NCBI GenBank assembly: GCA_031275085.1
Contig: JAISPG010000028.1
Coordinates: forward strand, 62,001 to 126,000
Reading direction: 5' to 3'
Length of the DNA stretch: 64,000 nucleotides
From: Bacteroidales bacterium
Lineage (GTDB): Bacteria; Bacteroidota; Bacteroidia; Bacteroidales; ML635J-15
The notes beneath the pieces were generated by a model, which worked only from the letters and a program-made list of their open reading frames with translations, searched no databases and was not told where the DNA came from. Every line of letters starts with the position of its first letter. Positions within the stretch are counted from its first letter, which is position 1. Below are positions 1 to 64,000 of the stretch, piece after piece. Made by a program: the position numbers and the translations under genes.

Positions 1-1218
1 CAATATTTTCCTATGTTTGAAGAAAAGCTGGATTCATATGATATTCCACTTGAGATAAAATACCTGGCTATTGTAGAATCTGCATTAAATCCAAGAGCAA
101 AATCAAGATCCGGCGCCGCAGGATTATGGCAATTTATGTATCAGACCGCTAAAGGCTATGGAATGGAAATAAACTCCTATGTTGACGAAAGAATGGATCC
201 TGTAAAATCTACTGATGCTGCCTGCCGGTTCCTTAGCAGCCTTTACAACACATATAATGACTGGATACTGGCAATTGCCGCATACAATTGTGGTCCGGGA
301 ACTTTAAACAATGCAATAAGGCGTTCGGGAGGAAAAACAAATTACTGGGAAATTTACCCATATCTGCCACATGAAACACGGAATTATGTTCCAAGATATA
401 TTGCAATTATATATCTTTTCCATTATGCAGAAGAACACGGATTTAAACCCGAATATATTCCTTATTATGATGATGTGGACACAATAATGATCCGTAAAGA
501 GCTACACTTTGCACAATTGGATTCAGTATTAGGGATAAGCGTTGCTCAAACACGGGAATTAAATCCTCAATACAAGTTAGATATTGTCCCTGCTAAAACA
601 AAACATTATCCCTTAAGGATGCGCAGGCAATATATAAGCCAATTTATAGAACTCGAAGATTCAATATATAAATTTCAGGATTCAATATTTTTCAATCCAC
701 GTAAATATAACTACAAACCAAACGAAACATATGTGGATTATGCTCCTATCGCCGCACAACCGGAAGGAACAGTCAGTCTTACATATACTGTAAAATCCGG
801 AGATGTTATAGGGCTTATATCTTCGTGGTACGATGTAAAAAATGCCGATCTCAAAGCATGGAACGGACTCAGCGGAAATAATATAAAAGTCGGACAAACT
901 CTTAAAATATATGTACCGAAAGACAAAGAAGAAAAGTTTAAAAATATTGACAACATGTCTTTTGAACAAAAACAAAAAAGTGTGGGAGTTGATCCGTCAA
1001 CAAATCAACCTAAAGAAGATCCCCTTGATCCAGGTTATGAATACTATACAGTAAAAGCAGGCGACAATCCGTATAATATTGCAAACAGATTTGACGGTAT
1101 ATCTGTTGATGACATATTAAAATTAAACGGAATAACAAATCCTTCAGGATTAAAAATAGGACAAAAGTTAAAAATCAGAAAAAAACAATCCAATGAAAGC
1201 GGAACAGCACTTAAATAA
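1..1218 (+). CDS. LysM-containing membrane-bound lytic transglycosylase (MltD type), 5' end cut off
   Basis: The frame is open from base 1 (QYFP before the listed ATG), so the gene begins outside the window and the ATG at 13 is an internal Met. The N-terminal part is an SLT-type lytic transglycosylase domain: the catalytic Glu lies in IVESALNP, followed by SRSGAAGLWQFM and an AAYNCGPG motif, the usual family signature. Two LysM peptidoglycan-binding repeats follow (YTVKSGD at about residue 258 and YTVKAGD at about 347), ending in a basic tail. The enzyme should cleave the MurNAc-GlcNAc bond of peptidoglycan in the periplasm. It overlaps ddl by 26 bp, so the two are probably co-transcribed. 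The signal peptide cannot be seen. Confidence 0.93.
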   Translation, partial: QYFPMFEEKLDSYDIPLEIKYLAIVESALNPRAKSRSGAAGLWQFMYQTAKGYGMEINSYVDERMDPVKSTDAACRFLSSLYNTYNDWILAIAAYNCGPGTLNNAIRRSGGKTNYWEIYPYLPHETRNYVPRYIAIIYLFHYAEEHGFKPEYIPYYDDVDTIMIRKELHFAQLDSVLGISVAQTRELNPQYKLDIVPAKTKHYPLRMRRQYISQFIELEDSIYKFQDSIFFNPRKYNYKPNETYVDYAPIAAQPEGTVSLTYTVKSGDVIGLISSWYDVKNADLKAWNGLSGNNIKVGQTLKIYVPKDKEEKFKNIDNMSFEQKQKSVGVDPSTNQPKEDPLDPGYEYYTVKAGDNPYNIANRFDGISVDDILKLNGITNPSGLKIGQKLKIRKKQSNESGTALK

Positions 1219-2200
1219 ACCGAATATTGCTGTACTTGGAGGCGGTTATACTTCCGAAAGACAAATAAGTTTAAATTCTGCAAAACAAGTTTTTGACAGT
1301 ATAGATAACAAACGTTTTAATGCTTATTTAATTGATGTCACTACAGAAGGAATGTTCTTCCTAACTGATAATGACAGGATATCAGTAGATCTTAACTCTT
1401 TTTCAATAAACATTGATAATAATATAATTATATTCGATTTTGCATATATAGTTTTGCACGGATCACCGGGAGAAGACGGAAAAATACAAGGCTATTTTGA
1501 CATAATGAATATCCCCTACTCTTCCTGTGGCGTCTTTACATCATCTTTAACATTCAATAAAGTTGCATGTAAAAAGATTTTGGCTGATTCAGGTATAACT
1601 ATGGCAAAATCAACAGTAATACATAAAGAAGAATGTTTTTCCGTTGATGAAATTATTTCTATGGTAGGACTTCCTTGTTTTGTTAAGCCGAATACTTCAG
1701 GGTCAAGCTATGGAATAACAAAAGTATATGAAAAAGAAGAATTCATTGATGCTGTAAATAAAGCAGCCGAAGAAGACTCCACAATTATTGTTGAAGAATT
1801 TATAAAAGGTACTGAAGTATCGTGCGGAATCCTAAAGACTTCAAAAAACATCCATATTTTTCCTGTTACTGAAATATATACAAAAAATGACTATTTCGAC
1901 ACTGAAGCAAAATACACACCCGGGTTTACCGAAGAGATCACTCCTGCCCGCATTACCAAAGAAGAAACCAAACTGGTACAGGAAAACACCTCAATCATAT
2001 ATGATGAACTTGAATGTAAAGGAATAGTAAGAGTTGATTACATTATAAAAAACGGAGTACCTTATTTTCTGGAAATCAATTCGATACCAGGGATGAGTGC
2101 CGAAAGCATTATTCCAAAACAAATACGCTCTGCAGGAAAAACCATAGCAGAAATATTATCAGAGGTAATTGATGATGGATTGTTAAATCCGACAAAGTAA
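1193..2200 (+). CDS. ddl: D-alanine--D-alanine ligase
   Basis: ATP-grasp ligase that joins two D-Ala for the peptidoglycan stem peptide in the cytoplasm. Seen: N-terminal nucleotide-fold start NIAVLGGGYTSERQISL, HGSPGEDGKIQG near residue 90, the phosphate-binding loop KPNTSGSSYGI, and the metal/substrate C-terminal block EINSIPGMSAESI. Length (335 aa) is normal for Ddl. The ATG at 1193 lies inside the 3' end of the transglycosylase gene; no in-frame ATG close downstream precedes NIAVLGGG, so the 26-bp overlap seems real and suggests translational coupling of wall turnover and wall precursor synthesis. Confidence 0.95.
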   Translation: MKAEQHLNKPNIAVLGGGYTSERQISLNSAKQVFDSIDNKRFNAYLIDVTTEGMFFLTDNDRISVDLNSFSINIDNNIIIFDFAYIVLHGSPGEDGKIQGYFDIMNIPYSSCGVFTSSLTFNKVACKKILADSGITMAKSTVIHKEECFSVDEIISMVGLPCFVKPNTSGSSYGITKVYEKEEFIDAVNKAAEEDSTIIVEEFIKGTEVSCGILKTSKNIHIFPVTEIYTKNDYFDTEAKYTPGFTEEITPARITKEETKLVQENTSIIYDELECKGIVRVDYIIKNGVPYFLEINSIPGMSAESIIPKQIRSAGKTIAEILSEVIDDGLLNPTK

Positions 2201-2214
2201 CCATCTTCGATACA

Positions 2215-2829
2215 TTATATCAAAGTACCATCTTTGTAGCGCCGGACAAGTTCTTCAATATCTTTATCTTTTCCTATTGAATCATATTCTTTTTTAAGGT
2301 CGTTACCAAACATTTTTGCAAATCCCTGCCAGAAAAAAGCTTTTACAGAGCCTTTTAATTCGTCAATTATTTCATACGCCGTACTGCCACTTTCGCGATC
2401 AAGTAATTTAACAAGTAATACAGATTGAGATATTGTGAATTTTACCAAACGTGGTTTATACTCATCCATTATTTGCGATTCACGCATCTTTAAATATTTT
2501 TTCCTTTCTTTATCATTTGCAAATTTTGCCAGACTGTCTTCAATCTGACTGTATAATGCCGTTATTTCCAATGCTACTGGATAAACCTTAATGAAATTTC
2601 TTTCAAGTTTTTCATATTGCCGTTGTTGCTTTTTTGTTGCAAATACTTTTCTGGGAAAAACCGTGATCTGCGGATGAAAAATAAGACCGTCGGGGGTATT
2701 CCTTACTAAACTGTCAACATTTAATTCTTTCCTGTAATAAGAAGGTAATTTTTTATTTGACTGCGAATATACATATTCACTTGCCAGAATTAAAAATATC
2801 GCAATTAACATTATAAGGACTTTTCTCAT
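2215..2829 (-). CDS. DUF4294 family exported protein, Bacteroidota-specific
   Basis: 204 aa with an N-terminal signal peptide (MRKVLIMLIAIFLILASEYVYSQ). The body matches my recollection of the DUF4294 family of Bacteroidota: ITVFPRKVFATKKQQRQYEKL near residue 55, YPVALEI, and a charged helical C-terminal half with LVKLLDRESGSTAYEII. No enzymatic motif is visible and the function is unknown. It converges with ddl, with only 14 bp between the stop codons, so it is a separate transcript from the left-hand pair. Confidence 0.8.
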   Translation of the reverse strand: MRKVLIMLIAIFLILASEYVYSQSNKKLPSYYRKELNVDSLVRNTPDGLIFHPQITVFPRKVFATKKQQRQYEKLERNFIKVYPVALEITALYSQIEDSLAKFANDKERKKYLKMRESQIMDEYKPRLVKFTISQSVLLVKLLDRESGSTAYEIIDELKGSVKAFFWQGFAKMFGNDLKKEYDSIGKDKDIEELVRRYKDGTLI

Positions 2830-2975
2830 ATTTTCACTTTTATTATCTTATAACATAATAAACAATTTTTGTACCAATATTATTTCAATTATAAAAATCA
2901 TATCATAATAATCTTAAAAACAACAAATTACAATAAAAATATTTTTATTGATAATTCAAAATCCATAAGGTTTTT

Positions 2976-2983
2976 TAAATTTG
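2976..2983 (+). promoter_or_regulatory. Probable -7 box (TAAATTTG) of the CPBP gene
   Basis: TAAATTTG fits the Bacteroidota TAnnTTTG element. It lies 20 bp before the ATG at 3004 and downstream of the long ORF's nominal start at 2869, which argues that the annotated ORF extension is not translated. The best -33 candidate, TTG at 2948-2950, is 25 bp away, a little far. Confidence 0.4.
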
Positions 2984-3003
2984 TAATAAAATACAATAAA
3001 GAT

Positions 3004-3741
3004 ATGAATTACTTGAAAGCCTATGGAATATTATTGTTAAACACACTTACAGGATTAGCTATAATGATCCTGAACAGCTTTATTAATATTCCCAATAAAT
3101 ATATTTCAGTTGTTTTAATGTTAAGCTTGTTCGTCATTAGTAACATCATATATGCTTATTGTTTTAAATTAACAGATGATATCAAAAAATACTGGTCATT
3201 AAGAAAATCTTACTTTATACTTCCGGGTATAATAACTGGGCTAATTATAGCCTATCTCCCGATCACATTAGGACTTATAACAGGAAAAACGAATTTTTCT
3301 GCTTTAAGTTTTTATGAAATCACTATTTCTTCATTAATAATAACTTTTCTTATTGTTTCGTGGGAAGAACTATGGTTTCGTGGTATTTTACTAAATTATT
3401 GCAAGAAGTTTATATCATATATAAATATTTCTGTAGCCTCAGGAATATTATTTATGCTTATGCATATTATGAACCCAAATATAAACCTGCTGACTGAAGG
3501 TCCCAGCCTGTTTTTTGCAGGTGCTTTACTTACTATTCTTTATTTATATTATAAAAATATATGGCTACCTATAGGAATACATTTTGGAAATAATTTTTTC
3601 AATTCACTGGTCGATTATCCGTTAAAGGATGATATATGGTTCGGAGAGGAAAAACTTATATCTTCATTCGTTACAGCAATACTATTCATTATATTTGTAA
3701 TCAAAGTATATAAAAAAAATATTAATAATGCCGCAAAATAA
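3004..3741 (+). CDS. CPBP (CAAX/ABI) family intramembrane metalloprotease
   Basis: Start moved from 2869 to the ATG at 3004, which gives 245 aa beginning MNYLKAYGILLLN; the 45 residues before it are low-complexity AT-rich sequence and a -7 box sits at 2976. Several hydrophobic helices carry the ABI/CPBP motifs: EELWFRG (about residues 121-127), a His in LMLMHIM (about 154) and IGIHFGNNFFNSL (His about 193). These residues form the intramembrane glutamate/histidine protease centre in the Rce1-like family. Substrate unknown; related proteins process prenylated peptides or act in bacteriocin immunity. Overlaps the next gene by 14 bp. Confidence 0.85.
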   Translation: MNYLKAYGILLLNTLTGLAIMILNSFINIPNKYISVVLMLSLFVISNIIYAYCFKLTDDIKKYWSLRKSYFILPGIITGLIIAYLPITLGLITGKTNFSALSFYEITISSLIITFLIVSWEELWFRGILLNYCKKFISYINISVASGILFMLMHIMNPNINLLTEGPSLFFAGALLTILYLYYKNIWLPIGIHFGNNFFNSLVDYPLKDDIWFGEEKLISSFVTAILFIIFVIKVYKKNINNAAK

Positions 3742-4303
3742 TTATATAGAAGATAAGACTTTCGACAAAATTGATTTTACAATTGAAGGATTTCCAAAAG
3801 GAGAATATGAATATTGCATTTTTAAAAACTGTAATTTTTCAAATTCTGATCTTTCAAGAGTAAATTTCCTGGAATGTGAATTTATCAATTGTGACCTTAG
3901 TTTAGTAAAAACTAACGATACTGCATTTAGAATAGTAAAATTCAAATCGTCAAAAATATTAGGAGTACATTTTGAAAATTGTAACAAACTAGGTTTTTCT
4001 TTATCATTCGATGACTGCATTTTAAATCATTCCTCTTTTTATCAGTTAAAAATGAAAAAAACAATTTTCACAAATTCTAAACTGGAAGATGTAGACTTTG
4101 CGGAAACAGACCTGAATGGAGTTTGTTTCTTGAAATGTGATATGAAAGGAGCTTCTTTTAATTTCACAAATCTTGAAAATGCAGATCTAAGAACATCATA
4201 CAATTATTCAATTGATCCTGAGACAAATAAGCTAAAAAAAGCAAAATTTTCATTTCCGGAAGTAACAGGACTTTTAGATAAATATGATATTATAATAAAC
4301 TAA
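3728..4303 (+). CDS. Pentapeptide-repeat protein
   Basis: 191 aa, mostly made of A(D/N)LxX-type five-residue repeats: CNFSNSDLSRVNFLECEF, then a central irregular part, then LEDVDFAETDLNGVCFLKCDM and ANLENADLR-like units, ending in a non-repeat tail (KAKFSFPEVTGLLDKYDI). Such repeats fold as a right-handed quadrilateral beta-helix. Qnr/McbG relatives mimic DNA and protect gyrase from quinolones or microcins, but most family members have no known role, and nothing here proves gyrase binding. Starts inside the CPBP protease gene, so the two are coupled. No signal peptide: cytoplasmic. Confidence 0.85.
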   Translation: MPQNNYIEDKTFDKIDFTIEGFPKGEYEYCIFKNCNFSNSDLSRVNFLECEFINCDLSLVKTNDTAFRIVKFKSSKILGVHFENCNKLGFSLSFDDCILNHSSFYQLKMKKTIFTNSKLEDVDFAETDLNGVCFLKCDMKGASFNFTNLENADLRTSYNYSIDPETNKLKKAKFSFPEVTGLLDKYDIIIN

Positions 4304-4369
4304 AAGTTTTTCGACTTCGTCCAGCATCTGCTATAGAATTAATCCGGTCTATAAGCTTGCTACTAAGGA

Positions 4370-4402
4370 TTTGGTACTTTCAACTTATTTAAACTATATT
4401 TG
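4370..4402 (+). promoter_or_regulatory. Bacteroidota-type promoter of lnt
   Basis: TTTG (4370-4373), 21-bp spacer, TATATTTG (4395-4402), then the lnt ATG at 4422. Both boxes match the -33/-7 consensus. The preceding 4304-4369 stretch holds nothing else recognisable. Confidence 0.7.
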
Positions 4403-4421
4403 TAAATAAATAATTATCTTA

Positions 4422-6044
4422 ATGAAAAACACTACCTTAAATAATTTTATTCTTTCAATTTCCAGTGGGCTTATACTTTGTTTAGGCTGGACCCAACTCG
4501 GATTAGGTTGGACTTCTTTTATTGCTTTTGTTCCCTTGTTAATAATAATGGAAAGACTTATAAAAAGCGAAAAAAAGAATGGAGGAAGCCAATTTTTCGG
4601 ATATACTTATCTTACATTTATTATCTGGAATGCATTGTCTACATGGTGGATATATTATGCAACCCTTCCCGGAGCAATTGCCGCAATTGTTCTTTCTTCA
4701 TTATTCATGGCAATTGTAATGCGTGTAAGTTATTCGTCATTTAAAGCTTTTGGAAGGAGAATAGGATATATTGTTTTTGCAACTAACTGGGTAGCTTTCG
4801 AATATTTATTCATGAACAGCGATATTTCATGGCCATGGCTTGTTCTTGGTAATTCTTTCTCAAACAATATAAGCCTTATACAATGGTATGAATATACCGG
4901 ACATTTCGGAGGATCTGTATGGATAGTAGTAATTAATTTATTCATATATGAAATATTAAGGCAATTAACAGAAAAAAAGGAAAAGAAAAAAATACGGAAT
5001 TATTCAATAGGTCTGGCATGTTTGATTTTTATCCCAATGATATTTTCCGGTATAAGATATTCAACATATTCAGATATAGGAAAAAATGTCGATATTGTAA
5101 TAGTTCAGCCAAATATTGATCCATATAATGATAAGTTCGGTAATTTAACTACAGACGAACAGTTGGATATAATACTCAATACTGCCGGTACTCTTGCAGA
5201 CGAGAATGTGAATTACTTTGTTGCACCCGAGACTGCAATACCAAATGGTATGTGGGAAAATGAAATTGAAACGGAAAGTAGTATAATTTATATAAGGTCA
5301 TTTCTTTCACAGTATTTTCCACATGCAAAATTTATAATAGGAGCTTCTACCAGAAAATTATATTTAGATGGTGAGAACAAATCAATAACTGCCCGAAAAT
5401 TCAAAAGCTCAGAACATTATTATGATATATTTAATACTTCTGTACAAATAGATACATCTCCTGATATATATATATATCATAAAAGTAAACTTGTTCCCGG
5501 AGTTGAAATGATGCCATATCCACAGGTTTTCGGATTCCTTCAGGAAATATTATTTGATCTTGGCGGAATGGTAGGAAGTCACGGGACACAAGAAAAGCGA
5601 AGTGTTTTTCCAAATGAAGAGCTTGGAATTAATGTCGGGGTACCGATTTGTTATGAATCCGCATATGGAGAATTTATGGGCGAATTTGTACAGGAAGGTG
5701 CTAATCTTTTATTTGTCATAACCAATGACGGCTGGTGGGACGATACTCCAGGGTATAAACAACACAGAAGCTTTTCCAGAATACGGGCAGTAGAAACACG
5801 AAAAAGTATAGCCCGTAGTGCAAACACAGGGATAAGCTGTTTTATAAATCAACGCGGAGATATTATCCAGGAACTCGGATGGTGGAAACGGGGAGCCTTA
5901 AGAGATACAATAAAAGCCAACGACATTGAAACATTTTATACAAAATACGGTGACTATATTGCAAGAATGTGTATTGCAATATCACTGGTCGTTATTGCTG
6001 TCCAAATTGTAAATATGGTATTAAGACGGTTGAAGAAAAGTTAA
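4422..6044 (+). CDS. lnt: Apolipoprotein N-acyltransferase
   Basis: Inner-membrane enzyme that adds the third acyl chain to the N-terminal Cys of lipoproteins. Seen: about seven hydrophobic segments in residues 1-215 and one at the C-terminus (RMCIAISLVVIAVQIV), with a nitrilase-like periplasmic domain between. The catalytic triad is present: Glu270 (VAPETAIP), Lys356 (HKSKLVPGVE) and Cys410 (VPICYES). Also present is NDGWWDDTPGYKQH, a family signature. Length 540 aa is normal. Many lipoproteins in this window would be substrates. Own promoter at 4370; converges on the MBOAT operon. Confidence 0.96.
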   Translation: MKNTTLNNFILSISSGLILCLGWTQLGLGWTSFIAFVPLLIIMERLIKSEKKNGGSQFFGYTYLTFIIWNALSTWWIYYATLPGAIAAIVLSSLFMAIVMRVSYSSFKAFGRRIGYIVFATNWVAFEYLFMNSDISWPWLVLGNSFSNNISLIQWYEYTGHFGGSVWIVVINLFIYEILRQLTEKKEKKKIRNYSIGLACLIFIPMIFSGIRYSTYSDIGKNVDIVIVQPNIDPYNDKFGNLTTDEQLDIILNTAGTLADENVNYFVAPETAIPNGMWENEIETESSIIYIRSFLSQYFPHAKFIIGASTRKLYLDGENKSITARKFKSSEHYYDIFNTSVQIDTSPDIYIYHKSKLVPGVEMMPYPQVFGFLQEILFDLGGMVGSHGTQEKRSVFPNEELGINVGVPICYESAYGEFMGEFVQEGANLLFVITNDGWWDDTPGYKQHRSFSRIRAVETRKSIARSANTGISCFINQRGDIIQELGWWKRGALRDTIKANDIETFYTKYGDYIARMCIAISLVVIAVQIVNMVLRRLKKS

Positions 6045-6243
6045 CATATGTTTTTTATTTGTCATATGATCGTTGCAGTGCATTAAACTGTAGCTGATAG
6101 AATTAATTATCAAGTTGAAATTAAAATAACAACAATTCTTCATAATATCAATTTTATCGTAATCAAAATATCACATTTTAACTATTTTATGTCAAAAAAA
6201 ATGAATAATATTAATATAAATACTAAATCTGATTAACTGATTT

Positions 6244-7899
6244 TTAAAACTGAAAATAAATAAATGGTTGCATATCCGAACATATAGACTGATATACGAC
6301 AAATACCACTATCACACAAAAAATTGCCTGCAACCAATGCGGAAGGGCAATAAATTTATCGCGCCACTTATCTTTAAAATTATAACTTAACCAATGTGTT
6401 ATAAATCCGAAAAGCATTATTATCCACACTTTATAATATGCTGTAATTACCTGTGGTATTATATGAAAGTCAAAATTATTCCAGATTCTGCTCAACATTG
6501 TTGAAGCCGTGTCGTAATCCGGCGCCCTGAAAAATACTCTGGTAAATGTTATAAATGTGAAAGTCAGTGCTATTTTCCAGATAGTTGCCAAACGTCCGTT
6601 TTTATTTTCCCAGGGGCTAATCTTACGCCAATATTTATAAACAACGATACCTAATCCATTTAAACCACCCCAGATAAGAAAATTCCAGCTTGCCCCGTGC
6701 CATAATCCGCCAAAAAGCATCGTAATCATAAGGTTTGCATTAGTTGTTATGCCTTTTTTTGTTGAAGGAAAAACAATCGAAATCACAAATAATAACAAAG
6801 TCAAAGTTATTATTACTATTGTAAACCACTTATTTGCTGCCAATATCATGAATACTGCCAGAATAAGGATAAGATTTATAAATGTTCCGGCTGTTGCATT
6901 TCTGTTACCTCCAAGCGGAATATATAAATAATCTTTTAACCAGCTGGATAATGAAATATGCCATCTTTTCCAGAATTCTCCACAATTTTTTGCTTTGTAA
7001 GGAGAATTAAAATTCTGACTTAGCCGAAATCCCATTAATAATGCTACACCTATTGCTATATCGGTATAGCCGGAAAAATCGACATATACTTGTAATGAAT
7101 ATGCAAACACTGCCATCATACTTTCAAATCCTGAATACATATCAGGATTTGAAAATATCCTGTCAATAAAATTAACTGCAATATAATCACCTATCATTAT
7201 CTTCTTGATCAAGCCTTTAAGGATCATAAATACAGCCAGTCCAAACTCATATCTTGATAGTTTAAATTTATTGTAAATCTGCGGAATAAATTCAGATGCT
7301 CTAACAATAGGACCTGCAACCAGTTGGGGAAAAAAAGACACAAAAAATCCAAAATCAATAATATTTTTTACAGGTTCAAGTTTCCTCCTGTATATATCAA
7401 GTGAATAAGACATTGTCTGAAACGTGTAGAACGAAATTCCTACAGGAAGAAATATTTTTGCAGTATCAAAATGAGTTCCTGCAAAAAGGTTTGTAAACTC
7501 TGCCAGATAATTATATGCAACAAAGTCAGTACCGAACATTTGATTTATTGCATCTACAAAAAAGAAAGTATATTTGAAATAAGACAGAATAAAAAGATTA
7601 ATGCATATACTTAAGCCCAGCAGCAACTTTCGTGACATACTTGTCTTCGAGGAATATATCCATTTCCCGATATAAAAATCAACAACAGTACTAAAAATCA
7701 ATAAAAGGAAAAAAATTCCGCTTGATTTATAATAAAAAAATAAGCTGACAACAAGAAGATATAATGATCTGGAAATATGTTTGTTGGCAACAAAAGTATA
7801 CCCCATAAGGACAACAGCAAAAAATCCCCAGAAAAAGAATTTTGTAAATATCAGAGGAGACATTTCATTATAAGAAAATATGTTATCCAGAATTTCCAT
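6244..7899 (-). CDS. MBOAT family O-acyltransferase (AlgI/PatA/DltB-like)
   Basis: Polytopic membrane protein, 551 aa. MBOAT hallmarks: LPVGISFYTFQTMSYSLDIYR (about 151-171), QLVAGPIVR, the first conserved His in EFWKRWHISLSSW (His313) and the catalytic His in FGGLWHGASWNFLIWGG (His401). Compared with AlgI, the segment between GGNR (about 330) and LWHGA is about 50 residues longer and includes extra hydrophobic stretches. AlgI-type enzymes move acyl groups across the membrane to a periplasmic SGNH partner, and two SGNH genes lie directly upstream in the same operon (17-bp gap). Likely O-acetylates a secreted polysaccharide or wall polymer; the acceptor is unknown. Confidence 0.9.
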   Translation of the reverse strand: MEILDNIFSYNEMSPLIFTKFFFWGFFAVVLMGYTFVANKHISRSLYLLVVSLFFYYKSSGIFFLLLIFSTVVDFYIGKWIYSSKTSMSRKLLLGLSICINLFILSYFKYTFFFVDAINQMFGTDFVAYNYLAEFTNLFAGTHFDTAKIFLPVGISFYTFQTMSYSLDIYRRKLEPVKNIIDFGFFVSFFPQLVAGPIVRASEFIPQIYNKFKLSRYEFGLAVFMILKGLIKKIMIGDYIAVNFIDRIFSNPDMYSGFESMMAVFAYSLQVYVDFSGYTDIAIGVALLMGFRLSQNFNSPYKAKNCGEFWKRWHISLSSWLKDYLYIPLGGNRNATAGTFINLILILAVFMILAANKWFTIVIITLTLLLFVISIVFPSTKKGITTNANLMITMLFGGLWHGASWNFLIWGGLNGLGIVVYKYWRKISPWENKNGRLATIWKIALTFTFITFTRVFFRAPDYDTASTMLSRIWNNFDFHIIPQVITAYYKVWIIMLFGFITHWLSYNFKDKWRDKFIALPHWLQAIFCVIVVFVVYQSICSDMQPFIYFQF

Positions 7900-7916
7900 T
7901 AAAATATTTAACTATT

Positions 7917-9173
7917 CTATAAGTTCTTTAAATAATTTTCATAATCTTTCATAACAGCTTCAAATAAAAGCCTGGCAACCAAAATATATCCGTCATTTGT
8001 AAAATGTATGCGATCACTTTTTGCCAGATTATCCTTACGCCACATATCAACAGATCCATAACCGCCCATAACATCAAACAAATTCCATATAGATGCTCCA
8101 TATCTCCCACTTAAACCGGACATTGCTTCATATATACTTTCCTGATTTTTATTTTGTTTTCCACCATAAGAATAAAAATCGTTATTAGTTGTAAAAATTA
8201 TTGCACAATCCGGATTTACATTCAAGATTTGATTTATAATGGTATCATAGTTTGCTTCATATATTTCTTTCGAATAATCTTTATCGGCAGCATCATTCAC
8301 TCCTATCGACAAAAATACCAGATCAGGCTTTATAATACTTAAATGTTTTGAAAAAAGTTTAGCTTTTAGATAAGACTTTGTTGAAGCGCCATTAATACCT
8401 ATTCCCGACAGTGTAATTCCGGGAAAAGTATTTTCGAGATATGCTCCGTAAAAACAAAATTCTCCGTTACATGAATCTATTTTCTCAATTATAAGCTTTA
8501 AAGAATCTATTTGAGTAGAAAAATAAAACTCCGTTGCTCCCGCTTCATAATTTAAAAGAACAGTATCAAGGAATTCACTATGACCTACCTTGATATTATA
8601 ACACATATCCTCAACATTATGAAATATTGTTATTTTATTAAATTTATGTTTTTCTATTTCGGCACGTTCATTGAATCTTATTTCTATTTCAGCATAATCA
8701 TCAGTAGTACAAGTCGTTATTCCCGATAGACCTATCTCCTGCCGTATATTCCTATCGGTTATTTTATCTGTTTTCCACATGCCTTTTGTTGAAGATGAAT
8801 AATAATATGGATGATTAGTATTTGCAACACTAAAAGGAAAGACAAAACCAATGGAGCTTTTAATATCAGGACATGCGGTTTCAAATAATTTTCTCAATTC
8901 TAAAGTCCAGACTCCAGCCTGAACATGAGACGCACCTATATGCAAAACCGACAATCCGGAATTTCTTGAAACACACAAACTATCAAGTTTATTAAAAAAA
9001 ACTATAAGATTTTTATTTTCACCAAAATTTTCAAGCTGTGAAGAATCATATCTTATGTATGGGTATATTTTTTCTGACAGAGAAACATTACTATCCTGTG
9101 ATCTTAAATTAAAGATAAAAAAGATATTTATAAAAATAATCAAAAAATATTTAACAACCTCACTCCTTTTCAT
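7917..9173 (-). CDS. Exported SGNH/GDSL-fold protein with altered block I (GASH)
   Basis: 418 aa with an N-terminal hydrophobic anchor (YFLIIFINIFFIFNL). SGNH-hydrolase blocks: block I reads LHIGASHVQAG (Ser82) where family members have GDSQ; GINGAST near residue 250 carries the block III-like Gly/Asn; VFLSIGVNDA is the block with Asn; and the C-terminal SDRIHFTNDG gives Asp387 and His390 of the triad. Its paralogue upstream keeps GDS. Overlap with that gene is 14 bp. Probably a periplasmic acetyl-transfer or esterase partner of the MBOAT protein, comparable in role to AlgJ/AlgX/PatB; which paralogue is active cannot be told. Confidence 0.8.
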   Translation of the reverse strand: MKRSEVVKYFLIIFINIFFIFNLRSQDSNVSLSEKIYPYIRYDSSQLENFGENKNLIVFFNKLDSLCVSRNSGLSVLHIGASHVQAGVWTLELRKLFETACPDIKSSIGFVFPFSVANTNHPYYYSSSTKGMWKTDKITDRNIRQEIGLSGITTCTTDDYAEIEIRFNERAEIEKHKFNKITIFHNVEDMCYNIKVGHSEFLDTVLLNYEAGATEFYFSTQIDSLKLIIEKIDSCNGEFCFYGAYLENTFPGITLSGIGINGASTKSYLKAKLFSKHLSIIKPDLVFLSIGVNDAADKDYSKEIYEANYDTIINQILNVNPDCAIIFTTNNDFYSYGGKQNKNQESIYEAMSGLSGRYGASIWNLFDVMGGYGSVDMWRKDNLAKSDRIHFTNDGYILVARLLFEAVMKDYENYLKNL

Positions 9174-10620
9174 TATTTCTATTTTTATTCTTTAAGTGTA
9201 GTTGATAATCGAACATAAGTGCATTATAAAACATATTTGATATGATAACAGACCCTTGTGGAGTAAAATGTACATAATCTGAAGATGCAAGCGGCGGATC
9301 CGTATTTACCCATACCGGCATTGAATTTTTTCCGCCCATAGCTTTATATGTATCCCAATAAACTGCTCCAACATCATGCGAAGCCTTGCGTAATTCATCA
9401 ATAATATTCTCCAGATAAGGATATGTAACATATGAATCTTTTTCTTTTGTTGACATATCACTGGGACCAATAACAATAAAGTCTGCTTCGGGAACTATGT
9501 TTTTTAAAAAGTATAAATGATATCTGAAATAATTTGCAAATTGCTTTGCCATATTTTCATTTGTAGTATAAGGAACTATATTACCTCCAAACTGAAGAAT
9601 AAAAAGATCCGGCTTAAGTTCAAAATATGAACTTTGCAAAAGCCTGGTATCATGGTTGGAAAACACATCACCACTACTTCCTCTTAATCCTATATTATCA
9701 ATATATATGCCATAATCATCCTCCAGTGATATCGCGTAAAAATCGGGACTGTCATATCCTTCAAATTCAATTTTTATATTATCCAGATATTTATCAGAAG
9801 AATATTTAAAAACAAAAAAATCTTCACCTGTATTCAAAGTATCTGTCATCAATATTTCTCCATTTGACGAAAGAGCGATCTGCACTTTCTCAGATGAATT
9901 TCCATAAAATATGATTACATTTTTAAATAATGCAGTGTTAGGATATGATAAATAAGATTTTTCAAATTCGAGCCAGGCCGAATATTTTGTTTTCTCCTTA
10001 CTAGCTGCACTATCGTTAACTGGAGCAAACCGGTTAAAAGCGATCATCGGGCCATACCGATCGTGGTTCAGAGTAGAATCAATAGCTCCAAAGCCTGCAT
10101 AACGTCTCCAATTTTCAGATTTTGACTGACTTATACTCGACTGGGCATAAATACTTACAGGCATAACCAAACCTATTCCCGTACCTCCGAATTTGGACTG
10201 GAACTTATGACGTAAATCTGCTGTTATGCGATCTCCTTCAATCTGACTGTCGCCATAATGCATTATCCTGATGCGGTCTTCTTTTCCTAATCCGGAAAGT
10301 TTATTGAAAAATCTTTGTAAGGCTTCGGGGTTGTTTTCAGGAAATTCCAGAGATGTTATTTTTTTCTTTAGTTTTTCGAAATATATAACATTATTTGAAT
10401 CAGTATCAGATTCTATATCTTCAATATTTATCTGGCTTTTCAGTAAAGAATCTATGTCGATTTTTGGCTCCGACCTGACTGGGAACATTTCCTTAAAATC
10501 CGGAAAATAAAGAGTAAAATCCTTACTTATACGTATACCATCAGAAGGAAATATCAACATAATAATTCCAAGTATTGAAATTACAGCTAAAACAAAAAAT
10601 AAAACATCTTTTACTTTCAT
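9160..10620 (-). CDS. Exported SGNH/GDSL hydrolase-fold protein
   Basis: 486 aa; one N-terminal membrane anchor (DVLFFVLAVISILGIIMLIF) then a periplasmic domain. Block I MHYGDSQIEGD places the nucleophile at Ser125; LFILQFGGN corresponds to the Gly/Asn block; SSDYVHFTPQGS near the C-terminus gives the Asp-x-x-His pair. First gene of the three-gene operon SGNH-SGNH-MBOAT, with a clear promoter 40 bp upstream. Likely transfers or removes acyl groups on a surface glycan. The insert between blocks (residues about 190-330) looks like a beta-sandwich carbohydrate-binding region, but that is only inferred from its composition. Confidence 0.82.
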   Translation of the reverse strand: MKVKDVLFFVLAVISILGIIMLIFPSDGIRISKDFTLYFPDFKEMFPVRSEPKIDIDSLLKSQINIEDIESDTDSNNVIYFEKLKKKITSLEFPENNPEALQRFFNKLSGLGKEDRIRIMHYGDSQIEGDRITADLRHKFQSKFGGTGIGLVMPVSIYAQSSISQSKSENWRRYAGFGAIDSTLNHDRYGPMIAFNRFAPVNDSAASKEKTKYSAWLEFEKSYLSYPNTALFKNVIIFYGNSSEKVQIALSSNGEILMTDTLNTGEDFFVFKYSSDKYLDNIKIEFEGYDSPDFYAISLEDDYGIYIDNIGLRGSSGDVFSNHDTRLLQSSYFELKPDLFILQFGGNIVPYTTNENMAKQFANYFRYHLYFLKNIVPEADFIVIGPSDMSTKEKDSYVTYPYLENIIDELRKASHDVGAVYWDTYKAMGGKNSMPVWVNTDPPLASSDYVHFTPQGSVIISNMFYNALMFDYQLHLKNKNRNNEKE

Positions 10621-10659
10621 CCGGAATAAAAAACAATTGTATATTATTTTTCTTCAGGG

Positions 10660-10690
10660 CAAAAATAAGCATTTAGTTGAGACCGACAAA
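10660..10690 (-). promoter_or_regulatory. Promoter of the SGNH-SGNH-MBOAT operon
   Basis: On the minus strand TTTG (10690-10687), 19-bp spacer, TATTTTTG (10667-10660). Spacing and both boxes match the Bacteroidota consensus; the start codon at 10620 is about 33 nt past the expected transcription start. Confidence 0.7.
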
Positions 10691-10783
10691 CTTGATCATC
10701 TTGCATAAAATAATGCTTCAATAAAAAATTTTCAGGTTCAATGTAAAATTTTTATAAAATTGTGCCCATATTTTATATGTCAG

Positions 10784-10822
10784 TAAAAAAACAAATCCTT
10801 TAATGTAAATACATTAAAGGAT
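10784..10822 (-). terminator. Rho-independent terminator of tRNA-Arg
   Basis: A perfect 12-bp stem (ATCCTTTAATGT / ACATTAAAGGAT, plus strand 10795-10822) with a 4-nt loop, followed on the minus strand by a TTTGTTTTTTT tract (plus A-run at 10785-10791). It lies 11 bp past the 3' end of the tRNA. Confidence 0.85.
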
Positions 10823-10832
10823 CTTATGTTTG

Positions 10833-10906
10833 TGAACCAGGGAGGAGTCGAACCCCCAACCTTCTGATCCGTAGTCAGATACTCTATCCAATTGAGCTAC
10901 TGGTCC
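10833..10906 (-). tRNA. tRNA-Arg (anticodon ACG)
   Basis: Reading the minus strand gives a 74-nt cloverleaf: acceptor GGACCAG pairs with CTGGTTC (one G-U), D-arm AGCTCAATTGGATAGAGT, anticodon stem TCTGA/TCAGA around loop CTACGGA (anticodon ACG, read as ICG), and T-arm with GGTTCGA. CCA is not encoded. ACG decodes CGU/CGC/CGA after A-to-I editing by TadA. It stands alone, with its own promoter and terminator. Confidence 0.95.
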
Positions 10907-10920
10907 TCCTATTGAGGTCA

Positions 10921-10950
10921 CAAAAGTACTTTTTTTTATTCAGAAACAAA
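10921..10950 (-). promoter_or_regulatory. Promoter of tRNA-Arg
   Basis: Minus strand: TTTG (10950-10947), 18-bp spacer, TACTTTTG (10928-10921), 14 bp before the mature tRNA. The same TACTTTTG -7 box is used by the tRNA-Ser locus at 33547. Confidence 0.75.
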
Positions 10951-10984
10951 AATAAATTTTAATTTTTTATTGAAATCAAAATTT

Positions 10985-12220
10985 TTATTCATAATGTAAT
11001 GCTTCAATAGGTTCTAATTTCGATGCTTTTACTGCCGGGATATAACCTGATGCGATTCCTACGACAAAACAAAGCAATACTCCTATAAAAACCCATAACC
11101 ATGGCACAACGAATGAACCTCCGGTGAATAATGTTATTATATTTCCTGCTATTACGCCTAAAACTATTCCTAATGCTCCTCCCAACTGACCAATAAAGAC
11201 AGATTCGAACAGGAATTGTTGTTTTATTGTTTCTGATTTTGCTCCTAATGCCTTACGTATTCCGACTTCTCTTGTCCTTTCAGAAACAGAAACAAGCATT
11301 ATATTCATTAATCCTATTGAGGCTCCCAATAATGTTATAAGGCCAATTACACTGGATCCAATCGTAAGCACAGAAATATTTTCCAACATCCTTGCAACCA
11401 TACTGTCGCTTTTTCTTATTTGAAAATTATTTATATCATAAACTGTCAGTTTTCTTACATTACGAAAAACGCCCTCAGCTTCACTCACTGCCAGGTCAAG
11501 TGTACCGGGGGCATCCGGCATCACATTTATTATATAATCATTATAAGAGGTATTAAAATTTTTACGCGCACTATTCAACGGGATCAAGCAGGTATTACCT
11601 CCTTCTCCGAAAGCACTACCTTTGTCTTCGAGGATTCCTGTAATCCTGTACTTCAGGTTTCCTATAAAAATATATTCTTCTATAGCATTATTATTACTTC
11701 CAAATAATTTTGTTTTTAGTTGATTCCCTATTATTACAAGATTATCTCCGGAAAGTACTTCGTTTGATGTAAAATTTCTGCCATCAGCAATAAATTCACC
11801 GGAAGTTATAAGATAATTCTCATCAACACCATAAACAGAGATCGTAGGATTAGTTTTGATATCTTCATATTTTACTGTCGCCGATCCTGTTCCTTCAACA
11901 TGTATACTTACTCTTGCAGGAAACGTAAAATCATCTTTAAATTTCGTTGCATCTTCATATTTGATAACAGGATTGCTAACAACACGCCCATCCATATTTT
12001 CGTAAGATCTTAACCTCCTTATAGAAAAAGTATTAGCTCCCATATAAATAAATTCATTGGATATAGTGCTTTTTATCGCTTCAACGGCAGTTAATATACC
12101 AACAAGAGCCATAATTCCGATAGCAATGATCAATACTGTCAAGATAGTCCGCAAAGAATTTGACCTTATTGAATCTACAGATATCTTTAAATTATCTAAT
12201 AATAATCCTGAGACTTTCAT
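10985..12220 (-). CDS. ABC transporter permease, MacB/FtsX type
   Basis: 411 aa with the MacB architecture: N-terminal TM helix (LRTILTVLIIAIGIMALVGIL), a periplasmic MacB core domain (about residues 45-265), then three TM helices making the FtsX domain (about 290-400). The cytoplasmic coupling motif SERTREVGIRKALGA is present. MacB-type proteins do not transport through the membrane but convert ATP hydrolysis into periplasmic motion (export of peptides, lipoproteins, or signalling). No ATPase subunit is adjacent; the next gene upstream is the Smr protein, 7 bp away, so the ATPase must be elsewhere. Confidence 0.9.
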   Translation of the reverse strand: MKVSGLLLDNLKISVDSIRSNSLRTILTVLIIAIGIMALVGILTAVEAIKSTISNEFIYMGANTFSIRRLRSYENMDGRVVSNPVIKYEDATKFKDDFTFPARVSIHVEGTGSATVKYEDIKTNPTISVYGVDENYLITSGEFIADGRNFTSNEVLSGDNLVIIGNQLKTKLFGSNNNAIEEYIFIGNLKYRITGILEDKGSAFGEGGNTCLIPLNSARKNFNTSYNDYIINVMPDAPGTLDLAVSEAEGVFRNVRKLTVYDINNFQIRKSDSMVARMLENISVLTIGSSVIGLITLLGASIGLMNIMLVSVSERTREVGIRKALGAKSETIKQQFLFESVFIGQLGGALGIVLGVIAGNIITLFTGGSFVVPWLWVFIGVLLCFVVGIASGYIPAVKASKLEPIEALHYE

Positions 12221-12227
12221 TATAAAT

Positions 12228-13283
12228 TTAATTACCGGAATTTAAAATTACCATAGTTGCACCAAAACCATATTCTCTGAAAGAAGCATCTTCATAAGGA
12301 AGTTTATACTGTACATCTAATGATTCGCGAAGCGCTGCCTTAAGAGTACCATTACCAATGCCATGGATCAAAATAACTTTTCCCGCTTTATTCATGATTG
12401 CGTCAGTCATTGTTTTATGAAAAGTATCCATCTGTATTTTCAATATTTCGGCATTTGATAAACCTATCACACTATCTACCAACTGATTGATATGCAGATC
12501 AACTTCTATTTCAGGAGCTTTTTTACGCTGAGAATATCTTTTACTTTTATCTTCCTGTTCCTCTTCTCTAATTAAAATCAACCTATCTTTATTTATCTGA
12601 TTATTTTCAAAATCTTCCTGAGAAATTAATGACTCTCCAAGACCTTGTTTTTCTTTAAGTAATTCAAAAATATAGGCTTTTTCATCAAAAAAATCATTTT
12701 CCAGAAAACGATGTTCCTGAAAAAAGTTAATCGGAACTATTTTTATCCTTCTCTCAACCATATTACGTAAAACCTGATAGGGATGATTAAAAAACAACAT
12801 TTGAATAATTATTTCCTTTGAAAAATTAATCTGATTTCTGAAAAGTTCTCCAACTGCAATTTTAGTATTAGGCTCCAGAACTTCCGCATCCAGCTTTTCA
12901 TAACCATTTTCTCCCCGAAGTACAACATGATAGAAAATATAAAAATTGGAATCATTTATTAAGTAACAATCAAAACCGTCTTCATTTGTATTGATTTTCT
13001 TTATAAATGCGAATAATACCTCTGAATCATTATTATCTTTTAATTCTATATTCTTTTTCATATCAGGTATTTCTACATTCTTTTTCCCTTCTTTTTTTTC
13101 TATTTTTTTCTCTTCCTGTACTTGCGATGCTTTTTCAATTACCACAAGCTCATTTACAGGGTAAGGATATTCAAATCCGTTGGCATCACGCACCATAGCC
13201 TGTGTTTTATTTATTTTCTCCACTACGGTACCCCCGCCCACATCATTTAAAAACCTGACTTTATCTCCAATATTTATATTCAT
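12228..13283 (-). CDS. DUF2027/Smr-domain protein (MutS2-like C-terminus)
   Basis: Start moved from 13397 to the ATG at 13283 (MNINIGDKVRFLNDVGGG), because the 38 residues before it overlap the divergent queA start and show no conservation that I know. 351 aa. Residues 1-50 form a small KOW/SH3-like beta domain (GDKVRFLNDVGGGTVV), then a lysine/glutamate-rich linker, a DUF2027 beta-sandwich domain, and a C-terminal Smr domain with EVDLHINQL and the nuclease-type loop LIHGIGNGTLKAALRE. Smr domains nick or bind branched DNA or act on RNA in ribosome rescue. A TATATTTG -7 box lies at 13310-13303 on the minus strand. Confidence 0.85.
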   Translation of the reverse strand: MNINIGDKVRFLNDVGGGTVVEKINKTQAMVRDANGFEYPYPVNELVVIEKASQVQEEKKIEKKEGKKNVEIPDMKKNIELKDNNDSEVLFAFIKKINTNEDGFDCYLINDSNFYIFYHVVLRGENGYEKLDAEVLEPNTKIAVGELFRNQINFSKEIIIQMLFFNHPYQVLRNMVERRIKIVPINFFQEHRFLENDFFDEKAYIFELLKEKQGLGESLISQEDFENNQINKDRLILIREEEQEDKSKRYSQRKKAPEIEVDLHINQLVDSVIGLSNAEILKIQMDTFHKTMTDAIMNKAGKVILIHGIGNGTLKAALRESLDVQYKLPYEDASFREYGFGATMVILNSGN

Positions 13284-13371
13284 AATTATATTACTTTTGC
13301 AACAAATATATAAAGGACATTTTTGATTATTTGTTTTTTCAAAAAAATTTCCGGTTAAATGTAATAAAAAA

Positions 13372-14592
13372 ATGAATAAATTCCATAATATTAACATTAA
13401 AGATATTGATTACACACTACCTGACGGGAAAATAGCAAAATATCCTCTGGCTAAAAGAGAAGAATCTAAATTATTGATATATAAAAATTCAGAAATATCT
13501 GAAGACCATTTTTATAATATAAATAAATATGTTCCTGAAAAAAGCCTGATTCTTTTTAATGATACAAAAGTGATTAATGCCAGATTAATTTTTCACAAAG
13601 AAACCGGAAGCCGTATAGAAATTTTTTGCCTGGAGCCAGTAAATCCATCCGATTATTATCAGTCTTTCACTTCAACAGTAAGTTGTACATGGAAATGTTT
13701 GATCGGCAATAATAAAAAATGGAAAGAAGGTAAACTTTATAAAAAAATATTTATTAATGGTAAGGAAATTACTGTCGAAAGTTCAAAAATAAAAAGTAAC
13801 GAAAATAGTTTCGAAGTTTTATTTGAATGGAAAGACATAAATGTCCGTTTTTCCGAAATATTGGAAAGCGCCGGAAATATTCCTGTTCCTCCATATTTGA
13901 ACCGTAATTCTGAAGAAATTGACAAAACCAGATATCAAACCATATACGGAAAATACCAGGGATCGGTTGCTGCACCGACTGCCGGATTGCATTTTACAGA
14001 AAATATTTTACAAAATCTCAGAAAAAAGGATATTACAATAGATTCCGTAACACTACATGTAGGTGCCGGAACTTTTCATCCTGTAAAATCCGATGAAGTA
14101 TATAAACATGAAATGCATACAGAATTTTTCCGTATAGAAAAAAGTACTATTGAAAATATATGGAAATATTATGGAAATATAACAGTAGTCGGAACTACAA
14201 CAGTAAGAACTGTGGAAAGCACTTTCGATATTGCCTTGCAGATATTAAAAAATCCGCATAAAACAGACAATAACTTTATTGTAAAGCAATTTGAAGTTTA
14301 TGAAAATAATAATGTCCACATCGACAATAAAAATGTACTGAAAAACCTCATAGACTGGATGTCAGAACATAATTTTGATCATCTGAACTGTTCTACACAA
14401 ATAATGATATTACCGGGTTACGAATTTAAAATAACCGACAGGTTAATAACAAATTTCCATCAGCCCAAAAGCACATTATTGTTATTATTGGCTGCATTTA
14501 TAGGTGATGAATGGAAACAAGCCTACAATTATGCACTTGAAAATAATTTCAGATTTTTAAGTTATGGGGATAGCTCTATATATTTTAAATGA
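13372..14592 (+). CDS. queA: S-adenosylmethionine:tRNA ribosyltransferase-isomerase
   Basis: Makes epoxyqueuosine in tRNA by transferring the ribosyl part of SAM onto the 7-aminomethyl-7-deazaguanine at wobble position 34. Family signatures in order: FNDTKVINARL (about 62-72), AGNIPVPPYLNR, TIYGKYQGSVAAPTAGLHFT (about 196-215), LHVGAGTFHPV, HEMHTEFF, GTTTVRTVES and NFHQPKSTLLLLLAAFIG near the C-terminus. Length 406 aa; longer than E. coli QueA, as usual for Bacteroidota. Divergent from the Smr gene with 88 bp between starts. No other queuosine genes are in the window. Confidence 0.95.
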   Translation: MNKFHNINIKDIDYTLPDGKIAKYPLAKREESKLLIYKNSEISEDHFYNINKYVPEKSLILFNDTKVINARLIFHKETGSRIEIFCLEPVNPSDYYQSFTSTVSCTWKCLIGNNKKWKEGKLYKKIFINGKEITVESSKIKSNENSFEVLFEWKDINVRFSEILESAGNIPVPPYLNRNSEEIDKTRYQTIYGKYQGSVAAPTAGLHFTENILQNLRKKDITIDSVTLHVGAGTFHPVKSDEVYKHEMHTEFFRIEKSTIENIWKYYGNITVVGTTTVRTVESTFDIALQILKNPHKTDNNFIVKQFEVYENNNVHIDNKNVLKNLIDWMSEHNFDHLNCSTQIMILPGYEFKITDRLITNFHQPKSTLLLLLAAFIGDEWKQAYNYALENNFRFLSYGDSSIYFK

Positions 14593-14650
14593 AGAATTAA
14601 AAATTAAGAATGAAGAATGTGGTGAGTGGCGAGCGGCGACTGGTGAGCGG
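14591..14650. repeat. Small composite low-complexity repeat after queA
   Basis: An A/G-rich iteration (GAAGAATTAA, AAATTAAGAA, TGAAGAATG) runs straight into a GC-rich GGTGAG/GGCGAG iteration (GGTGAGTGGCGAGCGG, CGACTGGTGAGCGG). The base composition is far above that of the neighbourhood. It begins in the queA stop codon. Not a hairpin terminator; it resembles interspersed minisatellite-like spacers common between convergent genes of this phylum. Function unknown. Confidence 0.45.
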
Positions 14651-14702
14651 AGCCGAACCAAAAAAGAATAGATAGAAATTTAATACCAGCTATCTGACAC
14701 TT

Positions 14703-15923
14703 TTATTCATAAAGTAAATATTTAGCACGGATAACTTTAAATTCTTCAAGTCCTATCTCCCAGCCTTTCCTTATTTCGGTTTCGTCAGTCTCATCAATAA
14801 TTTGTTGCCTGAATTCGTCACATCCTGACAATAGTTCAAAAAAATTTGTTTTCTTAAAAAATTTATCTTTTTCTGGAAATAACTTATAGACTTTTTGTAT
14901 CAATGAAATATTTAACATATTTGATATTTCAAAAATACTATTGTTTTCCGACAAGTCGAACCCATAACATAATTGTCCGTCCAGATCGGGTTTCGATGCT
15001 CCTTCATTAGGTAGCGGAGTAAACCGGAAGTCAGCTTCGGGAACATCCTTGAGCAGCGGATGTCCGATTATCTGGAATTGTTTATCTGTTCCTCTGCCTA
15101 TACTAAGGTTCGTACCTTCAAAAAAACATAAAGTCGGATACAGATCAATTGATCTGTCATTAGGAAGATTAGGCGAAGGTTTTACAGGAAGGGAATATCT
15201 GTCGCAATGCTTGTAATTACGGCATTTTATCACAGTAAGATCACATTGGATACCATTATTAAGCCATTTTTCACCATTGATCATCAATCCGTACTCTCCG
15301 ATTGTCATTCCGTAGACCGTTGGTACGGGGTGCATTCCAATAAAAGAGCGATATTTTGATGTATCGAGTACAGGACCATCTATATAATATGCATTCGGAT
15401 TAGGACGATCCAGTATTACTAATGGAATATTATTTTCGGCGCATGCTTCCATCACATAATGAAGAGTGGAAATATAAGTATAAAACCTTACTCCAACATC
15501 CTGAAGGTCAAAAACTACAATATCTATATCCTCCAGTTGGGAATCATAAGGTTTTTTATTTTTTCCGTAAAGGGATACTATCGGTAAACCGGTTTTCGGA
15601 TCAGAAGAATTATCTATTATTTGCCCGGCATCTGCTTTTCCGCGAAAACCATGTTCAGGAGAAAACACTTTTATAATATTATATTTTAATGACAACAGTG
15701 TATCTACCAGATGAACATTATTAATAATACTGGTTTGGTTCCCTACAACGGCTATCCTCTTATTTTCAAGTATAACCGAATATCCTGAAATATCAGTTAT
15801 TCCCGGCAGAACATTTTTTTCTATTTGCCCTTCTGGAAATGTTATATCTGCACCCGGCTTTGTATTGCTGCAACAAACAAAAAATATTATACCCAAAAAG
15901 AATATTATGCGTAATATTTTCAT
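14703..15923 (-). CDS. DUF1343 (NamZ-like) lipoprotein, probable exo-beta-N-acetylmuramidase
   Basis: 406 aa with a lipobox (LGIIFFVCCSN). The body matches DUF1343: VVGNQTSIINNVHLVDTLL, FSPEHGFRGKADAG (about 102-115), TGLPIVSLYG, FDLQDVGVRFYTYISTLHYVMEAC, LDRPNP, and FFEGTNLSIGRGTD. Proteins of this family (Bacillus NamZ, GH171) release MurNAc from the non-reducing end of peptidoglycan fragments, so a role in wall recycling at the inner or outer membrane is likely. A TATTTTTG -7 box sits at 15943-15936. The partner muramic-acid genes (MurQ, AmpG) are not in the window. Confidence 0.87.
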   Translation of the reverse strand: MKILRIIFFLGIIFFVCCSNTKPGADITFPEGQIEKNVLPGITDISGYSVILENKRIAVVGNQTSIINNVHLVDTLLSLKYNIIKVFSPEHGFRGKADAGQIIDNSSDPKTGLPIVSLYGKNKKPYDSQLEDIDIVVFDLQDVGVRFYTYISTLHYVMEACAENNIPLVILDRPNPNAYYIDGPVLDTSKYRSFIGMHPVPTVYGMTIGEYGLMINGEKWLNNGIQCDLTVIKCRNYKHCDRYSLPVKPSPNLPNDRSIDLYPTLCFFEGTNLSIGRGTDKQFQIIGHPLLKDVPEADFRFTPLPNEGASKPDLDGQLCYGFDLSENNSIFEISNMLNISLIQKVYKLFPEKDKFFKKTNFFELLSGCDEFRQQIIDETDETEIRKGWEIGLEEFKVIRAKYLLYE

Positions 15924-16085
15924 AAAGTTTTTTTACAAAAATATGCAAGAATCAAACCATATTTATATTAACGCTTTGATATTTTAAAACATATAAATGT
16001 TAATATATGAAATTTATTATCAAAAAACAATAAAAGTTTTAAAAATATTTTCAAAAACAAGATTTATGGCAAAAAATTTGTGGGG

Positions 16086-16118
16086 TTGATTTAGTTAACA
16101 TAAAATTTATTATTTTTG
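16086..16118 (+). promoter_or_regulatory. Promoter of the TlpA-like paralogue array
   Basis: GTTG (16085-16088), about 22 bp, TATTTTTG (16111-16118), 27 bp before the first ATG at 16146. The -7 box is good and the -33 is weak. Only short gaps or overlaps separate the four following genes, so this promoter likely serves them all. Confidence 0.5.
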
Positions 16119-16145
16119 TAAAAGACCTCTAAAACAGATAAAAAA

Positions 16146-17615
16146 ATGAAAAAACTAGGTTTATTGATTTTTGTTTTTATTTCAAGTTTATCTCTCTTCG
16201 CTCAAAAAAATGACAATAAGTATGAAATCAAAGTAAAAATAAATGGTGTGCATGATACTGTAATCTATTTAGGCTATCATTTCGGAGCGAAACAATTTGT
16301 AATTGACACTGCAAGAATTGACCAAAAAGGTTATGCCGTTTTTAAAGGGAATACCGATTTGAACAGAGGAATTTATTTAATTGCAATGCCCTCAAAAAAT
16401 ATGAATTATTTCGAAATATTATTGGGAAATGACGGCAGATCCTTTTCTGTTGAAACAGATACGTCGAACTATGTTGAACACATGAAAATAAAAGGTAGTC
16501 AGGAAAATATCGTATTTAATGAATATCAGCGTAAAATGTCTGAATTTCAAAAGACACGTATGGATCTGAATAAAGAATATAATGACGCTAAGGATAATGC
16601 TGCCGAACAGGAAAATATCAGAATAAAAATGGAGAAATCAAATAATGAAAGAGAAAACTACATGAATTCATTAATAAAAACTTATCCTGATTTCTTTTTC
16701 TCAAAAATACTGCTTTCATTATTAGATATAAAAATACCCGAGCCTCCTAAAGATGAAGAAGGAAATGTTATAGATCCTAATTTCCAGTATTTCTATTATA
16801 AAGATCATTATTTCGATAATATTGATTTTTCGGAAAACGGATTACTTCGCACTCCTATTTATGAAGGAAAGCTGGATTATTATTTAACACGTATGGTTGT
16901 TCCTGCTCCGGATTCTCTGATAAAAGAAACTCATGATATTATCAATCGTGCATATGAAGGTGGCGATTCTCTTGTATTTCAATATACATTATCCAGACTT
17001 TTCAACACTTACGATACCTCAAAAGTTATGGGATATGATGCTGTTTTTGTTGCAATTGCCGAAGACTGGTACTTAAGCGGTAAAGCGACATGGGCTGACA
17101 GTACTCTCCTTGCAAAGATTTCCGAAAGAGTTGATAAAATAACTCCGAACAAAATAGGAAATGTAGCTCCGAATCTAACAAAAATGCAAAGTCTTGACGA
17201 TAAATATTATTCTTTACACCAGATACCGGGAGATTATACTGTTATGATATTCTGGGAACCCAGTTGCGGGCATTGTAAAAAAGAAGTTCCAAAATTAATG
17301 GACGAACTACGGGATACTTTACATAAATTAAATGTCAGCGTTTTTGCCGTATATACACAATACGACAAGGAGGAATGGAAAAAATTCATTGAAGAAAAAA
17401 AGCTTAACGAAAATGGCTGGTACAATGTCTGGGACGGACCGTACCCCCACTCGAAATTCCGCGATCTTTATGATATATACAGTACTCCTGTAGTATTTGT
17501 ACTGGACAAGGACAAAAAGATAATCGGCAAACGTATGGGAGTTGAAAATATAAAAAGCCTTATAGATTTTCAAAAGAAAAAAGAAGAATTTGAAAAAGAA
17601 ATACAACAAAATTAA
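16146..17615 (+). CDS. Exported TlpA/thioredoxin-fold protein with DUF4369-like N-domain, paralogue 1
   Basis: 489 aa. Signal peptide MKKLGLLIFVFISSLSLFA, then a beta-rich DUF4369-like domain (about 25-120; YEIKVKINGVHDTVIYLGY), a helical DUF5106-like middle with a charged coiled stretch (about 130-180), and a C-terminal thioredoxin domain with WEPSCGHCKKEVPKLM (CxxC at about residues 376-379). TlpA-like proteins in Bacteroidota are periplasmic or surface thiol oxidoreductases; the substrate is unknown. First of four tandem paralogues (gap to next: 8 bp). Its C-terminal half is almost identical to that of paralogue 2 at DNA level. Confidence 0.88.
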   Translation: MKKLGLLIFVFISSLSLFAQKNDNKYEIKVKINGVHDTVIYLGYHFGAKQFVIDTARIDQKGYAVFKGNTDLNRGIYLIAMPSKNMNYFEILLGNDGRSFSVETDTSNYVEHMKIKGSQENIVFNEYQRKMSEFQKTRMDLNKEYNDAKDNAAEQENIRIKMEKSNNERENYMNSLIKTYPDFFFSKILLSLLDIKIPEPPKDEEGNVIDPNFQYFYYKDHYFDNIDFSENGLLRTPIYEGKLDYYLTRMVVPAPDSLIKETHDIINRAYEGGDSLVFQYTLSRLFNTYDTSKVMGYDAVFVAIAEDWYLSGKATWADSTLLAKISERVDKITPNKIGNVAPNLTKMQSLDDKYYSLHQIPGDYTVMIFWEPSCGHCKKEVPKLMDELRDTLHKLNVSVFAVYTQYDKEEWKKFIEEKKLNENGWYNVWDGPYPHSKFRDLYDIYSTPVVFVLDKDKKIIGKRMGVENIKSLIDFQKKKEEFEKEIQQN

Positions 17616-17623
17616 CTTTTTAT

Positions 17624-19069
17624 ATGAAAAAAATATGTTTTACAATTCTCATATCTCTCATTAGCATAATATCTTATTCTCAGGATTATGAAATAAAGGT
17701 AAAAGTCAATGGGCTCAGCGATACCATAATCTATTTAGGGTATTATATGGGTAACACTACTCTGTCAATGGATACAGCTAAAGTTGATAAAAAGGGAAAT
17801 GCTGTATTTAAAAACAACAAACCAATGCCAAAAGGAGTGTATGTTCTTGCTTTACCATCTGAAAATATGGTATTTATAGAATTCCTTATCGGAGATAGTA
17901 AAAAATTCTCTATGGAAACTGACGTATCTGGTTTCTATACTAATATGAAAATAAAAGGCAGCAGAGATAATGAGCTTTTTATGGAATATAAAGTTAAAAT
18001 GGAAGAATTTGAAAAGCAATATACAAATTTCATAAAACAATATGAAACAACTGAAGAAGGCAGCGAAGAAAGAGAAAAAATAAAAAACGAATTACAAAGC
18101 TTAAACCAGAAACGCAATGAATATATGAAATCAATGATAATTAAAGCACCGGACAGCTTTTTTACAAAAGTATTAAATGCTTTAATCGAAATTGAAGTAC
18201 CAGATCTTCCAAAAGACGAAGAAGGAAATACTGATCCGGTACTCAGATATTTATATGTAAAAGACCATTATTTTGACAGAATAGATTTTTCGGAAGGAGG
18301 GCTCGTAAGAACTCCAATATACCAAAACATACTTGATTATTATTTGAATTATATGGTTGCTCCTGCTCCGGATTCCCTGATAAAAGAGACTCATGATATA
18401 ATAAACCGCACTTATGAAGGTGGAGATACACTTATGTTCCAGTATACATTATCGCGGCTTTTCAATATGTATGATACTTCAAGGCTCATGGGATACGATG
18501 CTGTTTTTGTTGCAATCGCCGAAGACTGGTACTTAAGCGGCAAAGCTACATGGGCAGACAGCTCTTTCCTGGCTAAAATTTCCGAAAGAGTTGATAAAAT
18601 AACTCCGAACAAAATAGGTAATATAGCTCCAAATCTTACAAGAATGCAAAGTATTGACGACAAATATTATTCTTTACACCAAATACCGGGAGATTATACC
18701 GTCATTATATTCTGGGAACCGGATTGCGGACATTGTAAAAAAGAAGTTCCAAAACTAATGCAGGAACTAAGAGATACTTTACATAAGCTAAATGTCAGTG
18801 TTTTTGCAGTATATACACAATATAATAAGGAAGAATGGGAAAAATTCATTGAAGAAAAAAACATTAATGAAAATGGCTGGTACAATGTCTGGGACGGACC
18901 GTATCCACACTCGAAATTCCGCGATCTTTATGATATATACAGTACTCCTGTAGTATTTGTACTGGATAAGGACAAAAAGATAATCGGTAAACGTATGGGA
19001 GTTGAAAATATAAAAAACCTTATAGATTTACAAAAGAAAAAAGAAGAATTTGAGAAAGAGCATAAATAA
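17624..19069 (+). CDS. Exported TlpA/thioredoxin-fold protein, paralogue 2
   Basis: 481 aa with signal peptide (MKKICFTILISLISIISYSQ), the same DUF4369-like, middle and TlpA domains as paralogue 1, and an intact CGHC in FWEPDCGHCKKEV. From about APDSLIKETHD (base 18365) to the end it follows paralogue 1 nearly codon for codon: between 18872 and 19030 I count 6 differences in 159 bases. The N-terminal half is much more diverged. This split suggests recent gene conversion or a requirement to keep the redox domain equal while the N-domain specialises. Confidence 0.88.
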   Translation: MKKICFTILISLISIISYSQDYEIKVKVNGLSDTIIYLGYYMGNTTLSMDTAKVDKKGNAVFKNNKPMPKGVYVLALPSENMVFIEFLIGDSKKFSMETDVSGFYTNMKIKGSRDNELFMEYKVKMEEFEKQYTNFIKQYETTEEGSEEREKIKNELQSLNQKRNEYMKSMIIKAPDSFFTKVLNALIEIEVPDLPKDEEGNTDPVLRYLYVKDHYFDRIDFSEGGLVRTPIYQNILDYYLNYMVAPAPDSLIKETHDIINRTYEGGDTLMFQYTLSRLFNMYDTSRLMGYDAVFVAIAEDWYLSGKATWADSSFLAKISERVDKITPNKIGNIAPNLTRMQSIDDKYYSLHQIPGDYTVIIFWEPDCGHCKKEVPKLMQELRDTLHKLNVSVFAVYTQYNKEEWEKFIEEKNINENGWYNVWDGPYPHSKFRDLYDIYSTPVVFVLDKDKKIIGKRMGVENIKNLIDLQKKKEEFEKEHK

Positions 19070-19100
19070 ATTTTCCGGAAAAAGAACTTTATAAAAGTTT

Positions 19101-20540
19101 ATGAAAAAATTAAGTATACTACTTATAACTCTATTTTTATGGTTAACTACCTATTCGCAACAATATGAAATAAAGGTCAAAGTTGAAGGTGTTGATAACA
19201 CACCTGTATATCTTGGACATTATCTGGGTGAGAAAGCTATAATAATTGATGTTGCTAACACTGACAGTACCGGCTATGTTGTTTTCAGGAAAGACGAAAC
19301 TCTGGGAAAAGGAATGTATCTGATCATGTTTCCAACATTAGGCATGAATTATTTTGAATTTTTAATTGCTGATAGTCAGAATATTTCATTGGATACAAAA
19401 TTTCCTGATTTTGAATATATGAAAATAGAAGGTAGTGAAGAAAACCGGAAATTTTATGAATATAAAATGAAAAACAAGGAATTTGCCGATTCATATATTA
19501 TTCTCCAGAAAGAATTACAGATGGCTAGTTCAATGGACGAACACAAGAATGTCAGAACTAAAATGGACTCACTGGATAACTTAAGAGAAGAATATATGGA
19601 ATCTATAATTTCAGAAATTCCGGAAAGTTTTCTGGCAAAGGTATTAAATATCCTCATAGATATTAAAGTTCCTGAATATGATGAAAATGGTGAACGGATG
19701 AATCTATCGGATTTATACATGTATTATAAGGATCACTATTTTGATAATGTGGATTTTTCAGAAGGCGGTCTGGTCAGAACACCCGTATATGAATCAAAAC
19801 TTAATAACTATATAAACCATATGGTCATGGCATTACCGGATTCCATGATAAAAGAAACAAGGCAGATCATACAATATGCTTATGATGGAGGCGATACTTT
19901 AATGTTCCGTTATACTTCAGATCATTTATTAAATATTTTCGATACTTCCACAGCAGAAGGTTACGATGCTGTTTATGCTGCAATTGCCGAAGACTGGTAT
20001 TTAAGTGGTAAAGCTACGTGGGCTGATAGTATTTCTCTTTTTTTTATCTCAATGAAGGTAGGAAGTATTAGCCCGTTATACATAGGAAAAACAGCTCCGG
20101 ACCTTAACGATATGGAAAGTACAAATAACAGTAGCTTGTCTTTATCAAATATCGACGCTGCATATACTGTTCTTGTATTTTACGAACCTTCTTATGAAAA
20201 CTGTAAAGATAAAATAGCCGAACTTATGGAGCTTTACCGTAAAGAACTTAAAAAATATGATGTAAAAATATTTGCTGTATATACACTATACGATAAAAAA
20301 AACTGGCTTGATTTTCTACAGGAAAATAATCTTTATGAAGAAGGATGGTATAATATATGGGATGGACCACTACCCCACTCCGGTTTCAAAAACAATTATA
20401 ACATAAATGAACTTTCCGTATGCTTTTTGCTCAACCGTGAAAAGAAAATCATTGGAAAAAATATTATAAATGAAGATATTATCAATATTATCCGATCTGA
20501 TATTGATAAACAAAATAAAAAAACAGAAAAAGATGAATAA
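19101..20540 (+). CDS. Exported TlpA-fold protein, paralogue 3, first active-site Cys lost
   Basis: 479 aa; signal peptide MKKLSILLITLFLWLTTYSQ. Same three-domain plan and the same anchor blocks (YKDHYFDNVDFSEGGLVRTP, AIAEDWYLSGKATWADS). In the thioredoxin domain the CGHC of paralogues 1 and 2 is FYEPSYENCKDK: the N-terminal, attacking Cys is Tyr and only the resolving Cys remains. A dithiol reductase cycle is therefore not possible; the protein may bind partners, form a mixed disulfide, or be decaying. The reading frame is otherwise intact. It overlaps paralogue 4 by 8 bp. Confidence 0.87.
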   Translation: MKKLSILLITLFLWLTTYSQQYEIKVKVEGVDNTPVYLGHYLGEKAIIIDVANTDSTGYVVFRKDETLGKGMYLIMFPTLGMNYFEFLIADSQNISLDTKFPDFEYMKIEGSEENRKFYEYKMKNKEFADSYIILQKELQMASSMDEHKNVRTKMDSLDNLREEYMESIISEIPESFLAKVLNILIDIKVPEYDENGERMNLSDLYMYYKDHYFDNVDFSEGGLVRTPVYESKLNNYINHMVMALPDSMIKETRQIIQYAYDGGDTLMFRYTSDHLLNIFDTSTAEGYDAVYAAIAEDWYLSGKATWADSISLFFISMKVGSISPLYIGKTAPDLNDMESTNNSSLSLSNIDAAYTVLVFYEPSYENCKDKIAELMELYRKELKKYDVKIFAVYTLYDKKNWLDFLQENNLYEEGWYNIWDGPLPHSGFKNNYNINELSVCFLLNREKKIIGKNIINEDIINIIRSDIDKQNKKTEKDE

Positions 20541-21987
20541 TATAAAAATTAAAATATTCTTTTCAATATGTCTGTTTTCAATATTTTATAATACCTATGG
20601 TACTAATATTGAATTTGATATAAGTAATACAACCGAAAAAAATATTTACTTATGTATGTACAAAGGACCTGATTTTGAAATAATTGATACTATTTTTTCA
20701 GAGAACGGTAAATTTATTTACACAAGAGAACAATCTCTTCCTCACGGAGTATATTTTGTAGTAATTCCACCACATACAAGATTTGATTTTATAATTGCCG
20801 AAAATCAGGATTTTACAATAAAACTAAATGCCGGAAATGTTACAGAGACAATAGAATCGACCGGAGAAAAACAATATTCTTTGTTTCTTGAAATGCAAAA
20901 AGAAATAGCAAATCTGAATAAAGCTCGTTCTCTTTTAAATATGGAGAAAGAAGTATTCAAGCGTATAAAAAGTGATACACTACCGGTAATAAACAAAAGA
21001 ATTGATAGTATAAATATCATACAAAGCGATATATATAAAAAATATCGTAATATGATGGCTCCTGACATTTTTTTCAATAAAATGCTAAAGATCATGGAAC
21101 CATTTGAAATTCCGGATAGTGCTGAAAAATTAAAATATAAAGATCCTTATTTGTATTTCAGATATTATATTGATCATTATTTTGACCGGGTTGATTTTTC
21201 TGATTCATATTTGCTTAATACTCCGCAATTTGTATTTCACCGGTTACTTGAGGATTATTGCCAATATTTTATCAACAACAGAGCAAACAATCTTGATGAA
21301 GTATATAAAGATATTGATAATTTAATTGCGAAAACTAATAACAATCTATCATATAGAAAATATATATTAAATTATATGATAGCTAAATATGAGGCTCCCG
21401 AAAATCTAAAACTTGAAGCTATATTTATATATTTATACCGTAAATATTATATGGTAGAAAAACCGGAATGGGTCAGTAACCAGGCATATGAAATCCTTAA
21501 ATTCAGGGCAGAAGCGATGCAGTATAATATTATCGGTTCAACGGCAAAAGACCTGCGACTTACTGATATCAACGGAACATATCATTCTATTTATGAATTA
21601 CCTTCTAATTATAAAATTATACTATTCTGGGAGCCTGATTGTGATTTTTGTTCAGATATGGCATTAGAATTAAAAGATGTATATGAAACTTTAGAAGCCG
21701 AAAATGTTGCAGTATTTGCAGTTTTAACAAATACAGACATTGATATCTGGACAGATTTTATCAACGAAAATGAGCTTAACTGGATAAACGTTTATGATCC
21801 TGATAATTCCAGTAATTATGAAACATATTACGGAACATACAAAACTCCAAGAATATATATTCTTGACCAAAACAATATAATCTTGGCAAAAGATATAAAA
21901 CCAGGCAGTATTACCAATTTTATAAAACATCATGAAACCAGTGTGTCGGATCCTAAAGATCCTTTTGGGTTTATTTTCGACAAATGA
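20533..21987 (+). CDS. Exported TlpA-fold protein, paralogue 4 (CDFC active site)
   Basis: The listed ORF begins at 20470, but its first 21 residues are coded within paralogue 3; the ATG at 20533 (MNNIKIKIFFSICLFSIFYN) gives a proper signal peptide and a mature start at about TNIEFDI, 484 aa. This is the most diverged copy: the anchor block is RYYIDHYFDRVDFSDSYLLNTP and the redox motif is FWEPDCDFCSDM, so both Cys are kept. The stop codon is 8 bp from the stop of convergent rodA. Probably same compartment and general role as its neighbours. Confidence 0.86.
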   Translation: MNNIKIKIFFSICLFSIFYNTYGTNIEFDISNTTEKNIYLCMYKGPDFEIIDTIFSENGKFIYTREQSLPHGVYFVVIPPHTRFDFIIAENQDFTIKLNAGNVTETIESTGEKQYSLFLEMQKEIANLNKARSLLNMEKEVFKRIKSDTLPVINKRIDSINIIQSDIYKKYRNMMAPDIFFNKMLKIMEPFEIPDSAEKLKYKDPYLYFRYYIDHYFDRVDFSDSYLLNTPQFVFHRLLEDYCQYFINNRANNLDEVYKDIDNLIAKTNNNLSYRKYILNYMIAKYEAPENLKLEAIFIYLYRKYYMVEKPEWVSNQAYEILKFRAEAMQYNIIGSTAKDLRLTDINGTYHSIYELPSNYKIILFWEPDCDFCSDMALELKDVYETLEAENVAVFAVLTNTDIDIWTDFINENELNWINVYDPDNSSNYETYYGTYKTPRIYILDQNNIILAKDIKPGSITNFIKHHETSVSDPKDPFGFIFDK

Positions 21988-21995
21988 TTATAGTT

Positions 21996-23426
21996 TTATC
22001 TAAATACCTGTAATCTATCGGAATCCAGCTTAATAAAAATAAATAACATTATAGTAAATGCCCATAAAGAAGATCCTCCATAACTAAAAAAAGGTAAAGG
22101 TATTCCTATAACGGGCGCTAAACCTATTGTCATTCCGATATTTACCACAACATGGAAAAATAAAACAGATGCTACTCCATATCCATATATTCTTGAAAAG
22201 GCTGAACGCTGTCGTTCTGCTAAAATTATTATCCTGATAATCAAAAAAATAAATAATGCCAAAACTACTGTAGTACCAATAAATCCCCACTCCTCCCCAA
22301 TAGTGCAGAATATAAAATCGGTACTTTGTTCAGGTACAAAATTATACTTTGTTTGTGTTCCATTTAAAAATCCCTTTCCCGAAAAGCCTCCCGATCCGAT
22401 CGCAATCTTTGATTGATTAACATTATAATCAACACCCAAAGGATCGTCATTCTTACCAAGTAATCCGTTTATGCGATTTTGCTGGTGTTCCTGAAGTATA
22501 TTATTAAATATATAATCGACCGATACAATAAAGAAATTTACACCAACTATAAGGATCAGATATAATAATAATGTATTATTTTTCTTTATCAGGTATACAA
22601 TAAGCATTAATAAACTCACTGCTCCTATATTTAGGAAAACTAATAACAATAAGTTATTATTAAAAAATGGTATATAAATATAAAATAGTGCAGAAATTAC
22701 TACAAATAATAAAAATGAATAGAACAAGACTTTAGAGAACATTGTACGCCTGGAAACAAAACAATACGCCAGAACTCCTATCGTCAAAGCAGCAATAAGC
22801 AAATATTCTATTTTCACCAGAAGCGCCAGTATAAACAATGCTATTATAAAAAATACGGTAATAAATAAAGTTTTATTTAATCCTTCCCTGAAAAGAACAA
22901 ATACAAAAGAAAAGAATACTAATGAGGAACCAGTATCATTCTGTAACAATATTAACAGAACCGGAAGTCCCAGCAAACATAAAACACCAAGTACTTTCCG
23001 CGAATTACCGAAGCTAAAGTTCTCACTACTTAAAAAATGGGCTAAAGCCAGACAAATAGTTATTTTTGCAAACTCAACAGGCTGAATACGGAAACTACCT
23101 ATTTCAAACCACGATTTTGAAGCCTTTACCTCAACACCAAAAAGCAGTACGCTTATCAGCAGTAAAATGCCTATGGCATATAGAGGATATGAAAATGCCG
23201 AATAAAATTTACTATCTACAATAAGAACTATAAATATCAGTAAAACTGATGCTGCAATCCATATAAGCTGTTTTCCGTATCTTTGCGAAACATCGAAGAT
23301 ACTACTGTGCGAATCGTCATAAACGGCAGAATAAATATTGAGCCAGCCTAATAAAACCAGAACAAAATAAATTGCTATAGTTAACCAATCGAGATTTACT
23401 AATATATTATCACGTTTATTTTTCAT
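21996..23426 (-). CDS. rodA: Rod-shape peptidoglycan glycosyltransferase RodA (SEDS family)
   Basis: Polytopic SEDS protein, 476 aa, that polymerises lipid II for sidewall growth together with PBP2. Seen: KSWFEIGSFRIQPVEFAKI (the SEDS motif, about 104-122), LLQNDTGSSLVF, the essential Asp region near FVPEQSTDFIFCTIGEEWGF, and the C-terminal VIGIPLPFFSYGGSSLW. The length is greater than E. coli RodA because of an extra hydrophobic insertion in the middle (about 220-330). It overlaps the upstream mrdA by 4 bp and is last in the mre operon. Confidence 0.95.
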   Translation of the reverse strand: MKNKRDNILVNLDWLTIAIYFVLVLLGWLNIYSAVYDDSHSSIFDVSQRYGKQLIWIAASVLLIFIVLIVDSKFYSAFSYPLYAIGILLLISVLLFGVEVKASKSWFEIGSFRIQPVEFAKITICLALAHFLSSENFSFGNSRKVLGVLCLLGLPVLLILLQNDTGSSLVFFSFVFVLFREGLNKTLFITVFFIIALFILALLVKIEYLLIAALTIGVLAYCFVSRRTMFSKVLFYSFLLFVVISALFYIYIPFFNNNLLLLVFLNIGAVSLLMLIVYLIKKNNTLLLYLILIVGVNFFIVSVDYIFNNILQEHQQNRINGLLGKNDDPLGVDYNVNQSKIAIGSGGFSGKGFLNGTQTKYNFVPEQSTDFIFCTIGEEWGFIGTTVVLALFIFLIIRIIILAERQRSAFSRIYGYGVASVLFFHVVVNIGMTIGLAPVIGIPLPFFSYGGSSLWAFTIMLFIFIKLDSDRLQVFR

Positions 23427-25231
23427 TCTGTCGATTCAATCAATACAGCTTCCTGTATTCGTTTTTCAAATTCTTCATCCGATATCTCACCGGTTAAATA
23501 TTTTTCCATCACAAGTCGTGCAACAGGAGCAGCCCAAACTCCTCCAAATCCCGCATTTTCTATGTAAACTGCTATTGCAATTTTAGGATCATCTTTAGGG
23601 GCAAATGCCACAAATACCGAATGATCTTTACCGTGCGGATTCTGGACAGTCCCTGTTTTTCCGCAAACTTTTACTCCCGGGATCCGACCATAAAATCCGG
23701 TTCCATAATCCTGATTTACAACATAATCCATCCCTTCTACCATCATATCAAAATAACTCTTGTCAAAAGGAGTAAAAACCTTTTGAGTATTAGGTCCTGT
23801 CAGTTCTTCTTCTCCTATATTTCTCACTATATGCGGATTATAGTAATATCCTCTGTTGGATATAATAGCACAAAAATTTGCCAGTTGCAAAGGAGTAGCC
23901 ATAATTTCTCCCTGTCCTATTGATAAAGAAAAAATAGTACTAAATGCCCATCTGTATTTACCATATTTTTTATCATAATGATCGGAACCCGGAATAAATC
24001 CTTTTTTTACTGAGGGTAAACCAATATCAAACGCTTTTCCAAAACCTAAAGTTAATATTTTTTCTTTCCATAAATCCAATCCTATGTGAGAATCTTTAAA
24101 AATACTGGGATCTTTTTTCCTCTGAACCAAATCTTTAAAAACAAAATAAAAATAAGGATTACAGGAATATTGTATTGCTCTTTCTACTCCTATACAGGGA
24201 GGGTGATTATGACACCCGATTTTAGATTTATCACACGAATAAAAAGTATTTTTGGATATAACACCTTCCTGAAGTCCCACTATAGCTTGTGCTATTTTAA
24301 ATATAGACCCCGGAGGATTCGGTGATATAGCTCTATTTAATAAAGGTTTGGCTGAAACATTACTAAGACTGTCAAAATGTTTTCCTCTCGACCGTCCAAC
24401 CAAAAGCTGGGGATCATAACCCGGACTCGAAACCATTACCAGAATTTCACCCGACGACGGTTCTATAGCAACTATGCTGCCAAGTTTATTCTGCATTATC
24501 TTTTCACCATACTTTTGAAGTTCGGAATCAATAGTAAGAACAAGGTTTTTACCAGGAATCGCCACCGAATCATACTTACCATCCATATAACTTCCCTGTA
24601 CTCTGTTATGAACATCAACCAATAAATATTCAGTTCCTTTTATACCTCTTAATTCTTTTTCGTAATATTGTTCTACTCCACTTTTTCCGGCATAATCTCC
24701 AACAGCATAATAAGAATCTGCATTAAGCATATCCAGATTTACTTCGCCGACATCACCTAATACATGAGCAGCAATACCTTCATTATATTTTCTAAGTGTA
24801 CGGTTCTGAACAAAAAAACCATGATATTTATATAAATGTTCCTGAATTTTTGCATATTGACGTGAATTTATCTGTTTAAAAAATACAGACGGACGATACG
24901 ATGAATATTTTTTGCATTTTTCAAACCGGCTGCGAAAATTTTCAATATCAATACCAAGGTCGTTACATAAAGCAAGTGTATCAAATTCCTTTACCTGACC
25001 AGGCACTACCTGTAAATCATAGGCTGCTTCATTACAAACAAGTAAAACTCCATTTCTGTCATAAATCAACCCACGTGCAGGATAAACAACAACTTTTCTT
25101 CTTGAATTATTTTCCGAAGATATTTTTAATGAAACATCCAGGATCTGTAAATAAAACAGCTTTGCCCAAATAATAAGAAAAACGAGCATAAATATCGCTA
25201 TTATAATATATTTACGGCTAACAAATTTCAT
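23423..25231 (-). CDS. mrdA: Penicillin-binding protein 2 (transpeptidase)
   Basis: Class B PBP, 602 aa: short cytoplasmic tail, single TM anchor (YIIIAIFMLVFLIIWAKLF), dimerisation/pedestal domain beginning RRKVVVYPARGLIYDRNG, and transpeptidase domain. Catalytic motifs: SxxK at Ser309-Lys312 (PPGSIFKI), SxN at Ser356-Asn358 (YSCNP), KTG at Lys525-Gly527 (CGKTGTVQNP). Cross-links new sidewall glycan made by RodA. One base separates it from upstream mreD and four bases overlap with rodA, so the complex is translated from one message. Confidence 0.96.
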   Translation of the reverse strand: MKFVSRKYIIIAIFMLVFLIIWAKLFYLQILDVSLKISSENNSRRKVVVYPARGLIYDRNGVLLVCNEAAYDLQVVPGQVKEFDTLALCNDLGIDIENFRSRFEKCKKYSSYRPSVFFKQINSRQYAKIQEHLYKYHGFFVQNRTLRKYNEGIAAHVLGDVGEVNLDMLNADSYYAVGDYAGKSGVEQYYEKELRGIKGTEYLLVDVHNRVQGSYMDGKYDSVAIPGKNLVLTIDSELQKYGEKIMQNKLGSIVAIEPSSGEILVMVSSPGYDPQLLVGRSRGKHFDSLSNVSAKPLLNRAISPNPPGSIFKIAQAIVGLQEGVISKNTFYSCDKSKIGCHNHPPCIGVERAIQYSCNPYFYFVFKDLVQRKKDPSIFKDSHIGLDLWKEKILTLGFGKAFDIGLPSVKKGFIPGSDHYDKKYGKYRWAFSTIFSLSIGQGEIMATPLQLANFCAIISNRGYYYNPHIVRNIGEEELTGPNTQKVFTPFDKSYFDMMVEGMDYVVNQDYGTGFYGRIPGVKVCGKTGTVQNPHGKDHSVFVAFAPKDDPKIAIAVYIENAGFGGVWAAPVARLVMEKYLTGEISDEEFEKRIQEAVLIESTE

Positions 25232-25232
25232 A

Positions 25233-25739
25233 TCATTTTCCAGAAAAAAGCAAATGTCCTAAAAACACAAAAATCAATGTCGAAACAGAACTTAAAATTA
25301 TTTTAATAACTGTATAAAAGAAATGAGTAAATGAAAAAACTTCTAAAAAAAACAAAAATGTATGATGTATTAATATTATAACAAGTGAATACCTTATAAA
25401 CCAATATAACCCATAGCTTTTTACAGATGGTGTTTTATTTGATTCGTAACCGTCACGCGGAGAAAAGACATTAAGTACAAACGGACGTAAATAACACACA
25501 AGAACTGTTGCCGATGCATTAAGTCCCGGTGTGGAGTTAAATAAATCAACAGAAAAGCCTAGTATAAATCCCAGAAATAAAACAAGGTATTTGTTCATTT
25601 CAATAGGAAGCATCAGGATAAACAACAGATATATGAATGTATTTACATATCCTATAAGATATATATTATCAAAAATCAGAACCTGTACCAGCACTGAAAA
25701 CAAAAATAACAATATATATTTCAAATAATCATTAATCAT
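25233..25739 (-). CDS. mreD: Rod shape-determining membrane protein MreD
   Basis: Small (168 aa) very hydrophobic protein with five to six TM segments, FILGFSVDLFNSTPGLNASA being the best conserved block of MreD proteins. Part of the elongasome linking cytoplasmic MreB filaments to periplasmic synthases. Identity rests on its position between mreC and mrdA as much as on sequence, since MreD is poorly conserved. The start overlaps mreC by 8 bp. Confidence 0.9.
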   Translation of the reverse strand: MINDYLKYILLFLFSVLVQVLIFDNIYLIGYVNTFIYLLFILMLPIEMNKYLVLFLGFILGFSVDLFNSTPGLNASATVLVCYLRPFVLNVFSPRDGYESNKTPSVKSYGLYWFIRYSLVIILIHHTFLFFLEVFSFTHFFYTVIKIILSSVSTLIFVFLGHLLFSGK

Positions 25740-26538
25740 CAGCAGTATAATTAAACTGTTCCTGTTCGTGATAATTCAGATTTTTTACAATATATACATA
25801 ATTGATATTATTAAAATCAGTAAGCAATTCCACATAAATAGTATAAAACTCAGTAGAACTGTCTTTATAAAAATCTTTAACAACTCCTACAGGTATATTT
25901 TCCGGAAATATTGAAGACAACCCGCTGGTAACTACCAGATCGCCATGATTTACATCAACATATCCCGGAATCTCAGTCATAGTTGCGATCCGAATATCAC
26001 TTCCGTCCCATGATAACGAACCGAAATAATCATTTTTTCGTAACTTGACACTTATCTTAGTTTCTGGATTTATTATTGGTAAAACAGATGAATACTTATC
26101 CGAAGATGCATATACTATACCTACCAACCCGTTTGGACCTACAACTCCCATCTCCGGTTCAACATTATTACTGAGTCCTTTGTTTATAGTCAAAAAATTC
26201 TTTGTCCTGTTTACCGTTGCTCCTACTACTTTTGCCGATGAATATATAAATCCCCTTCCCTCTATTGATGGAATATTGTCACGCCTGTATTTTTCAAGAA
26301 TATCCTTAAGCCTTCCGTTCTCTTCTGCAAGGCTATCGTTAATCGACCTTAACTTTGTATATTCAGTTAAGTTTGTCCATTTTTCCGAAATATTTGCAGT
26401 AAAAGCGTTAGACGAGTTAATATATTTACTGTTATGATAATCATTCCCTGAAAAAATCAATACAAAACAAATTACTTCAATAAATATAAAAACAATTGTA
26501 AATAAGTATTTAAGTATAAACTTTAATAGGCTATTCAT
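25732..26538 (-). CDS. mreC: Rod shape-determining protein MreC
   Basis: 268 aa: one N-terminal TM segment (FILKYLFTIVFIFIEVICFVLIF), a coiled coil (about 55-95; LRSINDSLAEENGRLKDILEKYR) and the periplasmic beta-barrel region with KNFLTINKGLSNNVEPEMGVVG and LVVTSGLSSIFPENIPVG, both typical of MreC. It activates the RodA-PBP2 pair. Located 10 bp downstream of mreB and overlapping mreD. Confidence 0.95.
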   Translation of the reverse strand: MNSLLKFILKYLFTIVFIFIEVICFVLIFSGNDYHNSKYINSSNAFTANISEKWTNLTEYTKLRSINDSLAEENGRLKDILEKYRRDNIPSIEGRGFIYSSAKVVGATVNRTKNFLTINKGLSNNVEPEMGVVGPNGLVGIVYASSDKYSSVLPIINPETKISVKLRKNDYFGSLSWDGSDIRIATMTEIPGYVDVNHGDLVVTSGLSSIFPENIPVGVVKDFYKDSSTEFYTIYVELLTDFNNINYVYIVKNLNYHEQEQFNYTADD

Positions 26539-26548
26539 TTCCCATACA

Positions 26549-27571
26549 CTATCTGATCAGGAATTGAAACTTGTCGACATTCCTAAGGGCTATTCCCGTT
26601 CCTCTGGCTACGGCTCTCAACGGATCTTCAGCAACATGAACAGGAATATTGGTTTTGTCCGACAGTCTTTTATCCAATCCTTTCAATAAAGCTCCCCCAC
26701 CTGCCAGGTACATTCCACGTGTATAAATATCCGAATATAATTCGGGAGGAGTTTGTTCGAGAACAGCCATTATTGCTGTTTCAATCTTTGATATTGATTT
26801 ATCAAGGCTATGTGCAATTTCCTGATAAGATACAGGAATTTCAATAGGTAATGCAGTCATCTGGTGAGGACCTCTTACGATATAATCAGGCGGAGGATTA
26901 TCCAGTTCCGGTATAGCTGCACCTACATTTATTTTTATATCTTCTGCTGTTCTTTCCCCGATTTTTATATTATGCTGGCGACGCATATATTCCTGAATAT
27001 CATCAGTAAATTCATCACCTGCAATACGTATTGAACGGTTACAAACAATTCCGCCAAGTGAAATTACCGCAATTTCGGTTGTTCCGCCGCCAATATCAAC
27101 AACCATAGATCCCTGTGGTGCTTCAACATCCATTCCTATTCCTATTGCTGCTGCCATAGGTTCATAGATCATATAAACTTCGCGCCCTCCGGCATGTTCT
27201 GAAGAATCTCTTACTGCTCTTAATTCTACTTCCGTACTTCCCGAAGGAATACAAACCACCATTTTTAATGAAGGATTAAACCAGCTGCGTTTTTTATTCA
27301 GCATTTTTATTAATCCTCTTATCATTAATTCTGCAGAATTAAAATCGGCAATAACTCCGTCTCTTAATGGCCTTACTGTTTTTATTCCTTCATGTGTTTT
27401 ACCGTGCATCTGGCGGGCTTTATGCCCTATAGCAACCAGCTTTCCGGTCCGTTCGTCCAGTGCAACAATTGAAGGTTCGTCAACTATGATTTTATCGTTA
27501 TGTATTATTATAGTATTAGCGGTACCTAAATCAATAGCTATTTCCTGCTGTAAAAATGAAAACAATCCCAT
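26549..27571 (-). CDS. mreB: Actin-like rod shape-determining protein MreB
   Basis: 340 aa cytoplasmic actin homologue forming membrane-associated filaments. ATP-binding motifs: IAIDLGTANTII-type phosphate-1 loop at residues 12-24, VVDIGGGTTEIAVISLGGIV (phosphate 2), GDEFTDDI, and AGGGALLKGLD near the C-terminus (adenosine motif). First gene of the operon mreB-mreC-mreD-mrdA-rodA. The 5' leader (27572-27650) has an imperfect TTTG...TAACTTG pair on the minus strand but no clean consensus promoter. Confidence 0.97.
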   Translation of the reverse strand: MGLFSFLQQEIAIDLGTANTIIIHNDKIIVDEPSIVALDERTGKLVAIGHKARQMHGKTHEGIKTVRPLRDGVIADFNSAELMIRGLIKMLNKKRSWFNPSLKMVVCIPSGSTEVELRAVRDSSEHAGGREVYMIYEPMAAAIGIGMDVEAPQGSMVVDIGGGTTEIAVISLGGIVCNRSIRIAGDEFTDDIQEYMRRQHNIKIGERTAEDIKINVGAAIPELDNPPPDYIVRGPHQMTALPIEIPVSYQEIAHSLDKSISKIETAIMAVLEQTPPELYSDIYTRGMYLAGGGALLKGLDKRLSDKTNIPVHVAEDPLRAVARGTGIALRNVDKFQFLIR

Positions 27572-27708
27572 CCCTTTATATAAATTTAGCCATGCAAGTT
27601 AATATCTTTTTATATATTTACAAAACATTTTTTCTATACTAAACCTATTATTGTAATTTTTATATTAAAATCTTAAATAATAATATTCAATAAATATGCT
27701 TTAATATT

Positions 27709-27746
27709 AAAATTAAATAGAATATATTTTTATTCTATTTAATTTT
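27709..27746 (-). terminator. AT-only hairpin, probable terminator of the phosphoesterase gene
   Basis: A 16-bp perfect inverted repeat (AAATTAAATAGAATA arm at 27710-27724, partner at 27731-27745) with a 6-nt loop, about 60 bp past the stop of the minus-strand gene at 27804 and before mreB. It has only A-T pairs plus two G-C, and T-rich sequence follows. The rest of 27572-27803 is plain AT-rich spacer. Confidence 0.5.
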
Positions 27747-27803
27747 TTATTATGCATATATATATATTCTATGTATTTTTATTGATCAAAAATTAATTAT
27801 TTA

Positions 27804-29606
27804 TTAGTAACTGTTTATATCGATCATGTAATTAAGCGGTTTGGAATATTTTTCAGGAAAATCCGGAATTTCATTTCCATTTATATCTTCAAAAGTACTA
27901 ATGAATTTTACTACTGCTATCCACTCTTTTCCTTCCTGTATCCCTTCTTTTTCCGCATCAAAATCTATCCATGTATTTTTATAGTCGGTAATAAAATTAC
28001 CGTTAATGTCCTTTGGTTTTATATTTACCAAACCATGCGATACTTTTTTTATTGCACCCACAAACTCAAGCATATGAGAATTGGCGGTAATACCATAAAG
28101 TGTTTTATTTTTCTTTGAAAAATCAATATCCTCCCCTCCTATTCTTATACGTTTGATTTTTTTCATTGAACCTTTATTTCCATCATAATAAACTTCAATT
28201 CCACTAAAAAAGCAATAAAAAACAGGATATTTGTTTGAGATTATAATCAATAATTCCATGATTTTTTTTATCTCTTTTCCTGTTAGATATACCTGGGCAA
28301 GAGGATATCCCGGAATTCCATTTTCTCCTTCTCCCAGACTTACTACTCTGAAAATATCAGGAACTGTCTGAATTCCATCATTTCCAACACGTATCTTATC
28401 CCTGATAACTCCGGTTGCTATTACACTCAGATCTGTTTTAACCGGTGAATGTTCATTCACATAATAGTGTATTGCATCCGCAAGCATAGGTCCAAGGTTA
28501 CTTTCATTAAAATGGCTATATCTGTTAAATTCCAGATCATAGTTTGTTTCGGCCAAAGGCTTGTAGTATTCCAACCCCATTGGTTTTAAGAGTTCATCAT
28601 CTATTTTATTTATCTGCTCTTCTATTTTTTTATGAATATCACAATCTCCGGATATTGCATCATCGATTTTCAAAAGCTGATATTTTGCTGAAGATATTTT
28701 GCCTTTATGGATATTTATTTCGAAGCGTCCTATATTTTTTCCCTGACTGCCTGTCTGAACTATGGGAATATCATTTATCCATATAGGTTCGGCAAGTTCT
28801 ACATGTGTATGCCCGCTTATAATAACATCTATGCCTTTTACTTTCTGTGCAAGTTTAATATCTTCACCTGACCAGTTGCCTTTTTTATCACGAATAACTC
28901 CGCTATGCGATAGACAAATAACAAAATCCGCTTTTTCATCATTTTTAAGTATTTTTACCATTTTTTCTGCACTTTTTATGCGATCTGTTATTTCCAGCGG
29001 TTTTATATTTGGTGCAACTTTATTTGCATTTTCACCGAGAATACCGAAAATTCCGATCTTAAGACCGTTTATTTCACAAATCTGATATGGCGAAATTATT
29101 TTTTCTTTATATAATTCTTCGAATGAATTATCATCTTCTGATTTATCGTTAAATTTTACATTAGCTAAAGTCAGGCGCGGAATATCTCCGTTTTTCCGTG
29201 CTGAATTTATAATATTTGAAATAACCTCCGGTCCATAATCAAACTCATGATTACCAAAAGACACGACATCATATCCCATTTTTTTCATAATATTCAACTG
29301 AAAGCCCTTTTTTTCTTCAAGTGCAGGAAAAAAAGTTCCCATAAGAAAATCGCCTGCATCTAGTACTAAAGTATTTTCAGGATTTTTTCCCCTTTCTTCT
29401 TTTATAATTCCGGCAATTCTTGCAAAACCTGCAACAGTATGGTCATCATTTACAGTACAGGGTGTATATTCTATTTCAGGAGAAAAACCTGTAATATTAC
29501 TGTGCAGATCATTAGTATGCAATATTATTATTTTGCCTGAATTATTTTGTCCGGACACTAAAAAACTCAAAATTAAAAAGACGGTAAGGACATAATATTT
29601 TTTCAT
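27804..29606 (-). CDS. Exported 5'-nucleotidase / UshA-family metallophosphoesterase
   Basis: 600 aa, signal peptide MKKYYVLTVFLILSFLVSG. N-terminal calcineurin-like domain with all metal motifs: ILHTNDLHSN, LDAGDF, FGNHEFDYG, ICLSHSGV and ISGHTHVEL. C-terminal 5'-nucleotidase domain (about 370-560) with DAIHYYV, GVIRDKI and VYLTGKEIKKIMELL. Likely a periplasmic nucleotide or 2',3'-cyclic nucleotide hydrolase for phosphate/nucleoside scavenging; exact substrate is not readable. A TATTTTTG -7 box at 29633-29626 lies 20 bp upstream of the start. Divergent from the C1 peptidase. Confidence 0.9.
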   Translation of the reverse strand: MKKYYVLTVFLILSFLVSGQNNSGKIIILHTNDLHSNITGFSPEIEYTPCTVNDDHTVAGFARIAGIIKEERGKNPENTLVLDAGDFLMGTFFPALEEKKGFQLNIMKKMGYDVVSFGNHEFDYGPEVISNIINSARKNGDIPRLTLANVKFNDKSEDDNSFEELYKEKIISPYQICEINGLKIGIFGILGENANKVAPNIKPLEITDRIKSAEKMVKILKNDEKADFVICLSHSGVIRDKKGNWSGEDIKLAQKVKGIDVIISGHTHVELAEPIWINDIPIVQTGSQGKNIGRFEINIHKGKISSAKYQLLKIDDAISGDCDIHKKIEEQINKIDDELLKPMGLEYYKPLAETNYDLEFNRYSHFNESNLGPMLADAIHYYVNEHSPVKTDLSVIATGVIRDKIRVGNDGIQTVPDIFRVVSLGEGENGIPGYPLAQVYLTGKEIKKIMELLIIISNKYPVFYCFFSGIEVYYDGNKGSMKKIKRIRIGGEDIDFSKKNKTLYGITANSHMLEFVGAIKKVSHGLVNIKPKDINGNFITDYKNTWIDFDAEKEGIQEGKEWIAVVKFISTFEDINGNEIPDFPEKYSKPLNYMIDINSY

Positions 29607-29684
29607 TTCAATATTTTTATATTCCCAAAAATACTAAAAAACATAGAAAATATTTAATCAATTTTTTTTATATTCAATCTTTTC

Positions 29685-29692
29685 TAAATTTG
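29685..29692 (+). promoter_or_regulatory. -7 box (TAAATTTG) of the C1 peptidase gene
   Basis: TAAATTTG matches TAnnTTTG and lies 28 bp before the ATG at 29721. No convincing -33 TTTG is at the right distance. The 114-bp divergent gap therefore holds -7 boxes for both flanking genes. Confidence 0.45.
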
Positions 29693-29720
29693 TAACTTAA
29701 ATTCAAAAAACATCAAAATA

Positions 29721-30926
29721 ATGAACAGACATTTTTTATTTTTATCAATCCTAGTAACAGGTTTACTTTTAGGGACAAGTTCTTTTGCACAGGAAGAAGA
29801 GGAAGAAGAAGAGGGATATAAATTTACACTTGAAAAAGAAGTTCCTGTCACTCCTGTAAAAGACCAGTATCGTTCGGGTACATGCTGGAGTTTCAGCGGA
29901 ATAGGTTTTATCGAATCAGAATTATTAAGACTGAAAAAAGGCGAATACGATCTTTCTGATATGTTCGTAGTTAGAAAAGCATATGAGGATAAAGCAAAAA
30001 AATATATAAGAATGCACGGAACTGTAAACTTTTCGTCCGGTGGTGTTTTTGCCGATGTTTCAAATGTTATAAAAAACTATGGAATTGTTCCCGAAGAAGC
30101 ATATCCGGGATTGGAATACGGAGAAGACAAACACATACATGGCGAAATTGATAAACTTCTGAACTTATTTGTAGATGCAATAAAATCAAATCCGAACAAA
30201 AAAATTACTCCAAAATGGTTTGATGCATATAACTCGGTGCTTGATACATATTTTGGAGAAATTCCTGATGAGTTTGTTTACAACGGGAAAAAATATACCC
30301 CTCAATCTTTTGCAAATGAAATAGGTTTTAAACCAGAAGATTATATAAATATAACATCATATACTCATCATCCGTTTTATGAACAATTTATCCTGGAAAT
30401 TCCCGACAATTGGTCATGGAGCAGTTCATACAATCTGCCTATGGATGAAATGATGAGCGTCCTGGATAATGCAGTAAACAATGGCTTTACCGTATGCTGG
30501 GGAGCTGATGTTAGCGAAAAAGGGTTTAAATGGACAAAAGGCGTAGCAATTATTCCTGCAGAAGACAGGCCGGATCTTGACGGATTAGAAAGAGATAAAT
30601 GGGAAAAACTATCGGTAAAAGAAAAGGAAGAGCTTTTGTATAAATTCGACAAACCGGTTCCCGAAAAAGAAATAACCCAGGAAATTCGTCAGGAAGGATT
30701 CGACAATTACCAGACCACAGATGATCATAGTATGATAATATGCGGTATAGGGAAAGATCAGAACGGGACAAAATATTATTATGTGAAAAACTCATGGAAT
30801 ATAAATAATACATATGACGGGTTCTTTTATGCTTCTGAAAGTTATGTAAAATACAAAACCATGAACATTATAGTCCATAAAGATGCTGTTCCTAAAAATA
30901 TCAAACAAAAGCTAAATATTAAATAG
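29721..30926 (+). CDS. Exported C1-family cysteine peptidase (bleomycin hydrolase/PepC-like)
   Basis: 401 aa; signal peptide MNRHFLFLSILVTGLLLGTSSFAQ followed at once by a run of eight glutamates. Papain-fold catalytic residues: Gln-Cys in DQYRSGTCWSF (Cys55), His in TTDDHSMIICGIG (about 339) and Asn in VKNSWN (about 355). The long insertion and the order resemble the bleomycin hydrolase/aminopeptidase C group, which usually are cytoplasmic; here the enzyme is exported. Probably degrades peptides in the periplasm or outside. Terminator at 30953. Confidence 0.88.
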   Translation: MNRHFLFLSILVTGLLLGTSSFAQEEEEEEEGYKFTLEKEVPVTPVKDQYRSGTCWSFSGIGFIESELLRLKKGEYDLSDMFVVRKAYEDKAKKYIRMHGTVNFSSGGVFADVSNVIKNYGIVPEEAYPGLEYGEDKHIHGEIDKLLNLFVDAIKSNPNKKITPKWFDAYNSVLDTYFGEIPDEFVYNGKKYTPQSFANEIGFKPEDYINITSYTHHPFYEQFILEIPDNWSWSSSYNLPMDEMMSVLDNAVNNGFTVCWGADVSEKGFKWTKGVAIIPAEDRPDLDGLERDKWEKLSVKEKEELLYKFDKPVPEKEITQEIRQEGFDNYQTTDDHSMIICGIGKDQNGTKYYYVKNSWNINNTYDGFFYASESYVKYKTMNIIVHKDAVPKNIKQKLNIK

Positions 30927-30952
30927 TTTTTAATTTAATAATAATTTAACAC

Positions 30953-30983
30953 AAAAAAGTTGCTTTTATCCGGCAACTTTTTT
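30953..30983 (+). terminator. Rho-independent terminator after the C1 peptidase
   Basis: AAAAAAGTTGC (30953-30963) and GCAACTTTTTT (30973-30983) form an 11-bp stem with a 9-nt loop, the T-run being part of the 3' arm. Placed 27 bp past the stop. Confidence 0.8.
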
Positions 30984-31031
30984 ACTTTTATAATGTTCTA
31001 TTTACAGTAAAATTTAAATAAACATAATAAA

Positions 31032-31616
31032 ATGAGAGCTTTAATTATTTACGCGAACTATAAGGAACAGAGTTTTACGGCTGCTATAAGGGATAAACTG
31101 GCAGAATCGTTCCACAATAAAAAACATGAGGTTGTTATAAGGAATTTATATGAAATAAAATTTAATCCTGTTTTAAGCAGGTCGGATCTGGAATCTATCG
31201 AAAATCAAATATTTCCTGTTGATATAATGAATGAACAGAAATTTATTCAATGGGCTGATATAATTTGTTTTGTATATCCTATATGGTGGTCGGGAATGCC
31301 TGCCATTTTAAAAGGATACATTGAACGTGTGTTTGTTATGGGATATGCTTTTTCTTTTGAAGGAGAAAAAATAATACCTTTATTAAATAATAAAAAAGTA
31401 GCTATTTTTAATACTACCGGTTCTAGAAATATTTATAAGGATGAAAGAAGAAAAAATGCCTTGAATATAATTACTGATGAATGTATTTTCGGTTTTACCG
31501 GCATGAATGTAATTGTTCACGAATATTTCAACGCAATCTCCAAGGCAACTCCTGAAGAAAAACAACATATATTTGAAGAGATATCACATATTGTAGATAA
31601 GATTGAATTGTCTTAA
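31032..31616 (+). CDS. NAD(P)H dehydrogenase (quinone)-like flavoprotein
   Basis: 194 aa flavodoxin-fold protein of the NQO1/MdaB/KefF group: ALIIYANYKEQSFTAAI at the N-terminus (FMN/FAD phosphate loop), VYPIWWSGMPAILKGYIERVFVMGYAF (about 82-108), the family's strongest signature, and IFNTTGSRNIY. Likely a two-electron reductase of quinones or other small acceptors, cytoplasmic, protecting against redox cycling. No signal peptide. Preceded by a terminator, so probably a single-gene unit. Confidence 0.88.
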   Translation: MRALIIYANYKEQSFTAAIRDKLAESFHNKKHEVVIRNLYEIKFNPVLSRSDLESIENQIFPVDIMNEQKFIQWADIICFVYPIWWSGMPAILKGYIERVFVMGYAFSFEGEKIIPLLNNKKVAIFNTTGSRNIYKDERRKNALNIITDECIFGFTGMNVIVHEYFNAISKATPEEKQHIFEEISHIVDKIELS

Positions 31617-31720
31617 TATGTTTTTATAATTCTTAACATGTAGGATTACAAACAACATATTGTTAATACATTAGATCAATTATAAATATATAAAACAGTT
31701 TTTTTACAGAACTTTGGTCC

Positions 31721-32032
31721 ATGAAAAAATTTTTCATATCCATATGGCGCATCTTAAAAGTTATTTTCGGCAGTAAATATCTTGCTGCAATAACTATATT
31801 CATAATATGGATTACTTTTATTGATACTTATAATCTAATTGACCGTTATAAAAACCTGGAAAAATTAAAAAATCTGAAAAAAGAAGCTGAATTTTTCAGG
31901 CAGGAAATAGAATCTTTAAATATTCAACATAATGAATTGTTCTCAGATAAAAAAGACCTTGAAAAATTTGCCAGGGAACAATTCCTTATGAAAGAAGAAA
32001 ATGAAGATATTTTTATAATTGTTAAAGAATAA
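31721..32032 (+). CDS. FtsB/DivIC-like septum formation initiator
   Basis: 103 aa: short cytoplasmic N-terminus, one TM segment (YLAAITIFIIWITFIDTYNLI), a coiled coil (about 42-85, KNLKKEAEFFRQEIESLN) and a C-terminal AREQFLMKEENEDIFIIV, which matches the (A)REKYxMxxxxExvfxi end of DivIC/FtsB proteins. It would join FtsL and FtsQ at the division site to activate septal synthesis. 104 bp from the flavoprotein gene. Small but clearly a real gene. Confidence 0.88.
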   Translation: MKKFFISIWRILKVIFGSKYLAAITIFIIWITFIDTYNLIDRYKNLEKLKNLKKEAEFFRQEIESLNIQHNELFSDKKDLEKFAREQFLMKEENEDIFIIVKE

Positions 32033-32220
32033 GAATATTTTCCCATATAACACATCACAAACAATAATACTTTTTCTATTATTTATTAGAAAAACATATA
32101 TCCAAATTATCATTTTTATGTCACACAATAATACCTTCTTATGTTAAGATATTATTGAATTATCAATTAAACTATTATTTCAAAAAAAGGTTATACTTTT
32201 ACATGATCAAACAGGTAAAA

Positions 32221-33444
32221 ATGGAAACAATAAAAACTATATACAGAATAGGTCATGGTCCATCCAGTAGTCATACAATGGGACCTAAAAAAGCAGCCGA
32301 AATTTTTCTAAATGAAAATCCTGATTTTTCGGATTACAGGGTAACTCTATATGGAAGTCTTGCAGCAACAGGAGTCGGACATTTAACAGACAAAGCAGTA
32401 TTAGATGTTTTTAAAGATAAAAATACAGAGCTGATATGGGAAAAGGATATATTCCTTGATTTACATCCTAATGCTTTAAAAATAGAAGCTTTAAAGGATG
32501 GAAAAATTATAAAAGAAGAAACTTTTTATAGCATAGGCGGAGGAAAAATAATAACAGACAACAGAAGTTTCGATTCTGTAGAAGATATATATCCTTTCAA
32601 TACAATGCATGACATTCTTAAATACTGTAATACAAATGGAAAGCAAATGTGGGAAGTAGCTTTCGAATTCGAAAAACCTGACCTTGAAGAATATTTATAT
32701 AAAGTATGGGAAGTTATGAAAGCTTCCATAAGCAGAGGATTATTGAATGAAGGTGCTTTACCCGGCGGATTGAATCTGCCGCGTAAGGCATCGGCAATAC
32801 ACACTAAAGCAAACAGCCTGAAAACTTCATTGAGAAGATTGGCATTATTATTTTCATACGCATTGGCTGTTGCAGAAGAAAATGCCGGAGGAGGAGAAAT
32901 TGTTACAGCACCTACCTGTGGTTCTTCAGGAGTATTACCGGCCCTTCTCTATTATCTTCAGAATTTACATGATTACGATGAAAGTAAAATAATAAAAGCT
33001 TTGGCAACAGCCGGATTAATTGGTGCAGTAGTAAGGCATAATGCTTCAATATCCGGAGCTGAAGTTGGCTGTCAGGGTGAAATAGGTACGGCATGTGCTA
33101 TGGCTTCAGGTGCAGCTACACAACTTTTCGGAGGAACTATATTCCAGGTTGAATATGCAGCTGAAATGGGTCTGGAACATCATCTAGGATTAACATGCGA
33201 CCCTGTAAAAGGATTAGTACAAATCCCATGTATTGAAAGAAACGTTTTTGCAACTTCACGCGCCCTTACCCATAATACTTATGCAATATTATCAGACGGA
33301 CGGCACAGAATAAGTTTCGACGAAGTTGTGGAAGTAATGAAAAAGACAGGAAAAGATATGCCAAAACTCTATAAAGAAACTTCAGAAGGCGGATTAGCAA
33401 TGTTTGACGGATTAGTTGATGACTGTTGCAGCGAATGTAAATAA
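32221..33444 (+). CDS. L-serine ammonia-lyase (iron-sulfur serine dehydratase)
   Basis: Converts L-Ser to pyruvate and ammonia using a [4Fe-4S] cluster. The ATG at 32221 (METIKTIYRIGHGPSSSHTMGP) is chosen over 32155 because the GPSSSHTMGPKKAA block that opens the beta domain follows directly and a TACTTTTA -7-like box lies at 32194. Beta and alpha domains are fused (407 aa). Cluster Cys candidates are in APTCGSSGVLP, LTCDPVKGLVQIPCIERN and the C-terminal DDCCSECK tail, the last reminiscent of the substrate-mimicking C-terminal Cys known in such enzymes. Oxygen-sensitive; fits an anaerobic or microaerobic lifestyle. Confidence 0.93.
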   Translation: METIKTIYRIGHGPSSSHTMGPKKAAEIFLNENPDFSDYRVTLYGSLAATGVGHLTDKAVLDVFKDKNTELIWEKDIFLDLHPNALKIEALKDGKIIKEETFYSIGGGKIITDNRSFDSVEDIYPFNTMHDILKYCNTNGKQMWEVAFEFEKPDLEEYLYKVWEVMKASISRGLLNEGALPGGLNLPRKASAIHTKANSLKTSLRRLALLFSYALAVAEENAGGGEIVTAPTCGSSGVLPALLYYLQNLHDYDESKIIKALATAGLIGAVVRHNASISGAEVGCQGEIGTACAMASGAATQLFGGTIFQVEYAAEMGLEHHLGLTCDPVKGLVQIPCIERNVFATSRALTHNTYAILSDGRHRISFDEVVEVMKKTGKDMPKLYKETSEGGLAMFDGLVDDCCSECK

Positions 33445-33523
33445 ATAACAGATTGTCGGTTAATCTCCAGTCTCCTAATTATCAAAACATTATCAGACAT
33501 TTATTAAAAAAATGAAAAATAAT

Positions 33524-33554
33524 TTTGTAAATATGTAAATTAGTTCTACTTTTG
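33524..33554 (+). promoter_or_regulatory. Promoter of the tRNA-Ser locus
   Basis: TTTG (33524-33527), 19-bp spacer, TACTTTTG (33547-33554); the mature tRNA begins 5 bp later. This is the best consensus promoter of the window. Confidence 0.8.
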
Positions 33555-33558
33555 CACC

Positions 33559-33645
33559 GGAGAAATGGCAGAGCGGTCGAATGCGGCGGTCTTGAAAACC
33601 GTTGAACTCGAGAGGGTTCCGGGGGTTCGAATCCCTCTTTCTCCG
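33559..33645 (+). tRNA. tRNA-Ser (anticodon TGA)
   Basis: 87-nt type II tRNA: acceptor GGAGAAA/TTTCTCC with discriminator G, D-arm with GCAGAGCGGTCGAATGC, anticodon stem around loop CTTGAAA (TGA), an extended variable arm typical of serine tRNAs, and the T-arm GGGGGTTCGAATCCCTC-type. Reads UCA and, with wobble modification, other UCN codons. CCA not encoded. Confidence 0.95.
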
Positions 33646-33664
33646 CTGAACTTTGAAAAAAATT

Positions 33665-33690
33665 AAGAGACTAAATAAAGTCTCTTTTTT
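33665..33690 (+). terminator. Hairpin terminator between the two tRNA-Ser genes
   Basis: AAGAGACT (33665-33672), 6-nt loop, AGTCTCTT (33679-33686), then more T (8-10 consecutive T in total). It is a canonical intrinsic terminator located 19 nt after the first tRNA and 4 nt before the second, so it either ends the first transcript or acts as a processing/attenuation element. Confidence 0.8.
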
Positions 33691-33694
33691 TATT

Positions 33695-33781
33695 GGAGAG
33701 ATGCCGGAGTGGTCGATCGGGGCGGTCTCGAAAACCGTTGTCCGCTCACGCGGACCCAGGGTTCGAATCCCTGTCTCTCCG
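33695..33781 (+). tRNA. tRNA-Ser (anticodon CGA)
   Basis: 87-nt type II tRNA: acceptor GGAGAGA/TCTCTCC with discriminator G, anticodon loop CTCGAAA (CGA, reads UCG), long GC-rich variable arm (TCCGCTCACGCGGA) and T-loop GGTTCGAATCC. It has the same anticodon stem as the TGA gene 49 bp upstream, suggesting tandem duplication. No separate promoter is visible in the gap. Confidence 0.95.
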
Positions 33782-33849
33782 CAAATACAATTACTAATCA
33801 ACAGATTACAAAACAAACTACTTTAGCTTCAGAAAAATAATACCTTTAA

Positions 33850-34728
33850 CTAATATACTTCCCGAAACTCCAGAGGTGTCATTCCTGTATGTTCTTTAAA
33901 AAATTTTCCGAAAAATGAAGGATTTGAAAAATTTAATTCTTCCGAAATCTGTAATACCGTTAAGTCTGTAGTCTTCAACAACATTTTTGATTCTACAATA
34001 ACAGCTTCATGAATCCATGATAAAATAGACTCTCCTGTTATTTCTTTTATGAGTGATGATAAATATTTGGAAGTTACACAAAGTTTATCCGCATAAAAAG
34101 TAACATTCCTTTCCTGTTTATAATGAGTCCTCAATAATTTAAAAAATTGCTCCGTAAGTTCTTCACCCCTAGAAGACGGCGTTCTGGGTATTTCTTCCTC
34201 TAAAGTATATAATCCTATCATTTCCATAAGCATAGTATAGAGAAGGCCTTTTACTATTTCAACTCTATAAGGTTGTCTTACCTGATTATGCTGTTTTACA
34301 ATCATTGCATGATATTCTATCAAATCTTCTATTGCGTCGGAAGATAGTTCTATACATGGCCAATGACCTAAATTTGATAATAAATCAAATTTCCTTGGCA
34401 ACGGAAAACCTGCAATGAAATCGACAGAAACAAATAGACATTCCATAAAAAAGTCGTCCGATTTATCCAGAATCGTAATTACCTGATTAGGAACAATAAC
34501 TAAGATCGTATTTGTTTTTAAGTTATATTCGCTAAAGTTTATTTTCAGCTTAGCTTTTCCTTTTAAGCATAGTCCCAAAATAATTCCGTTAAAAATAACA
34601 GGTTCGTCAAAAGAAAACTTTCTTAGCAAGAAATTACTGTCGGATAATATAAAATGTTTCAGACAGTAAGGATCTTTATAGTTTCCAACATCAGCCATGG
34701 AAAATTTTTCTAACTTGTTTTTGCCCAT
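33850..34728 (-). CDS. AraC-family transcriptional regulator
   Basis: 292 aa. The N-terminal half (about 20-150) looks like a cupin-type ligand domain (VIFNGIILGLCLKGKAKLKINFSEYNLK). The C-terminal part (about 190-290) has two HTH motifs: VTFYADKLCVTSKYLSSLIKE and LTVLQISEELNFSNPSFFGKFFKEHTGMTPLEFR, the classic AraC/XylS ending. Transcribed divergently from the Ca2+ ATPase with 138 bp between starts, so it may control that gene, itself, or both. Effector unknown. Confidence 0.92.
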   Translation of the reverse strand: MGKNKLEKFSMADVGNYKDPYCLKHFILSDSNFLLRKFSFDEPVIFNGIILGLCLKGKAKLKINFSEYNLKTNTILVIVPNQVITILDKSDDFFMECLFVSVDFIAGFPLPRKFDLLSNLGHWPCIELSSDAIEDLIEYHAMIVKQHNQVRQPYRVEIVKGLLYTMLMEMIGLYTLEEEIPRTPSSRGEELTEQFFKLLRTHYKQERNVTFYADKLCVTSKYLSSLIKEITGESILSWIHEAVIVESKMLLKTTDLTVLQISEELNFSNPSFFGKFFKEHTGMTPLEFREVY

Positions 34729-34866
34729 ATCATCATAATGCTAAGATTTACAAAATAAAAAATCAAATCCGAATTTTAGAACATTTCCATAGAAATATCA
34801 ATCGTTATATTTTTTTAGAAACCAGTTTTCTTTGCAATATTATAAATAATTTAATATAAAATAAAA

Positions 34867-37539
34867 ATGAAAACAAAAAGTGATTATTATAATCAGACTA
34901 TTGAAGAAGTTAAACAAAGTTTAAACTCTGACATTCATAACGGATTGTCGTCAGAAGAAGCTGAAGAACGTCTTCAAAAAAACGGCTATAACGAATTTGA
35001 AAAGAAAAAACATAAAAGTCTTATATCTAAATTTTTCGACCAGTTTAAAAGTTTTATGATTATAGTTCTTTTAGTTGCAGCTATTATTTCCGGAATAGTC
35101 GGGATAATGAACGGCGAAGGCTTTACTGATGCGATCATAATATTAATCATTGTAATACTGAATGCTATTATCGGCGTGTTCCAGGAAGCAAAAGCTGAAA
35201 AATCACTTGATGCTCTTGAAAAATTATCTGCTCCTCATTGTAAAGTAATACGAAATGGTCAAGTAGAAGTTATTGAATCACGCGAACTTGTTGTCGGTGA
35301 TGTTGTACTACTGGAAACAGGCGATACTGTTCCTGCAGATTTACGACTGACAGAAGCATTTAATTTAAAGATTCAGGAAGCTGCTTTAACGGGCGAATCA
35401 GTTCCAAGTGAAAAAAATACTACACAGATTGAGGAAGCTGTTCCTCTGGGAGATAGGCATAACATGGCTTTTGCTTCTTGTAGCGTAATCTACGGACGCG
35501 GAAAAGGTATTGTTACTGTTGTCGGAATGCAATCTGAAGTAGGAAAAATAGCTTCTATGATTCAGTCGGTTCCCGATACAAAAACTCCCATGCAGAAACG
35601 GCTGGATAAACTTGGAAAAATATTAGCTATTGCTGCTATTTCTATTTGTGTTATCATTTTTATCATAGGTTTGCTCTACGGACGGGATTTATTATCCATG
35701 TTCATGACTGCAGTCAGTCTGGCAGCTGCTGCTATACCGGAAGGGCTTCCTGCCGTATCTACAATTGTATTGGCAGTCGGAGTACAACGCCTTGCAAAAC
35801 GAAACGCAATTGTAAGAAAACTTCCATCTGTCGAAACACTTGGAAGCACGCAGGTAATTTGTTCCGATAAAACCGGGACGTTAACACAAAACAAAATGAC
35901 AGTAATGAAAATCTATATAGACGGAATAATAAAAGATGTGAATGCAATTACTGTCTGGGATTCAAAATCAGAAGAACAATTACTTAAAACATCTATTCTC
36001 GCCAACGATGCATGTATTCACAAAGAATATAATAAATGGACCAGTATAGGTGATCCTACAGAAACAGCTATGCTTGACCTTGGTATAAAATTCGATTTAA
36101 TAAAAGAAACATTAGAGCTGGAATATCCTCGTGTAGCTGAGATACCTTTTGATTCAGAGCGCAAAATGATGACTACGGTACATAAATCAAATAAACAAGA
36201 TGATTTGATGGTCTATACAAAAGGCGGATTAGACGAATTATTGACATGCTGTAACAAAATTTATGAAAATGGCGAAACACGGCAATTGACAGAACAGGAC
36301 AAATCCGATATATACCAAGCCAATCTTAATATGGCGAAAAATGCATTACGTGTATTGGCAGTCGGAATGAAAACCATCCGAATACTTCCTGAAGATCTTA
36401 CTCCATCAACATTGGAAACAGAATTAATATTTATAGGTATGCTTGGTATGATAGATCCACCAAGAGAAGAAGTAAAAGATGCAGTAGCAAAATGCCGTCA
36501 AGCCGGAATTAAACCTGTAATGATTACCGGCGATCATAAAATTACAGCAATTGCCATAGCAGAATCTTTAGGGATTATGCAACATGGGGATATTGCATTA
36601 ACCGGAACAGATATAGAAAAAATAACAGATGAAGAACTATGTGATAAAGTAAAAAATATAGCTGTTTATGCACGAGTATCTCCTGAACATAAAGTAAGGA
36701 TTATAAAAGCATTCCAAAAAAATGATAATATTGTAGCAATGACCGGAGACGGAGTTAATGATGCTCCTGCCCTTAAACTGGCAGATATTGGTGTTGCTAT
36801 GGGAATTACGGGTACTGATGTTTCTAAGGAAGCTGCAGATGTTGTACTTGCTGACGATAACTTTGCTACTATTGTTTCTGCTGTCGAAGAAGGGCGACGT
36901 ATTTACGATAATATCCTGAAAGCTATACAGTTTATGTTATCAACTAATATCGGCGAAATCCTGGTTCTTTTTATTGCAGTTATAGCAAACTGGATATCTC
37001 CTTTGCTTCCTATTCATATATTATGGATAAATCTAGTAACGGATAGTCTCCCTGCCTTAGCTTTAAGTGTAGACCCTGCAGAAAAAGATATCATGCAGCG
37101 AAAACCAATTAATTCAAAAAAAGGAATCATGACCAAACCTTTTACGATAAGAGTCTTCCTGCAAGGAATCATGATATCTATTTTGACTTTGATTGCTTAC
37201 CGGATAGGTTTAAACACAAGTATAGAAACTGCACAAACCATGACTTTTGCAACACTGGCATTTATTCAATTAGTATTCGTTTATACTGTACGATCAGGAA
37301 ATCATAGTGCATTTAAAACTTTTTTCAGCAATAAATATCTTATAGGAGCCATCGCAATAGTATTCACACTTATGCTTATTGTGCTTTTTATACCTGCTTT
37401 ACAAAATATCTTCCATGTAGTTGCACTTACAGGACAACAATGGTTGTGGGTAGTTATTCTGTCATTAATTCCTGTCCCTGTTACCGAAATAGTAAAATTA
37501 CTCAGAAAAAGTATCAGAAAAAAAGATCAGTCAAAATAA
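34867..37539 (+). CDS. P-type Ca2+-transporting ATPase (P2 type)
   Basis: 890 aa cation pump. Cation-ATPase N-domain (1-60), actuator motif LTGESVPSEK, phosphorylation motif SDKTGTLTQNK (Asp334), nucleotide-binding region with FDSERKMMTTV, P-domain MITGDHKITA and MTGDGVNDAPALKLADIGVAMG, and about ten TM helices. Membrane ion-site motifs AAIPEGLPAVST (M4) and ILWINLVTDSLPALALS (M6) fit calcium pumps of the PacL/PMCA group rather than heavy-metal or potassium pumps. Exports Ca2+ from the cytoplasm. Neighbouring divergent AraC gene may regulate it. Ends just before an unusual gene-poor stretch. Confidence 0.92.
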   Translation: MKTKSDYYNQTIEEVKQSLNSDIHNGLSSEEAEERLQKNGYNEFEKKKHKSLISKFFDQFKSFMIIVLLVAAIISGIVGIMNGEGFTDAIIILIIVILNAIIGVFQEAKAEKSLDALEKLSAPHCKVIRNGQVEVIESRELVVGDVVLLETGDTVPADLRLTEAFNLKIQEAALTGESVPSEKNTTQIEEAVPLGDRHNMAFASCSVIYGRGKGIVTVVGMQSEVGKIASMIQSVPDTKTPMQKRLDKLGKILAIAAISICVIIFIIGLLYGRDLLSMFMTAVSLAAAAIPEGLPAVSTIVLAVGVQRLAKRNAIVRKLPSVETLGSTQVICSDKTGTLTQNKMTVMKIYIDGIIKDVNAITVWDSKSEEQLLKTSILANDACIHKEYNKWTSIGDPTETAMLDLGIKFDLIKETLELEYPRVAEIPFDSERKMMTTVHKSNKQDDLMVYTKGGLDELLTCCNKIYENGETRQLTEQDKSDIYQANLNMAKNALRVLAVGMKTIRILPEDLTPSTLETELIFIGMLGMIDPPREEVKDAVAKCRQAGIKPVMITGDHKITAIAIAESLGIMQHGDIALTGTDIEKITDEELCDKVKNIAVYARVSPEHKVRIIKAFQKNDNIVAMTGDGVNDAPALKLADIGVAMGITGTDVSKEAADVVLADDNFATIVSAVEEGRRIYDNILKAIQFMLSTNIGEILVLFIAVIANWISPLLPIHILWINLVTDSLPALALSVDPAEKDIMQRKPINSKKGIMTKPFTIRVFLQGIMISILTLIAYRIGLNTSIETAQTMTFATLAFIQLVFVYTVRSGNHSAFKTFFSNKYLIGAIAIVFTLMLIVLFIPALQNIFHVVALTGQQWLWVVILSLIPVPVTEIVKLLRKSIRKKDQSK

Positions 37540-37975
37540 TTAACATTCATAAATGAGTGATCCGAAAGCGAAGTTCGACAGTAGAATCAGTTTAGGGAAC
37601 GCTGTTTAACTTCGTAGGAATGAGGAAAGTTACACACATGAGGAATCAAACAAGTCTAAAAACATGTTCTGATGGCTTCGCTATGTTATAACTTCAAAAA
37701 AATGATAAAGTTCCATGTGAAAAAGCACAAATTCAAATCAATTATGCCCAAGTTACAGAAAAAACGTGGAAAATCTTTAGTTCTTTGATTTTCGATCTTA
37801 TCGGACTCATTTTCTCCGATTTAAACCACGGTATTTTTGAGGAAAAATAATCCGGCCACAAAATCAAGTCCGTTTAAAATGCTTCAAAAATGTTTCTAAA
37901 AGTCCTGCATATTCTTTTAATTCTATATTATTTTATATCATAGCTATAAAATCTATCTTTTCATGATATTCTGTC
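37540..37975. other. Gene-poor, repeat-like intergenic stretch after the Ca2+ ATPase
   Basis: About 435 bp with no plausible gene. It holds a 13-bp imperfect inverted repeat (CGAAGTTCGACAG at 37569-37581 and CTGTTTAACTTCG at 37602-37614) and less AT-rich blocks such as GGACTCATTTTCTCCG. Short open frames without conserved motifs occur on both strands (for example 28 codons from 37700 on the plus strand). It looks like old mobile or interspersed-repeat debris, but I cannot name an element. Confidence 0.35.
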
Positions 37976-37984
37976 CTAGCTTGC

Positions 37985-38046
37985 GTTTAACGAGCCATAA
38001 TTCGCTACGCTCTTGCTATCAACGCCAAACTAAGAGCTTGTTAGCA
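37985..38046 (-). other. attC-like imperfect palindrome downstream of the orphan gene
   Basis: Read on the minus strand: an R''-like box TGCTAAC (38046-38040), AAGCTC, then TAGTTTG, a variable middle, CGAATTA, GGCTC and an R'-like box GTTAAAC (37991-37985), which fits GTTRRRY. TAACAAGC pairs with GCTCGTTA with one mismatch, and TAGTTTG pairs with CGAATTA using G-U. Total 62 nt, within attC size. It sits 49 bp past the stop of the minus-strand ORF, where an integron cassette would carry its recombination site. No integrase is in the window. Inference from structure only. Confidence 0.35.
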
Positions 38047-38094
38047 GCTAGCATCTTCAATTTCTCGTTTTTATTCCAAATTTTTCCATTGCAA

Positions 38095-38439
38095 TTAGCC
38101 AGAAAACGTATAACCATTTTGTTTCATATTTTCAATGTTGTCTGTCTGGTTAACTTGTATTTTCCAAGTCGTAATGTAATCAGGATTAATTATGATATTT
38201 CCTGTTGCTCTTTCTCTATATTCTCCTTCTGCTACTTCACTAATTGTTTCGTTATCGTATGGAAGTTGAAAATAATTGCCATCTGTTCTTTTGAAACGGA
38301 GTAGTCCGTCATCAGTGAGTTCGTCAACCGTTCCTGATGTTTGATATTGCTCAATTAGGTTTTCGTCTTGGTCAATAAAAGTTAAACCAATGAGAAAAAC
38401 TTTTCCTTTCAAAAATGTTTGTAGTTCCGTCCAAGTCAT
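38095..38439 (-). CDS. Orphan hypothetical protein, cassette-like
   Basis: 114 aa, no signal peptide, acidic, mixed alpha/beta composition (MTWTELQTFLKGKVFLIGLTF; YITTWKIQVNQTDNIENMKQNGY). No family recognised. It is flanked by non-coding sequence on both sides, has higher GC than its surroundings, has no visible promoter, and is followed by the attC-like palindrome. These traits resemble single-gene integron cassettes. Function unknown; a small stand-alone accessory protein is the most that can be said. Confidence 0.6.
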   Translation of the reverse strand: MTWTELQTFLKGKVFLIGLTFIDQDENLIEQYQTSGTVDELTDDGLLRFKRTDGNYFQLPYDNETISEVAEGEYRERATGNIIINPDYITTWKIQVNQTDNIENMKQNGYTFSG

Positions 38440-38567
38440 TTTCTTTTGTCAACTATTGTTTGTCAAATTTCTTATTGTTAGTTACAAATATCAAGCTATC
38501 AAACTTAGTTATTCTTTTCCATGAAAAATACCAATAAATAGGGATTATTACAAATCCTAAATACAAT

Positions 38568-38575
38568 TAATTTTG
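38568..38575 (+). promoter_or_regulatory. -7 box (TAATTTTG) of the TetR gene
   Basis: TAATTTTG fits TAnnTTTG and lies 28 bp before the ATG at 38604. No clear -33 TTTG at the usual distance. Confidence 0.45.
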
Positions 38576-38603
38576 TACCCAATAAAAAGGCTATTCATTA
38601 TTA

Positions 38604-39212
38604 ATGAAAATATTAAAAGACGATAAATATAATTCTATTCTACAAGCCGCTAAAAATGAATTTATTACTAAGGGTTATAAAGAAACATCAATGCGGAATA
38701 TCGCCAAAAATGCAAATATCGGATTAAGTAATATATATAACTATTTTAAAAGTAAAGATGAGATATATTTAGCAATTGTAAAACCTGCAGAACATGAAAT
38801 TTTTACTTTTATTACTAAAAAACACGCAGAAGAAAATGTCGATTTTAATAATGTATCTACATTCGGCCATCAGGAAGAAGATATTGAACACTATATATCA
38901 CTGATCGAAAAATATAAAGAAGAACTTCGTTTATTGTTCTATCATTCACAGGGATCATCTATGAATAATTTCAGGGATACATTTACCGATTATCTCACAC
39001 AAGTAAGTCACAACTATATGGAATTGGAAAAAAAATACATTCCCGGTTCAAACAAAATATCACAGTTCTTTATTCATACAATGTCCTCACGGATGGTAAG
39101 CATTTTAGGAGAAATTGTTTCTCATGATCTTAGCAGGCAAAAAATAAAGGAATTTTTCCATGAATATTTCCGGTTCGAATATGCCGGATGGCGTGAATTA
39201 ACAGGCACATAA
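38604..39212 (+). CDS. TetR-family regulator of the adjacent ABC pair (inferred)
   Basis: 202 aa. N-terminal TetR HTH (about 10-57): ILQAAKNEFITKGYKETSMRNIAKNANIGLSNIYNYFKSKDEIY, a textbook match. The C-terminal ligand domain is not assignable. Followed by a strong terminator, a 13-bp palindrome and the two ABC genes in the same direction, so it most likely represses their expression by binding at 39253. Ligand unknown. Confidence 0.93.
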   Translation: MKILKDDKYNSILQAAKNEFITKGYKETSMRNIAKNANIGLSNIYNYFKSKDEIYLAIVKPAEHEIFTFITKKHAEENVDFNNVSTFGHQEEDIEHYISLIEKYKEELRLLFYHSQGSSMNNFRDTFTDYLTQVSHNYMELEKKYIPGSNKISQFFIHTMSSRMVSILGEIVSHDLSRQKIKEFFHEYFRFEYAGWRELTGT

Positions 39213-39243
39213 AGGGAGACAAGAACAAGTCTCCCTTTTTTTT
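39211..39243 (+). terminator. Rho-independent terminator of the TetR gene
   Basis: AAAGGGAGAC (39211-39220), 8-nt loop, GTCTCCCTTT (39229-39238) and a T-run to 39243. It starts in the stop codon. The hairpin separates regulator and transporter transcripts. Confidence 0.9.
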
Positions 39244-39252
39244 GAACAAAAT

Positions 39253-39265
39253 CGAACATTGTTCG
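39253..39265 (+). promoter_or_regulatory. Candidate TetR operator upstream of the ABC genes
   Basis: CGAACATTGTTCG is a perfect 5-bp dyad with a 3-bp centre; an overlapping GAACAA...TTGTTC dyad begins at 39244. It is 40 bp upstream of the first ABC start and directly after the TetR terminator. Role as operator is inferred from position and symmetry. Confidence 0.5.
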
Positions 39266-39304
39266 CTATTGAAAACAGAAAAATTAACATAAATATAATA
39301 AATT

Positions 39305-41077
39305 ATGAACACATTAAAAAAACTCCAACACTACATGGGTAACAGAAAAGCTCTCCTACCTGTGTCAATGGCATTATCTGTCCTTAGTTCGCTGACAGGT
39401 ATGCTCCCCTATATTCTTATCTGGCTTATTGTAAGAGAACTATTCAAGTCGGGAAATATCTATTCTTACAATAATATCACAACCTATGCATGGTGGGCTG
39501 TAGGATTAGCTGTAGGAAGCGTGATACTCTATTTTGCAGCGTTGATGTCATCGCATCTTGCCGCGTTTAGGGTTGAATCAAACTTACGTCGTGAGGCTAT
39601 GAATAAAATTGTAAATATGCCACTCGGTTTTTTCGATAATAATACAAGCGGACGAATACGTAAAATAATTGATGATAACGCAAGTATTACTCATGGATTT
39701 ATGGCACATCAATTACCTGACCTTGCAGCTACAATACTGGTGCCAATAGTTGCTGCCGTATTAATTTTCATATTTGATTGGAGATTAGGGCTTGCCTGTA
39801 TTGTTCCGGTTATTATATCCATGCTGGTGATGAGTTTTATGATGGGAACAAAAGGGCAAAAGTTTATGAAAAATTATATGACCTCCCTTGAAGAAATGAA
39901 TACTGAAGCTGTTGAATATGTAAGAGGTATTCCAGTAGTGAAGGTATTCCAGCAGACTATCTATTCATTTAAGAACTTTTTCAACAGTATTATGAACTAT
40001 AAAAAAATGGTATTCAATTATACAAAAATGTGGGAAAATCCAATGTCCATCTATACGGTTATCATCAATAGCTTTGTATTTTTTCTGGCACCCTTGGCTA
40101 TATTTTTAATAGGAAATTCAGGAAATTATGCAGAGGTATTACTTAATTTCTTTCTATTTATACTAATAACTCCGGTTTTTTCACAAAGTATCATGAAAAG
40201 CATGTACCTTAACCAAGCTTTAGGACAAGCAGGCGAAGCTATCGGACGACTTGATAATCTTACTTCTTACGATAATCTGCCAGTTGCATCAAATACCGAA
40301 TCAATAAAAAATTTCAGTATTCAGTTTGACAAAGTTTATTTCCGTTATCCTGAAACTAGTCAAAATGCGGTTAATAATATAAGTTTTACAATACCACAAG
40401 GAAAAACTGTTGCTCTGGTAGGAGCTTCCGGCGGTGGAAAAACAACTATTGCCCGTCTTATTCCCCGTTTCTGGGAAGTAACCGAAGGACAGGTTATGAT
40501 AGGCGGAATTAATGTAAAAAACATTGATCATAAAGAACTCATGAATCGCATATCATTTGTATTCCAGAATACAAAACTATTTAAGGCTACTTTGCTTGAA
40601 AATATAAAATACGGCAATAATGAAGCAACTATGGAAGAAATAGAACAGGCAATAGACATGGCACAATGTCGTGAAATTATTGACAAACAACCACTTGGAC
40701 TATACACTAAAATCGGTACGGAAGGCACTTATCTTTCCGGAGGAGAACAACAACGTATTGCTCTTGCCCGTGCTATTCTGAAAAACGCTCCTATTGTTAT
40801 ACTGGACGAAGCCACCGCTTTTACCGATCCTGAAAACGAACATTTAATACGTCAGGCCATGCAGGAACTCACAAAAGGCAAAACCGTACTTATGATTGCA
40901 CATCGTTTATCCAGTATCATCAATGCCGATAATATTATTGTCATTGACAAGGGTAGAATCGCAGAACAAGGCTCACACTCTGAATTAATTAATCAAAAAG
41001 GAATTTATAATAATATGTGGAATGAATACCAGCAGTCTATACGCTGGACTATAGAAAAGGAGGTTGATCATGCTTAA
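39305..41077 (+). CDS. ABC transporter, fused TMD-NBD, subunit 1 (IrtA/YbtP-like)
   Basis: 590 aa half-transporter: six TM helices (about 15-300) of type IV exporter fold, then an NBD with Walker A GASGGGKTT (about 376-384), Q-loop VFQNTKLF, signature LSGGEQQRIALARAI and Walker B IVILDEATAFTDPENE. The DEATAFxDPEN variant is characteristic of the IrtA/YbtP group, ABC exporters by fold that import siderophores in Mycobacterium and Yersinia; drug or lipid export is the alternative. Overlaps the second subunit by 8 bp; both form a heterodimer. Probably TetR-regulated. Confidence 0.9.
   Translation: MNTLKKLQHYMGNRKALLPVSMALSVLSSLTGMLPYILIWLIVRELFKSGNIYSYNNITTYAWWAVGLAVGSVILYFAALMSSHLAAFRVESNLRREAMNKIVNMPLGFFDNNTSGRIRKIIDDNASITHGFMAHQLPDLAATILVPIVAAVLIFIFDWRLGLACIVPVIISMLVMSFMMGTKGQKFMKNYMTSLEEMNTEAVEYVRGIPVVKVFQQTIYSFKNFFNSIMNYKKMVFNYTKMWENPMSIYTVIINSFVFFLAPLAIFLIGNSGNYAEVLLNFFLFILITPVFSQSIMKSMYLNQALGQAGEAIGRLDNLTSYDNLPVASNTESIKNFSIQFDKVYFRYPETSQNAVNNISFTIPQGKTVALVGASGGGKTTIARLIPRFWEVTEGQVMIGGINVKNIDHKELMNRISFVFQNTKLFKATLLENIKYGNNEATMEEIEQAIDMAQCREIIDKQPLGLYTKIGTEGTYLSGGEQQRIALARAILKNAPIVILDEATAFTDPENEHLIRQAMQELTKGKTVLMIAHRLSSIINADNIIVIDKGRIAEQGSHSELINQKGIYNNMWNEYQQSIRWTIEKEVDHA
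41057..41063 (+). promoter_or_regulatory. Strong Shine-Dalgarno (AAGGAGG) of the second ABC gene
   Basis: AAGGAGG lies 6 nt before the ATG at 41070, inside the coding end of subunit 1. It decides the start at 41070 rather than the TTG at 41064 used by the ORF track. Such perfect SD sites are rare in Bacteroidota and I see no other as good in this window. Confidence 0.7.
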
Positions 41078-42809
41078 ATTCATAAAAAAACGATTTGCCC
41101 TTTCAACAAAAGGAGCTAAAGATTTTTGTAAAGGAGTATTTTTTACAACATTACTGGACATTTCACTTATGCTTCCTGCAGTTTTTGTTTTCCTGTTTCT
41201 CGAAGATTATATTCGTCCTGTTTTTAATCCGTCTGTATCAGTAACACATGATATGATATATTATATTTTACTTGGTATTATTTTCATGATTATTATGTAT
41301 ATAATCACTGTACTACAATATCGTAGTACATATACAACAGTATATGAAGAAAGTGCCAACCGCCGCATTTCATTAGCAGAAAAACTTCGTAAATTACCAT
41401 TAGCCTTTTTCGGTGAGAAAAATCTTTCAGATCTTACTTCTACTATCATGGACGACTGTACCGATCTTGAACACACTTTTTCTCATGCTGTACCCCAATT
41501 ATTTGCATCACTTATCAGTATTATAATTATTATCATCGGCATGTCATTTTATAACTGGCAGTTAACATTAGCTTTATTCTGGGTAGTACCATTAGCTTTA
41601 ATGATTATTCTTTCATCGAAAAAGAAAATTCGTAAAGATTTCGGAGGTAATTATAAAGATAAACGAACTGTAAGCGAACATATTCAGGAAGGTCTTGATA
41701 CTATACAGGAGATTAAATCATATAATCAGGAAGGCAATTACCTCAAAAAGCTGGACGAAAAAATAGAACAATACGAAAAAACACAAACAAAAGGTGAGCT
41801 ACTTACCGGAATATTGGTTAATAGCTCACACAGTATTTTAAAACTCGGACTTGCAAGTGTAATTATTATAGGAGCCAATTTATTAGCTGCCGGAACTATC
41901 AATTTATTTACATATTTGATATTCATGGTAATAGGTTCGCGTATTTACAGTCCGGTAGATGAAGTATTAAATAATCTTGCTGCCTTATTTTATCTTGACA
42001 TACGGATTAATCGTATGAACGAAATGGAAGCACTTCCGGTTCAATGTGGAAATACTGAATTTAAACCTGATGGTTATGATATTGAATTTAACAATGTAGA
42101 TTTTTCGTATGAATCAGGAAAACAGATATTAAAAAATGTTTCATTTACTGCAAAACAAGGAGAAATCACAGCATTGGTAGGACCTTCGGGAAGCGGAAAA
42201 AGCACTGCTGCAAAACTGGCTGCACGTTTCTGGGATATACAATCGGGAAAAATTACACTCGGAGGGCAAGATATCAGCAAAGTTGAGCCCGAAACCTTAT
42301 TAAAAAACTATTCGGTAGTTTTTCAGGATGTAGTTCTTTTCAATGCTTCAATAATGGACAATATCCGTATCGGAAAACGCAATGCTTCCACCGAAGAAGT
42401 TATGCATGCCGCAAAACTTGCACAGTGTGATGAATTTGTTAATAAAATGCCACTTGGATATGACACTATTATCGGAGAAAACGGTGAAACACTTTCGGGT
42501 GGTGAACGCCAGCGTATTTCTATAGCACGAGCCCTTTTGAAAAATTCCCCCATTGTTTTGCTTGATGAAGCTACTGCATCACTCGACGTTGAAAATGAAA
42601 CCAAAATACAGGCAGGAATTTCAGAACTGGTACGTAATAAAACCGTACTTATAATAGCTCACAGAATGCGTACGGTTGCCAATGCTGATAAAATTGTAGT
42701 ATTGGAAAATGGAAATATTAGCGAAACAGGTTCACCCGAAGAATTAAAAAAACAAAACGGAACCTTTGCCCGCATGGTAGAACGACAGAATGTACAAACT
42801 ATTTGTTAA
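41070..42809 (+). CDS. ABC transporter, fused TMD-NBD, subunit 2 (IrtB/YbtQ-like)
   Basis: 579 aa from the ATG at 41070 (MLKFIKKRFALSTKGAKDF). TMD with six helices, then an NBD with Walker A GPSGSGKST (about 371-379), Q-loop VFQDVVLF, signature LSGGERQRISIARAL and Walker B IVLLDEATASLDVENE with the standard D-loop. The partner subunit has a deviating D-loop region, so the heterodimer may have unequal ATP sites. Transports an unknown small molecule, perhaps an iron chelate by analogy with IrtAB/YbtPQ. Terminator-like hairpin follows at 42818. Confidence 0.9.
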   Translation: MLKFIKKRFALSTKGAKDFCKGVFFTTLLDISLMLPAVFVFLFLEDYIRPVFNPSVSVTHDMIYYILLGIIFMIIMYIITVLQYRSTYTTVYEESANRRISLAEKLRKLPLAFFGEKNLSDLTSTIMDDCTDLEHTFSHAVPQLFASLISIIIIIIGMSFYNWQLTLALFWVVPLALMIILSSKKKIRKDFGGNYKDKRTVSEHIQEGLDTIQEIKSYNQEGNYLKKLDEKIEQYEKTQTKGELLTGILVNSSHSILKLGLASVIIIGANLLAAGTINLFTYLIFMVIGSRIYSPVDEVLNNLAALFYLDIRINRMNEMEALPVQCGNTEFKPDGYDIEFNNVDFSYESGKQILKNVSFTAKQGEITALVGPSGSGKSTAAKLAARFWDIQSGKITLGGQDISKVEPETLLKNYSVVFQDVVLFNASIMDNIRIGKRNASTEEVMHAAKLAQCDEFVNKMPLGYDTIIGENGETLSGGERQRISIARALLKNSPIVLLDEATASLDVENETKIQAGISELVRNKTVLIIAHRMRTVANADKIVVLENGNISETGSPEELKKQNGTFARMVERQNVQTIC

Positions 42810-42817
42810 ATTCAAGG

Positions 42818-42858
42818 TGCAATAAAGCGGACAACTTTATGTTATACGCTTTATTGCA
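42818..42858. terminator. Hairpin between convergent ABC and Omp85-like genes
   Basis: TGCAATAAAGCG (42818-42829) pairs perfectly with CGCTTTATTGCA (42847-42858); the loop is 17 nt. The T-tail is weak in both directions, but the 12-bp stem lies exactly between two convergent stops, so a bidirectional terminator is likely. Confidence 0.55.
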
Positions 42859-42885
42859 TTCTTCATTAGAATAAATTATATATAC

Positions 42886-44718
42886 CTACCGATATATGAC
42901 CTGTTCAGGTTTTTTGCTGTCAAAATCAATGAATTTAAAATCAGATGCCTCATAAGCATTAAACTTGAATATGTTATGGCCTTGCCCTGGTATATAAGGA
43001 TAAAAAGAAACAGATATTTGAAACGTATTAAAAACCAGATAATCATTTCTTATCAAAAAGCCTATTCCGAATAATGAATAAACTCTGCTTTTCCTGAATC
43101 CATTTTCATAATCACCAAGCATTCCCATTGAATAAATAAAATAAGGAGCAAATTTAAATCCCAGTAAATTCCATGGTGTAAATACCTGGGTTTGAAAATT
43201 ACATATAAACTTTTGTGTACCTGTTATAGAATTAGCGTTAAATCCATTAATTCCAAAATAATCCTGTAAGTATAAACGGTCGGTTTTCAAACGATTAATA
43301 CCTGCCAGGTATTGTATTTTTACAAATTGCCTGAATTTCCATCCACCGGCCTTCAGCAAAGGCGTAAAATAATTCATCTCAACTGTAAAAACTCCTTCTT
43401 CAATATTAAGTCTATCAAAAAACGAGCCATGTTGTAAAGAACCATTTAAATAGCCCAGTTTAAAATAATTTCCCATTGACAACTTTGTTGCCAGATATAA
43501 CCGATTTCTATCATTTTTATGCTGAATACCACTTATAAAACTAAAATTATACCCTGTAGGTACGTCTTCTGTAAACCCATAACGAAACAAATAATAATCT
43601 TTTTTGTATATTCGTTTTGAAATACCTATACTTATCAGATATAAATTTTCCATTGAATACATATTCGACGGATCATATTCAGGTGAAGGGGATTCCGGAT
43701 AATCAATGTGATAATACCTTGCAGATAAAACAAGTTTACGAGTACGCGCCTCTATCGGTTTTTTACTTTTAATATCAAAAGCATATGCTCCCCAGAAATC
43801 CAATACATTATATTTAAATTCCTGAATGGTAAACTCGTTGGTATTTGGAATATTTATATCATATTTTTGAGATTCCTGCATAATATTAATCCCCCCTGCC
43901 CATTTTGCAAGAGGTGAATAAAAAGGACGTTCGGCTGATAATTGTTTTGTTTCGTTTCCGTCTGTCCTGTTTTTTTGATAAAGGATATTGCTGGATATAT
44001 AAGTATTAAAAATATTAGGAATTCCATAGCTATATTGATAATTATGAATTTCACCCGGATAATTCCATGAATAATAAATACGCGGCCGGTGTCCCATACC
44101 GAAAAGATTGATTTCTTTAAGCCCGAACCCAAACCTTGATGATGATATTTCTGCTTCGGGATATATACTGAACTTATCTTTTACTGTAACTATTATATCA
44201 ATAGAATCATTAGTATTTTCAACACGTACAGCCGAAATAGAACTCTTTTCTATGTATGATTGACTGCGGATCAGACGTTCTGATTCTTGTACAAGAAGAG
44301 TGTCAAACACCTGATTTTCCTTAAATAATAACAAACTTTTTATAACAAACGGCTGAGTATTAGTGTGTAAAAAATTTGCCGTTCTGCTCAAATTCTTTAT
44401 TACAACAGATGAATCTTCATCATTAATATAAAACGGATCTTCATTAGTAATAATTATTTTCCGGATAATTTTTCTCTCAAAACCTTTATAAGTATGTACT
44501 AATGATGATTTTACCAATGAATCTTTAGATGTATTCTGTGGTTTTCTGAATACCTGATCATATATAAATTTGTTAAAGCGATTATGTTTCGATTGCTCAT
44601 ATATGTTATGGTATAAGACCGAATCTTTTTTTTCTTTTTCATCCTCATCAAACGACTGTGCATTAGCAACTCCAAAGCTACCAACAACTATTATAAATAA
44701 TATTAAAAGCCGTTTCAT
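42886..44718 (-). CDS. Omp85/BamA-like outer membrane protein with short POTRA region
   Basis: The ATG at 44718 (MKRLLILFIIVVGSFGVANAQS) gives a proper signal peptide; the listed start is 8 codons longer. 610 aa. Residues about 70-185 look like one or two POTRA domains (FERKIIRKIIITNEDPF; SYIEKSSISAVRVENTNDSIDIIVTVKDKFSI). The rest is rich in alternating aromatic strands (beta-barrel) with an FGINGFNANSITG-type loop and closes with aromatic strands. Resembles the bacterial surface antigen/Omp85 superfamily, and could insert or secrete outer membrane proteins or lipids. Not the essential BamA, which would have five POTRA domains. Isolated transcription unit. Confidence 0.72.
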   Translation of the reverse strand: MKRLLILFIIVVGSFGVANAQSFDEDEKEKKDSVLYHNIYEQSKHNRFNKFIYDQVFRKPQNTSKDSLVKSSLVHTYKGFERKIIRKIIITNEDPFYINDEDSSVVIKNLSRTANFLHTNTQPFVIKSLLLFKENQVFDTLLVQESERLIRSQSYIEKSSISAVRVENTNDSIDIIVTVKDKFSIYPEAEISSSRFGFGLKEINLFGMGHRPRIYYSWNYPGEIHNYQYSYGIPNIFNTYISSNILYQKNRTDGNETKQLSAERPFYSPLAKWAGGINIMQESQKYDINIPNTNEFTIQEFKYNVLDFWGAYAFDIKSKKPIEARTRKLVLSARYYHIDYPESPSPEYDPSNMYSMENLYLISIGISKRIYKKDYYLFRYGFTEDVPTGYNFSFISGIQHKNDRNRLYLATKLSMGNYFKLGYLNGSLQHGSFFDRLNIEEGVFTVEMNYFTPLLKAGGWKFRQFVKIQYLAGINRLKTDRLYLQDYFGINGFNANSITGTQKFICNFQTQVFTPWNLLGFKFAPYFIYSMGMLGDYENGFRKSRVYSLFGIGFLIRNDYLVFNTFQISVSFYPYIPGQGHNIFKFNAYEASDFKFIDFDSKKPEQVIYR

Positions 44719-44980
44719 AAAATGAATAATAATTACAAGCACTTTAATTACAATTTATCTGTATTAGATAAACTATATAAATGCTGCTTTTGTTTTTTAC
44801 ATAATTTAGTATCTTACAATTGCTGAACTATTCAACAACTATAAATCCCAACGAATTCATAACAAAAATAAAAAATTTTATTGATTTAAGAATGTTGCTG
44901 ACTCTGAAAACAGGTTATTCCAAACAGAAAATTCTGTAATGAAATGCCTTAGAGCTTATTAATTCAGCATAAAATTCAAC

Positions 44981-45835
44981 CTAATAATTGTTTAACCCAA
45001 GGTGTTTCCAGATCAAATTTTCTGTATCTTCCCAAAGTTGTGCCTGTATCGGCTGGTTTTGATATTCCGGTTTGATATTTTTTAGTTTTCCTCCGGCAGA
45101 TACTTGTCCCGTCACTCCTGCAAATTCATCTGCCAACAAAAGTTTAATGACAGCTGAAGCTCCTTGTTCGGGAGTTTTTATAAAGGGACGAAAAAATATA
45201 TCAGCCAAAGGATCGAACCATTTTTTCATCCTGATTATATTAGTGGATACAATACCCGGATCAGCCGCATTTACTGATATACCTTTCTGTTGCAAACGTT
45301 TTGACAATTCAAAAGTAAAAAATAAAAGTGCAAGTTTAGTATTACTGTAAATACTTAGTCTTCGAAAGTCACCCCTCCTTCCGTAATAAAAAAAGTCAGG
45401 AAGTTCTATTTTTCCATGTTTATAAGTACAGGATATCATATTAACAATACGTGCTCCTTCAGGCATTAATGGAATAAGTTTTCTTGTCAGCAAATAAGGT
45501 GCTACATAATTAATACATACAGTTCGTTCAAAGCCATCGGAAGTTAATTCAAAACAAGTCGGGATCATTCCGGCATTATTCATGAGTAAATCAACAGAAT
45601 CAAACTTCCGTGATATTTCAGAAACAAAAGAAATTACCGAATTTAAATCAGATAAGTCAAGATATATAACCTCTATGCTACCATTTTTATTACATGTTAA
45701 TATCTCAGCTATTTTTACTTCTGCTGCCTTAATATTCCGGCAAGCCATAACAACATGATAACCTGCCTCAGTCATTGCTTTTGTAATTTCAAAACCTATC
45801 CCTCCGGCAGCGCCTGTAATAATAGCTGTTTTCAT
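44981..45835 (-). CDS. Short-chain dehydrogenase/reductase (retinol-dehydrogenase-like)
   Basis: 284 aa classical SDR. NAD(P)-binding TGAAGGIGFEI (8-18) with ACRN after the second strand, which suggests NADP; NNAGM (about 90-94); catalytic Ser in MISCTYKHG (about 138), Tyr and Lys in YSNTKLALL (about 162-166); AADPGIVSTNI. The sequence order recalls retinol/steroid dehydrogenases (RDH11-13, WWOX group). It lies 18 bp downstream of the steroid 5-alpha-reductase homologue in the same direction, so the two probably act on the same lipid-like substrate (ketone/alcohol and enone steps). Confidence 0.88.
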   Translation of the reverse strand: MKTAIITGAAGGIGFEITKAMTEAGYHVVMACRNIKAAEVKIAEILTCNKNGSIEVIYLDLSDLNSVISFVSEISRKFDSVDLLMNNAGMIPTCFELTSDGFERTVCINYVAPYLLTRKLIPLMPEGARIVNMISCTYKHGKIELPDFFYYGRRGDFRRLSIYSNTKLALLFFTFELSKRLQQKGISVNAADPGIVSTNIIRMKKWFDPLADIFFRPFIKTPEQGASAVIKLLLADEFAGVTGQVSAGGKLKNIKPEYQNQPIQAQLWEDTENLIWKHLGLNNY

Positions 45836-45853
45836 TATTTATTTAAACTCAAT

Positions 45854-46615
45854 TTAATATATAAAAGGAATTACCCTTTTTCGATTCATAACTTTATCAC
45901 CAAATTCTTTTTTGTAATTTATATATATGGAATTTGCCCGAGGTATGAGATTTGCACATGTCCAGATTGCAAAAACAGCTCCTGCCAATGACCATGTGAG
46001 TATTGCAAAACCAATCCATTCAACAATTTCCCCAAAATAATTAGCAGAAGTAATATATTTATATAATCCTTTTTCCGGAAGATAATGATTAGTATCTCCT
46101 GGTTTTCGTAAATTCCTTATCACATGGTCGGAATGCAGGTTTATAGCCATACCTGTAAAAAATAAAAAAATCCCAATATTAAACTGAGGAGTTAACAACC
46201 AATCGGTAGTATACATATCTACCGGCGACAAATATAAAATCCATCCTCCCTGGATAAATGCATTTATTAAATTAAACAGTATACCCATTCCAACAATTAC
46301 AAGTGGCATTTTACTGTTACTTTTAAAAAGAAACGGAAAAATAAATGCCCGTTGAAAATAATGCAACAACATCAAACATATCATTATATCAGGTACAAGC
46401 ATTTGTTTACGATCAGATAATAACCACAGGCACATTAATACAAGAAAGACCGGTGCTTCCATAATAATCCATCCTGCCTTATTATTAATACTTCTACCCC
46501 ATTTTCCGTTATTAAACATTCCATAACCCGCATTTATAAAGTAGAGAGCTATAAATACGATAACTGCTACAAATATCATAGCATACAAAAAAGTATAAAA
46601 AAGATGAATGCTCAT
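45854..46615 (-). CDS. Steroid 5-alpha-reductase-family membrane enzyme (SRD5A-like)
   Basis: 253 aa, about seven TM segments. It aligns by eye to animal SRD5A1/2 across its length: GWIIMEAPVFLVL (Glu53, matching the catalytic Glu of SRD5A2), LHYFQRAFIFPFLF (Tyr86, matching the substrate-binding Tyr), then SDHVIRNLRKPGD, YLPEKGLYKYITSANYFGEIVEW (NADPH site, 192-200) and the C-terminal RVIPFIY. The family reduces the double bond of 3-oxo-delta4 steroids or of polyprenols with NADPH. Gut Bacteroidales encode related enzymes that work on bile acids and steroids with SDR partners. Substrate here is inferred, not shown. Confidence 0.9.
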   Translation of the reverse strand: MSIHLFYTFLYAMIFVAVIVFIALYFINAGYGMFNNGKWGRSINNKAGWIIMEAPVFLVLMCLWLLSDRKQMLVPDIMICLMLLHYFQRAFIFPFLFKSNSKMPLVIVGMGILFNLINAFIQGGWILYLSPVDMYTTDWLLTPQFNIGIFLFFTGMAINLHSDHVIRNLRKPGDTNHYLPEKGLYKYITSANYFGEIVEWIGFAILTWSLAGAVFAIWTCANLIPRANSIYINYKKEFGDKVMNRKRVIPFIY

Positions 46616-46741
46616 CGACTAATTTGTTTAATATTATTTTATAACAGGTATTAAAGTAGTCCGTAAATTGTATTCCTTAAATACTGAAGAAGCTATTAAT
46701 TTTATAAGAAAACTATTAAATGTGAATATTCAGGCTACAGA

Positions 46742-47419
46742 TCAAACGCCTTTTCCCATTTCATATGCTTCATTCATTACAGGTAAATCCTTTATACTAC
46801 CTTTTTCCCAAACTCCCGTACCATAAATAATACCTCTTTCAACAGGGTCCGGAATACAATCGAGAAAGCCCCGGAATTCTTCAACTGTTACTTGTAAGGT
46901 TTCTTTATCTTTATCGGCTGCCGTGATTATATAATAGAACTCTTTGCTGCTGATTTCGTTATAACGTTCGTAAGTACGATCAATCATAGTTTTCATTTGC
47001 CCGCACATAGCATAGAAATAAACAGGAGTAGCCATTACGATAACATCTGCTGATACCATTTTACCTACAATCTCATTAGCATCATCATCACCATTTGCTA
47101 AACCGGTCATATCATTATAATCATCATTTGTAAAGAAATTGATTTTCATATCATTCAAATATATCTTTTCCACCTGATGTCCTGCATCTATGGCTCCTTT
47201 GGCAAACTGGTCGCACAAAAGATCCGAATTACCTCCCTTACGAGGACTCGAGGAAAGTATTAACACGTTTTTATTATCTTTCTCTTTTCTTTCTGTTTTA
47301 TGTCTTTTTTCTATTTTTTGTTCACTCTGAACATCGCCGGCATTCTGTTGTTTATTTCCACATGAAATAAAAACAATTGTAAGCAGCATTGCTGTAATAA
47401 ATTTCAAAGAGTATTTCAT
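46742..47419 (-). CDS. Lipoprotein with flavodoxin/NADPH-dependent FMN reductase fold
   Basis: 225 aa. Lipobox TIVFISCGN, then a charged linker (about 25-50), then the fold: VLILSSSPRKGGNSDLLCDQFAKGA (FMN phosphate loop, about 53-77), ATPVYFYAMCGQMKTMIDRTYERY (about 128-151). Relatives usually carry a CxxCxxC-type stretch after the second strand; here it reads MKINFFTNDDYNDM with no Cys. Secreted flavodoxin-fold lipoproteins are uncommon because the flavin must be loaded outside the cytoplasm. In the same direction as DUF362 and SRD5A genes (gaps 146 and 126 bp). Confidence 0.83.
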   Translation of the reverse strand: MKYSLKFITAMLLTIVFISCGNKQQNAGDVQSEQKIEKRHKTERKEKDNKNVLILSSSPRKGGNSDLLCDQFAKGAIDAGHQVEKIYLNDMKINFFTNDDYNDMTGLANGDDDANEIVGKMVSADVIVMATPVYFYAMCGQMKTMIDRTYERYNEISSKEFYYIITAADKDKETLQVTVEEFRGFLDCIPDPVERGIIYGTGVWEKGSIKDLPVMNEAYEMGKGV

Positions 47420-47565
47420 TATTTTTATTATTTAAATGGTTATTATCTGTAAACTTTTATTTTTCATCAATACAAATATCCTGATACTTTTTCATAAACA
47501 AAAATATTAGTGTAAAAAAATAATAACAGATCATAAAAACAGGATTTTGTGTAATATATTCCATT

Positions 47566-48561
47566 TTATTCTATTATGATCAATTTATAATTCTGTGTTC
47601 CTAAACCGATTTTTTCTCCGTAAGTCAGAACATGAATTCCGTTACGGGATTCTATACGCTCAACAAGATGTTTTTTTTCCGGATTCCGATGATTATAAAC
47701 CAAATCAACACATGCTTTATCCAAAGCTACGGGATCGAGCGAAGCAAGTATGCCGACATCTTCAATCCTGGCTGGTTGCGGAGAGGAACTACAATCACAA
47801 TCAACAGACAGATTATTCATTACATTTATATATAGTATATTTTCGCCACAATATTGAGCAACTCCTTTTGCTGCTTCTGCCATAGCTTCAAGGAAATCAT
47901 CCTGTTCGGCACCGTTCCACATACTTGTACTACTTGCCCCAGCTGTATGAATAAGGCATTTTCCGGCTACGGAAGCAATCCCGACAGACATATTTTTGAT
48001 CGCACCGCCAAAACCACCCATCTGATGCCCTTTGAAGTGAGTTAATATTACTGTAAAATCGTAGTTTGCAAAATGAGAACCTATTAAATCAGCTGTAAGA
48101 TGAATTCCGCCGGTAATTGGTAATTCCATTTCGCCGTCTGCATCCAAAATATCAACATCTCCTATTGCTGTAAAACCATGCTGTTCTGCTACCCTCAAAT
48201 GACTTTCAGCAGTACTTCTTTGCCCTCCGTATGCAGTATTTGCATCAATAAAAGTTCCATCAACAGATTTTACAAATTTTCCGACAAGTTCGGGTTTCAA
48301 ATAATTATTGCCACCGGGTTCTCCCATATGAAGTTTTATACCTACTTTTCCTTTAGCTTCACGCCCGAGTGCTTCATATATCTTTATTAAACTTTCGGGT
48401 GAAATTTCATTTATCATATATACAATTGAAGTATCGTCAGAAGATCCCGTACCTTCAGATATTTCTGACCCGGAATTATTTCCTTTATCACAAGAAAATG
48501 ATAAAGCCGTAAAAACTACGGCAAATGATACTATTATAAAAAGGAATGATGATCTTTTCAT
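47566..48561 (-). CDS. DUF362 lipoprotein
   Basis: 331 aa. Lipobox VVFTALSFSCDKGN. DUF362 features: KVGIKLHMGEPGGNNYLKPELV (about 72-93), TAYGGQRSTAESHLRVAEQHGF, HFKGHQMGGFGGAIKNMSVGIAS (about 176-198) and SVDCDCSSSPQPARIEDVGILASLDPVALDKACVDLV (about 251-287). Relatives often have a 4Fe-4S ferredoxin insert (CxxCxxC) in the C-terminal half; I see none here. Six bp from the upstream gene at 48568, so one transcript. Biochemical role of the family is not established. Confidence 0.85.
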   Translation of the reverse strand: MKRSSFLFIIVSFAVVFTALSFSCDKGNNSGSEISEGTGSSDDTSIVYMINEISPESLIKIYEALGREAKGKVGIKLHMGEPGGNNYLKPELVGKFVKSVDGTFIDANTAYGGQRSTAESHLRVAEQHGFTAIGDVDILDADGEMELPITGGIHLTADLIGSHFANYDFTVILTHFKGHQMGGFGGAIKNMSVGIASVAGKCLIHTAGASSTSMWNGAEQDDFLEAMAEAAKGVAQYCGENILYINVMNNLSVDCDCSSSPQPARIEDVGILASLDPVALDKACVDLVYNHRNPEKKHLVERIESRNGIHVLTYGEKIGLGTQNYKLIIIE

Positions 48562-48567
48562 TTTTTA

Positions 48568-49200
48568 TTATTTTATTTTGTTATATGTATGATCTATTAA
48601 CGGCAGTAGTTCTTTTTCAAAAATCTCTTTACTTATTATACGATAGTGCGGAGCATAGGATTCATTAAACTCTTTACTGTGATGCCCGACATAGTTGCCT
48701 TCTTCCAGACGGTTTTTTATTTCGTTATAATCATTGTCATAATTTGGGAGAGAAAGGTTCATTGATCTTATTACAGCTTCAATTTGCGACCATTCTTTTT
48801 GCCACTCTTCAACAGTAATGGGTTTAATTTCATTTACGCTTCTTATAAACGCATCTAAAAAACGATCTAAGGGAATGATCTCATCTTTTAATACAGATAA
48901 ATTCACCCGGTAAAAATTTTGTTCCCATCCGGTTGGTTCCGCCAATTCACCCGATGATACTGAATAAGAATTTAATTCGTTAAGAAGATAACGCCTGGCA
49001 GCAGCAGTATCAGCAATAATATGTCCTGGTCCGAACCTGTCCTGAAAAAAATTCTTATATAAATCTTTCAATGTTGATTTTGGATATATTTTCATCTGAC
49101 GGTTAACAGCATCGCGGACTTTTTCTTCAAAATCTTTGTTATCAGCAGAAAATGAAGATAAAGTAAGAACAGTAGCAAGCAATAAATATAGTATCCGCAT
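48568..49200 (-). CDS. Exported protein of unknown function
   Basis: 210 aa with signal peptide MRILYLLLATVLTLSSFSAD. Mostly helical and charged. Distinct blocks: KSTLKDLYKNFFQDRFGPGHIIADTAAARRYLLNEL (about 42-77), GWEQNFYRVNLSVLKD, and HHSKEFNESYAPHYRIISKEIF (about 173-194). I do not recognise the family, although the FFQDxFGPGH block looks conserved enough to be an active or binding site. First gene of the group running to SRD5A/SDR, with a consensus -7 box 20 bp upstream. Periplasmic or surface. Confidence 0.75.
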   Translation of the reverse strand: MRILYLLLATVLTLSSFSADNKDFEEKVRDAVNRQMKIYPKSTLKDLYKNFFQDRFGPGHIIADTAAARRYLLNELNSYSVSSGELAEPTGWEQNFYRVNLSVLKDEIIPLDRFLDAFIRSVNEIKPITVEEWQKEWSQIEAVIRSMNLSLPNYDNDYNEIKNRLEEGNYVGHHSKEFNESYAPHYRIISKEIFEKELLPLIDHTYNKIK

Positions 49201-49219
49201 TATATTTGTTTTGTTTTAA

Positions 49220-49227
49220 CAAAAGTA
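49220..49227 (-). promoter_or_regulatory. -7 box (TACTTTTG) of the unknown-DUF362 operon
   Basis: TACTTTTG on the minus strand, the same -7 as the tRNA promoters, 20 bp before the start at 49200. No TTTG at the standard -33 spacing. Confidence 0.5.
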
Positions 49228-49598
49228 AATATAATGTCCCATATAATTGTCGTTTTAAAAACCAAAAAGTGTTGTTTCAGGACTTATTTGTCATATTATT
49301 ATAAAATTTAATCAGAAAGTAAATTATTTATACTCTGTAAAAAACATATAATTCATATTAATTAAAATACAGTTTATTCTAACAGGAAAACACCTAAAAA
49401 ATATTTAATATATCTAAATAATATCAATTACAATACAGCAAAATTACTTATTTTATACTAAGCCATATTTTAACCATACTTACAATAACGAAAAAGTGTT
49501 AAAAAAAATAATAATTTACTGAAAGTTTACTTCCTTCTCCCTACACTTGTTTCGTGATTTTATATTATTTTTCAAATTTTTATTTATTATCAGGTATA
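49228..49598. other. Non-coding AT-rich gap
   Basis: About 370 bp between the exported unknown protein and the end of the FabH gene. I see no ORF with a start and conserved character, no tRNA, and no strong hairpin. It probably contains only the leader of the 48568 gene and the 3' region of fabH. Confidence 0.5.
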
Positions 49599-50546
49599 TT
49601 AAAACTTAATCAAAGTTGCACCTGAAGAATAACCACCGCCAAAAACAGTAATTCCTACAAGGTTTCCTTTTTGGAATTTATCTTCATTTTCCATCATAAC
49701 TAAAAAGGCACTTGCAGAACCTGTATTTCCATATTTATGTATATTGTTCAAAGATTTATCTTCCGGAAAGTCAAGATGATGAAGTACGTTACTTACAATC
49801 CTCATATTAGCCTGGTGTGCAATAATATAATCCAGTTCATTTAACTGTACATTTACTTTTTTAATTGCGCTATTAATTGCATCTACCATAAAACGTGTAG
49901 CATTTATAAATATATCTTTACCGTTTGTCATTTCAATATTTCCTTGTCTGGGAGACAAATAAACTCCTTCAGGTCCTTTTCCTATATGTCCCAATCCACG
50001 TGTAATTACACTCAAGATTTCCGGATCATTTTCGGAAAAAGCTTCTTTGGATATAAAAAATGCGACTGCCGCATCACCCCATAAATGCCCGCTTTTTGGA
50101 TCGCTGTCATCATTATAATATGAATTATTTTCAGAACAAATAATAAGAGCTCTTTCTGCCTTATTTGTTGCAAAATATCCTTCTACAATTTCAATAGCAT
50201 TCACACAGGAAGAACATGCCGACGATATCATCAAAGATGCTGCATTTTCAATATTGAAATCACGTTGAATAATATGTGCTAAAGTTCCTACCGTATCCTG
50301 AGTTGTATAACCTGCACTTATTATGAGGTCAATGCTGTTCACAGGATATGGAAGCCGCCCTATTGCTCTTTCTACAGCTTCTTTTCCCATTGTAAAAGTA
50401 TTTTCACCTTCAGAAACCCTTGATCTGGTTTTAATTCCGGTCCGTTGAAAAATCCAGTCACTGGAAAGTCCGTTTAAACTAAAAAAATAATCATTATGAA
50501 CTCTCTCTGAAGGTACGTAATATCCCATTGCGTTTATATACATCAT
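49599..50546 (-). CDS. 3-oxoacyl-ACP synthase III family (FabH-like ketosynthase)
   Basis: 315 aa thiolase-fold enzyme. Catalytic triad visible: Cys111 (MISSACSSCVNAI), His244 (IIAHQANMRIV) and Asn274 (HKYGNTGSAS). N-terminal WIFQRTGIKTR is typical of FabH. Starts fatty acid chains by condensing an acyl-CoA with malonyl-ACP, or serves a specialised pathway such as OleA/DarB-type condensation; GHLWGDAAVAFFIS matches standard FabH. It follows a TetR gene by 28 bp and so is regulator-linked, unlike housekeeping fabH, which normally lies with plsX/rpmF. A second, specialised copy is therefore likely. Confidence 0.88.
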   Translation of the reverse strand: MMYINAMGYYVPSERVHNDYFFSLNGLSSDWIFQRTGIKTRSRVSEGENTFTMGKEAVERAIGRLPYPVNSIDLIISAGYTTQDTVGTLAHIIQRDFNIENAASLMISSACSSCVNAIEIVEGYFATNKAERALIICSENNSYYNDDSDPKSGHLWGDAAVAFFISKEAFSENDPEILSVITRGLGHIGKGPEGVYLSPRQGNIEMTNGKDIFINATRFMVDAINSAIKKVNVQLNELDYIIAHQANMRIVSNVLHHLDFPEDKSLNNIHKYGNTGSASAFLVMMENEDKFQKGNLVGITVFGGGYSSGATLIKF

Positions 50547-50574
50547 AAAAAATTATTAGATTAAAAAATTCAGC

Positions 50575-51174
50575 TTATTTTATCTGGTCACTATTTAAAA
50601 GTCCATATAAAATAATCATTGTCTTTCTCCTCAAAGATTCGTCCCTATCTTTACCAGGTTCGTCAAATATCCCCCTGATATAGGGAACTTCAATCCCTCT
50701 CATTACAAAATGTCCGAAAATAGCTGCCTGCTTCACATCTTCAAAATGAAACAGATTAGAGTCACAGCCTTCCTGAAAAATAGTTTCTATAAATCCTACT
50801 TCTAATTTCTCCATTTTTCGCCTTACTAATTCTACCCTTACCACATCCATGAAAAAATCAGCATGCAATGAACCGTTGCGAGCAACAACTTCCCGAACTG
50901 TATTCATTCTTGTAATTACATAAGTAATGAACTTCTCCACAGGATCCAGGTCTAAATAAACAACCTTTTCCACTGCTTTAATTACATATTCCATTTCTTC
51001 TGCGATAACTGCATCCAAAATTTCATTTTTATTCTTAAAATATGTATAGAGGGTTCGTCTTCCTTTTCGGGATTCCACGGCAATATCATGCATTGTAGTA
51101 TTCTTCAGTCCTGTTTTACCAAAGAGTTTTCTTGCTGCACTTACTAATTCCTGTCTTGTTTTATTTACATTCAA
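50575..51174 (-). CDS. TetR-family regulator upstream of FabH
   Basis: 199 aa. N-terminal HTH: LVSAARKLFGKTGLKNTTMHDIAVESRKGRRTLYTYFKNKNEIL, full TetR match. The start is TTG (51174): the next upstream in-frame codons reach a stop after four triplets and the first in-frame ATG is Met28, inside the HTH. The ligand domain is unassigned. A 29-bp palindrome lies immediately before the start and overlaps the -7 box, so autorepression, together with control of fabH 28 bp downstream, is very likely. An acyl-CoA ligand is a guess from the partner gene. Confidence 0.92.
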   Translation of the reverse strand: MNVNKTRQELVSAARKLFGKTGLKNTTMHDIAVESRKGRRTLYTYFKNKNEILDAVIAEEMEYVIKAVEKVVYLDLDPVEKFITYVITRMNTVREVVARNGSLHADFFMDVVRVELVRRKMEKLEVGFIETIFQEGCDSNLFHFEDVKQAAIFGHFVMRGIEVPYIRGIFDEPGKDRDESLRRKTMIILYGLLNSDQIK

Positions 51175-51175
51175 A

Positions 51176-51204
51176 TTTGCACATTTTTACCAAAAGTGTG
51201 CAAA
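51176..51204. promoter_or_regulatory. Long palindromic operator of the TetR-FabH operon
   Basis: TTTGCACATTTTT (51176-51188), centre ACC, AAAAGTGTGCAAA (51192-51204): 12 of 13 positions are complementary. It covers the start point and part of the -7 box and ends 1 bp before the TTG start codon. Size and symmetry fit a TetR dimer-of-dimers or dimer site. Confidence 0.75.
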
Positions 51205-51208
51205 TATA
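51201..51208 (-). promoter_or_regulatory. -7 box (TATATTTG) of the TetR-FabH operon
   Basis: Minus-strand TATATTTG; expected start about 51194, giving a leader of roughly 20 nt. It overlaps the palindrome by 4 bp. Confidence 0.6.
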
Positions 51209-51376
51209 ATTTTTTTTTAAATAACATGAGTATAGTTATGATTTATATTATAAAAAAATACCGCAAATCAACATATTTTATCGGTGAATTACGAAAATAA
51301 AAAGATAAACGGTAAAAATTTATGAAGATGTATCCAATAAAAAGCAATTGAATACCTAATAATTATCAAATGATTT

Positions 51377-52054
51377 TTATTGTTTTTGCCTCTGATAATA
51401 CAATTTAATAATATTCTCAGAATCTTTTATACTTGTTTTTAGCCAATCAAGCAGAAGTTCATTTTTTTCATCATCTCGTAAATGCCAGTTGATACATGAC
51501 AGTCTTAACTTTTTTGAAAGTTCATATAAACATATGGCAGCAGAAACAGAAATATTAAAACTTTCGGTAAATCCCACCATATTTATTTTAACAAATTCAT
51601 CTGCATTATTCATAGCAATGTCCGAAAGTCCGGGAAGTTCCGAACCGAACAAAAGTGCAATCTTACCTTTTTCCAGATCAAGTTCTTCCAATACGGTATC
51701 ATTGGTATGAGGCGTAGTTGCTACGATCCTGTAACCTTTATTTCTAAGGTGTTTTATTGTATTCAAAGTATTATCGACTACCGACTTGTATTTCGAAATA
51801 CTTAACCATTGTGCAGAACCTAAAGAAACATCAGGATTAACACTATACGAAAAATTATTTTCAATCATGTGAATATCCTGAATTCCAAAACAATCACAAG
51901 ACCTGAGTACTGCCGAAGCGTTATGGGACTGGAATAAATCTTCAAGTACTACAGTAATATATCTTGTACGGAACTCCAATACTTTATTAAAAGTATTTAA
52001 TCTATCCCCGGTAACTAAACCGGAAAGAAATTCTATAAGCTTTCTATCAATCAT
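51377..52054 (-). CDS. SPOUT-family RNA 2'-O-methyltransferase (TrmH-like)
   Basis: Start moved from 52096 to the ATG at 52054 (MIDRKLIEFLSGLVTGDRLNTF), because the first 14 listed codons lie in the HU terminator hairpin. 225 aa. SpoU motifs: LFQSHNASAVLRSCDCFGI (motif 1 with catalytic Arg), ALLFGSELPGLS (motif 2) and FTESFNISVSAAICLYEL (motif 3), a trefoil-knot SAM fold. The pattern is TrmH, which methylates G18 of tRNAs, although other rRNA positions are possible. 53 bp downstream of HU; expressed by read-through or its own promoter. Confidence 0.88.
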   Translation of the reverse strand: MIDRKLIEFLSGLVTGDRLNTFNKVLEFRTRYITVVLEDLFQSHNASAVLRSCDCFGIQDIHMIENNFSYSVNPDVSLGSAQWLSISKYKSVVDNTLNTIKHLRNKGYRIVATTPHTNDTVLEELDLEKGKIALLFGSELPGLSDIAMNNADEFVKINMVGFTESFNISVSAAICLYELSKKLRLSCINWHLRDDEKNELLLDWLKTSIKDSENIIKLYYQRQKQ

Positions 52055-52060
52055 ACAAAT

Positions 52061-52089
52061 AAAAAAAGGGAACTTACGGCTCCCTTTTT
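52061..52089 (-). terminator. Rho-independent terminator of the HU gene
   Basis: AAAAAGGGA (52063-52071) and TCCCTTTTT (52081-52089) form a 9-bp stem with 9-nt loop; on the minus strand a T-run follows. It begins 19 bp past the HU stop and shows why the listed TrmH N-terminus is not real. Confidence 0.85.
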
Positions 52090-52107
52090 CAAACAATTTT
52101 TTCTTAA

Positions 52108-52383
52108 TTACTTAACTGCTTCTTTAAGTTCGCTACCTACTGAAAATTTAACAACATTTTTAGCAGGGATATTGATTATTTCAGTTGGTTTTTGTGGGTT
52201 ACGGCCTTTTCTTGCAGCTCTTTTTGTAACACCAAAAGTTCCAAATCCTACTAAAGCAATTTTATCACCTTTTTTCAAAGTTTCAGTTGTTGCTTCGATG
52301 AAAGCATCTAATGCTTTTTTTGAATCAGCTTTTGTTAAACCAGCTTTGCTAGCGATAGCATCGATAAGTTGTCCTTTGTTCAT
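52108..52383 (-). CDS. HU family DNA-binding protein
   Basis: 91 aa, normal HU length: MNKGQLIDAIASKAGLTKADSKKALDAF (helices), GDKIALVGFGTFGVTKRAARKGRNPQKPTEIINIPAKNVVKF (DNA-binding arms with the intercalating Pro in RNPQ). Binds and bends DNA, nucleoid architecture. Own promoter and terminator. Highly expressed gene in this phylum. Faces a 700-bp gap to gcvP. Confidence 0.96.
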   Translation of the reverse strand: MNKGQLIDAIASKAGLTKADSKKALDAFIEATTETLKKGDKIALVGFGTFGVTKRAARKGRNPQKPTEIINIPAKNVVKFSVGSELKEAVK

Positions 52384-52427
52384 TCTTTTAAATTTTAGAA
52401 AGTTAGTAATTCTTTATCATATCAAGA

Positions 52428-52459
52428 CAAAAATAAAATTATAAAAATACTCATACAAG
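52428..52459 (-). promoter_or_regulatory. Promoter of the HU gene
   Basis: Minus strand CTTG (52459-52456), 20-bp spacer, TATTTTTG (52435-52428); leader about 38 nt. Confidence 0.55.
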
Positions 52460-53026
52460 TTTTTCACAAAAAAACATGCTTTTTGTTAATATCTTTAACA
52501 GATTGTTAATAAAGCTGGCTCTTTTCATTATAAATAGCGCGTTTTAGAAGTTTTTCCTTACCGGATAGCAAAATAATATAGAACAGATTTAACCGTTAAA
52601 AATATTTTGCATCAATTTTATATATAAAAAAAATAAGCTATCTTAAGAAAATAACAATAAATAAACATCAAAATTAAATAAAATATTTCATTAGCGACAA
52701 AGAGATTACATATTATCTGTATTTTTTAGAAAAAACATGATGCCTCATGCAAAAAACCAATTGTTCAGCACATTGAATACAAATAACATATTTATATTTT
52801 TGAAAAAAATTACAATATGAATTATGAATTGAAAAAACTAGTAATACATTTTATTAACATGTAAATAAAATCTTTTTAGAGGATTTGATATACTTATTTA
52901 TTCTCTACTTTATTGTACACTTTTTATCTTTTATGACTATTAATTAGAAAACGATAATACTCTTATAATAAAACAATTATAATAAACCTAAGAAAGAAAT
53001 CACATATCATACAATGTTTTTATAGT
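52460..53026. other. Long non-coding gap between HU and gcvP, with an internal promoter-like element
   Basis: About 570 bp, very AT-rich, no ORF of note on either strand. A plus-strand promoter-like pair is present: ATTG (52772-52775), 19 bp, TATTTTTG (52795-52802), 300 bp before gcvP. It could give gcvP a long leader or drive a small RNA. I see no glycine riboswitch: the conserved tandem aptamer elements are absent. Confidence 0.35.
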
Positions 53027-53058
53027 ATTGCTTATTCGAATTAATTATTATAATTTTA
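53027..53058 (+). promoter_or_regulatory. Probable promoter of gcvP
   Basis: ATTG (53027-53030), 20 bp, TAATTTTA (53051-53058); last base of the -7 differs from consensus. Leader about 38 nt to the ATG at 53103. Confidence 0.4.
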
Positions 53059-53102
53059 CGCTCAAATAAATCAAGTATCTAACAAAAAATAAAACCGATA
53101 AT

Positions 53103-55970
53103 ATGATAAAAGAAGACTTTTCAAAACGCCACATTGGACCTCGTGAAAGTGAATATTCTGAGATGTTGAAAAAAGTTGGAGTTTCGTCTATCAATGAGTT
53201 GATGGATCAAATAATACCTCCTGCGATAAGGCTAAAAGAAGACATTATCATTGATGCCCCGCTAACAGAATATGAATACCTTAATAAAATAAAAAATATA
53301 GCATCAAAAAATAAAGTATACCGTTCATTTATAGGAATGGGATATTATGGAACATCTGTTCCATCTGTTATTTTAAGGAATATTTTTGAAAATCCGGGAT
53401 GGTATACATCATATACCCCCTATCAGGCAGAAATAAGCCAGGGACGATTGGAAGCCCTTTTAAATTTTCAAACAGTTATTACGGAATTAACAGGAATGGA
53501 AATTTCAAACTGTTCGTTACTTGACGAAGGAACTGCTGCTGCCGAAGCTATGAGTATGATGTTTGCCGCTCGTTCACGACAGGCAATAAAAGAAGGAAAA
53601 AATGTTTTATTCGTTGATAATGATATTTTTCCTCAGACACTGGATGTACTTAAACTACGTGCAGAACCAATAGGTGTTAACATTGTTACCGGAAGTTATG
53701 AAGATTATGAATTTTCAGATAAAACATTTGGTATAATTGTTCAATACCCGGCAGCAAGCGGAATAATAAAAGATTATTCAAAATTTGTCGAAAAAGCGCA
53801 TGCCGCAGAAGTTTTGGTCGCTGTTGCTGCTGATATATTATCATTGGCAATTTTAACACCTCCGGGAGAATGGGGAGCTGATATAGTTATTGGTTCAACA
53901 CAAAGATTAGGCCTTCCATTAGGTTATGGAGGTGCGCATGCCGGATATCTTGCTACCTCCGACAAATATAAAAGAATCATGCCGGGCAGAATTATAGGGG
54001 TAAGCGTAGACAGACATGGAAATAAAGCTCTGAGAATGGCTCTGCAAACACGTGAACAGCATATAAAACGCGAAAAAGCTACTTCAAATATATGTACAGC
54101 CCAGGCTTTACTTGCTGTTATGTCCGGAATGTATGCCGTTTATCATGGACCGGAAGGAATAAAAAGGATAGCATTGAATATCCATCAGGCTGCAAAATTC
54201 CTGAGCCAGGAATTAGTAAAACTTGGATATAAAATATTAGACCAAAACTTTTTTGACACACTGGAAATAAGACTTCCTGACAATGTCAGATCTTCAGATG
54301 TACAAAAAATAGCTTTAGAAAAAGAAATAAATTTTCATTATATTAATGATAGTATAATTGGATTAAGTACCGACGAAACAATCACAATAGAAGAAATTAA
54401 TACGATTCTTGAAATTTTTGCAAAAGCAAATAATAAACCATTCTCAAAGATCATAGAAATAAATAATAAATACGAGTTTAATTCAGATTTCAAACGTAAA
54501 AGCGATTTTCTAAAACAAAAAACCTTCAGTATTTATCACAGCGAAACTGAAATGATGCGTTATATCAAAAAATTAGAAAACCGCGACATTGCATTAAACC
54601 GCTCCATGATACCATTAGGATCATGTACAATGAAATTAAATTCTGCAACATCAATGCTTCCGTTAAGCTGGAGTGAATTTGGTAATATTCATCCTTTTGT
54701 TCCTGTTGACCAGGCAGAAGGATATCGTGAAATGATAAATGAACTTGAAAAAGATCTTGCAATAATTACAGGTTTTGCAGCAACATCATTACAACCTAAT
54801 TCCGGAGCCAGTGGCGAACATGCAGGATTAATGGTAATACGCGAATATCACAAATCCCGCGGAGAAGGACACCGTAATATTTGCTTAATTCCTTCATCAG
54901 CCCATGGAACCAATCCTGCAAGTGCTGTTATGGCAGGAATGGATATTGTGGTTGTTAAAAGTGATGAAAAAGGAAATATCGATGTTGATGATTTTAAGGC
55001 AAAAGCAATTGAACACAAGAATAATCTTGCTGCCACAATGATCACATATCCTTCAACACATGGAGTATTTGAAAGCCGTATTCTTGAAATGATTAAAATT
55101 ATTCACGAAAATGGCGGACAGGTTTATATGGACGGAGCAAATATGAATGCTCAGGTTGGATTAACAAATCCTGGTTTTATAGGTGCTGATGTATGTCATC
55201 TAAACCTTCATAAAACATTTGCAGGTCCTCATGGTGGAGGTGGTCCGGGCGTAGGTCCTATCTGTGTTGCAAAACATCTTGTTGAGTTTTTGCCAACTCA
55301 TTCTGTTGTTAAAACCGGTGGTAAAAACGGAATTCATGCTGTAGCGTCTTCTCCTTACGGAAGTGCATTGATCGAAATCATAAACCATGCCTATATTAAA
55401 ATGCTGGGAGCCGGAGGTTTAAAACATGCTACTGAAATGGCAATGCTGAATGCAAATTATATTGCCAATGAATTAAAAGGTTATTTTGAAGTTCTTTATA
55501 CAGGAGAAACAGGACGTTGTGCTCATGAAATGATATTAAACGTTAACAAGTTCCGCGAAGAATACGGTATAGAAGCTGCCGATATTGCACGCAGATTAAT
55601 GGATTATGGATTTCATGCTCCTACCCTGTCGTTCCCTGTTCATGAAACATTGATGGTTGAACCAACTGAAAGCGAAAGCAAACAGGAGCTTGATAGATTT
55701 ATTGAAGTTATGAAATCAATAAAAATGGAGTGTGAAGATATTAAATCAGGAAAATTAGACCGTGAAGACAATCCTCTTAAAAATGCTCCACATACCCAGT
55801 TCGAATGTATTGCTTCGGAATGGAATCACAAATATTCTCGGGAACAGGCTGCATTTCCTTTAGAATGGACAAAAGAAAATAAATTCTGGCCTTATGTAAG
55901 TAAAATCGACAACGGATACGGAGATCGTAATCTTATGTGTACAAACAGCTTTTTAGAATCAGAAAAATAA
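53103..55970 (+). CDS. gcvP: Glycine dehydrogenase (decarboxylating), P-protein
   Basis: 955 aa single-chain P-protein of the glycine cleavage system; decarboxylates glycine on PLP and passes the aminomethyl group to the H-protein lipoyl. N-terminal block FSKRHIGPRESEYSEMLKKVG, SLLDEGTAAAEAMSM, the loop RSMIPLGSCTMKLNS, and the PLP-binding Lys in HLNLHKTFAGPHGGGGPG (about residue 704). Both halves are present, so this is the fused type rather than split gcvPA/PB. No gcvT or gcvH is nearby. Feeds one-carbon units; fits the serine dehydratase elsewhere in the window. Confidence 0.97.
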   Translation: MIKEDFSKRHIGPRESEYSEMLKKVGVSSINELMDQIIPPAIRLKEDIIIDAPLTEYEYLNKIKNIASKNKVYRSFIGMGYYGTSVPSVILRNIFENPGWYTSYTPYQAEISQGRLEALLNFQTVITELTGMEISNCSLLDEGTAAAEAMSMMFAARSRQAIKEGKNVLFVDNDIFPQTLDVLKLRAEPIGVNIVTGSYEDYEFSDKTFGIIVQYPAASGIIKDYSKFVEKAHAAEVLVAVAADILSLAILTPPGEWGADIVIGSTQRLGLPLGYGGAHAGYLATSDKYKRIMPGRIIGVSVDRHGNKALRMALQTREQHIKREKATSNICTAQALLAVMSGMYAVYHGPEGIKRIALNIHQAAKFLSQELVKLGYKILDQNFFDTLEIRLPDNVRSSDVQKIALEKEINFHYINDSIIGLSTDETITIEEINTILEIFAKANNKPFSKIIEINNKYEFNSDFKRKSDFLKQKTFSIYHSETEMMRYIKKLENRDIALNRSMIPLGSCTMKLNSATSMLPLSWSEFGNIHPFVPVDQAEGYREMINELEKDLAIITGFAATSLQPNSGASGEHAGLMVIREYHKSRGEGHRNICLIPSSAHGTNPASAVMAGMDIVVVKSDEKGNIDVDDFKAKAIEHKNNLAATMITYPSTHGVFESRILEMIKIIHENGGQVYMDGANMNAQVGLTNPGFIGADVCHLNLHKTFAGPHGGGGPGVGPICVAKHLVEFLPTHSVVKTGGKNGIHAVASSPYGSALIEIINHAYIKMLGAGGLKHATEMAMLNANYIANELKGYFEVLYTGETGRCAHEMILNVNKFREEYGIEAADIARRLMDYGFHAPTLSFPVHETLMVEPTESESKQELDRFIEVMKSIKMECEDIKSGKLDREDNPLKNAPHTQFECIASEWNHKYSREQAAFPLEWTKENKFWPYVSKIDNGYGDRNLMCTNSFLESEK

Positions 55971-56009
55971 ATAAAAACCTGCTTAAAGCTTAAATTAAGA
56001 TTTTACATA

Positions 56010-56048
56010 AATAACCGCAAAATTTAAATTGAAAATTTTGCGGTTATT
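56010..56048. terminator. Strong bidirectional terminator after gcvP
   Basis: AATAACCGCAAAATTT (56010-56025) and AAATTTTGCGGTTATT (56033-56048) form a 16-bp perfect stem with 7-nt loop, 39 bp past gcvP and 58 bp before the end of the convergent gene. Confidence 0.85.
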
Positions 56049-56106
56049 TGTTATTTTTCATATAGTTTTATTCATTATATATGGATTTATATAAAAATCA
56101 CTCTTA

Positions 56107-56610
56107 TTATTTACCGCACAAATCTATAAACTCATATTTATTCCCCGAATAATCAAGGATTCTTACAAAATCATCAAAGCTAATTGAAAGTAATGCATTT
56201 AACTTATTAGGTAAAAAAGTTAATTTTGATTTTGTTTCTAATGATTGATCAATAAATACTTCTACATGATTTTCCGTATCATTAAGCAAACTAAAAACTG
56301 AAATTGCTCCCACTGTGCCTTTTATCCATCTATCTATTCTTTCCTGCGAAGCAAAAGATATTTTTCCTTTTTTAAATCTCTGTTCCAGAATGCTAATATT
56401 CACATCTCTGTAAAAATCGGAAATAATAAGGAAATGTCTATCTCCTTTATGATTTCTCATAAAAAGATTTTTGCAACGAGTAGCTTTTATTTTTTCCCAG
56501 AATTCGCTATCGTCTTCAGTTGAAAAATCTTCAGGACTTTGATAATATTCAAATGGAATTTTTAACTTACCTAAAGTATCATAAACTATGGCTTCTCCGA
56601 TGAAATCCAT
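56107..56610 (-). CDS. YbaK/ProX-type aminoacyl-tRNA deacylase
   Basis: 167 aa. Hallmarks of the prolyl-tRNA-synthetase-associated editing domain: VYDTLGKLKIPFEYYQSP (1-25), KNLFMRNHKGDRHFLIISDF with the conserved Lys of the KNLF motif, KISFASQERIDRWIKGTVGAISVFSLLND (about 85-113). Such free-standing proteins hydrolyse mischarged Ala- or Cys-tRNA(Pro). The closest pattern I know is ProXp-ala/PrdX. Cytoplasmic, convergent with gcvP. Confidence 0.87.
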   Translation of the reverse strand: MDFIGEAIVYDTLGKLKIPFEYYQSPEDFSTEDDSEFWEKIKATRCKNLFMRNHKGDRHFLIISDFYRDVNISILEQRFKKGKISFASQERIDRWIKGTVGAISVFSLLNDTENHVEVFIDQSLETKSKLTFLPNKLNALLSISFDDFVRILDYSGNKYEFIDLCGK

Positions 56611-56675
56611 AAAACCGGACAGGTTAATGAAATTTAATTTGTATTATTATAATTTCTACAAATTATAAAGTTGAT

Positions 56676-57710
56676 TTAATCAAGGTATTGATAATAATAT
56701 TGATCAGACCACGGAACAAATTTTAAATTTGAAGTATGTGATCCTTTATTAAGAGAATCTAATGTTGATTTTCCTAATTTTACATTCATATATTCATTAT
56801 ATCTTGATGCAAACAAACCATAACCTTCACTCAGATTGGTGAACGAAGGCTTGTGTTGTGCAATACCTGTTGAGGGAGCAGAAACCTGTGAATAGGTATA
56901 ATAATTTTCATCAGCCACAACTAAATTAAATGTAACAGAATTCGGCATTTTCACATATCGTTTGACATCTCTATCAGTAGGTTGTATAGTATTAACAAGC
57001 ACATCATAAAACGAAGATATCTGAAAATCCTTATCTACCACATCATTATTATAAGAAATCGGAAGCATATCAGTAGTCTGAGGAAATTTTATAGATTTAT
57101 ATACAGTGTCATTCCCTTCAACTTCAAAATAATTAAAAGTTATAACCATCTGATAAATATTGGCAGAATATCCCGCCCTGAACCTATATGTAAAAGCTCC
57201 TTCATATTTGGCAAAATCAATATTTCTGGTATTTGAAGCAGGTTTTGTTACTGCAGATCCATAAACCAGTTTCGTATTTCCGGTAACTATAAACCTACCA
57301 TTTTCAATATTCACAACCAACTCATATTCTGTATCTCTATCATAATCACCGAAATTAATATTTTTTCTGTAAACAAGATTTTTATCACTTGCAAAATAAC
57401 CTGTATCTTTAGGGATTTCAACAGCATCAAAACGCCATTCTCTTTTTTGAGTACCGTTTTTATATTCTTTCAAAATAACTTCTGCGCCTGAAAAAAATAA
57501 AGAATCGCTTATAATTGCCATTTCTGCAGCAGGCTTATCTCCTAAAAAAGATTTATTTACCTTCACATACTGATATTCTGCTGATGGGTCCAAAACACAA
57601 TATATTATAGGAAAAACTTCATAATCAGCATTCACATTAACATCCGTATTGCATGAGCTTCCAAAAAGCAAAATAAAAAACAAACTTGTTAATATTATAT
57701 TAATCTTCAT
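56676..57710 (-). CDS. Lipoprotein, DUF4249-like
   Basis: 344 aa with lipobox LFGSSCNTD. N-terminal beta-rich part (FPIIYCVLDPSAEYQYVKVNKSFLGDKPA, about 33-62) followed by a variable middle and SFTNLSEGYGLFASRYNEYMNV near the C-terminus. The layout fits the DUF4249 family of Bacteroidota outer-membrane lipoproteins, often coded with TonB-dependent receptors, but no receptor gene is adjacent here. Role unknown, possibly ligand handling at the surface. The minus-strand TAACTTTG at 57746-57739 is its -7 candidate. Confidence 0.65.
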   Translation of the reverse strand: MKINIILTSLFFILLFGSSCNTDVNVNADYEVFPIIYCVLDPSAEYQYVKVNKSFLGDKPAAEMAIISDSLFFSGAEVILKEYKNGTQKREWRFDAVEIPKDTGYFASDKNLVYRKNINFGDYDRDTEYELVVNIENGRFIVTGNTKLVYGSAVTKPASNTRNIDFAKYEGAFTYRFRAGYSANIYQMVITFNYFEVEGNDTVYKSIKFPQTTDMLPISYNNDVVDKDFQISSFYDVLVNTIQPTDRDVKRYVKMPNSVTFNLVVADENYYTYSQVSAPSTGIAQHKPSFTNLSEGYGLFASRYNEYMNVKLGKSTLDSLNKGSHTSNLKFVPWSDQYYYQYLD

Positions 57711-57713
57711 TAT

Positions 57714-57746
57714 TATATTTGCATAAAATTTAGAGAAACAAAGTTA
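57714..57746. promoter_or_regulatory. Divergent -7 boxes for panB and the lipoprotein gene
   Basis: Plus-strand TATATTTG (57714-57721) faces panB (ATG 57779) and minus-strand TAACTTTG (57746-57739) faces the lipoprotein gene (start 57710). Both match TAnnTTTG; neither has a strong -33. The two face each other across 17 bp, so the transcripts would overlap at their 5' ends. Confidence 0.4.
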
Positions 57747-57778
57747 AATAAATAATTTTAAAAATAATAATTATTATC

Positions 57779-58591
57779 ATGTCTATTCACAAAGAAGTAA
57801 AAAAAATTACTACTAATGTTCTTCAGGAGATGAAGGATTCGGGTAAAAAAATATCCATGTTAACAGCTTATGATTACAGCATGGCAAAAATATTGGATAG
57901 TACAGGTATTGATGTTATATTAGTTGGTGATTCGGCAGCAAACGTAATGGCTGGTTACGATTCCACATTACCGATAACCCTGAATGAAATGATTTATCAT
58001 GCTGTTAGTGTTGTACGTGGAGTTTCAAGAGCTTTGGTAATTGTAGATCTTCCATTTGGCACATATCAGGGCAATTCAAAATTAGCATTATCATCAGCTA
58101 TAAGAATTATGAAAGAAACCGGTGCCGGTGCAGTAAAAATCGAAGGTGGCGAAGAAGTTAAAGATTCCATAAAAAGAATCTTGTCGGCCGGAATTCCCGT
58201 TATGGGACATCTTGGATTAATGCCCCAAAGTATTCATAAATTCGGAACTTATGTTGTGAGGGCTAAAGAAGAGGAAGAAGCGTCAAAATTAATATCTGAT
58301 GCTCATTTATTGGAAGATTTAGGATGTTTTGGTGTTGTTCTGGAAAAAATTCCTGCTGCTCTGGCAAAACAAATTGCATCTGAAGTAAAAATTCCTATAA
58401 TAGGTATTGGTGCAGGAAATGTAGATGGTCAGGTCTTGGTTTTACACGATATGCTTGGAATTACTCAGGAATTTTCACCTCGTTTTCTGAGAAGATATGC
58501 AACTCTTGATAAAATAATAGGTGATGCTGTTGTTAATTACATCAATGATGTGAAAAGCGGTGATTTTCCAAATAAAAACGAGCAATATTAA
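57779..58591 (+). CDS. panB: 3-methyl-2-oxobutanoate hydroxymethyltransferase
   Basis: 270 aa TIM-barrel enzyme that makes ketopantoate from 2-oxoisovalerate and methylenetetrahydrofolate, first step of pantothenate/CoA synthesis. Motifs: [37 protein letters not shown] (metal-binding Asp), [33 protein letters not shown] and [18 protein letters not shown]. Length and motif order are normal. It sits 78 bp before the pseudouridine synthase; the same direction may reflect co-transcription. Folate one-carbon use connects loosely with gcvP. Confidence 0.97.
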
Positions 58592-58669
58592 TTAGAAAAA
58601 TATATTTTTAATATCTATTTTAGTTCATTCTCTGCAATAAGTCTTTTTTTTAAATATTAATTTTGATGT

Positions 58670-59350
58670 ATGGATATAATTCCAATTGAAATATTATATG
58701 AAGACAATCACATAATCGCGGTAAACAAAAGAGCCGGACAGATCGTTCAGGGAGATAAAACCGGAGATATGCCTTTATCTGAAATTGTAAAATCATATAT
58801 CAAAAAAAAGTATAACAAACCTGGAGAAGTTTTTTTAGGTGTTCCTCACAGGTTAGACAGACCTGTAAGCGGAGTTATCTTATTTGCAAAAACCAGTAAA
58901 GCCCTCACACGGTTAAATGAAATGTTCAAAAAAAAGGAGACAAAAAAAATATATAGAGCAATAACCGCAAATCCTCCGCCAAAAGAATATGACAAACTTA
59001 CAAACCATATTCAAAGAAATACAAAACAAAACAAATCATACATACGGGAAAAAGAAAATGCTGATACAAAACTTGCAATTTTGGAATATAAGCTAATCTC
59101 CAGTTCTGAAAAATATTTTCTCCTTGAAATTAATTTACATACAGGAAGACATCACCAGATAAGATGTCAACTTTCGCATATAGGATGCCCGATAAGAGGT
59201 GACTTAAAATACGGTTTTCCCCGATCAAACAGTAATGGAGGAATAAATCTTCATGCTATTGAAATAAGCCTTATCCACCCAGTAAAAAAAGAGCCTTTAA
59301 CAATAAAGGCTCCTCTCCCAAACGATAGTATCTGGAATATTTTTAATTAA
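58670..59350 (+). CDS. RluA-family RNA pseudouridine synthase
   Basis: 226 aa catalytic domain without an S4 domain. Start ATG 58670 (MDIIPIEILYEDNHIIAVNKRAGQIVQ). Catalytic Asp in VPHRLDRPVSGVILFAKT (about 64), YRAITANPPPK, LLEINLHTGRHHQIRCQLSHIGCPIRGDLKYG (about 160-191). Length suggests RluA (23S/tRNA) rather than RluC/D. The last codons overlap the terminator hairpin of the convergent DUF2723 gene, so its C-terminus (KEPLTIKAP) does two jobs. Confidence 0.93.
   Translation: MDIIPIEILYEDNHIIAVNKRAGQIVQGDKTGDMPLSEIVKSYIKKKYNKPGEVFLGVPHRLDRPVSGVILFAKTSKALTRLNEMFKKKETKKIYRAITANPPPKEYDKLTNHIQRNTKQNKSYIREKENADTKLAILEYKLISSSEKYFLLEINLHTGRHHQIRCQLSHIGCPIRGDLKYGFPRSNSNGGINLHAIEISLIHPVKKEPLTIKAPLPNDSIWNIFN
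59284..59312 (-). terminator. Terminator of the DUF2723 gene inside the RluA coding sequence
   Basis: GAGCCTTTA (59291-59299), loop ACAA, TAAAGGCTC (59304-59312): a perfect 9-bp stem. On the minus strand it is followed by seven T (plus A-run 59284-59290). It lies 42 bp past the stop of the minus-strand DUF2723 gene and within the last 22 codons of the plus-strand gene. Confidence 0.85.
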
Positions 59351-59353
59351 TTT

Positions 59354-62300
59354 TTAACTCCTGACATATCTCCTGAATAATGATTCATATTCATTGAATT
59401 TGACTATAAGCTCATCCAACAAATCAGATCTTTTATTATTCTGAGCATATCTAAGTGTATTTTGATAGGTTAACATTGAAAATTCTATCTGATAAGCATT
59501 ACGAGGCATCTTATCCACAGGAAGACTATATAAAAAGTCTAACTCCTGCATAGTTATCCTCGCAACTTCACGTAAAAACTCATCTCCTTTCTCATAATCC
59601 CCAATTGTATACCAGGCATCAACATAATTTAAATCAAAATAGCCGGGAACAAACAAATCTATAGGTAATATGTTTTCAGCTCTTTCCATAACTTCACGTG
59701 CTTTTACTGTATCTCCTTCCCTGACTAAAGCTATTGCCAGATTTCTGAAATTCTCCCTTATCCTTATAGTTTTAGTACTCCGGTCAATAGTATGATCAAT
59801 ATATACATCCGGATCATTCATATTTCCCCATTTGTAAAGATTCATCATATTATTATATAAAATTTCCGTGTCTATCCTAGGCTGACTTCCCGAATTAATC
59901 GGAACCAAACGATAATTAAATCCCTCATTCTGGAAATAATTATCAAGTCCCATGACATTAGGTGTCTTTATAGAAGTGTAATATATTGGTCTTTCCCAAT
60001 TATTCGTCCTTAGTAAATCCAGAATCATCATTTCATTTTTATACAGACTATTACGATCCATATCAACTCTTATAAGGGTATCTATTTTATCTATATCTTT
60101 TTCCTTAACTGTACCATTGTTTATTACAGTATTTACATCCGTTTTTAAATAATATTTATTTTTAGGATAAAAATAATATGTATTTAATTCCGGTGAATTT
60201 CTTGATATCCTTTCTTTATGTGTACTTACCTTGTCATCAACAATATAGTTAAGTAAACTATCAAGGGAAATATATCCTCTGTCGTCAGCTCTTCCATATA
60301 ATTGAAGATAATCTCTTACAGTAGGTTCATATTTATCTCTTGAAATAGTTAACGGCATCGGATCTGCTTCGTAAGACTTTGTTTTCATCTGGTCAATGTA
60401 CCAGTCGGAATTAAAATAAGGCAAACAACAAACTTTCACATCAGTCCTTATTCCTTCTACTTCCTGAGCATACCAAACAGGGAATGTATCATTATCTCCA
60501 TGAGTAAACAATATAGCATTAGGAGCACATGATATCAAATAATTATGTCCGAAGTCTCTTGCCACATACCTGTTACTGCGATTATGATCATCCCAGTTCT
60601 CAGTTGCCATAATCAACGGTACGGGAATACAGATCAAAGTTGCAATGCTTCCTGCAACAATAGCTGGAGAAAATTTCCGCAATATACCGTATAATGCAAC
60701 TACCCCCAATCCTATCCATACCGAAAATGCATAAAAAGAACCTGCATATGCATAATCCCGTTCTCTTGGCTGGAGTGGAGTCTGATTCAAATAAACAACT
60801 ATAGCAATACCTGTCAGAATAAATAACAGTGTTACAATCCACCAGTCTTTTTTATGTTTAAACAACTGATACGCAAGCCCTAATAGACCTAAAATCAAAG
60901 GTAGCATATAGTATTTGTTATTCGCTTTATTCTCTTTCAAATAGTCGGGCATCAAATCCTGATCACCAAGACGCATATTATCGATAGATTTTATTCCCGA
61001 TATCCAGTTTCCATGCATAGCATTCCCATCTCCCTGAACATCATTTTGCCTTCCTGCAAAATTCCACATAAAATAACGCCAATACATCCAGTTCATCTGA
61101 TATGAAAAGAAAAATTTAATATTATTGGCAAATGTGGGCTTTTGGTTTCTTTTTATATCTCCAAAATCCTTATATACATCAATATGACGTTCTTCATCAC
61201 TAAACATACGCGGAAATATCGTACAATGTCTGGGATCATATTTATAATTCCTTCTATAACTTACAATTTTATACTCTCCATCTCTGAAAACATATACCGG
61301 CGAACCGACTGATGATTCGTTCGGTAATCCGGCATTATAATATTTTCCATAAAGCAAAGGTCTGTCTCCGTATTGTTCTCTGTTCAAATATGACAAAAAG
61401 TTAAACACATCGTCGGGGCTGTTTTGATCCATAGGAGGATTTGCATTAGACCTGATAACAATAATTGCATAACTGGAATAACCTATCATTACCAAAGTAA
61501 AGGCTGTCATTATTAAGTTAAGTAATACATCTTTTTTTCTTTTCACAAGGATGTAAATTCCTATTACCATTCCTGCCAAAATGATAAAATCCAGAAATCC
61601 ATTACCGGAAATAAAAGGTGCTCCGATCAAAATAACACTTAATACAGGAAATACTATTTTTAAAATATTATTTTTCCCATATTGTGTAAAATATATACTT
61701 AATACCAAACTTACTATAGTTAGAATAACCCAAAAACTAAAACCGGCATTAAACGGCAATCCGAATTTATTGACAAACAATAATTCTAATTTTGAAGCTA
61801 TTATACCCACACCAGGAATTAATCCCCACATTATTACTGCTATTATCAATATAGAAGTCATAATTGTGATAATAATCCCCCATACTGTCGGTTTGAATTT
61901 TTTAAAATAAACTACAAATGCAAGAGCCGGGATTGTAAGTAAATTTAAAAGGTGAACTCCTATTGCCATACCTGTCATTAATGCAATAAGTAATAACCAT
62001 CTGGCAGCAACACGAGGATCTTCGATTTCACTCCATTTCAATATCGCCCAAAAAACAATTGCAGTAAAAAATGAAGAAAAAGCATAAACTTCAGCTTCAA
62101 CTGCTGAAAACCAGAATGTATCCGAAAATGTATATGCCATTGCACCTATTACACCGGCACCAATAATAGCAATAACATTTCCCATATTATATTTTTTATC
62201 CGGAGCAATCATTCTCTTTGCAAAATATACAATAGTCCAATAAAGGAACATTATTGTAAAAGCACTTGCCACTGCCGAAAAAGTATTTATCATGTATGCG

Positions 62301-62527
62301 ACCTGCGTTGCATCCGATGCAAACATTGCAAAAAATCTGGCTACCAACATAAAAAACGGAGCTCCGGGAGGATGTCCTACTTCCAGTTTATTTGCAGTGG
62401 ATGAAAACTCTCCGCAATCCCAGAAACTTACAGTAGGTTCAAGTGTAAGCATATATACAATTAATGCAACAAGAAAAGCAACCCAGCCAAATGTAATATC
62501 CAGTCTCTTAAATAATTTTTCGGTCAT
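59354..62527 (-). CDS. DUF2723 giant membrane protein, probable glycosyltransferase (GT-C fold)
   Basis: 1057 aa. N-terminal DUF2723 region with LEPTVSFWDCGEFSSTANKLEVGHPPGAPFFMLVARF (about 29-65), a loop with acidic residues as in GT-C enzymes, then about a dozen TM helices to residue 650, an extracytoplasmic domain (HGDNDTFPVWYAQEV near 680) and a helical C-terminal TPR-like part (about 920-1057). The animal relative TMEM260 is a protein O-mannosyltransferase, and Bacteroidota O-glycosylate exported proteins; a role in that process is plausible but not proven. Own terminator at 59284. Large family in this phylum. Confidence 0.88.
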   Translation of the reverse strand: MTEKLFKRLDITFGWVAFLVALIVYMLTLEPTVSFWDCGEFSSTANKLEVGHPPGAPFFMLVARFFAMFASDATQVAYMINTFSAVASAFTIMFLYWTIVYFAKRMIAPDKKYNMGNVIAIIGAGVIGAMAYTFSDTFWFSAVEAEVYAFSSFFTAIVFWAILKWSEIEDPRVAARWLLLIALMTGMAIGVHLLNLLTIPALAFVVYFKKFKPTVWGIIITIMTSILIIAVIMWGLIPGVGIIASKLELLFVNKFGLPFNAGFSFWVILTIVSLVLSIYFTQYGKNNILKIVFPVLSVILIGAPFISGNGFLDFIILAGMVIGIYILVKRKKDVLLNLIMTAFTLVMIGYSSYAIIVIRSNANPPMDQNSPDDVFNFLSYLNREQYGDRPLLYGKYYNAGLPNESSVGSPVYVFRDGEYKIVSYRRNYKYDPRHCTIFPRMFSDEERHIDVYKDFGDIKRNQKPTFANNIKFFFSYQMNWMYWRYFMWNFAGRQNDVQGDGNAMHGNWISGIKSIDNMRLGDQDLMPDYLKENKANNKYYMLPLILGLLGLAYQLFKHKKDWWIVTLLFILTGIAIVVYLNQTPLQPRERDYAYAGSFYAFSVWIGLGVVALYGILRKFSPAIVAGSIATLICIPVPLIMATENWDDHNRSNRYVARDFGHNYLISCAPNAILFTHGDNDTFPVWYAQEVEGIRTDVKVCCLPYFNSDWYIDQMKTKSYEADPMPLTISRDKYEPTVRDYLQLYGRADDRGYISLDSLLNYIVDDKVSTHKERISRNSPELNTYYFYPKNKYYLKTDVNTVINNGTVKEKDIDKIDTLIRVDMDRNSLYKNEMMILDLLRTNNWERPIYYTSIKTPNVMGLDNYFQNEGFNYRLVPINSGSQPRIDTEILYNNMMNLYKWGNMNDPDVYIDHTIDRSTKTIRIRENFRNLAIALVREGDTVKAREVMERAENILPIDLFVPGYFDLNYVDAWYTIGDYEKGDEFLREVARITMQELDFLYSLPVDKMPRNAYQIEFSMLTYQNTLRYAQNNKRSDLLDELIVKFNEYESLFRRYVRS

Positions 62528-62591
62528 AATTTATCTTCTTTTTAAAAAATTATAGTAATAATGGTTCGTAAAAATACTATTTTTCTCTTAA

Positions 62592-62738
62592 ATGTTACAA
62601 AAAGATTTAAGATTTCAACCGGAAGATTTGAAAATTAAAGGATTAGTATGTTTTAATAATGAATAACCGAACTTTAACAAGCTAATAAAATATCTTGAAA
62701 AACTATACGGTTACGAATTTGTAACCCCGGTGAGATGA
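62592..62738 (+). pseudogene. Possible decayed small gene in the DUF2723-Nudix gap
   Basis: From the ATG at 62592 a 24-codon frame (MLQKDLRFQPEDLKIKGLVC) ends at TAA 62664 and continues in the same frame for 23 codons (NKLIKYLEKLYGYEFVTPVR) to TGA 62736. Both parts look protein-like, so a single in-frame stop may have split a small gene, or chance may be at work. Also in this gap: a GGTTAC/GTAACC inverted repeat at 62709-62726 and a perfect 12-bp palindrome AAGTTCGAACTT at 62754. No family recognised. Confidence 0.22.
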
Positions 62739-62776
62739 TAAAAAATGAAGCCGAAGTTCGAACTTACATCCAGATA

Positions 62777-63211
62777 CTAAAAACCAGCTACTTTAAACTC
62801 AACAAAACTTTTTATTATTTCCGAATGATCAAATGCCAACTCCGGAAGGTTACCAATATCAAACCAACATGTTTCAGCAGCGTCATCTCCGCCTCTGGCA
62901 TTATCCGGATTTTTACAAAAACCATAAAATACAATAACAATATTTCTTCCCCGAGGGTCCCTGCCGACGTTACCAAAAGCCCTGAATTGAGTAAATTCTA
63001 TCCCCGTAAGACATGTTTCTTCCAATACTTCTCTTTTCACAGAATCCTCCAGGTTTTCATTCATTTCTATAAAACCTCCGGGCAAAGCCCACATCGATTT
63101 GTAAGGATCATTTTTTCTTTTTATCAACAATATCTTTTTCTTTGTCTGTTCGTCCAGGATGATCGCGTCAACTGTGACCAATGCCATAGGATAATCGTAA
63201 CAATATTTCAT
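62777..63211 (-). CDS. Nudix hydrolase
   Basis: 144 aa. Nudix box GX5EX7REUXEEXGU: GGFIEMNENLEDSVKREVLEETCL (about 42-65), preceded by ILLIKRKNDPYKSMWALPGGF. Hydrolyses nucleoside diphosphates linked to another group; MWALPGGF and REVLEETCL are like the ADP-ribose or 8-oxo-dGTP subgroups. The ATG directly abuts the stop of the upstream AlbA_2 gene (0 bp), so they share a message. Confidence 0.9.
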   Translation of the reverse strand: MKYCYDYPMALVTVDAIILDEQTKKKILLIKRKNDPYKSMWALPGGFIEMNENLEDSVKREVLEETCLTGIEFTQFRAFGNVGRDPRGRNIVIVFYGFCKNPDNARGGDDAAETCWFDIGNLPELAFDHSEIIKSFVEFKVAGF

Positions 63212-63871
63212 TTAAAATTCTCTTTTATATGTTTCATTAAAAATATATCTTGTATAGTGTTCTGTCATATCCAGATCAAGAATATCCATTAACATAAGGC
63301 TGGACAGTAATTTATCGGCTTGATAGCTTCTTATCCCTGTTAATCTTGTAAGATGACTTTTTGTGATAAAACCATTAAGTGTTATTTCATTGAATAATGC
63401 TTCTACAACATCATCATATTTCAACTTTATTCCCTTAAACTCTTTTTTCTGACGCTTCCACACCTCCACAAGAACCTTCGGAGCAACCAGATTCTGATCT
63501 TTTTTACGAATAAAAGCCCTGTAAGAGTCATTTGTATCCGGTGCATAATGTGGTTTATTTTCGCTTCTCCCAACAATAATCTCCAAAATCGTCATACCGT
63601 TTATATTCCAGTTCTTATGACGAAATTCTACTACAGGTTTACAATACATTATTGCTGCTGTCTCTATCATATAATATTCTTCTTCCGACCTTACTCCTGC
63701 AATACTACCGTTATCCCTGACGCCTATCAGTAAACTTCCTCCTTCGGTATTTGCGAATGCAACCAAAGAACGAGCTATTTTCTTTGCATCACTTATTGAG
63801 TGTTTAAAATCAAGATGCAATCCTTCGCCCCCGCTTATCCTTTCTTTTATATATTTCTGATTTTCAAGCAT
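63212..63871 (-). CDS. AlbA_2/Schlafen-like ATP-binding domain protein
   Basis: 219 aa. N-terminal AlbA_2 domain (about 12-125): LHLDFKHSISDAKKIARSLVAFANTEGGSLLIGVRDNGSIAGV is the usual signature with conserved Glu/Asp positions. The C-terminal part (about 140-219) looks like a winged helix (DVVEALFNEITLNGFITKSHLTRLTGI), suggesting nucleic-acid binding. The family includes transcription regulators and Schlafen RNA-cleaving proteins, but the role here is unknown. Lies 8 bp after a phosphoesterase gene and adjoining the Nudix gene, so the three may form an operon. Confidence 0.85.
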   Translation of the reverse strand: MLENQKYIKERISGGEGLHLDFKHSISDAKKIARSLVAFANTEGGSLLIGVRDNGSIAGVRSEEEYYMIETAAIMYCKPVVEFRHKNWNINGMTILEIIVGRSENKPHYAPDTNDSYRAFIRKKDQNLVAPKVLVEVWKRQKKEFKGIKLKYDDVVEALFNEITLNGFITKSHLTRLTGIRSYQADKLLSSLMLMDILDLDMTEHYTRYIFNETYKREF

Positions 63872-63879
63872 TACAAATA

Positions 63880-64000
63880 TTAATCAGAAAATTTCTGAAT
63901 AATTAATTCCATAGTATCAAGGTTAAGACACAAAAGATTACCTACTCCTTTTCTTGTATTACCAAGAACGCAGCCATTGTCTATTCCGATAATCCTTGAT
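63880..64000 (-). CDS. Serine/threonine phosphatase-like metallophosphoesterase, C-terminal end only
   Basis: Not in the ORF track. In frame from 63999 down to the TAA at 63882-63880, 39 codons: SRIIGIDNGCVLGNTRKGVG then LCLNLDTMELIIQKFSD. The IIGIDNGCVLG...LLCLNLDTMEL pattern is the typical end of PP1-like/ApaH-like calcineurin phosphoesterases (IGIDGGCV...L..LDLDTxE). The rest of the gene lies beyond the right end of the window. Spacing to the AlbA_2 gene is 8 bp. Confidence 0.7.
   Translation of the reverse strand, partial: SRIIGIDNGCVLGNTRKGVGNLLCLNLDTMELIIQKFSD

Follow-up and report, generated by a model that had tools for sequence, protein, structure and literature searches.

The five genes at positions 44981-49200 of the window, the 64,000-nt stretch of a Bacteroidales bacterium assembly that was analysed here, raise the question of whether they encode one pathway. 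The host assembly has a size of 3.08 Mb and is 89% complete. All five ORFs are co-directional on the minus strand and span 49200 down to 44981, in the order exported 210-aa protein, DUF362 protein, flavodoxin, SRD5A and SDR. From the low to the high coordinate they are:

44981..45835, minus strand: SDR resembling retinol and steroid dehydrogenases, probably the 3-hydroxysteroid dehydrogenase of the 5AR cluster (PF00106, E-value 5.9e-34)
45854..46615, minus strand: SRD5A family steroid 5-alpha-reductase (5AR) (PF02544, 1e-43)
46742..47419, minus strand: lipoprotein of the FMN_red/flavodoxin type, lacking the cysteine motif that its cytosolic relatives have (PF03358, 6.4e-21)
47566..48561, minus strand: DUF362 lipoprotein (PF04015, 3.7e-44)
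48568..49200, minus strand: exported 210-aa protein of an unnamed family, apparent partner of exported DUF362 (no Pfam or PHROG family)

The gene of the 210-aa protein is separated from that of DUF362 by 6 bp, and the following gaps are 146, 126 and 18 bp. Export signals were predicted by reading the sequence only: the flavodoxin has a lipobox-like VFIS-C20, DUF362 has LSFS-C24, and the 210-aa protein has a plain signal peptide. An earlier sequence-only reading of this DNA had placed the five ORFs and the gaps of 18, 126 and 146 bp exactly where we found them, and its three exported proteins upstream of SRD5A in the same direction agree with the co-directional ORFs and their signal-like N termini. 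No decisive promoter was found in the gaps by scans for the Bacteroidota TAnnTTTG and sigma-70 patterns, and the sigma-70 matches were about as common as in shuffles. Since the genes share one direction and the gaps are at most 146 bp, co-transcription of all five is possible. The explanation that we consider probable is that the locus holds two adjacent, separate units: SRD5A and SDR as a reduced steroid cluster, and an upstream envelope set.

The DUF362 protein gave a full domain match to PF04015 (151.6 bits, cut-off 24), which places it in this family. It is a lipoprotein of 331 aa, while the paralogues of its congeners have 378-395 aa with an insertion and are unlinked to SRD5A, lying about 100 kb or more from it or on other contigs. 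Within the order, another 20 genera have close relatives, and most of those read have signal-like N termini. Among the titles and abstracts on DUF362, none giving a function was found. The 210-aa protein belongs to no Pfam or PHROG family and has no PDB relative. A model of it built from 4 sequences only (pLDDT 71) gave no PDB match below E 1. Its family has the motif YPxSTLxDxYKxFFQDxFGPGH ... HHS ... PHYRI, and in 12 sequences Y39, L44, D46, Y48, K49, Q53, G57, P58 and H60 were invariant among others, as were H173, H174, S175, Y182, P184, H185, Y186 and R187. No relatives of either protein were found in viral-contig scans, and the gene of the 210-aa protein is absent in the congeners.

Among 324 genomes of the order, the 210-aa family was present in 32 and a close DUF362 in 30, with both in 10. 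The two genes were adjacent and co-directional in six of these (the window, G159, G231, G255, G268 and G332), which represent four families; DUF362 preceded the other gene in four genomes and followed it in two. The five pairs outside the window come from three other families, and SRD5A is not next to them. By a naive count, the chance of these five adjacencies is about 4e-14; since three of the five genomes belong to one genus, the real value is higher but still very small, and the adjacency corresponds to about four independent cases. Because the genes are neighbours in five other genomes and in either order, the two proteins appear to be a true envelope pair that is so far undescribed, so the exported trio itself is not a random set. 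This pair is the mild novelty of the locus and offers a handle on two proteins without an assigned function, of which the 210-aa protein is outside Pfam.

The third exported protein has a predicted lipobox at Cys20. From about residue 49 it is about 56-61% identical to cytosolic FMN_red flavoproteins carrying a CTGCGxC..C motif, from which it differs by having gained a lipoprotein signal and lost the cysteines, with INFFTNDDYN in place of INYCTGCGTC. Two other lipoprotein homologues (L207 and L208) also have no CTGCGxC..C motif and group with it at 100/99. This grouping, on long branches, suggests one move to the periplasm with the loss of a motif that is likely metal- or Fe-S-binding, and a single origin is likely.

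In the favoured explanation, the upstream unit would thus consist of the 210-aa protein and the DUF362 lipoprotein, followed here by the lipoprotein flavodoxin, and would probably serve in redox or cofactor handling in the periplasm, with no link to the steroid. A refinement of this, rather than a full alternative, is that the three work together as a separate periplasmic module for redox or cofactor tasks, such as the assembly or reduction of a metal- or flavin-containing envelope protein. Such a module fits the finding that four families have the pair and that both gene orders occur. Moreover, in G206 and G224 the gene of the 210-aa protein is directly next to FMN_red genes, in G206 an exported DUF362 comes after an exported Flavodoxin_4, and several genomes have exported DUF362 in the vicinity of TonB receptors or 4Fe-4S proteins. 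However, the flavodoxin family of the window was beside DUF362 in no other sampled genome, the model of the 210-aa protein matched no known structure, and the neighbours vary between genomes. A small envelope module is therefore plausible, our best guess for its role being redox or cofactor work, and we propose the three-protein module only tentatively. The same tentative standing applies to the wider idea that the undescribed family with GPGH, HHS and PHYRI, exported DUF362 and at times cysteine-less exported flavodoxins act together in the periplasm, as a module for redox or cofactor handling that is widespread in the Bacteroidales. At three other loci (L199, L202 and L203), exported DUF362 has a small membrane protein nearby that belongs to no Pfam family and appears ECF-S-like by eye, and in L202 and L203 the DUF362 gene stands behind TonB-dependent receptors. 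These neighbours hint at metal or cofactor uptake.

The SRD5A protein scored 149.3 bits against PF02544 (cut-off 22.6) and belongs to this family. By phmmer, its best solved relatives were PbSRD5A (7c83, 2e-56, residues 12-252 of 253) and human SRD5A2 (7bw1, 1.7e-41), with the TECR-type art-1 scoring far lower (1.5e-9). A structure model with 20 Bacteroidales sequences as input (pLDDT 82) has the multi-helix SRD5A membrane fold. Foldseek gave TM values of 0.83 to 7c83 and 0.73 to 7bw1 and no further significant match. The window protein shares its whole fold with PbSRD5A (7C83) and SRD5A2 (7BW1), at about 38 and 32% identity, respectively, in the structural alignment. The label "animal-like" given to this protein earlier is loose: animals share the family, but the protein belongs to the Bacteroidales clade of it.

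In SRD5A2, catalysis depends on Q56, E57 and Y91, with Q56 being essential, and the residues that bind NADPH are N160, D164, R171, N193, E197, R227, H231 and Y235 (PMC7815742). The window protein keeps the equivalents of E57 (Glu53), Y91 (Tyr86), N160, D164, R171, N193, E197, R227 and Y235. It differs from SRD5A2 and PbSRD5A in having Met52 for Q56 and Ile for H231, and of their Q-E-Y catalytic motif only E and Y are kept. The sequence-only reading had the catalytic residues of SRD5A2 and the NADPH block SANYFGEIVEW conserved, which is correct for Glu53, Tyr86 and the block itself; Q56 and H231, however, are replaced. Met52 was invariant in 82 of 82 aligned Bacteroidales SRD5A sequences, that of Odoribacter laneus included, and the Ile was present in 77 of the 82. 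O. laneus is reported to have 5AR activity, and Parabacteroides merdae to show a phenotype on 5AR disruption (PMC10382948). Since the Met clade includes O. laneus, reported to be 5AR-active, we infer that the Bacteroidales 5AR clade evidently functions without Gln at this position. A residue essential in SRD5A2 thus appears dispensable in this clade and for defining the family. Functional membership of the window protein is based on the fold, the family score and the E/Y pair; the putative activity is an NADPH-dependent reduction of 3-oxo-delta4 steroids.

The SDR carries the motifs NNAG at 86 and YSNTK at 163. Its best NCBIfam match was to the retinol-dehydrogenase-like SDR oxidoreductases of the PRK06197 type (6.4e-45), with which it has the SDR motifs in common; its 153.7 bits are below the curated cut-off of 268, so it is not a member of that family. 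In the tree it falls within the clade of SDRs adjoining Bacteroidales SRD5A, split from the second cluster SDR type at 100%. The SDR family of this gene and its distance of 18 bp from SRD5A, as given earlier, were confirmed.

The locus was compared with 90 SRD5A loci, namely 80 named loci from a scan with one genome per species and 10 congener loci. The named loci carry close SRD5A relatives, and all except one of them were titled Bacteroidales or Bacteroidia. In 72 of the 90 loci the gene after SRD5A encodes an Old Yellow Enzyme (PF00724; putative 5-beta-reductase, 5BR), and an SDR of the window type lies at most 4.5 kb downstream in 45. The direct succession of SRD5A and SDR seen in the window was found at five other loci (L068, L092, L100, L106 and L114), whose hosts are a Parabacteroides sp., two Bacteroides, a Rikenellaceae and an unplaced Bacteroidales. 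Three of these five genomes have an Old Yellow Enzyme elsewhere, and none was found in the other two. One related locus (L061) is that of O. laneus. Both O. laneus and P. merdae are reported to produce isoalloLCA from 3-oxo-delta4-LCA, and the gene set described for this consists of a 5AR, an NADH:flavin oxidoreductase as putative 5BR and a predicted 3-beta-HSDH (PMC10382948). The survey and this report agree with the earlier statement that clusters of 5AR and hydroxysteroid dehydrogenase are known from gut Bacteroidales.

The window SRD5A is 49-64% identical over its length to the homologues in this bile-acid 5AR-5BR-3betaHSDH cluster of P. merdae, O. laneus and Bacteroides, and the SDR of the cluster clade is directly downstream and co-directional across the 18-bp gap. 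In contrast to the cluster, no Old Yellow Enzyme is present in the locus or the assembly. Because the Old Yellow Enzyme is missing, the SRD5A-SDR genes are classed by sequence as a 5AR-SDR pair of the same kind as the known cluster and not as a full cluster. PF00724 was not found in the 89% complete assembly, and five congeners have one such gene each; since the assembly is incomplete, the gene could be in the missing part. The lack of this family was unusual when set against 13 of 14 control genomes. The SRD5A of the congeners is of a different clade (about 54% identical) and is accompanied by the other SDR type, so that the window pair was probably acquired separately and a transfer origin is plausible, with the placement of the SRD5A weakly supported. 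The idea that the five genes form an inserted island was rejected, the flanking genes being likewise rare within the genus.

In the favoured explanation, the membrane SRD5A would accept a 3-oxo-delta4 steroid, bile acid or sterol intermediate as its presumed substrate. The hydride of NADPH would be transferred onto C5, and Glu53 and Tyr86 would hold and protonate the enone, giving a 5-alpha (allo, flat) 3-ketone. The NADP-type SDR would then reduce the 3-keto to a 3-hydroxy group, presumably with 3-beta stereochemistry, or might catalyze the reverse oxidation. Because the assembly is without Old Yellow Enzyme, 5-alpha reduction plus a 3-keto/3-hydroxy step is the expected outcome in this organism. 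Without 5-beta-reductase, such a reduced 5AR-(5BR)-hydroxysteroid dehydrogenase cluster should yield the flat series only, from ready-made delta4-3-ketones, and 5-beta bile acids could not be turned into allo forms. No bile salt hydrolase was found in the assembly, and bile acids are therefore not favoured over sterols or steroids.

The same lack of a bile salt hydrolase is consistent with another substrate for the pair, such as a non-steroid isoprenoid (e.g. polyprenol, as for SRD5A3) or an endogenous lipid, and the sequence alone does not reveal the substrate. However, the best solved relatives are two steroid reductases, PbSRD5A and SRD5A2, with art-1 far behind in a comparison that did not include SRD5A3, and the Bacteroidales homologues belong to clusters with a demonstrated bile-acid role (PMC10382948), which makes a non-steroid substrate unlikely. 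The pair represents a known kind of system with one gene missing, and the window adds one more Bacteroidales lineage that appears to carry genes of 5-alpha steroid/bile-acid reduction.

The sequence-only reading had joined both units in one possible pathway, with the exported trio as partners of SRD5A and SDR, and had named a survey of gene neighbourhoods as the check. In the 90 loci, there was essentially no co-conservation beyond SRD5A-SDR. DUF362 was near SRD5A in none and a close flavodoxin in one (L055), where a 56% homologue that is cytosolic with intact cysteines follows the cluster. The gene of the 210-aa protein was near SRD5A in three, all Parabacteroides, on the opposite strand and about 2 kb past the cluster SDR, beyond three housekeeping-like genes. 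The families of SRD5A and SDR use NADPH and do not require a periplasmic electron carrier. A single five-gene operon whose exported proteins handle substrate or electrons, which the shared strand, the gaps of 6-146 bp and these four loci would suit, is thus very improbable, the more so as the DUF362 pair occurs without SRD5A nearby. Of the earlier proposal, the SRD5A-SDR half stands as a known gut arrangement, while the exported proteins as its partners do not. Farther upstream on the same strand, 398 bp from the gene of the 210-aa protein, positions 49599-51174 encode a TetR-family regulator and, directly behind it, a KASIII-like ketosynthase, which was found in only 2 of 25 congeners.
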